From: a virus
IMG/VR virus record: IMGVR_UViG_3300031463_000543
Span: 1-30,295 of that record
Length of the DNA stretch: 30,295 nt
Reading direction: 5' to 3' (one strand)
Part shown: one piece after another, positions 1-30,295 of the stretch
How the letters are laid out: every line of letters begins with the position of its first letter
Position numbering within the stretch: the first letter of the stretch is position 1
Position numbers and translations under genes: made by a program
The notes under the pieces: generated by a model
What the model was told of the DNA's origin: nothing
What the model saw: only the letters and a program-made list of their open reading frames with translations
Database searches by the model: none

Positions 1-273
1 GCCGGCATGCAGCCGACCCTGGGCTGGCCCACCGACCAGGCGACGAAGCCGATCCTGGTGGACGACTTGGCGGCGGCGATCTCGCAGGGCGTGGTGGTCA
101 TTCACTCGGCCGGCGTGGTAGATGAATGCATGACCTTCGTGACCACCGAGTCCGGCTCGCAGGAGGCGGAGCAGGGCAAGCACGATGACCGGGTGATGGC
201 CTTGGGCATCGCCTGGCAGGCGCGCAAGCGGGCGGTGGCGCGAGCGACCACGCGGCGGCCGGAGGGGATGTGA
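1..273 (+). CDS. terL: Terminase large subunit, C-terminal end (partial)
   Basis: This is the last 90 codons of a gene that begins before the window; the reading frame is open from base 1 and stops with TGA at 271-273. The segment GKHDDRVMALGIAWQ near the end is typical of the RNase H-like nuclease domain of large terminases, where an Asp of the HDD motif is a metal ligand. The upstream GWPTDQATKPILVDDL pattern also fits this family. The protein would cut concatemeric DNA and, through its missing N-terminal ATPase, pump it into the prohead through the portal. Its position directly upstream of a portal gene supports the call. The ATPase domain is not visible, so the subfamily cannot be given. 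Confidence 0.85.
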   Translation, partial: AGMQPTLGWPTDQATKPILVDDLAAAISQGVVVIHSAGVVDECMTFVTTESGSQEAEQGKHDDRVMALGIAWQARKRAVARATTRRPEGM

Positions 274-277
274 AGGA

Positions 278-487
278 GTGAGCGAAAGGGGCGGGGGCGA
301 CCAGTGGAAGCCGCGCCTGCTCAAGGCAGTCAGCCACGAGGGGCAACAGGTAGGCGGCTTCGGGAGGGTTCTGTTCGAGGTGACTTACAGCGACGGCCTG
401 CCACTGGAGGTGCGAGTGGTCGAGCGCCATCCGCTCTACCGGCTCGACCGCGATTGCGCGATTGACAGCCGGCCAGCGGCAAGGTAG
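278..487 (+). CDS. Small hypothetical protein between terminase and portal
   Basis: A 69-residue ORF starts at GTG 278, four bases after the terminase stop. There is no other in-frame start. A GGAGG at 261-265 lies about 12 bases upstream, and an AAGGA sits directly against the start, so initiation is not ideal. The protein is basic and hydrophilic with no membrane segment, and ends in an Asp/Arg-rich stretch (RLDRDCAIDSRPAAR). I do not recognise a family. Its 3' end overlaps the promoter at 462-490; the stop codon TAG (485-487) lies inside the -10 hexamer. It may be a real short late gene co-transcribed with the terminase, but coding status is only moderately supported. Confidence 0.5.
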   Translation: MSERGGGDQWKPRLLKAVSHEGQQVGGFGRVLFEVTYSDGLPLEVRVVERHPLYRLDRDCAIDSRPAAR

Positions 488-490
488 AGT
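462..490 (+). promoter_or_regulatory. Sigma70-type promoter, leader copy 1
   Basis: A perfect TTGACA lies at 462-467, and TAGAGT (4 of 6 matches to TATAAT) at 485-490, with a 17-base spacer. Transcription would start near 497 and run into the structured leader and the portal gene. The same arrangement occurs at 5082-5111 ahead of a near-identical leader, which greatly strengthens the call. It sits over the 3' end of the preceding small gene. Confidence 0.75.
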
Positions 491-496
491 CAAGGT

Positions 497-585
497 CGAA
501 AACCGAGCGCAGTAAGCTCGCTGGCATCATGCAGATGAGGCGGGCCTCGATCCCCCCAGCGGGGGCGAGGCCCGCCTTTGCTCTT
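497..585 (+). ncRNA. Structured leader RNA, copy 1 (attenuator-like)
   Basis: The predicted transcript starts with a stretch that can fold as a 5-bp hairpin (504-508 with 516-520). It continues into a conserved element: CTCGC 517-521 pairs with GCGGG 540-544 (one G-U pair), with internal loop TGG/AG, an inner CATC 525-528/GATG 534-537 stem and the five-base loop ATGCA. GCGGG is also part of the 5' arm of the terminator at 538-577, so the two folds are exclusive. Copy 2 at 5134-5161 keeps every paired element, changing the outer strand to CCCGC and the loop to GCGCA. The leader ends about 30 bases before the portal start. It is either a cis-acting attenuator for the portal operon or a small RNA of about 90 nt; the sequence alone cannot decide. 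I know of no matching family. Confidence 0.6.
538..585 (+). terminator. Intrinsic terminator in leader copy 1
   Basis: A perfect 12-bp stem is formed by AGGCGGGCCTCG (538-549) and CGAGGCCCGCCT (566-577). An inner CCCCC/GGGGG stem (553-557 with 561-565) caps it with a three-base loop, and three bases bulge at 550-552. It is followed by TTTGCTCTTGT, a modest U-rich tail. The portal ribosome-binding site begins about 20 bases later, so termination here would silence the portal transcript from this promoter. Confidence 0.65.
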
Positions 586-616
586 GTGCGCCTTGGGCGC
601 ACTGAGGAGAGAGCCG

Positions 617-2044
617 ATGGCACTCGACTTCAGCACGTACCCGCCGCGGGGGCACCAGGATCGCATCGCCGCTTATGAGCGGTTCGAGAAGCTCTTCCTG
701 GGCCGGCACAAGGAGCTGTGGAACCTGCAGCCCGGCAAGTACCAGCTCCGCCGCTACATCGTCGCCAACTTCGCCGGGCTGATCTCCCGCCTGTCCGCCG
801 ACCTGCTCTTCGGGGAGCACCCGGACTTCCTCGCCCCGGAAGGCGACGAAGAGGGCCAGGGGGCGCTGGACGATCTGGTGGCCCGGAATGGGCTGCACCT
901 CATGTGCTATGAGTCGGCTCTGGCCAACTCCTTCCGCGGCGACGCGGTGTTGAAGGTGCGCTGGGGCAAGCGCAGCCCGGCAGCCGAGGAGCCGGAGGCC
1001 ATCATCGAGGAGGCGCCGGCCAGCATCTTCTTCCCCGAGGTGGACGAGGACGACGTGCGCCGGGTGGTGCGCGTCACGCTGGCCTGGCCGAAGCGGGACC
1101 CGACGAACCCGGGCCTGCTCTACCTGCGCACCGAGGAGCATGAGCCAGGGATCATTCGCCACCGCCTGATGAGGTTCAGCGGCGGCCGCGCGACCGAGCA
1201 GGTCGCGCTGGCCACGCTGGAGGCTTACCAGGGGCTGCCCGAGGAGGAGGAGACCGGCCTGGACCACATCCCGATCTTCCACGTCCCCAACTTCCGCTAC
1301 GGCTCGCGCTTCTGGGGGATCAGCGACTATGAGGGCCTCGAGTCGCTCTTCGAGGCCACCAACAACCGCCTCTCCCAGATCGACGTCGTCCTCGACAAGC
1401 ACGTGGCCCCGAAGATCATCCTGCCCCCCGGCTTCATCGACGAGGAGGGGAAGGTTCGCTTCGACCGCATGGAGGCAATCGAAATCGACCCGGGGACCAG
1501 TCCGCCGAGCTACATGACCTGGGAGGGCCAGCTCGCCGCCGCCTACCAGCAGGTGGACCGTCTGCTCGACCTGATGTTCGTCACCTCCGAGACCGCCCCC
1601 AGCGCCTTCGGCCTGGACAAGTTCGGCATCGCGGAGAGCGGGCGGGCGCTGCGCCTGCGGCTGGTGCGCACCCTGGCGAAGATCAACCGGAAGCGGCTCT
1701 ACTACGACGCGGCGCTGAAGGCGGCGCTGCTGACCGCGCAGATGCTCGATGTGAGCCTCGGCTCAGGCAAGTACGAGCCGGCCGAGCCGACCATCCAGTG
1801 GGCCGATGGTCTGCCCGAGGACATGGTCGAGATGGTGGAGATCGAGAGCCAGCGCCTGGCGGCCGGCAACACCTCGGTGGAGTCCTCGATCCGGCGACTG
1901 GACGGCCCGGACGCGGTCGAGGCCGAGATGGCGCGCATCGCCGAGGAGACAGGGCAGGCGGTGGCGCTGACCGGTGGAGCGCGACGCAGGCCGGCCGGCA
2001 TGCAGAGCAACCAGGGAGAGCACCCGGAGGAGGGCCAGGCGTGA
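617..2044 (+). CDS. Phage portal protein (SPP1 gp6-like)
   Basis: A 475-residue protein forms the dodecameric ring at one capsid vertex through which DNA enters and leaves. I chose ATG 617 because GAGGAGAGAG lies just upstream; the frame stays open back to 578, but that part is leader and terminator. Its length, the conserved N-terminal run around LISRLSADLLFGEHPDF, the central EATNNRLSQIDVVLDKHVAP stretch and the later GLDKFGIAESGRALRLRL segment fit SPP1/A118-type portals. The acidic, less conserved C-terminal end (from about residue 440) is usual. It follows the terminase and precedes a MuF-type head protein, the classic order. Its stop overlaps a GTG start at 2041 by four bases. Family identity is from recalled sequence patterns, not a search. 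Confidence 0.9.
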   Translation: MALDFSTYPPRGHQDRIAAYERFEKLFLGRHKELWNLQPGKYQLRRYIVANFAGLISRLSADLLFGEHPDFLAPEGDEEGQGALDDLVARNGLHLMCYESALANSFRGDAVLKVRWGKRSPAAEEPEAIIEEAPASIFFPEVDEDDVRRVVRVTLAWPKRDPTNPGLLYLRTEEHEPGIIRHRLMRFSGGRATEQVALATLEAYQGLPEEEETGLDHIPIFHVPNFRYGSRFWGISDYEGLESLFEATNNRLSQIDVVLDKHVAPKIILPPGFIDEEGKVRFDRMEAIEIDPGTSPPSYMTWEGQLAAAYQQVDRLLDLMFVTSETAPSAFGLDKFGIAESGRALRLRLVRTLAKINRKRLYYDAALKAALLTAQMLDVSLGSGKYEPAEPTIQWADGLPEDMVEMVEIESQRLAAGNTSVESSIRRLDGPDAVEAEMARIAEETGQAVALTGGARRRPAGMQSNQGEHPEEGQA

Positions 2045-2289
2045 GTGGCGCACGGGTCTTCCGCAGTCGGGGCGAGGAAGTCCGGGCCAGGATGGCGGCT
2101 GAAGAGGCGGCGCTGAAGGCCGCCTTCCGGGGCCGGCGGGGGCGCTGGTGGCGGCGGCTGCGGGACCTCGCCTATTTGGCCCCTGTGTGGCTCCGGGTGC
2201 GCCTGCTGCGGGCGGTCCGCAGCCACCCCCCGTCCCGAGGGGCCATCGCCCCACACAGCGCCACAGGCGCCGCCGTTCAGGGGCGCTAG
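2041..2289 (+). CDS. Small basic hypothetical protein coupled to portal
   Basis: An 82-residue ORF begins at GTG 2041 and overlaps the portal stop in a GTGA tetranucleotide, the usual sign of translational coupling. The N-terminal half is rich in Arg and Glu and probably helical (residues 5-45). It is followed by WLRVRLLRAVRSH and a Pro/Ala-rich tail. There is no clear membrane helix, although LAYLAPVWLRVRLL (about residues 43-56) is moderately hydrophobic and could be amphipathic. It fills the gap between portal and the MuF-type gene, and nothing else is coded there on this strand. I do not recognise a family. The call rests on the overlap and on the tight packing of this region. Confidence 0.5.
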   Translation: MSGARVFRSRGEEVRARMAAEEAALKAAFRGRRGRWWRRLRDLAYLAPVWLRVRLLRAVRSHPPSRGAIAPHSATGAAVQGR

Positions 2290-2298
2290 GGGCGCGCC

Positions 2299-4305
2299 AT
2301 GCCCCCTCCCATCGGCCGGCGGCGAATCGAGGAGTTCCGGCGGGCGTTCGGGAGCGAGATCGACTCGCTCGCCGCGCTCTACCGCAATGCCGCGGCGGAG
2401 ATGATGGAGGTGCTGGGGGACGCTTCGGCCACCCTGTTCGCCCGGCAGCGCGCCATCGCCCACCTGCGCCAGTATCAGACCATCCTCGCCGATCTGCGGG
2501 ACGAGGCGGCCGCCTGGATCGAGATGAACATCCCCCGCGCCTACCGCGTCGGCCTGGAGTTCGCCGACGAGGGGGCGCGGAACATCCGCAAGGCCGGCAT
2601 CAACCTGGGCCGGCGGCAGCGGGAGGTGTTCTCGCAGGTCCACCGGGAGGCGGCGGCCGCTGTCGTCGAGGAGATGCTGCGCACTACCGACTTCGCGCTG
2701 GCGCAGATCGGGCGGCGCGCCAATGATGTGTTCCGGCGAGTCGGGGTCGAGGAGGTGGCCAAGGGCATCGCGGAGGGGAAGAGCCGCATCGAGGTGACTC
2801 GCCAGATCAAGGACCGGCTGCTCCGGGAGGGCCGGCCCTACTTCACCGACGCCCTGGGCCGGCAGTGGGACCTCGACCGCTACGGCGAGATGGTCGCCCG
2901 CACCACGACCCGCGAGGCCATGACGCAGGGGACGATCAACCGGCTCAGGGAACACGGCATTAGGCTGGTCCAGGCGAGCGCCCACAACGCGGCCGACTTC
3001 TGTCGCTACTATGAGAATGCCATCGTAAGCATTGGCCCGGAGCCGCACCCGGTCTACCCGCCCATCAGCGCCATCAACGGCGGGCCGCCTTTCCACCCCA
3101 ACTGCGTGCACGTGCTGACCCCCTTTGTCGAGCGCCTGGCGACGCCGGAGGAGCTGGAGCGGGGCAAGATCGATCCCGACCTGCTGAACCGGTCGCCGGC
3201 CGAGTTGCAGCGGCGGTTCCGCAAGGAGTTTCCGGGGCGGGCCAGTGCCGCGGGAAAGCGGCAACTTGCGCGGGCAGCGCGCGTCGCCTCTGTCACACGG
3301 CGGGGACGGCCAACCGCGCGGGCGCGCGTGCCAGAGCCTGAGCTGCGCGCTCTGGAGACCGGCACCATCTTGCGGCGCACCTATAAGGGCCGCGAGTATG
3401 TAGCCGAGATTCTGCAGGGCGGCAGAGTCCTATCCGGTGATCAAGTCTATCGTTCGCTCACTGAGCTGGCCCGCGATATCACCGGCCAGCGGGCGATCAG
3501 CGGGCCGGCTTTCTTCGGCGTGGCGCAGCGGGGCAAGCGCACCGGAGAGGTGGTAGCCGCGGCCATCCCGAAGCCACGGCCAGCGAATATGCAGGAACTG
3601 GCCGGCCGGGTGGAGGAGGAACTCCAGAGCCTCGCGCGCACCACCGTGGGATGGAACAAGGTGGTGCGGCAGGCGCTCACATTCGCCCAGGGGGGGCACA
3701 AGGACTGGGACTGTGGCATAACGGTAGGGCGCAGCGTCTACGCCGAGGTGGAGCGCATGCTGCGCCACACGGAGGAATCCTGGGCCGCGCTGAGCAAGGA
3801 TGCGAAGAAGAGGATGACGGATAAGTTCGCGACCCTGGTGCACGAGATGACCCACGCGGCCGGGGCCGAAGGGGCAATCAAGGTGGAGGACTACATGACC
3901 GAGACGCTAAAGTGGCTGGAGGAATCGCTGACTAGCGCCGCCTCCGAGGAGTTGGCACCGATGCTTTTCGCGCGCATAATGGGTTTCGACGCGGGCATGG
4001 CTAAGTACGACTTCGTCGGCGGGCCGAGCTATGATGATTTTCAGGCCTCGCTGGCGAAGGCGCTCGGAGGCCCAGAGGTGCGACCGAGCTACTCCGAGCC
4101 GATGAGGGACGTGGCCGCTGACCTTTACCTGAAGCTGGCCTATGAGACGCCGCGGCGACAAAGAATCCGGGAGCTGGCGCAACACATGGCCCGCGTGTAT
4201 GGTAAATTGGGGATGACCGCCGCGGAGATCGAGGATGGGCTCGAGGATGGTGGCTGGGAGTTCGTCGAGAAGCTCCATGCTCGGGCTCGCGGAGTGGCCA
4301 GGTGA
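2299..4305 (+). CDS. MuF-type head protein fused to DUF2924/RAMA-like and HExxH domains
   Basis: 668 residues in three parts. Residues 1 to about 290 match the MuF/SPP1 gp7 minor head protein fold, including RTTTREAMTQGTINRLREHG and the Cys/His-bearing GGPPFHPNCVHVLTPFVE, typical of minor capsid proteins injected or packaged with DNA. A basic linker (about 291-350) follows. Residues 352-407 (from LETGTILRRTYKGREYVAEI to SGPAFFGV) resemble DUF2924 and RAMA modules. The last 260 residues carry LVHEMTHAAG with HExxH at 515-519, and WLEESLTSAASEEL (Glu541/542), where a gluzincin-type third zinc ligand is expected. MuF proteins of temperate phages are known to carry variable C-terminal toxin or enzyme domains, and this fits that pattern. 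From roughly 3270 on, the base composition looks somewhat less GC-rich than upstream, which could mean domain acquisition. It is coupled to the next gene by a GTGA overlap. Confidence 0.85.
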   Translation: MPPPIGRRRIEEFRRAFGSEIDSLAALYRNAAAEMMEVLGDASATLFARQRAIAHLRQYQTILADLRDEAAAWIEMNIPRAYRVGLEFADEGARNIRKAGINLGRRQREVFSQVHREAAAAVVEEMLRTTDFALAQIGRRANDVFRRVGVEEVAKGIAEGKSRIEVTRQIKDRLLREGRPYFTDALGRQWDLDRYGEMVARTTTREAMTQGTINRLREHGIRLVQASAHNAADFCRYYENAIVSIGPEPHPVYPPISAINGGPPFHPNCVHVLTPFVERLATPEELERGKIDPDLLNRSPAELQRRFRKEFPGRASAAGKRQLARAARVASVTRRGRPTARARVPEPELRALETGTILRRTYKGREYVAEILQGGRVLSGDQVYRSLTELARDITGQRAISGPAFFGVAQRGKRTGEVVAAAIPKPRPANMQELAGRVEEELQSLARTTVGWNKVVRQALTFAQGGHKDWDCGITVGRSVYAEVERMLRHTEESWAALSKDAKKRMTDKFATLVHEMTHAAGAEGAIKVEDYMTETLKWLEESLTSAASEELAPMLFARIMGFDAGMAKYDFVGGPSYDDFQASLAKALGGPEVRPSYSEPMRDVAADLYLKLAYETPRRQRIRELAQHMARVYGKLGMTAAEIEDGLEDGGWEFVEKLHARARGVAR

Positions 4306-4544
4306 GAGGCCAGGACACCTACGAGAAGGCGATAGACGACTGCAGCCGGACCGGCGACTGGGGGTTTCGCGAGGATTTCGTCCGGGAGGCGAGCCGTGCG
4401 ATTAGCCAGGCGAAGTCTCCCCGGGCGGCCTGGCAAACCTTGTGGCGGTACCACCGACTCTGCCGCAGGCCCATGGAGCGGGCCATGATCCTGCGCCAGG
4501 GCGAGATGATCCACATGTGGGAGACCGCGAGTTGGGCGCCTTGA
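4302..4544 (+). CDS. 80-aa protein coupled to the MuF fusion; candidate immunity protein
   Basis: GTG 4302 overlaps the MuF-fusion stop (GTGA), so it is probably translated by coupling. The 80 residues are mostly helical and charged, with Trp and Arg clusters (AWQTLWRYHRLCRRPMERAM) and no signal peptide or membrane segment. I do not recognise a family. Small genes directly after polymorphic-toxin genes often encode the cognate immunity protein, and this one follows the variable C-terminal domain immediately. That role is inference; it could equally be a packaging accessory or unrelated. Base composition resembles the 3' part of the upstream gene, consistent with the two moving together. Confidence 0.6.
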   Translation: MRGQDTYEKAIDDCSRTGDWGFREDFVREASRAISQAKSPRAAWQTLWRYHRLCRRPMERAMILRQGEMIHMWETASWAP

Positions 4545-4569
4545 CTTGGCTCCGGGGGAGAGGGACAAT
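4541..4569 (+). promoter_or_regulatory. Possible weak promoter before the 152-aa gene
   Basis: TTGACT at 4541-4546 and GACAAT at 4564-4569 are separated by exactly 17 bases, giving 5/6 and 4/6 matches. The spacer contains the GGGGGAGAGGG purine run that also serves as a ribosome-binding site for the micro-ORF at 4568. No flanking structure supports it, unlike the promoters at 462 and 5082. Confidence 0.3.
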
Positions 4570-4618
4570 GACCAAGCCGATAGACGAGTGGCAATACCGA
4601 CCGGAGGACCGCGGATGA
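4568..4618 (+). CDS. 16-codon micro-ORF overlapping the next start
   Basis: ATG 4568 is preceded by a strong purine-rich site (GGGGGAGAGGGACA) and encodes MTKPIDEWQYRPEDRG before TGA 4616-4618. Its stop overlaps the ATG of the next gene in an ATGA tetranucleotide. This could be a translated leader that couples ribosomes into the 152-residue gene, which also has its own GGAGGA site inside the micro-ORF. At this length coding cannot be shown from sequence alone; chance is the alternative. Confidence 0.35.
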   Translation: MTKPIDEWQYRPEDRG

Positions 4619-5073
4619 TCAGCCTCGTGGATGCGCTCGCCGGGCTGGACGCGGAGCAGCGCGCCCACATCTGCCACGTGGTCCTCGAGCGCGTGCCGGA
4701 GAGCGGCGAGTACCAGCTGCGGATCACCGATGCACGCTGGATCGCGGAGCCGGAGGGGGGCGCCGAGCCAGAGCAGATCAGGGATGGGGTGCAACTGCTG
4801 GAGTGGACGCGCTACCCCGACGTGGTGATCCCTCTCGGGCCGGCAAGCCCCGAGGAGATCGAGGACGCGATCCGCGATCTCAACCGCTCGCGGCTGCTGG
4901 GCCAGGGCGATCTGGAGGCGGCGCGCTTCGATGCCAACGACCCCGGGCATCCCCTCGCCCCGCAGTACCCGCAGTGGCACATCGTGCCTCCGCACTACCG
5001 CGGGGCGCGCTACCGCGAGCGGCTGCGCGCGCGGCACGCGATGGAGGAGGAGTCGCCGGGGGGCGCGGCGTAG
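4615..5073 (+). CDS. Hypothetical protein, 152 aa, late head region
   Basis: I chose ATG 4615 because GGAGGA lies at about 4602-4607, with good spacing. An in-frame extension to 4546 has no such site. The protein is acidic and soluble. It opens with MISLVDALAGLDAEQRAHIC, followed by ELRLTD/RYPDVVIPLGPASPEE-like alternation of strands and helices, and a Tyr/Arg-rich C-terminal part (PQWHIVPPHYRGARYRERLR). There are no cysteine clusters, signal peptide or membrane helices. I do not recognise the family. It is the last gene before the second promoter/leader copy and so ends the first late operon. It may be a minor head protein or a regulator. Confidence 0.7.
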   Translation: MISLVDALAGLDAEQRAHICHVVLERVPESGEYQLRITDARWIAEPEGGAEPEQIRDGVQLLEWTRYPDVVIPLGPASPEEIEDAIRDLNRSRLLGQGDLEAARFDANDPGHPLAPQYPQWHIVPPHYRGARYRERLRARHAMEEESPGGAA

Positions 5074-5081
5074 TAGGGTGG

Positions 5082-5111
5082 TTGACAGCGGCGCCATCCG
5101 TGGTATAGACT
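5082..5111 (+). promoter_or_regulatory. Sigma70-type promoter, leader copy 2
   Basis: A perfect TTGACA lies at 5082-5087, followed by TATAGACT at 5104-5111. The -10 may be read as TATAGA (16-base spacer) or TAGACT (18-base spacer). It mirrors the promoter at 462-490 and precedes the second leader by the same distance. It would drive the scaffold and capsid genes. Confidence 0.75.
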
Positions 5112-5117
5112 AGCCGG

Positions 5118-5216
5118 GACAACCAAGTCGCGCCCCGCTGGCATCGCGCAGATGAGGCGGGCTTCCCAGGACCGACGCGAGAGCGAAGGCCGTGGGGAGC
5201 CCGCTTCTTTGTTTTG
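5118..5216 (+). ncRNA. Structured leader RNA, copy 2 (attenuator-like)
   Basis: This copy shares AACC(A/G)AG and the core GCTGGCATC..GCAGATGAGG with copy 1. CCCGC 5134-5138 pairs with GCGGG 5157-5161, with internal loop TGG/AG, CATC 5142-5145 with GATG 5151-5154, and loop GCGCA. The GCGGG strand is also the first five bases of the terminator 5' arm, so the conserved hairpin competes with termination. The terminator interiors of the two copies are unrelated in sequence, whereas the small hairpin is nearly identical, which points to the hairpin as the functional part. The RNA ends just before the ribosome-binding site at 5243-5247. Confidence 0.6.
5157..5216 (+). terminator. Intrinsic terminator in leader copy 2
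   Basis: GCGGGCTTCCCA (5157-5168) pairs with TGGGGAGCCCGC (5193-5204) in a 12-bp stem with one G-T pair and a 24-base loop. A U-rich tail TTCTTTGTTTTG (5205-5216) follows. This is a textbook rho-independent terminator, stronger in its tail than copy 1. Confidence 0.75.
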
Positions 5217-5254
5217 CGGGGAAGGCGACGGGCTGATGCACCGGAGGCGCACAA

Positions 5255-5437
5255 GTGCCGGTCCGCAGGGTCAGAGGCGGCTATCGCTGGGGCGGCCACG
5301 GCAAGGTCTACCCTACCAGGGAGCAGGCCGAGGCCCAGGGCGCGGCCGCCTATGCCCGCGGATATCGGGAGCGCAGGGCGCAGCCTGTCCGCAGGGCCGG
5401 CCGCCGCTTCAGGGCGGGCCGGAGGCCGGGGAGGTGA
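5255..5437 (+). CDS. Small Arg/Gly-rich phage protein
   Basis: A 60-residue, very basic protein from GTG 5255, with GGAGG at 5243-5247, seven bases upstream. The core GGYRWGGHGKVYPTREQAEA is a pattern I have seen in small proteins beside phage head genes and at the C-terminal ends of some head proteins. Its function is not known to me. The Arg-rich tail suggests nucleic-acid or scaffold binding. It is the first gene after leader copy 2 and ends six bases before the next GTG start. Confidence 0.65.
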   Translation: MPVRRVRGGYRWGGHGKVYPTREQAEAQGAAAYARGYRERRAQPVRRAGRRFRAGRRPGR

Positions 5438-5443
5438 CACACA

Positions 5444-5797
5444 GTGGCAATCGAGATCGACAACGCGACCATCTCTGATCGGGCCTGGGGCGACGTGGAC
5501 AAGGAGGCTTTGGCGCGCCGGCTCCAGGAGTCGGGTAGCGAGGCCGCCATCCGCGAGGCCTTCGCCTACGTCCCCAACCTGGAGAATCGCAGCCAGTGGG
5601 GCGGGCCGCACCATGAGCTGCGCGGCGACACCCTGGTGGTGAATCGCAACGGCGTGCACGCGCTGGCAGCCGCGCTGTCCGGCGCAAGGGGCGGCGTGAA
5701 GTGGCCCCGCTCGGCGCGGGTGGCTGCGCTGGCGCATGTGCGCAAACACTACCGCGCAATGGAGGAAGAGCCGCCGGAAGGCATGAGTGCCGACTGA
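5444..5797 (+). CDS. DUF6582-like phage protein
   Basis: 117 residues from GTG 5444, with GGGGAGGTGA at 5428-5437 as its binding site. The C-terminal half, ALAAALSGARGGVKWP followed by RVAALAHVRKHYRAMEEEPP, resembles the small alpha-helical domain (DUF6582-like) found alone or at the end of phage prohead proteases and related head genes. The NLENRSQWGGPHHE segment precedes it. No protease residues are evident here, so I read it as a stand-alone copy of that domain. Its position directly before the scaffold suggests a role in prohead assembly, but this is inference. Confidence 0.65.
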   Translation: MAIEIDNATISDRAWGDVDKEALARRLQESGSEAAIREAFAYVPNLENRSQWGGPHHELRGDTLVVNRNGVHALAAALSGARGGVKWPRSARVAALAHVRKHYRAMEEEPPEGMSAD

Positions 5798-5869
5798 CGG
5801 CTTCGCATACTCGCCCGCCGGAGCGATATCCGGCAGTCTCGCCGCGGGGCGTAAAACCGGAGGGAGATC

Positions 5870-6601
5870 ATGGGAGACAGCGACCAGCAGAACCAGACTC
5901 AGGGCCAGAGCGACGCGACCCGGGGAGCGGCAGGCGATCAGACTCCCGCGGGCGGACAGAGCGCGGCCCAGCAGACCGCCGACGCCCAGACTCAAACGCA
6001 AACGCCGGCGACACAGGCGAAGGGCGTCGCGCTGAAGCTGAGCCAGGAGCAGATTGACCGCCTGCTCAAGGACGGCACCCTGGAACTGGATGACGAGCAC
6101 TTCACCGGCGCGGTGAAGGAGCGCATCGCGCAGTTGACCGCCCGGGCGAAGGCGGCCGAGCGGCGACTCTCGGAGATCGCCGCCGCTAGGGAGGCGGAAG
6201 AGCGCAAGGCCCTGGAGGAGCAGGAGCGCTTCAAGGAGCTCTACGAGCAGGAGCGCCAGGCGCGCGAGAAGGAGCGCCAGGCCCGCACCGAGGAGGCGGT
6301 CCGCTCCCGGTTCCTGCTCGCCGCAGCCAAGGCCGGAGTCGTGGACCCAGAGGCCGCTTATCTGCTGGCGAAGGCCCTGCCAGTATGGGAGGCCGTCCAG
6401 GTCACCGACGAGGGCGCGGTCTCGGGGATCGACGACGCGCTCAAGACGCTGGTCGAGGAGAAGCCCTACCTGATCTCCCGCGAGACGAAGCCGCAGAGTG
6501 TGGGCGCGCCGAGCAATCCGTCTCAGCAGCCCACGCCTGCACCAAAGTCACTCGCCGAGGCGGGCGATGAGCTGGAGCGCAGGCTGCGCACCGGCATCTG
6601 A
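5870..6601 (+). CDS. Capsid scaffolding protein
   Basis: 243 residues from ATG 5870, with GGAGGGAG just upstream. The first 45 residues are Gln/Thr/Ala-rich and probably disordered. Residues about 50-150 form a long charged helix with heptad character (EEQERFKELYEQERQAREKE), and the C-terminal part is mixed and basic at the very end (ELERRLRTGI). This layout (disordered N-terminus, coiled coil, basic capsid-binding tail), just ahead of the major capsid gene, is the signature of gp20/DUF4355-type scaffolds that guide coat assembly and then leave or are degraded. No separate protease gene is evident in the window. Confidence 0.8.
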   Translation: MGDSDQQNQTQGQSDATRGAAGDQTPAGGQSAAQQTADAQTQTQTPATQAKGVALKLSQEQIDRLLKDGTLELDDEHFTGAVKERIAQLTARAKAAERRLSEIAAAREAEERKALEEQERFKELYEQERQAREKERQARTEEAVRSRFLLAAAKAGVVDPEAAYLLAKALPVWEAVQVTDEGAVSGIDDALKTLVEEKPYLISRETKPQSVGAPSNPSQQPTPAPKSLAEAGDELERRLRTGI

Positions 6602-6626
6602 CCTCCTCGGCAGCGAGGAGTAGGGA

Positions 6627-7535
6627 ATGGCTGCAACCACCACCACGCTGGCGAATCTGATCGTCCAGCTGTACAAGGGCCCATGGGTTGAGGCCCTGTT
6701 CACCAACACGTTCCTGCTCACCCGCATCCAGCAGAAGCAGGGGGGCGGGGACGGCATTCGCTGGCCGGTGCGCTACGCCGGCAACACCTCCGCCGGCTCC
6801 TACGGGGAGACCGACACCGGGGTGGGCGCGGGCAACCAGGCCTTCAAGAAGGCCTACCTCGACTGGCGGCTCAACAAGGTCGAGATCGAGGTTTCCGGGC
6901 TGGCCCAGTCGGTGGGCGATTCGGGCGGCATGGTCGTTCCCGCGCTGCGCACCGAGCTGGACATGGGTCTGCTTGATCTCCGCGCGAAGATCAACGACCA
7001 GATCATGTCCGACGGCACCGGCAACTCCGGCAAGGACATCACCGGGCTGTTCGCGGCAATCGCCGACACCGGCACCTACGCCGGCCTGGATCGCTCCACC
7101 TACACCTGGTGGAAGTCCTACGTGAACGCCAACGGCGGCACCTCGCGCAACCTCACCGAGGACCTGATGCGGGATGTGAAGACGACGGTCGAGAACCGCG
7201 GCGGGCGAGTGACCGCGATCTACACCTCCTCGAAGCACTGGTATCAGTACGGGGACCTGCTGCGCGCCGAGCGCCGCCAGCAGGCCCCGACCACGCTCAC
7301 CGGCGGATATCAGGCGCTGGACTTCGAGGGAGTCCCCCTGATCAAGGTGCCCGGCTACCCTAACGGCCGCATGGACTTCGTGGACGAGGAGCTGCTCGAG
7401 TACGTGGTGCTCAAGGACTTCGAAGTCAAGCCGATGGCGAAGACCAAGGACTCCGATCTGCTGTGGATCACCCATTACTCGCAGCTGGTCTGCAGGAACC
7501 CCTACCGCATGGGGAGCCTGAAGGACCTGGCGTAG
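6627..7535 (+). CDS. Major capsid protein
   Basis: 302 residues from ATG 6627; GAGGAG lies at 6615-6620. The N-terminal NLIVQLYKGPWVEALFTNTF, the GGGDGIRWPVRYAG strand and the later RGGRVTAIYTSSKHWYQYGD and FEGVPLIKVPGYPNGRMDFV segments agree with HK97-fold coat proteins lacking a long cleaved N-arm. It sits between scaffold and a decoration-like gene, the standard position. It would form the icosahedral shell. Expected expression is high; it shares the transcript from the 5082 promoter unless other promoters exist. Assignment is from pattern and context rather than a search. Confidence 0.9.
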   Translation: MAATTTTLANLIVQLYKGPWVEALFTNTFLLTRIQQKQGGGDGIRWPVRYAGNTSAGSYGETDTGVGAGNQAFKKAYLDWRLNKVEIEVSGLAQSVGDSGGMVVPALRTELDMGLLDLRAKINDQIMSDGTGNSGKDITGLFAAIADTGTYAGLDRSTYTWWKSYVNANGGTSRNLTEDLMRDVKTTVENRGGRVTAIYTSSKHWYQYGDLLRAERRQQAPTTLTGGYQALDFEGVPLIKVPGYPNGRMDFVDEELLEYVVLKDFEVKPMAKTKDSDLLWITHYSQLVCRNPYRMGSLKDLA

Positions 7536-7550
7536 CGGCGGAGGTGAGGC

Positions 7551-7985
7551 ATGGCTGTCGCTAATCAGCAGACCACCCTCCCGGAGTACTGTCCCATCTA
7601 CCGGCGCGCCGGCACAGGGAACGCCTATGCCCTGCGCGCCCGGGTGACCGCGGCGGAGGTGAACGCTGGCAAGACGCTGGTGGCCCCTCCGGCTGGTCGT
7701 TCACTGCGGATGATTGACTGCATACTGATCGCGGTTGGTGGCAACGCCGCCGGCGCAACCACAGTGGACATCGTGAGTGGCACCAGCAAGCTGGTGGCCG
7801 CCGCCATTGCGGGCCTGACGCGCTCATCGGTGGTGCGAGCCGGCGACACTAGCGCTGCAGTGTTGACCGACGGGGCATCGTTTGCCACGCTTGCCAGCGG
7901 AGCGACCATTGGCATCGCCAAGACCGGCAACGACCTGACGGGCGCGACACATATCGATGTGCTGCTGACCTATGCCATCGAGTAA
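7551..7985 (+). CDS. Head decoration-like protein
   Basis: 144 residues from ATG 7551, with GGAGGTGAGGC upstream, 15 bases after the capsid stop. It is rich in Ala, Thr, Gly and Val with predicted beta strands. The segment RVTAAEVNAGKTLVAPPAGR and the ending THIDVLLTYAIE are typical of a beta-rich protein often coded right after major capsid genes and thought to sit on the capsid surface or cement it. It contains no enzyme motif. A strong hairpin follows its stop. Confidence 0.7.
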   Translation: MAVANQQTTLPEYCPIYRRAGTGNAYALRARVTAAEVNAGKTLVAPPAGRSLRMIDCILIAVGGNAAGATTVDIVSGTSKLVAAAIAGLTRSSVVRAGDTSAAVLTDGASFATLASGATIGIAKTGNDLTGATHIDVLLTYAIE

Positions 7986-7993
7986 GAGAATCG

Positions 7994-8017
7994 AGGGGCC
8001 GGCGCAGGCCGGCCCCT
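7994..8017 (+). terminator. Perfect 10-bp hairpin after the decoration gene
   Basis: AGGGGCCGGC (7994-8003) and GCCGGCCCCT (8008-8017) form a perfect stem closed by GCAG. No U-run follows, so it is not a typical intrinsic terminator. It could stabilise the 3' end of abundant capsid mRNA or weaken read-through into the next gene. Confidence 0.5.
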
Positions 8018-8038
8018 GCATAACTCTCGGAGGTGAAC

Positions 8039-8371
8039 ATGCGAAGAGAACCTGAAGAGGCATCCGCCCCAGGCGAGGCTGCCGCTGCTGTCGAGGAAGC
8101 GCCGAAGGCGGCGGTCGAGCCGTCCGCCGCGCGCAGCGCCGGCCCCAGGCTCACCGACCTGATGGCCATGGAGGAGCCGGCGCGCACTGACGCCCTGGAG
8201 AAGGCGGTGCAGTCTGGAGCCTCTTTCCGGCTGCGCAGCAAGTCAGGCGAGGAAGTGCGCTGTCTCTACGGCGAGCACGCGCTGACGGTGACGGGCGAGC
8301 CCAAGGAGTTCATGGCGGCCCACGCGATCCACCTGCTGTGGACGGCGCCGAATGCGGTCGAGGAGGTCTGA
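8039..8371 (+). CDS. Hypothetical head protein, 110 aa
   Basis: ATG 8039 is chosen because CGGAGG (8029-8034) is correctly spaced; a GTG six bases earlier overlaps this site. The first 45 residues are an Ala/Glu/Pro-rich, probably disordered segment. The rest (DALEKAVQSGASFRLRSKSG, then EEVRCLYGEHALTVTGE) looks like a small beta-containing domain. No family is recognised. Similar low-complexity-plus-domain proteins occur between capsid and connector genes in siphoviruses. A 133-base gap with repeats follows. Confidence 0.65.
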   Translation: MRREPEEASAPGEAAAAVEEAPKAAVEPSAARSAGPRLTDLMAMEEPARTDALEKAVQSGASFRLRSKSGEEVRCLYGEHALTVTGEPKEFMAAHAIHLLWTAPNAVEEV

Positions 8372-8396
8372 GCGGCGGTCTCTGGGGCGGGAAACC

Positions 8397-8474
8397 AGAC
8401 TCTCCGGGCAATCCAGAAGCTGCCGCAGGGAGTCTCTGGGCCACAGCAACTGACCAAACTGACCAACCCGACCA
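8397..8474. repeat. Hairpin and tandem 9-base repeats in the gap before the connector genes
   Basis: The 8372-8504 gap has no ORF. AGACTCTC (8397-8404) can pair with GGGAGTCT (8428-8435). TCTCTGGG occurs twice around it (about 8380 and 8433). Then three 9-base units follow head to tail at 8448-8474: AACTGACCA, AACTGACCA, ACCCGACCA, with a partial fourth GACCGA. This could be a protein-binding or RNA regulatory site, or simple slippage. Confidence 0.5.
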
Positions 8475-8504
8475 GACCGATAGGCGCGAATGAGGCCTTG
8501 AGCG

Positions 8505-9089
8505 ATGGCGATTGACGCGACGGTAGGAGGGGAGACCAGCAACAGCTACGTCACGCTGGAGGAGGCGGAGGCCTACTTCGCCGACCGGCTGCGCGCCGAC
8601 GCGTGGGCGGGCGCCTCGGAGGCTGATCGGGAGAAGGCGCTGCTGCAGGCCTGTCGCCACATCGAGCGCGGTCGGCCGCTGGTGAATCGCCGGCCCTACG
8701 GCTATCCCACCGTGCCGGCCGAGAGCCTGGCCTACGACTCGCTGGCCCCGTCCAATCCCAATCAGGCGCTGTCGTTTCCTCGCAAGAAGGACAAGGACAG
8801 CGGCGGTGACTACGCCATCCCGCAGCCGGTGAAGGACGCGCAGTGCGAGGAGGCGCTGGCGCTGCTGGCGCGAGGGGCTGAGCAGGAGCGCCGCGCGGCC
8901 CTGCAGGCGGCCGGCGTGACTTCCTTCTCGGTGGACGGACTAAGCGAGACCTACGCGGCCGGCGCAAGTCAGCATCCGCTGCTGAGCGCCGAGGCCAGGG
9001 CGCTGCTCGCGCCCTACCTGCGTCGGGGCGGCGTGATCGCCACCTCCGACATGCCAGATGGCGAGTGGTCGCCGGGGAGCGCCTCGTGA
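8505..9089 (+). CDS. Head-tail connector (DnaT-like/gp6-like adaptor)
   Basis: 194 residues from ATG 8505. The opening TSNSYVTLEEAEAYFADRL, the helix DREKALLQACRHIE and the NQALSFPRKKDKD segment followed by IPQPVKDAQCEEALALL match the helical adaptor proteins annotated in phages as DnaT-like or gp6-like connectors, which bind under the portal. Length and position (first gene after the capsid block) agree. Its TGA overlaps the next GTG start. Expected role: head completion after DNA packaging. Confidence 0.8.
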   Translation: MAIDATVGGETSNSYVTLEEAEAYFADRLRADAWAGASEADREKALLQACRHIERGRPLVNRRPYGYPTVPAESLAYDSLAPSNPNQALSFPRKKDKDSGGDYAIPQPVKDAQCEEALALLARGAEQERRAALQAAGVTSFSVDGLSETYAAGASQHPLLSAEARALLAPYLRRGGVIATSDMPDGEWSPGSAS

Positions 9090-9391
9090 TCAACGACTAC
9101 CTGGCCCAGAGCCTCTGGCGCAAGCCGAGGACGGGCACGGATGGCTACGGCCAGCCAAGCTTCGGCTCGGCAGTTCAGACCAAAGGCCGCTGGCTCGAGA
9201 AGCGCCGGCTGGTGCGCAACGCCGAGGGAGAGCAGGTGGTCTCGGAGGTGACCGTGACGCTGGCGCCGGATGAGGAGGTCGCGGTTGGAGATCAGCTCTC
9301 CTCGGACGGATCGACCTACCTGACTGTGATTGCCGTCTCGGTCTCCCGCGGGCTGGCAGGAGACGCGCTGACAAGGAGGGCGTACCTATGA
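9086..9391 (+). CDS. Head closure (stopper-like) protein
   Basis: 101 residues from GTG 9086, which overlaps the adaptor stop (GTGA) and has GGGGAG upstream; an in-frame GTG at 9065 is less likely. The sequence begins INDYLAQSLWRKPRTGTDGY and continues as a beta-rich small domain (GRWLEKRRLVRNAEGEQVVS, then VAVGDQL), a pattern seen in head closure proteins that plug the capsid after packaging. The next gene starts at ATG 9388 with a four-base overlap. Confidence 0.7.
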   Translation: MINDYLAQSLWRKPRTGTDGYGQPSFGSAVQTKGRWLEKRRLVRNAEGEQVVSEVTVTLAPDEEVAVGDQLSSDGSTYLTVIAVSVSRGLAGDALTRRAYL

Positions 9392-9594
9392 GCCTATTGT
9401 CGGAGTGGATCGAGAAGCGATTCCGCCGCCGTGCCCGCGAGTGGCTGCTGGACGCGGCCACGTCGCAGGCGATCCTTACCGCGCCGCCGGTGCAGGAGTG
9501 GCTCGCCACGCAGTCGGCGCGGAGTCGGGCCGCGGTGATCGAGGCTTTGCCGAGGATACTGGCCGCGATAGCGGACAACTGGTTCGGAGGATGA
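9388..9594 (+). CDS. Small helical protein in the connector module
   Basis: 68 residues from ATG 9388, coupled by ATGA to the closure gene. It is a basic amphipathic protein (KRFRRRAREWLLDAATSQA, then a hydrophobic C-terminal half ending ADNWFGG), likely two helices with a possible membrane-contacting end. No family is recognised. It is followed four bases later by a small membrane protein, which suggests the two act together. Confidence 0.6.
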   Translation: MSLLSEWIEKRFRRRAREWLLDAATSQAILTAPPVQEWLATQSARSRAAVIEALPRILAAIADNWFGG

Positions 9595-9598
9595 CGAG

Positions 9599-9778
9599 AT
9601 GAACTGGCGATTGACGCTGACGAAGGGGCTTGTGGTTGGCGCGCTCGCCGCGCTAGGCGTCTGGCTGGGGGATGTCCAGTCAGTGTCCGCCTGGTGGGCG
9701 GGCCTGGCGGTGCTAGGCATCGAAGCCGTGCGCGACCTGATCAAGGCGCGCTTCGGGAGCTTCGCCCCCAGCGGATGA
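9599..9778 (+). CDS. Small two-helix membrane protein
   Basis: 59 residues from ATG 9599, with GGAGGATGACGAG directly upstream. It reads MNWRLTLTKGLVVGALAALG, then SAWWAGLAVLGIEAVRDLI. Two hydrophobic stretches (about residues 9-24 and 30-46) are separated by a short polar GDVQ turn, and a basic tail follows, so a hairpin inner-membrane topology is likely. Membrane proteins are not expected in the head-tail connector block, where neighbours are virion proteins. A holin-like, pinholin-like or superinfection-exclusion role is possible but unproven. Confidence 0.65.
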   Translation: MNWRLTLTKGLVVGALAALGVWLGDVQSVSAWWAGLAVLGIEAVRDLIKARFGSFAPSG

Positions 9779-9782
9779 TCTC

Positions 9783-10286
9783 ATGCCCGCCATCCGCCGC
9801 CAGGCATACGGCAAGTTCGGGGTCGCCTTCAGCGGGCTGGAGGAGCTCTCGCGCCACCTCGCCCGCGACGGCGAGGCGTGGCAGCGCGTGCAGCAGGCCG
9901 CAGTGCGTGGCATGATCGAGAACACTGAGGACTTGCTGGGCCGCGCCATGCGGGACGCGCCGGTTGACGAAGGGACGCTGCGGGCAAGCGGCCACGCGGA
10001 GGTCTTCGCGAACGGCAGAGCAGTCGCTCGCCGCGGCTTCCGCGAGGTCGCCGGCCAGCCGGAGGCTCCGAAGATGGTGGAGCGCAAGGTGGTCGAGGGC
10101 GGCCTCGGCGACGCGGTGGTGGGCGAGGTCGGGTTCAACACTCCCTACGCGCTCGTGCAGCATGAGCGCCTGGACTTCAATCATCCCAAGGGCGGGAAGG
10201 CCAAGTACCTTGAGGCCAACCTCGAGCAGCAGGCCGACCGTTACCAGGGCAACCTGGAGGACCACTTGCGAGGGGCGCTTGCATGA
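9783..10286 (+). CDS. Neck/tail completion protein (HK97 gp10-like)
   Basis: 167 residues from ATG 9783. The arrangement of an N-terminal helix (GLEELSRHLARDGEAWQRVQ), the APVDEGTLRASGHAEV segment and the late GFNTPYALVQHERLDFNHPK stretch is characteristic of HK97 gp10-like neck proteins, in which the PVDxGxLR and YAxxxxxG/H elements recur. They join the closed head to the tail. The TGA overlaps the next ATG by four bases. Confidence 0.8.
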   Translation: MPAIRRQAYGKFGVAFSGLEELSRHLARDGEAWQRVQQAAVRGMIENTEDLLGRAMRDAPVDEGTLRASGHAEVFANGRAVARRGFREVAGQPEAPKMVERKVVEGGLGDAVVGEVGFNTPYALVQHERLDFNHPKGGKAKYLEANLEQQADRYQGNLEDHLRGALA

Positions 10287-10687
10287 GCCTGCTCGTCGAC
10301 CAACTCGCAGCTTATCTGGCGACTCAGGGCGAGGGAGCGGTAGGGACTGATCTGTTCAAGCTCCACCGGCCCCCCTCTCCGCTGGCCTGTGTGAGCCTGC
10401 ACGCCACCGGCGGCTATCCGCCTGACGCCTACACCGAGCGGGAGCGGCCGACGGTGATGTTGTTCGCACGGGCCGCCACGCCAGACGCCGCGCTGCGGAA
10501 GGCCTACAGCCTCTACGGCAAGCTGCACGGCAGGCAGAATGTGGACCTGGGCGGAGGCCTCTGGGCTCTGACCATCGAGGCGGTTGCGAGTCCGGCCTAC
10601 ATAGGCACGGAGCAGGCGGCGAATGCGACCGCGCACCTCGCATCTATCAACATCGCCCTCGATCTGAGGACCGCGTCCACGCCATAG
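10283..10687 (+). CDS. Tail terminator-like protein
   Basis: 134 residues from ATG 10283, coupled by ATGA. The alternation of an N-terminal helix (LLVDQLAAYLATQGEG), a strand ending LHRPPSPLACVSLHATGG, and RPTVMLFARAATPDAALRKA followed by YSLYGKLHG agrees with minor capsid/tail terminator proteins that cap the tail tube and set its length. The position immediately upstream of the tail tube gene supports this. The following 41 bases hold only the ribosome-binding site of the next gene. Confidence 0.75.
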   Translation: MSLLVDQLAAYLATQGEGAVGTDLFKLHRPPSPLACVSLHATGGYPPDAYTERERPTVMLFARAATPDAALRKAYSLYGKLHGRQNVDLGGGLWALTIEAVASPAYIGTEQAANATAHLASINIALDLRTASTP

Positions 10688-10728
10688 GCGGGCAGGCCTC
10701 ATGAGCGCGGGCAACTGGAGGAACTGAC

Positions 10729-11538
10729 GTGGCAACGATCACAGACGTGAAGCCTTCCTACGGGAAGGTGGGCGAGAACATCACCATCATCGGCACCGGG
10801 TTCTCGGATTCGCCGAGCAAGAGCGTGGTGTTCAAGCGCAAGCACGGCGATGCGACCTGGGACGTGGTCGACGCGGCCAACGTCACCTACGTCTCGGCCA
10901 CCGAGCTGACCGTGGCGCTCGCGGCCGGCGACTCATGGGACGCGGGCATGAACGACATCGGCGTCTCGGACAGCGGGGAGAGCACCCCTGACGGCAGCAT
11001 CGCCCAGGCGCTCTTCTTCTACGTGGCCGGGGTGTCCGACCCCGACGCGGTGATCAAGGGCGCGCCGGAGGCGATCTATATCGAGGGCCGCTACATGGGC
11101 CACTCCCACGGCGGCCTCGACATCGACCACGAAGTCGAGACCTCCGACATCGAGACCGACCAGTCGCTGGTGCCGGTGCGCACGGTGAAGGTCGGTGAGA
11201 CCTACTCCCTGTCGGTCCCGCTGGCTGAGGTGACTCTGGAGAACCTCAAGGACGTCTGGGGCATCTCGGCCAACATCGAGGAGCTCGACGAGGACCGGCG
11301 GCGGCTCACCTTCGGCGGCGACACGGCGATCACCGAGAAGTCGGTGATGCTCGTGCTGCCGGCCGGCAGCGGGAAGAAGTGGGCGGTCACCTTCTACCGC
11401 TGCGCGATCGTCGCGCCGGGGACGCTCTCCTGGAACCGCGACGACCAGGTCGACCTGCCGCTCAAGATCACGATCCTGGCCGACACCAGTCGGTCGGTGG
11501 GCGACCAAGTCGGACGCGTCGAGGAGTACGCCGCCTAG
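10729..11538 (+). CDS. Major tail tube protein with N-terminal IPT/TIG domain
   Basis: 269 residues from GTG 10729 (GGAGGA lies 8-9 bases upstream). Residues about 2-95 are an immunoglobulin-like IPT/TIG domain: ITDVKPSYGKVGENITIIGTGFS-like opening, SATELTVALAAGDSWDAG, then NDIGVSDSG. The remainder, beginning around PEAIYIEGRYMGHSHGGLDI and including VGETYSLSVPLAEVTLENL, is the tube-forming part that stacks as hexamers. Extra Ig domains are common on tail tube proteins but usually C-terminal (BIG2-like). Here the domain precedes the tube fold. It is probably exposed on the tail surface. Expression should be high. Confidence 0.8.
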   Translation: MATITDVKPSYGKVGENITIIGTGFSDSPSKSVVFKRKHGDATWDVVDAANVTYVSATELTVALAAGDSWDAGMNDIGVSDSGESTPDGSIAQALFFYVAGVSDPDAVIKGAPEAIYIEGRYMGHSHGGLDIDHEVETSDIETDQSLVPVRTVKVGETYSLSVPLAEVTLENLKDVWGISANIEELDEDRRRLTFGGDTAITEKSVMLVLPAGSGKKWAVTFYRCAIVAPGTLSWNRDDQVDLPLKITILADTSRSVGDQVGRVEEYAA

Positions 11539-11542
11539 CGCG

Positions 11543-11578
11543 GCGAGAGATTCGGGAGGGGGCCGGCTGGCCTCTCGC
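11543..11578 (+). terminator. Hairpin after the tail tube gene
   Basis: GCGAGAG (11543-11549) can pair with CTCTCGC (11572-11578) around a GC-rich loop. The following sequence to 11634 is GC-rich with no U-run. The 96-base gap between tube and chaperone genes may thus lower downstream expression, as is usual after a highly expressed tube gene, but intrinsic termination is not shown. Confidence 0.35.
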
Positions 11579-11634
11579 AGGCGGCTCAGTCTTAGCATGG
11601 GGCCGGCCGCCCCCGCCCGCGGGAGGAGAGCGAG

Positions 11635-12039
11635 ATGGAGCAGGGCCAAGGCCCGGTCCCCGGCCAGGTCATCATGCCGCAGGAACGCCGCTTCCTGGTG
11701 GGCGAGCGCGAGATCGTGGTGCGCCCTCTGGTGATCGGCGATTACGAGCGAGTGGCCGCCGACCTGGGGGCCATCACGCAGCGGATCATCAAGGAGCACC
11801 CGGAGATCGAACTCACCCGGCTCGATGAGCACCTGGAGGCGCTCTTGCCCATCATCGCCGAGTGGCTGGGGCGCATTCTGGAGCGGCTCTTCGGGGTGGA
11901 GGAGAGCTACCTCAAGGAGCACCTGACGCTGGCGCAGGCGACGGAGATCGTGGCCGCCGCGCTGGAGATCAACCAACTGCCGGTGATTCGGGGAAACTTG
12001 CAGCGCGCCCTCCAGATCGCGAGAGCCAGGACCTCCTGA
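11635..12039 (+). CDS. Tail assembly chaperone, short form (G-like)
   Basis: 134 residues from ATG 11635, preceded by GGGAGGAGAG. The N-terminal RRFLVGEREIVVRPLVIGDY strand pair and helices through LAQATEIVAAALEINQLPV resemble siphovirus tail assembly chaperones, which bind the tape measure protein during tail assembly. It terminates at TGA 12037-12039 unless ribosomes slip at 11991-11997 to enter the -1 frame. Location between tail tube and tape measure is the defining place for this gene pair. Confidence 0.85.
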   Translation: MEQGQGPVPGQVIMPQERRFLVGEREIVVRPLVIGDYERVAADLGAITQRIIKEHPEIELTRLDEHLEALLPIIAEWLGRILERLFGVEESYLKEHLTLAQATEIVAAALEINQLPVIRGNLQRALQIARARTS

Positions 12040-12353
12040 GCTTCGGCTGGGCGGGCGCGTTCGACTTGCTGCAGAGCGAGTATGGATGGACGCACGACTA
12101 CATTCTCTGGCACGTGACTCCGGCGCAGGCGCTAGTGTGGGCCGAGTGCATCCGGCGCCGGCGGGCCTTTCGGCTGGCGGAGCAGGCCGAGCTGAGCTAC
12201 CTGGCTGTAGCCGCCGGGCAGGGCGGGAAGAAGGCCTTTCAGGCGCTGCGGTCGGCGGTGAGGAATCTGCGGAGAGACGCGGGCGTGGAACGGCCGCCCG
12301 ACCCCGAGGAGCTGATCCGCTCGCTCGGCTTGACTGATCGGAGAGGACGATGA
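11635..12353 (+). CDS. Tail assembly chaperone, frameshift fusion (GT-like)
   Basis: A -1 shift at G_GGA_AAC (11991-11997) joins the first 121 codons to the overlapping frame that runs open to TGA 12351-12353, giving about 239 residues. The extension LLSFGWAGAFDLLQSEYGW and HVTPAQALVWAECIRRRRAF is the usual helical T-like domain with an aromatic-rich start, as in other phage GT chaperones. The T frame has no convincing start codon of its own close to the junction, which supports expression by frameshifting. Its stop overlaps the tape measure ATG (ATGA). This product is conceptual; the slip frequency is unknown. Confidence 0.85.
11991..12060 (+). promoter_or_regulatory. -1 programmed ribosomal frameshift site with downstream stem
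   Basis: The heptamer GGGAAAC (11991-11997) is in the frame G_GGA_AAC required for tandem -1 slippage. Six bases later CGCGCCC (12004-12010) can pair with GGGCGCG (12053-12059), extendable by one G-U pair, giving a possible stimulatory stem with a 42-base loop. The zero-frame stop lies at 12037-12039, inside this loop. Confidence 0.8.
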
Positions 12354-15300
12354 CGGTCGGCGCAATCGTTGCCCAACTGCGGCTCGACCTGACCAACTTC
12401 CGCGAGGGGCTGGTCCGGGCCAACTCGCTGCTGGAGCAGTACAGCGCGCAGGCCTCCCACGCCGCCGCCGTGCTGGGCGGCCTGGCCGCGGCGGCGGCCG
12501 GCGGGGCAGTGATGGCGGTCAAGATGGCGAGCGAGATGCAGTCCGCCCTGACCGCCATGAACAAGGTGCTCAAATTGACGGACGCCGACCTGGAAAGCGT
12601 GACGGAGCAGCTCCAAGCGCTGGCGCGGGCCACGGGCATTCAGACTGAAGTGCTCGCCCAGGCGCTCGCCAACATCGGAAAAGCTGGCGTGACCGGGGCC
12701 GACGGCATGCGGGTGCTGGAGTCGGCCACCAGGGCGGCGGTGGCGGGAGGGGCGGACTTGGCCACCGTCGCCGACTCCCTAGTCTCCATCCTGCGCGGCT
12801 ACAACCTCAGTGCCGCCGAGTCCGGCAAGGTCACCGACACCCTGTACACGGCCAGCCTGAAGGGCCGCATGACATTCCAGGAACTCATGGCCTCAATCAA
12901 GGGCATGGTTCCCATCGCCTCCCAGCTCGGAGTCGGCTACGACCAGCTGGCCGCCGCGCTCGCCACGATGACCACGGTGGGCTATGACGCCGAGAACAGC
13001 CTGATGGGCATGAACATGGTAATGGTGAAGCTCACCAACCCCACCGCACAACTCAAGGCGGCGCTGAAGGCGGCCGGCTACGAATCCGGGCAGGCGCTGA
13101 TTCAGGCGAGGGGGCTGGCGGGAGCCATCCAGTTCATCACCGAAGCCGCGGGGGATGACGAGCAAGCGATGATCCAGATGGCGGGCGGCGCACGGGCCTT
13201 CAAGGCAGTGGCGGCGCTGGCCGCGAACGACGGGGCGCTCTTCGCCCAGAAGTTGCAGGAGATCTCCCAGTCGGCCGGCTCGGTGGAAGATGCCTTCGCG
13301 CGGACCGCGAAGACATTCCGCATGCAGTGGTCGCAGCTCCTCGTCACTCTCAAGCAAGTAGGAGAGGAGGTGGGTAATCTCCTGCTCCCTGCGTTCACCA
13401 CCCTGGTCGGAGTAATGTGGACGGTGGGAGCGGGGGTAAAGGCTGTAGCGGACGCGGTGCCGATCCTGCGTGCGGTGGCAGTGGCCGCAGTTGGGGTCGC
13501 CGCGGCTCTGTCCGGGCTAACTGCAGCCTTCATTGTCTACAATACCCAGGTCAAAGCCTCCATTCCGGCGATGCTGGGGCTGGTCTCGGCGATGCGCCAG
13601 ACGATGGGCGCAGTGGCAATGAGTCAGGTGCAGCTTTCTATGGCGGCCACCGGCATGGCCAGAGTAGGTGTGGCCGCAAAGGGTATGTGGGCGACGCTGC
13701 AAGCCCCGTCACCTGCGACTCTGGGCTACGCAGCCATCATCGCGGCCATCTACGCATTTACCGCGGCGCTGGTCAAGGCCACCGACGAGAGCGAGCGTCT
13801 CGATAAGCAGCTGATGGAACTCTACCGGCGCGCCGAGCAGGCCAAGGCCGCGCTTCCGGTCGACGTCCTCAACAACCTTCGGCCCAGCCAGGCGCAGTTC
13901 TTCTTCTCCAGCTTGAGGGAGGCGTTTGGGCTGAAAGCCATTGACCAAGTAGAGATGTGGCGGGAGCAGGTGGCAATGGCCGCCGGCGAGGTGGAGGGCG
14001 CCGAGCGCCGCCATCGAGAGGCACTCCAGGCCACTGCCGAACTGCAGAAGAAGGTGAGGGAGTCCCAGCGGACGGCGCTCCAGAACCGCTTGGACGAGAT
14101 CGAAACGGAGCGCCGGGCGCTCATCGCGAAGACCCACGATGAGCAGCTCGCCAACGAGTGGGCGCAGCATGAGCGAGCGAGGGCTTATGGAGAGGCGAAT
14201 GCCGAGATGCTCAAGCTGGAGGCCCAGCTGCTCGAGGCCCAGGGCAAGACCCACGAGGCGCGGCTGAAGGCAATCGACGCTGAGGTCGAGGAGTGGCGGC
14301 AGCAGAATGAACAGAAGTACGGCGCGGAGAGGGCGGCGGAAGAGGCGGCGAAGCTCCTGCACGCCAGGAGAATGCAGCTGGACAAGGAGGAAGCAGAGGA
14401 GCGTGCGCGGGCCTTTGAGGAGAGCGCGAAGGAGATCGTCTCCAGCTGGCAGGATGCGGCGCAGACGATGCGTGAGGCTAATCAGCTTTCCACCTCCGAG
14501 TATCTCGATCAGCTGCGTCGCATCCTTGATCTCATGCGCCAGGTTGATGCCGCTCGCACAGCGGCCGGCCAGGCGGCAGTCTTCACCCAGGATGAACTCC
14601 GCGTCGCCCAGACTATCTTCGCTGAGCGCACGCGCATGCAGACCGAGCTGGAGGCGGGCGAGAAGCGGCTGGCTGAGGAGCGCAAAGAATGGGCGGCGGA
14701 GGAGCTGGCCGAGCGCAAGCGGCTAAGTGACTACGAGCTTTCCCTGATCGACCTCACCTTCCAGCACCGCCGCGATCTGGCGCAGTTGAGCGGCCAGGAA
14801 GACGAGCAGACGATGGCCCGGATTGCGGCAGATGAACTGGCCGCGCTGCAACAGCGGCGGACAGAGGAGAAGCTTTCCGCACAGGAGCGACTAGACTCAC
14901 TGGAGCGGGAGCGCCGGCTTATCCTGGAGATGGCGCGGGGCGGAGAGATGCCCGAGCCGGCAGCCAGGGCGGCGCTGCAGTCCACCTTCGAAGCGATGCA
15001 GCAGGCGAAGGAGGAACTCGCCGCCCAGGACCGGGCAGCCTTTGAGGAGCGCCGCAAGCAGCACGAGGAGACGCTCAAGCAGATCGATACTGAGCAGAGG
15101 ACGCTGCGTGATCAACTCAGCGAGACGGGCGGCCGCATCACGCAGGTGGCCCAGAGCGTCTTCGATACGATCGAGAGGCGCATCCGGGCGCTCGGCAACA
15201 TCAGGCTCGAGCCGGCCCTGGCGGGTGGAGGGTTGCCCGGACCGGGTCAGGCAGGCCGCGTGTTCAACTTCTACCTGGGTGAGCGGAAGGTCGGCGGGAC

Positions 15301-15373
15301 TGCCGATATCTGGCGCATCGCCGACCAGTTGGCGGAGGTGCTCGAACGCGAGGCGACCCACTCTAGGGACTGA
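12350..15373 (+). CDS. Tail tape measure protein
   Basis: 1007 residues from ATG 12350 (ATGA overlap). This is by far the longest tail gene of the usual helical type: it sets tail length and is ejected ahead of DNA. The N-terminal TP901-like core spans about residues 1-330 (DLTNFREGLVRANSLLEQYS; ATGIQTEVLAQALANIGKAG; KGRMTFQELMASIKGM). Hydrophobic segments at about 343-399 and 457-476 may insert into the host membrane. Residues about 480-960 are a charged coiled coil (AEEAAKLLHARRMQLDKEEA and similar). The C-terminal 45 residues are a short structured end (RVFNFYLGERKVGGTADIWR). No lysozyme or peptidase motif was seen. It follows the chaperones, as expected. Confidence 0.9.
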   Translation: MTVGAIVAQLRLDLTNFREGLVRANSLLEQYSAQASHAAAVLGGLAAAAAGGAVMAVKMASEMQSALTAMNKVLKLTDADLESVTEQLQALARATGIQTEVLAQALANIGKAGVTGADGMRVLESATRAAVAGGADLATVADSLVSILRGYNLSAAESGKVTDTLYTASLKGRMTFQELMASIKGMVPIASQLGVGYDQLAAALATMTTVGYDAENSLMGMNMVMVKLTNPTAQLKAALKAAGYESGQALIQARGLAGAIQFITEAAGDDEQAMIQMAGGARAFKAVAALAANDGALFAQKLQEISQSAGSVEDAFARTAKTFRMQWSQLLVTLKQVGEEVGNLLLPAFTTLVGVMWTVGAGVKAVADAVPILRAVAVAAVGVAAALSGLTAAFIVYNTQVKASIPAMLGLVSAMRQTMGAVAMSQVQLSMAATGMARVGVAAKGMWATLQAPSPATLGYAAIIAAIYAFTAALVKATDESERLDKQLMELYRRAEQAKAALPVDVLNNLRPSQAQFFFSSLREAFGLKAIDQVEMWREQVAMAAGEVEGAERRHREALQATAELQKKVRESQRTALQNRLDEIETERRALIAKTHDEQLANEWAQHERARAYGEANAEMLKLEAQLLEAQGKTHEARLKAIDAEVEEWRQQNEQKYGAERAAEEAAKLLHARRMQLDKEEAEERARAFEESAKEIVSSWQDAAQTMREANQLSTSEYLDQLRRILDLMRQVDAARTAAGQAAVFTQDELRVAQTIFAERTRMQTELEAGEKRLAEERKEWAAEELAERKRLSDYELSLIDLTFQHRRDLAQLSGQEDEQTMARIAADELAALQQRRTEEKLSAQERLDSLERERRLILEMARGGEMPEPAARAALQSTFEAMQQAKEELAAQDRAAFEERRKQHEETLKQIDTEQRTLRDQLSETGGRITQVAQSVFDTIERRIRALGNIRLEPALAGGGLPGPGQAGRVFNFYLGERKVGGTADIWRIADQLAEVLEREATHSRD

Positions 15374-15380
15374 GACCACA

Positions 15381-15755
15381 ATGCCCAGCACATGTTATCT
15401 CAGCGAACTGGACGGCAGCGACGAGACCTACCTGACCGAGGACCCGTCCGAATACGACGATGGGGCGCTGGAGCGGCGGCAGTCTTCGCACGCCGTGGCG
15501 GATGGCCGCGTGTGGCAGGACTTCGGCGTGGCGACCACCGACCGGACGATCCAGGTGCGGGCCGATTATGTGTCGGGCACGGTGTTGACCAAGCTGCGGA
15601 ACAAGTTCGAGCAGACAGGCAAGGTCTGGCTCTGGCATGACCACAAGGGGAATGACTACCACGTCTTCTTCCGCAGCCTGCGCGCGACCCGCATCCGGGG
15701 CAATGACGCGTATCAGATCGAGATGATGCTCGATGCGATCCAGGCCATCGTCTGA
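15381..15755 (+). CDS. Distal tail protein (small, unknown family)
   Basis: ATG 15381 is seven bases after the tape measure stop; a much earlier in-frame start lies inside that gene and is ignored. 124 residues: an acidic N-terminal part (DGSDETYLTEDPSEYDDGAL), then mixed strands with KVWLWHDHKGNDYHVFFRSL and a closing IEMMLDAIQAIV. It is too short for a classical Dit protein but is in the same place and has a beta-rich character. I do not recognise the family with certainty. It probably forms part of the tail tip joined to the tape measure end. Confidence 0.65.
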   Translation: MPSTCYLSELDGSDETYLTEDPSEYDDGALERRQSSHAVADGRVWQDFGVATTDRTIQVRADYVSGTVLTKLRNKFEQTGKVWLWHDHKGNDYHVFFRSLRATRIRGNDAYQIEMMLDAIQAIV

Positions 15756-15767
15756 GAGGAGCACGAG

Positions 15768-16484
15768 ATGGCGAAGGCGGTCAGCCGGTACGAGAGCGAT
15801 GGCAGCACCCCTGCACAGGCGAGCTACGACGAGGGGTCGGTGCAAGACGGCAGCTCCACCGCCCCGCGGCGCATCTGGTGGAAGAACGCCTCCACCGAGA
15901 GCGAGACTCTGGATGGCTGCAAGTTCCAGATCGAGCCCGTGGGCGAGAATGACGGGGCCGACTACTTGCAGATCGCGCCGGATGTGCCGGTGGAGCCGCC
16001 CGGCCAGCCCAGCTCCGCGCTGACCACCGGGATCGCCCTGGAGATCGGCTACTACGAGCACGCCATCACCTTCGTTACCGCCAACGGCGAGACGCCGGCG
16101 GGGACGCGGCGCGGCATCACTACGACTTCGGGCAATCAGAAGGTCGAGCTCAGCAGCATCCCGACGGGGCCGAGCGGAGTCACCAAGCGCCGCGTGTATC
16201 GCACCGCGGTCGGCGGCGGCGCGCTGAAGTTCGTGGCGGAGATCCCGGATAACACCACCACCACCTACCTCGATCAGATCCCCGACGCGAGCCTGGGCGC
16301 GGCCCCGCCCACCCTCAACACCTCCGGCGCGCCCGGCACCTGGACGGTCAGCGACATCACCATCGGTGACCTCAGCGCCGGCGCGTACGCGGCCTGCTGG
16401 ATGCGCTACAACGTGCCGGCCGGCACGAGCCAGGTGGGCAACCCCCGCCGCGGTTATGTGAGCTTCAAGGAGACCGGAGCCTGA
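15768..16484 (+). CDS. Tail structural protein with Fn3-like module
   Basis: 238 residues from ATG 15768, with GAGGAGCACGAG upstream. The middle part (about residues 84-180) is a common phage tail module: YEHAITFVTANGETPAGT, then NQKVELSSIPTGPSGVTKRR, VYRTAVGGGALKFVAEIPDN and TYLDQIPDASLGAAPPT. Similar modules recur in fibre and baseplate proteins of many siphoviruses and resemble a fibronectin-like fold. The first 70 residues and the closing part (RYNVPAGTSQVGNPRRGYVS) belong to the tail-tip scaffold that frames it. No enzymatic motif is seen. It is followed by a TGATG overlap with the next gene. Confidence 0.7.
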   Translation: MAKAVSRYESDGSTPAQASYDEGSVQDGSSTAPRRIWWKNASTESETLDGCKFQIEPVGENDGADYLQIAPDVPVEPPGQPSSALTTGIALEIGYYEHAITFVTANGETPAGTRRGITTTSGNQKVELSSIPTGPSGVTKRRVYRTAVGGGALKFVAEIPDNTTTTYLDQIPDASLGAAPPTLNTSGAPGTWTVSDITIGDLSAGAYAACWMRYNVPAGTSQVGNPRRGYVSFKETGA

Positions 16485-16720
16485 TGCTCACCAACTCCCA
16501 GGAGCTTCAGGTCGACGTCATTCAGCGGGTGGTGGACCGCCAACTGCTGCAGGCGGCGGTCTACGCCCACCGGGTGACGGACAGCCAGGAGCTGCAGGCG
16601 ACGGTCCGTCCTCTCATGTCGGACTCGGTGCAGCTCCGCGCCACCATAATCAACCAGGCGCTGGCGGCCGGCTCGGCCGAGCGGGTGCTGGCGCCGGAGA
16701 TCGAGATCACTTTTGTCTAG
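16484..16720 (+). CDS. Small repeat protein of the tail region
   Basis: 78 residues from ATG 16484, overlapping the previous stop by one base (TGATG). The protein contains four imperfect units of about 14-15 residues: SQELQVDVIQRVVD, RQLLQAAVYAHRVTD, SQELQATVRPLMSD and SVQLRATIINQAL. They share the pattern LQ(V/A)xV, the fourth having LRATI. This could be a short beta-helical or coiled fibre segment. No family is recognised; context implies a baseplate or fibre accessory. Confidence 0.6.
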   Translation: MLTNSQELQVDVIQRVVDRQLLQAAVYAHRVTDSQELQATVRPLMSDSVQLRATIINQALAAGSAERVLAPEIEITFV

Positions 16721-16732
16721 GAGGCAGCAGCG

Positions 16733-17269
16733 ATGACAGCAACGCTTGAGCAAGCCAAGTGGAAGTGCCGCACCACGGTGCGGAAGTTCGAGGCGGACGT
16801 GGACGAATACATCGCCCGCTACGGCGAGGAGGAAGGCCTGCGGCGCTTCTACGCCGAGCACGCCCCCGTCGAGGAGATGGTGCGCGAGGGCAACGTCCTG
16901 CTCCGGGTGGGCATCGAGGCCATCTGGAAGCTGGTGTCGGGGCAGTCGGCCACCGCCTACAGCAACGCGAACGCGCGGCTGGGGGTGGGCAATGACAACA
17001 CCGCCGCGCAGGACACCGACACCGACCTGCTGGGCGCGAGCACCGCGTGGAAGGGCATGGAGGCCGGCTATCCCATCGTCGGCGCGCTGTCGGAGAAGAA
17101 GATCACCTTCCGCTCCATCTTCGGCCCCACCGAGGGCAACTTCGCCTGGCTGGAATGGGCCGTGGATAATGGGGCCACCGCCCACAAGCTCCTCAACCGC
17201 AAGGTCGAGAACCTGGGCACCAAGTCGTCTGGGAGCTGGCAGCTCACCGTCGAGATCAGCCTGAGCTGA
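16733..17269 (+). CDS. Tail tip/fibre structural protein
   Basis: 178 residues from ATG 16733 (TAGGAGGCAGC upstream). The N-terminal 60 residues are helical and charged (KCRTTVRKFEADVDEYIARY). The rest is a beta-rich domain seen in many phage tail proteins: ATAYSNANARLGVGNDNTAA, then GYPIVGALSEKKITFRSIFG and GNFAWLEWAVDNGATAHKLL, closing with SGSWQLTVEISLS. This domain is typically annotated as a tail fibre or structural protein without known activity. Its position before the baseplate hub agrees. Confidence 0.7.
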   Translation: MTATLEQAKWKCRTTVRKFEADVDEYIARYGEEEGLRRFYAEHAPVEEMVREGNVLLRVGIEAIWKLVSGQSATAYSNANARLGVGNDNTAAQDTDTDLLGASTAWKGMEAGYPIVGALSEKKITFRSIFGPTEGNFAWLEWAVDNGATAHKLLNRKVENLGTKSSGSWQLTVEISLS

Positions 17270-17282
17270 CGGAGGCCGCCCA

Positions 17283-20200
17283 GTGGCTTCCGAGACTCTG
17301 CTCCAGCCCGGCGCGGCTGGCAAAGATGCCGAGATACGCGAGGCGTCGCCCGGTGCGAACTACGGGTCGGCCACCACGATGTACATCAACCGCGCCACCA
17401 CCGCGGCGCGGTACCGCTCGCTGATCCAGTGGGATCTTTCGGGCCTCGGCGTCACCCAGGGCAGCCAAGTCGCCTTCGCCAAGATGCTGCTGCATCCGGC
17501 GCAAGCGCCGACTGGCGCCTTCCCCGCCACCGCGCAGGCCAAGCGGCTCACCGCCTCCTGGGTCGAGGCAGAGGTCACCTGGAATAGCCGCCAGAGCGGG
17601 GTGGGCTGGAGCAGCCCCGGGGGCGACTTCGACGCCGCCACCATTGACTCCCAGGACATCAACACTGGGGTCCGGACCGACGCCCACTGCTGGTTCTCCT
17701 TCGGTCTTACTCAGCTCCTGCGCGATTGGCTGGATGGCGTCTACAGCAACTACGGCCTGCTCCTAAAGCTCGACCAGGATCAGGCCGCGGACACCACCGC
17801 TGGCTTCCGCACCTCAGATTATGCGACCGCCAGCGAGCGGCCCATACTCTGGGTCGAGAACAAGTCCAGCCCGATGAACCTGGTCCCCGCGGAACCCGGC
17901 TACTACCAGCAGTGGCAGCCGCCGGCCTCCGGCAACGGCATGTCACACTATGAGGCAGTGTGTCTGCCGCCGAATCTTGGCGCGGGGGTTGAGCCTCTCG
18001 ATGACCTCAACCGGAGCATCTCTTCTGGCGCCGCCCAGTACATCGAGAGCTTTGTCACCAGCGGCGGGGTGCCTGACTCGGCCAGCATCAGCTCGGTCAA
18101 GGTAGTCGCCAGGGTGCGCCGGTATGCCAGTAGCGGCAACACTGTCGGCCAGCTCGGCGTCCGCGTGGGTGGAGCCGATTACTGGGACGCCACTGGCTTC
18201 GAGGAGGCCAACGGCGTCTGGACCGAGGTGGCGCGGGAGTGGACCCTCAACCCGGCCACCGGGCAGCCCTGGACGGCGGCCGAAGTCAACGCACTGGAGC
18301 CGCTGATCAAGCGCACCGGCGGCACCGTCTCCTGCCGCATGTGCCGGATGTATGTCCAGGTGACCTTCACCGACGTGACTGCGAAGTCCAGCAGCGACAG
18401 CGGCCAGGGAGCCGACGCCTGCGTCAATGCAGGCGAGGTCACTGTCAAGAGCGGCTCAGACTCCGCGGCCGCGGATAAGGAGCGGGCCGGCTACTACACG
18501 CTGGAGCGGGCCTTGTTCGCCCCGGAGGCGCCACCCGGGCCTTCCTGGGTCTGGGTCTTCCATCCCGGCATCGAGGCCTTCTACACCCAGCAGCAGGGCG
18601 GGGCCGCCGCGGATGCGCCTGGGCAAGTCGCGCACAATCAGCTCGCCGCCTCCGATTCCGGGGCGCTCGCCGACCAGAAGACCGAGCCGCCAGTCGTCGA
18701 GCATCTGCGCCAGGAGCCAGGGGCCGCCGTTGACCTGGCCGCCCTCTGGTACGAGATCGCGCTCACCGACTCCAACGCCTCGGCCGACGACCAGGCGGTG
18801 CTGGAGATAAACCCGGTCGCGGGAAGTGATTCGGGAGCGGGCGCTGACTCGGCCCAGACGCCAGTCGGCTACTACGAGGGGGCCGACTCTGCGACCGCGG
18901 GGGATGCCGGGGCCGGGCTGTCGGCGGCGCTGAGCGAGATCGCCGACGCGGCGACCACACTCGAGACCGCCCAGCGGATCGCGATCCTCTCCCGCCACAT
19001 CATGGAGTGCAGCATCGAGTCCTCGCTGGACGCACTGGCCGACGCCTTCGACCTGACTCTGGTCGAGTCCGACCTCAGTGACCCCCTCGCACCGAAGGCG
19101 CAGGCCTGGCGCACTCTAGACGAGGGCGACCTGGTGCAGGTGCGGCTCGGCCTCGCCGGCCTGGGGCTCGACGACTATGGGGTTTTCCGCATCGACGGCG
19201 CCGCGGTCCGCCTCTCCGAGCGGCAGATTATCACCGAACTTCACGGCCGCGACATGGCGGCGCTGCTGATCGAGGAGCGGGGGCGGGACCTCGGCGGGTT
19301 CCGGTTCGGCAGCTACCCCGAGCAGGACCAGACCGAGGCGACGAGGGTGACGTGCAGGACCGCCGCTGCGCGCCTGGCCGCCCGCGTGGGGCTGGGCCTG
19401 GTGTGGGACGCTCCGAACTACCCGCTCAAGGAGTTCACGGTCCGGCCGGACGAGTCGCTGAGCAGCGCGCTGAACAGACTCCTGGGGCCATTGCAGGTGA
19501 GCCGCCGCTATCGGACCGACGCCTGGGTGGGCGGTGATAACCTGGTGGTCCGCCGCCGCGGCAACGGCCCGGTGCTGGGCGCACTCGACTGTCGCCAGGG
19601 ACTGATCCGCAGCATCTCCCGCGAGCGACAGCCCACGGTGGGTGAGGTGGACGTGTGGGGCGGGACGGAGGTGGTGCGGACCACCTACATGCCGGAGGAG
19701 CGCCGCGAGGAGAAGGGGCCGGATGATCGCCAGAGCGCGGTCGAGATCGAGGACGACGGCTCCGGCCACCGCGTAGTGCGCACCTACCTTCAGCAGCCCG
19801 ATGGGACCTGGGCGCAGACCCAGGAGGAAGTCGAGGACCAGGACTTCGAGGAGGTCTGGGACGCCGGCCGCTGGATTGGCCGTGTGCTCATAGAATCCCG
19901 CACCACCACCACCAGCAACATGCACCTCGCAAGCCGCAAGACGGAGCGGCGCACCGCGAGGATGACCTACGACGAGCAGTGGCGTCTGATCCGTCGGGAG
20001 GAGTCGCTGCACGAGTACGACGCCGCGGCCAACGAGTTCAAGCTGAAGGCGAGGAGCCTCATCCGATTCGAGCAGATCACGCCCACCGACGTGCGCACCA
20101 CCACCACCGAGTGGAGCGTGGTAGGGGGTGAACTGAAGGTGAAGAGGGGCTACCCGACGCGCGTCGAGCAGCCAGGGACGCTGCAATCGGCGCTGCACGT

Positions 20201-20597
20201 GGGCTACTTACCCGACCATGCCTGGGACGAGAGAGAGGACGGGCATCAGCCAGCGCAGACGCGCAAGGTTGAGGAGACCAGGCAGTATCACGGCCGCGCC
20301 ACCGGCACCATTGGCGGCATCCCCCGCGAGCACTCCGACGCGAATCTGATGAGCGACGGTGCCTGCCAGCAGATCGCCGAGGACATCGCCTCCGAGAGTG
20401 GCCAGTGGCTGTATCAGTTCGAGCTGTTCTGGCCCCGGCCGCTCCCCTACCGCAAGGGCGACCGCGTCGCCCTCACTAATCTGCCGGCCGACATGCCGGA
20501 CATGACTGCGATCATCACCCGCGTGCGGACCCGGTTCAGCGTCGCCGACGCGTCATGGACGCACGATATCTCCCTGGAGGCGTGGGCAGATCAATGA
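17283..20597 (+). CDS. Baseplate hub protein with N-terminal DNRLRE and carbohydrate-binding-like modules
   Basis: 1104 residues from GTG 17283 (GGAGGCCGCCCA upstream). Residues about 1-195 match the DNRLRE/CBM96-type beta-sandwich (ANYGSATTMYINRATTAARY; SWVEAEVTWNSRQSGVGWSS). Residues about 197-370 form a second beta module common in phage tail proteins (ISSVKVVARVRRYASSGN; EWTLNPATGQPWTAAEVNAL). Residues about 370-575 are a low-complexity linker with recurrent (S/T)DSG..AD units. From about 577 the hub-like (gp44/XkdQ-type) region begins with ESSLDALADAFDLTLVE and continues to the end (RFSVADASWTHDISLEAWAD). Such hubs bind the tail tube tip. Surface-binding modules are usually on separate fibre genes; here they are placed in front of the hub in one chain. 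Confidence 0.75.
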   Translation: MASETLLQPGAAGKDAEIREASPGANYGSATTMYINRATTAARYRSLIQWDLSGLGVTQGSQVAFAKMLLHPAQAPTGAFPATAQAKRLTASWVEAEVTWNSRQSGVGWSSPGGDFDAATIDSQDINTGVRTDAHCWFSFGLTQLLRDWLDGVYSNYGLLLKLDQDQAADTTAGFRTSDYATASERPILWVENKSSPMNLVPAEPGYYQQWQPPASGNGMSHYEAVCLPPNLGAGVEPLDDLNRSISSGAAQYIESFVTSGGVPDSASISSVKVVARVRRYASSGNTVGQLGVRVGGADYWDATGFEEANGVWTEVAREWTLNPATGQPWTAAEVNALEPLIKRTGGTVSCRMCRMYVQVTFTDVTAKSSSDSGQGADACVNAGEVTVKSGSDSAAADKERAGYYTLERALFAPEAPPGPSWVWVFHPGIEAFYTQQQGGAAADAPGQVAHNQLAASDSGALADQKTEPPVVEHLRQEPGAAVDLAALWYEIALTDSNASADDQAVLEINPVAGSDSGAGADSAQTPVGYYEGADSATAGDAGAGLSAALSEIADAATTLETAQRIAILSRHIMECSIESSLDALADAFDLTLVESDLSDPLAPKAQAWRTLDEGDLVQVRLGLAGLGLDDYGVFRIDGAAVRLSERQIITELHGRDMAALLIEERGRDLGGFRFGSYPEQDQTEATRVTCRTAAARLAARVGLGLVWDAPNYPLKEFTVRPDESLSSALNRLLGPLQVSRRYRTDAWVGGDNLVVRRRGNGPVLGALDCRQGLIRSISRERQPTVGEVDVWGGTEVVRTTYMPEERREEKGPDDRQSAVEIEDDGSGHRVVRTYLQQPDGTWAQTQEEVEDQDFEEVWDAGRWIGRVLIESRTTTTSNMHLASRKTERRTARMTYDEQWRLIRREESLHEYDAAANEFKLKARSLIRFEQITPTDVRTTTTEWSVVGGELKVKRGYPTRVEQPGTLQSALHVGYLPDHAWDEREDGHQPAQTRKVEETRQYHGRATGTIGGIPREHSDANLMSDGACQQIAEDIASESGQWLYQFELFWPRPLPYRKGDRVALTNLPADMPDMTAIITRVRTRFSVADASWTHDISLEAWADQ

Positions 20598-20701
20598 GTC
20601 GGCTACTTGGAGCGGAGAAGATCGTGTCTGATCCGCTGGCAGTCCGTGTCGGTGGCAGCGATAATACGGCCTTCGGTCGCGGCGGCGAGCGCCGGGCACG
20701 G

Positions 20702-20971
20702 TCAAAACGCCCAGCTCATAGCCCACCATCCTTCACGCACGAACGTGACTTCGCCGCCGATTACATCTACGTCACACGTTCGATAGCCAGCCTCAAGCCA
20801 AGCCCAGCTCTGCCGGCCCTTCCGATGGTCGTTCGCCCACCACGCCGGGTACCTGCGCGCACTCGGTGGCAGTGTGTCACTGATGATGGCCTCGATCTCT
20901 TGGAAAGAAGCACGCCAGCGAGGAGTCTTCATCGCCCGGAGATGACGGTTCAAGGGCTCGTACTTCGTCAT
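20702..20971 (-). CDS. DUF7662-like moron gene, antisense in the tail region
   Basis: 89 residues on the minus strand. I chose the ATG at 20971 (MTKYEPLNRHL) because AAGGAGA lies just before it; the frame is open to 21004, but the earlier Met has no site. The segment FQEIEAIISDTLPPSARRYP followed by AWWANDHRKGRQSWAWLEAG matches a small family found in many bacteria and phages (DUF7662), of unknown biochemical role. A TATAAT box lies about 30 bases upstream. It is flanked by rightward tail genes on both sides, and local GC looks lower than its neighbours, so it fits the definition of a moron, an independently transcribed gene acquired by phage. It may act in the lysogen or on the host. Confidence 0.75.
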   Translation of the reverse strand: MTKYEPLNRHLRAMKTPRWRASFQEIEAIISDTLPPSARRYPAWWANDHRKGRQSWAWLEAGYRTCDVDVIGGEVTFVREGWWAMSWAF

Positions 20972-21002
20972 GAGTGTCTCCTTCGCCGGATATGCGCCAC
21001 CC

Positions 21003-21008
21003 ATTATA
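21003..21008 (-). promoter_or_regulatory. TATAAT -10 box of the antisense moron
   Basis: The minus strand reads GGTATAATGG here, a perfect -10 hexamer. Possible -35 elements upstream are poor (GACTTC at a 17-base spacer, TCGACT at 19). Transcription would begin about seven bases later and reach AAGGAGA and the ATG at 20971. The rest of the 20598-21054 region outside the gene shows no further ORF of note. Confidence 0.6.
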
Positions 21009-21054
21009 CCATGACCGCAGCGGGCGAAGTCGAGTACCTCGTAGAGGCACCTAT

Positions 21055-22410
21055 ATGAGCGCGCGCCTGGCCAAGGTGATCCGCCGCATCCTGGCCGGCC
21101 CAGACCAGGCCGGACTGGCGCAGGTCGTTGCTATCACCCGGCCAGGCGAACTGCGGCTAGAGAGCCGCTCGGAGCGGGTGCTGGTGGCCGGCACCCATTC
21201 GCCTGTGGTGGGCGAGATGATTCCCTGGGCGCGGGTGGACCCAGGGCTGCTAGTCGCTAGCAAGCACATTCCCCTGCGGCCCGAGGTGCTCTTCGCCTTC
21301 GCGGCGGTCGGCAAGCAGTGGGAGCAGGTGCAGGTCAACCAGAACTCGGGCAACCTCGGGGTGATGGCGGTCCATCGCGACTCCTCCGGCCGGCACTGGG
21401 TTAAGGTGCGCCGGTCCACGCCGGCCTACTACAGCCAGGAGGCCGATGACTTCCTCACACCGGACTGGACGTATCGCGGGACCGGGCTGGGCGCGAACAG
21501 CGAGATCGGCGACCGCGCCAGCCAGATCGGGGACGGGGACAGCTTCGTGGAGGTAGGTCAGGCCGGCTTCATTCCCCTGGGGGTGCGCCGCATCACCATC
21601 GATCCCGACACCGGCGGGCTCAGCTACGGCTCGATGGTCTCGCTGCCGGACAAGCCTGAGGGCCAGCCCTATGCCTCGTCCATTTGCAAAGACGCGGATG
21701 GCTACTACCACGTGGCGGCGACCATCCCCTGGCCCTATGTGACTGAGCCGCCGAAGTGGCAGGAGGTGTGCTGGCGGAGTAACTCGCCAAACAGCATCGC
21801 CGCCTGGACCCGCAACCTCTACGTGGTGCACGAGATGCCCCCCGATAACTGGAAGCTGCCGCTGCTGCTGCCAGTGGGCGAGCAGGTGGCGTGCCTGCGC
21901 TGGTCTCGCGCCCAGATCGACGAGGAGGTCTACGACGACATTCGCTATCGCCTGTGGAGCGGCGGCTGGGGCGGGGAGGTGGACCCTGGGTTCGACGGCG
22001 ATGTGATCGACGGCGTTGGCGGACCCGACCTGCACATCACCTACCAGGCGGCGGAGGGCGGGCACGTCTGGCGCCAGGCCGCCCTCTTGGGCGCCGCCTT
22101 AAGCTGGAAGACCCCGGTCACTCTGCTGGCCTCCGAGACCGGCGCGCTGGGCGCGCTGCACCGCAACTACGCCGAAGGCTCCGCGCCGGTGGCGGCCTGG
22201 GTCTCTAACGCAGACCAGGACTTCTGGCGCTACGGGCTGCCGCCGGGCGATGAGGCGGAGGATGTAGAGTCGCCTGACCCGCTTTCCTACGCCATCACCA
22301 ACGGGGGCCTGCAGGCCGGCGGCGAATCGCAGGCGGCCAGCCGGGATGGATTCGCCGCCTTCATCCAGTACCGCACGATCTACGCCGCCCGCATCGTGGA
22401 GGCCGACTGA
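21055..22410 (+). CDS. Tail/baseplate structural protein, 451 aa
   Basis: ATG 21055 is chosen because GAGG lies shortly upstream and the earlier in-frame starts fall in the moron promoter region. The protein is beta-rich with repeated Trp/Tyr strands (SGRHWVKVRRSTPAYYSQEA; DGYYHVAATIPWPYVTEPPK; LHITYQAAEGGHVWRQAALL), spaced as in propeller-like folds. A BNR/sialidase-like propeller is conceivable, but no Asp-box pattern is convincing. It is placed after the hub, so a fibre, receptor-binding or baseplate role is likely. No enzyme motif is seen. The stop overlaps the next ATG (TGATG). Confidence 0.6.
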   Translation: MSARLAKVIRRILAGPDQAGLAQVVAITRPGELRLESRSERVLVAGTHSPVVGEMIPWARVDPGLLVASKHIPLRPEVLFAFAAVGKQWEQVQVNQNSGNLGVMAVHRDSSGRHWVKVRRSTPAYYSQEADDFLTPDWTYRGTGLGANSEIGDRASQIGDGDSFVEVGQAGFIPLGVRRITIDPDTGGLSYGSMVSLPDKPEGQPYASSICKDADGYYHVAATIPWPYVTEPPKWQEVCWRSNSPNSIAAWTRNLYVVHEMPPDNWKLPLLLPVGEQVACLRWSRAQIDEEVYDDIRYRLWSGGWGGEVDPGFDGDVIDGVGGPDLHITYQAAEGGHVWRQAALLGAALSWKTPVTLLASETGALGALHRNYAEGSAPVAAWVSNADQDFWRYGLPPGDEAEDVESPDPLSYAITNGGLQAGGESQAASRDGFAAFIQYRTIYAARIVEAD

Positions 22411-22649
22411 TGACCGCCGGCCGACTCTACCGGGCGATCCGCAGGTTGGGCCGGAGAGGATCGCCGGCCGCCATCGGAGTGGTGCTGGGTATGGCCGGCC
22501 CGAACCGCTACCGCGTGCGCATCGGGGAAGCGAACTATGACGTGCCGGCCGTCGGCGGCGCGTCCGCGCAGACCGGCCAGTCCGTGGCCGTGCTGATCAA
22601 CACCGAGACCGGGCAGCCCATCGGGCTGCTAGGCGCAGTGAAGCCGTAG
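22410..22649 (+). CDS. Small OB-fold-like baseplate protein
   Basis: 79 residues from ATG 22410, overlapping the previous stop by one base. After a basic N-terminal helix (GRLYRAIRRLGRRG), the sequence AAIGVVLGMAGPNRYRVRIG, DVPAVGGASAQTGQSVAVLI is a strand-rich segment resembling the small OB-like domain of baseplate spike proteins. Certainty is modest. It probably sits at the tail tip beside the hub. Confidence 0.6.
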   Translation: MTAGRLYRAIRRLGRRGSPAAIGVVLGMAGPNRYRVRIGEANYDVPAVGGASAQTGQSVAVLINTETGQPIGLLGAVKP

Positions 22650-22676
22650 GCGTGAATGAAGCAACAGGAGGACGAT

Positions 22677-23033
22677 ATGCCGGTCTACCACGAGCAGGTG
22701 ACGGTCGAGGGAGTGAGCACCGAGGTGGGCGGCGAGGTGGTGCTGCCGCCCAGGGACCTGGGCACGATGCCGCTGCGCACCATCACGGTGGAGTGCGCGG
22801 CGGGCGAGGACAAGGCCGGGCTAGCGGCTGCGAGCATCGAACTCGCGCCCACGCAGGGCGGCCCCTGGATCGCGGAGGACCTGTCGCAGAGCGACATTCC
22901 GACGCTCGGGGCCGGCGAGGCCGCGAGCTACCGCATGAACTGCGCCGATCGCTGGCTGCGCGTGCTGGCCCAGGGCGCTGTTGCCGAGGAGAAGACGACT
23001 GACGTGACCGTGTACATCGACGCCGTCGGCTGA
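22677..23033 (+). CDS. Beta-rich tail protein, 118 aa
   Basis: ATG 22677 is chosen because AGGAGG at 22666-22671 lies five bases before it; an upstream ATG at 22656 lacks a site. The protein is mostly beta strand: LRTITVECAAGEDKAGLAAA, IELAPTQGGPWIAEDLSQSD, YRMNCADRWLRVLAQGAVAE. This alternating pattern, with the 'sample value at each position' style of tail proteins, resembles small virion-surface modules. No catalytic motif. It is the last structural gene before the lysis pair. Confidence 0.6.
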   Translation: MPVYHEQVTVEGVSTEVGGEVVLPPRDLGTMPLRTITVECAAGEDKAGLAAASIELAPTQGGPWIAEDLSQSDIPTLGAGEAASYRMNCADRWLRVLAQGAVAEEKTTDVTVYIDAVG

Positions 23034-23068
23034 GGGGGCGCATCTGAGAATCCCGCTGGGAGACTGAC

Positions 23069-23335
23069 ATGCCTGAGAAGGTGCTGGAGTACGGACTGGC
23101 CGGCCTGGTGATGGCGGGGACATTCTACCTGGTGGTGCAGCCGCTGGTGCGGGGCGTGCTCGGCCAGCTCGAGCGCGCCCAGGAGGAGATCAGCGCGCAG
23201 CGCGAGGAGCGCATGCAGGTGTGCGCGCGCCACCACGAGTTCCACCGGGCCATGCAGGAGGCGATGCAGGGCCTGCTTCGTTCCGTGGACGCGCTCGTGC
23301 GCAGGGCGAATGGAGGCGGACGATGCGGCCCATAG
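23069..23335 (+). CDS. Holin-like membrane protein
   Basis: 88 residues from ATG 23069 (GGGAGA upstream). Residues about 8-30 (YGLAGLVMAGTFYLVVQPLV) form one clear transmembrane helix. The rest is a charged coiled coil (QLERAQEEISAQREERMQVC, HEFHRAMQEAMQGLLRSVDA). The position directly before the amidase, with a 13-base overlap, is the usual holin place. A single-TM protein with a cytoplasmic or periplasmic coiled coil could also be a spanin-like or amidase-helper protein; I favour holin because of the gene order. Confidence 0.6.
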   Translation: MPEKVLEYGLAGLVMAGTFYLVVQPLVRGVLGQLERAQEEISAQREERMQVCARHHEFHRAMQEAMQGLLRSVDALVRRANGGGRCGP

Positions 23336-23757
23336 ATATGGTGATCATCCACCAGACCGGGACCGCGACCGGCACCGTCGAGTCGGTCCGCCGCTACCAC
23401 ATGCAGATCCTTGGCTGGTCTGATATTGGCTATCACTACCTAATCACCCGTGATGGTGAGGTGCACAAGGGCCGGCCGAACAGTCAGGTCGGCGCGCACT
23501 GCAAGGGCGACAACGCCACCAGCCTCGGGGTGTGCTGCGTGGGGAAGGGCGACGCGCTGCCGGTGGGGGCGGGCTACATGAAGCAGGTGATGTGGGACAG
23601 CCTCCTCGTGCTCGTACGGCAACTGATCTCTGCCTATCACATCCCGATCGGCCGCGTTGTTGGACATAGGGAGCGGCCGTCCGGGCAGGAGCAGGGTAAG
23701 ACTTGCCCGGGCTTCGACGTGGCTATCATCCGCAGCCTGCTGCGCGACCGCGGGTAG
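23323..23757 (+). CDS. N-acetylmuramoyl-L-alanine amidase (endolysin)
   Basis: 144 residues from ATG 23323 (GGAGGCGGACG upstream), the T7-lysozyme-type amidase_2 fold. It cleaves the bond between N-acetylmuramic acid and L-alanine in peptidoglycan. The zinc ligands can be placed at His10 (in VIIHQTG), His115 (in VGHRE) and Cys128 (in GKTCPG); catalytic Tyr37 (in IGYHYL) and Lys126 agree with T7 lysozyme. Length matches the compact family. There is no signal peptide, so export would rely on the holin. It starts inside the 3' end of the holin gene. Confidence 0.9.
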   Translation: MRPIDMVIIHQTGTATGTVESVRRYHMQILGWSDIGYHYLITRDGEVHKGRPNSQVGAHCKGDNATSLGVCCVGKGDALPVGAGYMKQVMWDSLLVLVRQLISAYHIPIGRVVGHRERPSGQEQGKTCPGFDVAIIRSLLRDRG

Positions 23758-23837
23758 GTCCACCAGGCGGCATCCGCTCTCCCTGGCCTCGCCGCGGCGC
23801 CCTCATAGGCCCTCATCCACCCCTTCCTCTCCCCTGG

Positions 23838-23874
23838 GGCGCGCCGGCCCGGTTCTCACCTGGGCCGGCGCGCC
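23838..23874 (+). terminator. Perfect 13-bp hairpin after the lysis genes
   Basis: GGCGCGCCGGCCC (23838-23850) pairs perfectly with GGGCCGGCGCGCC (23862-23874) with an 11-base loop. There is no U-run after it, so it is a strong structure but not a textbook intrinsic terminator. It ends the lysis operon and precedes the amidoligase gene. The rest of 23758-24013 holds no ORF I would support, only CCCTCAT repeated twice near 23800-23820. Confidence 0.55.
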
Positions 23875-24013
23875 GCCGTTCCTCGCCCTGGACGGCGCCA
23901 CGTTCGCCCACGCGCCCCACAGATTCTTCTTGACTCACGGCGCGGTTCGAGGCATGAACATGGTGGATTACCAAACGCCTGCCAGCAGAGCAGGCAAGCG
24001 ACCGGAGGCAGGG

Positions 24014-24970
24014 GTGAAGCAGACCCAGACAGCAAGCGGGAAGGCAGAGGGATACACCTGGGGCGTCGAGATCGAGTGCTTCCTGCCCGACCAGGTGGTC
24101 AGGGACGTGGGCATCTACATCGGCGCCTACCACCACGGCTACCCGCTGCCGTCGCCCTTCCCGCAGGGATGGACGGCGGAGCGAGACGGCAGCCTTCACA
24201 CTGACCGGCGGGGCTACGTCCCCGTCGAGATCGTGAGCCCCATCCTGCGGGGCCGGGCCGGGATCGAGCAGGTCAAGCAGGTCGCCCAGACGCTCAAGGG
24301 CCTGGGGGCGGTGGTCAATCCGCTCTGCGGATTCCATGTCCACATCGGTGCGGCGAGCGTCGCCGGCCCGGGGTTCGCTGCGATCGCCGAGTGGGTCGCA
24401 AAGCTGCTGTACCATGTGGCGATGCACGAGACGGCGCTGTACGCATCCACCGGCACGCACAGCCGGGAGAACGGGCGCTTCGCCCGCAGCATCAAGGAGC
24501 AGAAGCGGACCGCCGACAGAGTGCGTCGCGCGCCGGATGCCCGCAAGCGCGATGCCCTCGAGGATGAGATCCACTGGCTGGATCGCTACCGCACCCTCAA
24601 CCTCAGGAACCTGTTCAGACCCAAGGCGACAGTCGAGTTCCGGGTGTTCGCAGGGACGGTCGAGTGGGCGAAGATGGTCGGCCACATCTGCACCTGCCTC
24701 GCCCTGGCCGAGCGGGCCACCGAGCCGGCGAAGATGGACTGGGACGGGCTGGCGAGCCAGCGCACCTACAAGGTGCGGGGGCGGGGCCTGCGGGAGCTGA
24801 ACCGGTTCTTCTACCTGACGGGCTGGACGCTGGGCCGCCGGGATGTCGGCAAGCCGCAGGTCGAGATGGCCGGCTGGATTGCTGACCTGGCTGACCTGAA
24901 GCCGGTGATGCGCGAGCTGCGGCGGCTGGCGCGGAAGTACGACGGGGCCGGAGCCGAGGGAAGGGACTGA
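24014..24970 (+). CDS. Amidoligase (COOH-NH2 ligase, glutamine-synthetase-like)
   Basis: 318 residues from GTG 24014, chosen because GGAGG at 24004-24008 lies five bases before it; ATG 23954 is in frame but has only a weak site. Motifs of the amidoligase family: GVEIEC (Glu19, Glu21), PVEIVSP (Glu72), GFHVHIG (His108, His110) and VEFRVFAGT (Glu208, Arg210), which form the ATP/metal-binding site of the GS-like fold. Such enzymes join a carboxylate to an amine with ATP and are known in phages and bacteria, often next to a class II glutamine amidotransferase, as here one base downstream. Substrate is unknown: peptidoglycan peptides or a protein tail are proposed for relatives. Confidence 0.85.
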   Translation: MKQTQTASGKAEGYTWGVEIECFLPDQVVRDVGIYIGAYHHGYPLPSPFPQGWTAERDGSLHTDRRGYVPVEIVSPILRGRAGIEQVKQVAQTLKGLGAVVNPLCGFHVHIGAASVAGPGFAAIAEWVAKLLYHVAMHETALYASTGTHSRENGRFARSIKEQKRTADRVRRAPDARKRDALEDEIHWLDRYRTLNLRNLFRPKATVEFRVFAGTVEWAKMVGHICTCLALAERATEPAKMDWDGLASQRTYKVRGRGLRELNRFFYLTGWTLGRRDVGKPQVEMAGWIADLADLKPVMRELRRLARKYDGAGAEGRD

Positions 24971-24971
24971 G

Positions 24972-25694
24972 ATGTGCGGAGTCTTCGGCTTTATCGGCGC
25001 TTACCGGGCCCAGGAGCGCGACTTGGTGGCCGGCCTCATGATGAAGCTGGCGCTGGCCCACCAGGAGCGGGGCAAGGATGCCAGCGGCTATGCGGCGCTG
25101 ACGGCCGGCGGCGAGCTGCTGTGGGACAAGCAGCCCATGCCGGCGCGGCGGTTCTTCACCGCCCAGAGCTTCACCCCTATCTTCCGTCGGCGCTTGTTGG
25201 CCATGGTCGGCCACACCCGCCGCGCCACGGCCGGCGCGCCGGCCGTCAATGCGAACAACCATCCACACCTGGCCGGCGACTGGGCAGTGGTGCACAATGG
25301 CCACCTCCACGGCCACCGGACGATCGCCCTGACTCACGGCCTGCGCCTGACCTCGGAGTGCGATTCGGAGCTGCTCGCGCGGGCACTCGCCCACTACGGG
25401 GAGATCGACGGCCCGGTACTCTGCCTGGGCATGGGCGGGAGCCAGTCGGTGCTCGCGATCAACCGGCGGCCTCGTCATCTGGTGGCATGGACAAACGGCG
25501 GGCAGCCGCTGGTGGCATTCCGGGCCGAGGGCCTGCCGGGCCTGTGGTGGGCATCGACTAGGGAGATCGCGGCGCGGGCGGTGGATGCGGTCGGGCTGTG
25601 CGCCCGCTACGCGGCGGCCCGGCCGCACCGGGTGTATCGACTCGCGGTGTCCGAGGGGCGGGTGGCGGAGATCGCCGATCCCGGCGAGCCGTAG
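24972..25694 (+). CDS. Class II glutamine amidotransferase (GATase-II)
   Basis: 240 residues from ATG 24972. The nucleophile Cys2 follows Met1 (MCGVFGFIG), and the conserved blocks GHTRRATAG, NANNHPHLAG, VVHNGHLHGH and SECDSELLARAL mark the Ntn-hydrolase glutaminase fold. It would hydrolyse glutamine to glutamate and ammonia for a partner. It begins one base after the amidoligase stop and is therefore probably co-translated with it, giving a two-enzyme unit. It is a stand-alone glutaminase; no synthase domain follows. An alternative role, processing small gamma-glutamyl amides, is possible. Confidence 0.85.
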   Translation: MCGVFGFIGAYRAQERDLVAGLMMKLALAHQERGKDASGYAALTAGGELLWDKQPMPARRFFTAQSFTPIFRRRLLAMVGHTRRATAGAPAVNANNHPHLAGDWAVVHNGHLHGHRTIALTHGLRLTSECDSELLARALAHYGEIDGPVLCLGMGGSQSVLAINRRPRHLVAWTNGGQPLVAFRAEGLPGLWWASTREIAARAVDAVGLCARYAAARPHRVYRLAVSEGRVAEIADPGEP

Positions 25695-25778
25695 GCGGCG
25701 AACTTCGAGTGTGGGTTCTCGGCCAATTGCAGGCAATGTGATGATGACTCAGCCGGACCTCAGAGAGGAGCACGCGAG

Positions 25779-26033
25779 ATGAACGACCGGAAGATGGAGC
25801 GCACCCTGCTGGAGCTCTTCGAGGACATCGCCGGTGACGAGGACGTGCAGGCCGACCTGGGCCAGCCGGCCCTCGCGAATGCCCGCGTAAGAACCTTCGA
25901 GGAGGCGGGAATCCTGACCCGCGACCGTGGCATCGTCCTCACCCTGGAGGACGGCAGCGAGTTCGAGATCACTATCACCCAGACCGTCTGCCTCGAGGGC
26001 GACGACGGCGAGGACGAGGAGGAGGCCAACTGA
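25779..26033 (+). CDS. Small acidic protein downstream of the amidoligase pair
   Basis: 84 residues from ATG 25779, with GAGAGGAG upstream. The first two thirds are helical with an N-terminal MNDRKMERTLLELFEDIAGD, and a strand LTLEDGSEFEITITQT follows. The C-terminus is acidic (EGDDGEDEEEAN). It is the first gene after the amidoligase pair, with an 84-base gap. No family is recognised. It might be a modification substrate or a regulator; nothing in the sequence decides. Confidence 0.6.
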   Translation: MNDRKMERTLLELFEDIAGDEDVQADLGQPALANARVRTFEEAGILTRDRGIVLTLEDGSEFEITITQTVCLEGDDGEDEEEAN

Positions 26034-26034
26034 G

Positions 26035-26259
26035 ATGACGAGTGCAGAGGCAAAGGAGCGCGTCGGGCGGCATCTGCTCAGCAGGGGGTACAGCCGGAAG
26101 GACGGGCAGAAGCACACCTACTACGTCCACCCCGACGGGGAGAGGCGGTATATGCTCACCAGCCGCACGATCAAGCCGCAGAAGCGCTTCGACTGGGGCT
26201 GGGCGAACGTTGGACGGGCCGCCTCGCTGATTGACGTGGCGAAGAGGCTGGGAGAGTGA
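26035..26259 (+). CDS. Hypothetical basic protein, 74 aa
   Basis: 74 residues from ATG 26035, two bases after the previous stop; its ribosome-binding site is the GAGGAGGAGG run at about 26015-26024. It is basic: VGRHLLSRGYSRKDGQKHTY, YYVHPDGERRYMLTSRTIKP, and a helical end. The helix-strand-strand-helix order recalls small RNA-binding folds of the HicA type, but no diagnostic residue is present and I would not assign it. It belongs to a compact block of four small genes. Confidence 0.6.
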   Translation: MTSAEAKERVGRHLLSRGYSRKDGQKHTYYVHPDGERRYMLTSRTIKPQKRFDWGWANVGRAASLIDVAKRLGE

Positions 26260-26272
26260 GGGGGCGGAGCCG

Positions 26273-26485
26273 ATGGGCAGCAACAACCACGGCGAAGATA
26301 AGCGGCAACGCCGTGGGGCACTCTGGCGGCGCACTCGGGAGGCCATCTACAAGGCCGTCAATGCGATATTCAAGCCGCCTCCGCCGGATGTCATCGAGAA
26401 GATAGAGGACGTCCTTGGGAGAGCGGAACCCGACTGGAAAAGAGAGGAAGAAGAATGCCAAGACGAAGCCAACGAGAAGCCGTAG
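26273..26485 (+). CDS. Hypothetical charged protein, 70 aa
   Basis: 70 residues from ATG 26273 (GGCGGAG upstream). It has a basic N-terminal half (DKRQRRGALWRRTREAIYKA) and an acidic C-terminal half (EKIEDVLGRAEPDWKREEEE). No membrane helix and no known family. Its 3' end overlaps the next gene by 31 bases in another frame. The charge split suggests a helical regulator or binding protein. Confidence 0.5.
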   Translation: MGSNNHGEDKRQRRGALWRRTREAIYKAVNAIFKPPPPDVIEKIEDVLGRAEPDWKREEEECQDEANEKP

Positions 26486-26874
26486 CGGAGCGGGCCGAAG
26501 CCTGCCTGGAGGAGCAGCGCCAGCGGCGGCGGGAAGCGGCGCAACGTGGCGCACAGACGCGCCGACAACGCCGCGAAGCCCAGGCAGCCGAGGCACAGCC
26601 CCAGGCGGGGGCCGAAAGCCGCACACAGGGGCGCGTGGCGCGCCGTTCGCGGCCTCGTGTACATGCTGACCTCGTGACGGTGGCGATTCGCGGCCCCTTC
26701 GCCGAGAGGATGCGGGTGCTATCCGAAAGCACCGGAATGAGCCTGGCCCGGCTGCTCAAGGACGCCCTCCTCGTCTACGAGCGGGACGTTGAGGCGGGCT
26801 ATGAGCCGGGGACAAGCCTGCGGCAGTGGGAGGAGCAAACTGCCAGTGGTGGAGAGCAGGCGCGCGATTCCTGA
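26455..26874 (+). CDS. Ribbon-helix-helix-like protein with Arg-rich N-terminus
   Basis: 139 residues from ATG 26455 (GAGGAAGAAG upstream). The first 70 residues are Arg/Glu/Gln-rich helix (AERAEACLEEQRQRRREAAQ). The segment VTVAIRGPFAERMRVLSEST followed by GMSLARLLKDALLVYERDVE has the strand-helix-helix order of ribbon-helix-helix DNA-binding proteins; the GMSLARLLKDAL part matches the second helix. It may regulate a phage promoter. It is the last rightward gene, and its stop is twelve bases from the stop of the leftward gene. Confidence 0.6.
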   Translation: MPRRSQREAVAERAEACLEEQRQRRREAAQRGAQTRRQRREAQAAEAQPQAGAESRTQGRVARRSRPRVHADLVTVAIRGPFAERMRVLSESTGMSLARLLKDALLVYERDVEAGYEPGTSLRQWEEQTASGGEQARDS

Positions 26875-26886
26875 AAGCGCTCGCTC

Positions 26887-27405
26887 TTATTCGGCAGCTT
26901 TGGCAGCGGCTACCGCCTCAAGCTCCGGGATCAGCTCGTCCGCAAGCCGCACCGCATCTTGCATCGCCCGGGCCGCACTCGTCAGCGCGTCAGCACTCTG
27001 CTGCGGCAGGACCTGGCTCATCCAGCACGCTGCACGGACGCTGTCGACGGCTACCTTCCCGCGGACATAGGCAGTCACGACCTTGACCGCGAGGCTCTGA
27101 GGAAGAAGAGCAAGCTGCGACCCCACCCCGTCATACACCGCGAAGTAATGCTCTTGGGCACTCCAGAACACCGGCCGCGACATGGGCACATACACTGCTC
27201 CGCCGCCATTGATCGGAAGCCCTTGCAGTAACTCGCGGCCCCGGTCTCGCAAAGCCCGCCGCTCGGCGCAGAGCGCTGACGCGAGCCGGCGTCTCTGATC
27301 CTCCACCTCTCGCCGCTCGCGCGACCGCTCCGTGTGCCACGACAGGAACCAGCCTACCACGACACCCAACAGACCAAACAGCCCGCTCACTGCTGCCGTA
27401 AGCAT
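26887..27405 (-). CDS. Membrane-anchored protein downstream of the methyltransferase
   Basis: 172 residues from ATG 27405; the frame also offers ATG 27432, which would overlap the upstream gene by 17 bases and give 181 residues. I prefer 27405 because of the GGGAGGGTGAGG run before it and because the protein then begins with its membrane helix (LTAAVSGLFGLLGVVVGWFL). A basic coiled-coil follows (ERSRERREVEDQRRRLASAL), and the rest is a helical domain that may be cytoplasmic. I do not recognise a family. It is next to and on the same strand as the methyltransferase, so probably in its operon. Function is unknown. Confidence 0.65.
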   Translation of the reverse strand: MLTAAVSGLFGLLGVVVGWFLSWHTERSRERREVEDQRRRLASALCAERRALRDRGRELLQGLPINGGGAVYVPMSRPVFWSAQEHYFAVYDGVGSQLALLPQSLAVKVVTAYVRGKVAVDSVRAACWMSQVLPQQSADALTSAARAMQDAVRLADELIPELEAVAAAKAAE

Positions 27406-27415
27406 CACAACCGCC

Positions 27416-30295
27416 TCACCCTCCCACCTCATACACCTTCAGCACCTCGTCCCCGTAGTGGTTGATGACTTTGATGGCGATCTTGCCGGTTTCGGGTGGG
27501 TCGAAGGGGCGGGAGGTGGTGGAGTAGAGGGTGGCCCAGGCGGCCTCGTCTATCTCGGCCTTCAGGGCGCGCTTGAGCTTCTCATAGGGTTCGTCCGCGC
27601 CGCAGAAGTAGGCGTGGCGGACGAAGAAGGACTCGCCGTCGTAGTTGGTGTCAATGAACCAGCAGGCGATGTCGTCGGTCGAGTGGCTGCGAATCTGGCC
27701 GGTGGTCGGGTCATAGACATCCACGCCCTTGATTTCCACGACCACCTTGCCGTCGCCGTCTCGCCTGATCTCGATGTCCGGCTCGCCGAAGACCATGAAG
27801 AGGTTGGCCGCGCCCGTGCGCTTGAGGAACTCATCGCCCATCGCCAGGTCTGCATTGATGCGCACCAGGAGCACAGGCAACTTCCCGTATTGCTTGGCAG
27901 CCTCGGCGACGGCGAACTCGTCCCGCCTCTTCAGCGTCTCGGGGCTGAATTGCCGCGCTGCCTCTCCCGCATGAGGGTCAAAAGCGAAGCCACACACCAG
28001 CAGCAGGTCAAACCCGACTCCCTGCAGGGCCTCCTTTGCTGCTTCCTTGACCAGGTCCGGCCCGACCGTGCCGTGCTCGGGGCCGATGCAGACAGCGACG
28101 CGCTTCGGCTTGCCCCCCTCCGTGTAGTCGCCAGCGGCCTGGAGATAGAGGCCAGGATATGCCTCCAGCCGCTCGAACTTGAGGCGCTCCTGCTTCACCA
28201 TATTCTGCACGCCGGCTTTGCGCAGGTTTTCGATGATCATGGTCTCGAACTGGCCGGGGCCGGCGGCAGTCTGCGCCTCGGCCTCGGAAGCCGGGCGCTC
28301 GTCATCGGTGGAGAGGACGCGGTGGGGAGACAGACTCTCCACCGTGAACGGCCCACTTACGCGAATGCGCTTGTTGTCCTCATACGGCTGGTCGTAGAGG
28401 AGTTCGGTGTCGGCGTGGCGGGCGATGGAGTCGTCTAGTTCCTTCTGGCGCTGGCGGCGCAGCGCCCACCACTCCTTGAGCAGATTCTCCGCCTCTGAGC
28501 CAGGCTTGATCCCGACCGCCTCAAGGTTCTTGCGGGTCCTCCCCTGTTCCTCGGGGGTCATGTACTCCGAGGGCAGGCGCGGTATCTCCCACTCTTCCCA
28601 GTTCTGCTTGACAGCCTTGTTCAGCCTGGCCCGGATCGGCTCCAGTCTCTCCTGCCAGCGGGCGTGAATCTCGTCTATCTCCTCGTTGTTGGCGATGCTC
28701 TTGAGGGTGATGTGCGGCACGCGCTTGTAAACGAACCCCTTGCGGATGTCTCCCTCTGTCTGCGGCAGCGGACTGGGCGGCACGCGCCCCGTGATCTCGG
28801 CCTCCTTCATGATTCCTTCGGGAGAGTCTGCCAGCAGGTAGTAGGGATAGCGGGCGGACATCAGGCGGGTGCGGGCGAGGGTCAATGCGACGCGGCTGGT
28901 GTCAATCGTGATCCAGCGCCGGCCCCATTGCTCGGCCACGAAGGCGGTAGTCCCAGAGCCGCAGGTGGGGTCGAGGACGAGGTCGCCGGGGTCGGTGGCC
29001 ATAAGGATGCACCGCTCCACGACCTTCGTGGCAGTCTGCACAACGAACACCATGTCAGACGCGCCGATGGTGTCGACCCAGAGATTGGTCAGGTCCTGCA
29101 CGGGGAAGTCAGATGCATACTGTATGTAGCGTGGAATTCGCCGCGTGTCCAGTAGCCGATCAGCCGCGATCAGCCTGTGCATGCCCTCTACATGCGTGCG
29201 CCAGCTCTTGGGCTGCGCTGGGATCACGCGGCCCCGGAACTCGAAGTCGTAGGTGCAGGACTCAGTATACCCGGATGACTTGAGGTCGCTGCTTGTGTAG
29301 AACCTAAGATTCTCCACGCCGGACTCTGGAGCGCGATCGCCGCCCACACCCTCCTCAGTATGGGCGGTCCGGTAGAGAGTCCCCTCTCCCACATCCTTGG
29401 GCATGAAGAGCCCATGGTACTTGTACATAGGACGATCCTTCGCGTACCAGAGAAGGGTGTCGTAGATCGCGCCGAGACCGGCCGAGCCGAGTGGCAGGGT
29501 TTTCCGGAATGCAATCTGGCATACAAAGTTATCACTCCCGAACACCTCATCTAACACGCAGCGTACCACGTGGACATTCTCGTCGCCGATCTGCACGAAT
29601 ATGGAGCCAGTCTCGGTGAGGAGGTCGCGGGCGACCTGGAGACGGTCCCGCCAGTAGGCGAGGTAGGAGTGGATGCCCAGTTTCCAGGTGTCCCGGAAGG
29701 CCCGAATCTGTTCCGGTTCGCGGGTGGCGTCTTCAACCTTGCCGTCTTTCACATCCCGTTTGCGCGTGCTCACCTGCCAGTTCGAGCCGAACTTGATGCC
29801 ATAGGGCGGGTCCATATAGATCATCTGGACCTTGCCCTTGAGGCCCTCTTTCTCGGCAAGGGAGGTCATCACCAGCAGCGAGTCGCCCAGGATCATGCGG
29901 TTCGCCCAGTTCTGCTGGTGCTGGTAGAACTCGACCTTCTTCTCGAAGTCATCCAGCCCGTTGAAATCGTCGAAAAGCCTCAGCTCAGGCTCCTGCTCAC
30001 CGGCCCGCGCGGTTTGGCGCAGATTCTCGATCAGCGCCTGGGGATGGATCTTCTCCTGGATGTAGATGGGAACCGCGGGCACCTCCAGGGGATGGCTGTC
30101 CTGCTCGTCCTTGCCTTTCCAGACCAGTTGGGGATCGAGCGACGGATCGCGAGGGTAGAGAATGGTCTTCGGCGCCTTCTCCTCTTCGGCCACGAAATCG
30201 CGCAGTTCCGTGGTGGGGATGTTGGTGCGCTTGTCCTTGTGGCGGACGGACTCGACGGGTGTGTGCGAGCCCCGGTTCCTGCTCTTGCGGGCCAT
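27416..30295 (-). CDS. Beta-class DNA methyltransferase (type III Mod-like)
   Basis: 959 residues; ATG is the last codon of the window (30293-30295), and the true start could lie further out, though MARKSRNRGSHTP looks like a beginning. Motif IV DPPY is at 162-165 (YMDPPYGIKFGSNW) and the AdoMet-binding motif I DPTCGSGTT at 442-450. The order IV, target-recognition region (about 240-435), I is that of beta-class N6-adenine or N4-cytosine methyltransferases, including type III Mod subunits. A C-terminal region of about 250 residues (FETMIIENLRKAGVQNMVKQ to KVINHYGDEVLKVYEVGG) is extra. No restriction (Res) gene is in view; it may lie beyond the window. Could be phage or host. Confidence 0.85.
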   Translation of the reverse strand: MARKSRNRGSHTPVESVRHKDKRTNIPTTELRDFVAEEEKAPKTILYPRDPSLDPQLVWKGKDEQDSHPLEVPAVPIYIQEKIHPQALIENLRQTARAGEQEPELRLFDDFNGLDDFEKKVEFYQHQQNWANRMILGDSLLVMTSLAEKEGLKGKVQMIYMDPPYGIKFGSNWQVSTRKRDVKDGKVEDATREPEQIRAFRDTWKLGIHSYLAYWRDRLQVARDLLTETGSIFVQIGDENVHVVRCVLDEVFGSDNFVCQIAFRKTLPLGSAGLGAIYDTLLWYAKDRPMYKYHGLFMPKDVGEGTLYRTAHTEEGVGGDRAPESGVENLRFYTSSDLKSSGYTESCTYDFEFRGRVIPAQPKSWRTHVEGMHRLIAADRLLDTRRIPRYIQYASDFPVQDLTNLWVDTIGASDMVFVVQTATKVVERCILMATDPGDLVLDPTCGSGTTAFVAEQWGRRWITIDTSRVALTLARTRLMSARYPYYLLADSPEGIMKEAEITGRVPPSPLPQTEGDIRKGFVYKRVPHITLKSIANNEEIDEIHARWQERLEPIRARLNKAVKQNWEEWEIPRLPSEYMTPEEQGRTRKNLEAVGIKPGSEAENLLKEWWALRRQRQKELDDSIARHADTELLYDQPYEDNKRIRVSGPFTVESLSPHRVLSTDDERPASEAEAQTAAGPGQFETMIIENLRKAGVQNMVKQERLKFERLEAYPGLYLQAAGDYTEGGKPKRVAVCIGPEHGTVGPDLVKEAAKEALQGVGFDLLLVCGFAFDPHAGEAARQFSPETLKRRDEFAVAEAAKQYGKLPVLLVRINADLAMGDEFLKRTGAANLFMVFGEPDIEIRRDGDGKVVVEIKGVDVYDPTTGQIRSHSTDDIACWFIDTNYDGESFFVRHAYFCGADEPYEKLKRALKAEIDEAAWATLYSTTSRPFDPPETGKIAIKVINHYGDEVLKVYEVGG

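Follow-up and report, generated by a model that had tools for sequence, protein, structure and literature searches.

Amidoligase_2 genes in viral and genome-contig loci commonly stand beside one of three unrelated types of partner gene, and the partner has been repeatedly exchanged across the family. The window analyzed here, a linear IMG/VR virus record of 30,295 b that is itself a fragment, carries the minimal two-gene form of this exchangeable-partner arrangement, namely an amidoligase gene followed by a gene for a class II glutamine amidotransferase (GATase). Such pairs have been described in phages before, and the window adds another member to them; of the results, the family-wide partner swapping is the one of greatest interest. 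Amidoligase cassettes are widespread among phages, and a form reduced to two genes whose active sites are intact is the simplest to express and assay. The swapping of partners also confines the search to γ-glutamyl or amide chemistry, which makes the reaction more testable, and it raises the question of whether the substrate of the three partner types is glutamine or the product of the ligase itself.

The two enzymes and their retention in the clade

The first gene of the pair (24014..24970, + strand, GTG24014 to TGA24970) encodes an Amidoligase_2 protein of 318 aa, which matched PF12224 with an E value of 1.9e-24 (87.3 bits against a cutoff of 22). A rival in-frame start, ATG23954, lies upstream, but GTG24014 is preferred because relatives start at the same residue (MAQTQxASSKAE), and the choice of the GTG start in an earlier note on this DNA is thus well supported. 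Ten residues (G17, E19, E21, D58, E72, S75, H108, N196, E208, and R210) are invariant in 54 sequences with identities down to ~25%, and H110 is invariant too in a smaller set with LUZ24-type and Arthrobacter proteins. A PDB sequence search with the amidoligase profile returned nothing at E values up to 1, and the fold was therefore established through structure. The AlphaFold (AF2) model (pLDDT 94.5) aligned with YbdK (Z 13.7, 4.8 Å over 246, most of the protein being covered), plant glutamate–cysteine ligase (Z 13.2), and glutamine synthetases (about Z 13), and the predicted fold is that of the glutamine-synthetase/glutamate–cysteine-ligase (GS/GCL) superfamily. The product is a GS/GCL-fold carboxylate-amine ligase, presumably ATP-dependent. 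Searches of PADLOC and NCBIfam gave no family for the amidoligase and no defense model for either the amidoligase or the GATase, and no biochemically tested Amidoligase_2 member was found in the literature searched.

The second gene (24972..25694, + strand, ATG24972 to TAG25694) encodes a protein of 240 aa with a class II (Ntn) glutamine amidotransferase domain and Cys2 as the nucleophile; its match to GATase_6 (PF13522) had an E value of 7e-10 (39 bits against a cutoff of 27). The invariant residues are C2, R83, T86, N95, N96, H97, N109, G110, and D131. Cys directly follows Met (M1-C2) in the window protein and in all partners checked, and the glutamine-pocket residues (R83, T86, N96-H97-P98, N109-G110, and D131) are present and align with GlmS. 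The AF2 model (pLDDT 95.0) has a PurF/GlmS-type Ntn glutaminase fold and matched PurF with Z 26.6 (2.3 Å over 216 residues), GlmS with Z 26.3, and EgtC with Z 21.8. Sequence comparison gave the same order (GlmS 2.5e-30, EgtC 5e-9), and by both measures the window GATase is not closer to EgtC than to the glutaminases. Nothing in the residues or the predicted models suggests a dead enzyme in either gene.

A single base (G at 24971, + strand, in TGA-G-ATG) separates the two genes, and the same spacer occurs in L003, L004, L007, L009, and L114. In L005 the two genes overlap by one base, and in L002, L006, L008, and L022 small ORFs are inserted between them. The spacing in the window would fit translational coupling. 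A GATase gene was found 0–549 bases downstream of the ligase gene in 10/10 relatives at 66–79% identity (L002–L009, L022, and L114). Third codon positions diverge fastest in both, as is expected of selected protein-coding genes. For L057, L059, and L060, the nearest outgroup with a ligase identity of 46–48%, no recognizable partner was found in the flank examined (1.8–5 kb downstream). Fixation of the pair is therefore limited to the clade and does not extend to the family. The nearest relative of the window differs by gene, being L003 for the ligase (78–79%) and L008 for the GATase (79%, with only 56% to L003); it is possible that members of the clade exchanged the ligase and the GATase independently of each other.

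The earlier note had described two enzymes of these families lying one base apart, and this is confirmed by the coordinates on the + strand, the Pfam matches, and the folds. Its reading of the genes as a two-component system and its statement that no substrate has been settled are likewise supported. It had also considered that active-site residues might be missing in relatives, where they proved to be invariant, and that the pair might rarely be kept together. The latter does not hold among relatives at 66% identity or more, all of which keep both genes, but beyond the clade a different gene often takes the place of the class II GATase, and three outgroup loci are partnerless.

Exchange of the partner gene across the family

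Collections were scanned with a four-sequence profile, which worked where a broad 11-sequence profile was too divergent, and 80 viral and 35 genome-contig loci were obtained. After the removal of ligases with ≥90% identity, 82 loci were kept; nine phage records that had been found via annotation were set aside. Partner genes were sought within 2 kb of the ligase with local HMMs, and representatives were checked by Pfam. A class II GATase was the neighbor at 44/82 loci, a class I/Peptidase_C26 GATase at 9/82, and a γ-glutamyl cyclotransferase (GGCT/GGACT) at 15/82, of which 12 had the cyclotransferase alone, two had it with a class II GATase, and one with C26. At least one partner type was present in 45 of the 50 viral loci with enough downstream sequence and in 20 of 29 genome loci. 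The partner matches were concentrated close to the ligase, with 68 within 2 kb, all on the ligase strand, and three at 2–5 kb (binomial test, p of about 1e-21, a value that ignores relatedness). This near/far comparison within amidoligase loci served as the main control because a background of loci centered on the large terminase (TerL) was too small; it comprised only 12 loci, nine of which lack an amidoligase and likewise any partner-type gene, the sole match being L108's own record.

Class I and class II GATases occurred together in none of the 82 loci, and such mutual exclusion is expected if either supplies the same function; the larger LUZ24-type cassettes have both. Catalytic motifs were conserved throughout, with Cys after Met in 53/53 class II partners (47 by motif and six read as MCC) and the CRG motif in 13/13 C26 proteins. 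When partner labels were placed on the ligase tree, 14 changes were counted; the minimum possible is 6, and shuffling the labels gave 26. Strongly supported branches force at least three changes for C26 and at least four for class II, and the partner has thus been exchanged repeatedly. The tree was built by a quick method, and the label shuffles show clustering only.

Class II Ntn glutaminases, PuuD-type (C26) hydrolases, and γ-glutamyl cyclotransferases have unrelated folds, and each includes families that cut γ-glutamyl amides. Swapping among these three partner types ties the ligase to γ-glutamyl chemistry, either through ammonia supply, which is favored, or through a cycle in which a γ-glutamyl group is put on and later taken off. 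We tentatively propose, at somewhat less than an even chance, that Amidoligase_2 is a platform for γ-glutamyl chemistry on which any of the three folds fills one required role, the breakage of a γ-glutamyl amide, so that the partners would be functionally equivalent. The partner-swap pattern was not found in the literature searched, and the 2009 survey by Iyer and colleagues, to whose work functional proposals for phage amidoligase cassettes reportedly trace back, may contain part of it.

The survey also yielded several loci with unusual content. A short class II GATase of 172 aa (PF13230) is encoded at L118:6794-7312 and at similar Bacteroidales prophage loci, between the portal and head genes. 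At L105:3473-4492 and L111:3274-4293, amidoligase and GGCT genes adjoin a homologue of PurZ-like adenylosuccinate synthetase (phrog_1211 in L105, by similarity in L111). An Omnitrophota MAG contig (L117:1216-3277) carries two tandem amidoligase genes with no recognized partner. Beside an amidoligase-GGCT locus, L099:316-3207 (- strand) encodes a head-morphogenesis-like protein of 963 aa whose C-terminal part matches an ADP-ribosyltransferase.

Candidate reactions and targets

Amidoligase and GATase genes have been described in LUZ24-like phages (PMC3890496) and in OM43 phages, where they were regarded as a possible wall-modification module (PMC10580990), and a seven-gene "peptidoglycan modification cassette" with GGCT has been described in RIO-1-like phages (PMC5498523). 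No demonstrated product for phage amidoligase cassettes was found in the literature searched. The phiEco32/LUZ24/RIO-1-like cassette consists of Amidoligase_2, a GATase II, a COOH-NH2 ligase, C26, ATP-grasp, and GGCT. It resembles the window in that Amidoligase_2 shares its block and its orientation with a class II GATase (UFV-P2 L029, QDWS535 L026, CW02 L030, and phiM6 L031). However, the window has only two enzymes, its GATase is 240 aa long compared to about 380–590 aa, and its pair follows the late genes, whereas the cassette lies among early genes. Local HMMs for the COOH-NH2 ligase, C26, ATP-grasp, and GGACT detected UFV-P2 L029 and nothing in the window, which is a fragment. GGACT and the COOH-NH2 ligase (PF14395) had no match in the window or in 11 relative records, all fragments, though the PF14395 control matched nowhere. 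A short set closer in size is the GGACT-amidoligase-GATase arrangement of Arthrobacter Laroyevirus and phage Ottawa, in which the GATase lies 78–115 bases after the ligase; it differs in an extra γ-glutamyl cyclotransferase upstream and in a ligase identity to the window of only about 22–27%.

We consider the chances evenly balanced that the pair is a glutamine-dependent amide-forming system. The amidoligase would bind ATP and metal via its Glu/His/Arg cluster and phosphorylate a carboxylate, most plausibly one of glutamyl type. Cys2 of the class II GATase would cleave the γ-amide of glutamine, and the ammonia (or a freed amine) would be passed to the ligase to give a carboxamide. For the window, ammonia supply is favored because its GATase is closest to PurF/GlmS in both sequence and structure and because GATases of class I and class II interchange; the one-base spacing and the location of partner matches on the same strand within 2 kb also speak for it. 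The twelve viral loci that pair the ligase with GGCT only count against ammonia supply, as a γ-glutamyl cyclotransferase is not an ammonia donor, and so do the partnerless outgroup loci L057, L059, and L060. Those GGCT-only loci are the main evidence for a different and less probable, although still quite possible, scheme, in which the ligase links an amine to the γ-carboxylate of glutamate and the resulting γ-glutamyl amide is later cut by the partner. Cleavage of such amides is what the three interchangeable partner families have in common, the nearest solved folds of the ligase are the γ-glutamyl ligases YbdK and GCL, and the glutamine pocket of the GATase would also accept a γ-glutamyl amide. 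PuuA has a GS fold and PuuD is a C26 enzyme. Precedents for putting on and taking off are the γ-glutamyl ligase PuuA and the γ-glutamyl hydrolase PuuD in putrescine use (PMC9397018) and, in ergothioneine synthesis, the GCL-like ligase EgtA with EgtC, which has a class II GATase fold and removes a glutamyl group (PMC9103826); GCL and GGCT act likewise. PuuA/PuuD resembles C26-paired amidoligases such as L056 and L062, but PuuA is a GlnA-type GS and the partner in the window is of class II. EgtA/EgtC is more similar in combining a GCL-superfamily ligase with a stand-alone class II GATase fold. However, EgtC removes γ-glutamyl from a pathway intermediate, whereas the window GATase is nearer to PurF/GlmS, and GGCT sometimes joins a GATase rather than replacing it (L025, L032, and L058), both of which argue against such a cycle. 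A paper on phage AMGs classes such genes as nitrogen metabolism (PMC10945688), but it is quite improbable that the two are an auxiliary nitrogen gene pair without a specific target, or that they travel together through phage kinship alone, given that the two stay linked even where the ligases are far diverged, the genomic contexts unrelated, and the partner fold swapped.

With respect to the target, the earlier note had read the location behind the endolysin as pointing to the wall or envelope, and had alternatively suggested modification of a small phage peptide or of the downstream small proteins. Neither suggestion is supported. Amidation or glutamylation of peptidoglycan side chains to block superinfection would be compatible with either mechanism and has been proposed for the larger phiEco32/LUZ24/RIO-1 cassettes (PMC5498523, PMC10580990). 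We regard it as unlikely here, since the window clade is without the COOH-NH2 ligase, ATP-grasp, C26, and GGACT genes of that cassette and the position of the gene in relatives varies and is not tied to lysis genes. The amidoligase gene lies upstream of TerL in L012, between portal and head genes in L118 (a Bacteroidaceae prophage), beside terminase and ParB-like genes in L057, L059, and L060, and in the early region of LUZ24-like phages. Modification of a small peptide encoded next door is highly improbable. Small ORFs do lie directly downstream of the pair in the window clade, and the ORFs inserted between the two genes in the four relatives mentioned above point the same way, but when ORFs near the ligase were compared all against all, no small family proved common to different clades, and no small protein is a fixed partner. 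The first downstream ORF (25779-26033) was rejected as a fixed peptide substrate, as it is missing in close relatives and, of the eight relatives recovered by scanning collections, seven lie at loci that have no amidoligase.

Genomic setting of the pair

By PHROGs, the late region of the window is siphovirus-like, with the end of a terminase gene, portal, head proteins, a head-tail adaptor, tail proteins, a tape measure, and a baseplate hub. An Amidase_2 endolysin follows (23323..23757, + strand; PF01510, E 2.9e-22; phrog_822, lysis), and a gap of 256 bases separates its end from the start of the amidoligase gene. In the window clade, the pair marks the end of the late genes. A promoter and terminator scan of 23600–26950 gave no signal above shuffles. 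A ParB-like protein was considered as a functional partner and rejected, being within 2.5 kb in just 19/91 loci and also near terminases; it was treated as a packaging-region neighbor, and its proximity probably reflects the location of both genes near packaging genes.

Downstream of the pair, the ORF at 25779-26033 shows the pattern TFxxaGxLTxdrGxVxxxxdGxxFxIT, and the window copy had no match in Pfam or PHROGs. Its family also occurs in distant relatives (L028:6493-6702 and L050:3882-4058) and in L160-L166. Three further small ORFs (26035-26259, 26273-26485, and 26455-26874, + strand) are about 70–87% conserved in L002, L003, L004, and L006. They are conserved in the clade and absent from distant pairs, and were not assigned to the system. 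The last of them (26455-26874) is ribbon-helix-helix-like by eye, with no Pfam match.

Past the last common small ORF, the content varies among relatives of the clade. The window has a type III methyltransferase, whereas at the equivalent place L007 has a type III restriction-like ORF (8658-11054, - strand) and L003 a radical-SAM-like ORF, both recognized by eye. Integrases are present in the records of L008 and L009. We infer that the pair occupies an accessory slot in a temperate phage. A 181-aa protein whose N-terminus is hydrophobic by eye, and which has no family match, is encoded at 26887-27432 (- strand), between the phage genes and the methyltransferase. The type III DNA methyltransferase itself (27416-30295, - strand; PADLOC MTase_III, E 7e-285) is nearly full-length and runs off the contig end. 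It is absent from 9/9 relative records, and this region may represent a prophage/host junction or a phage-borne R-M slot.
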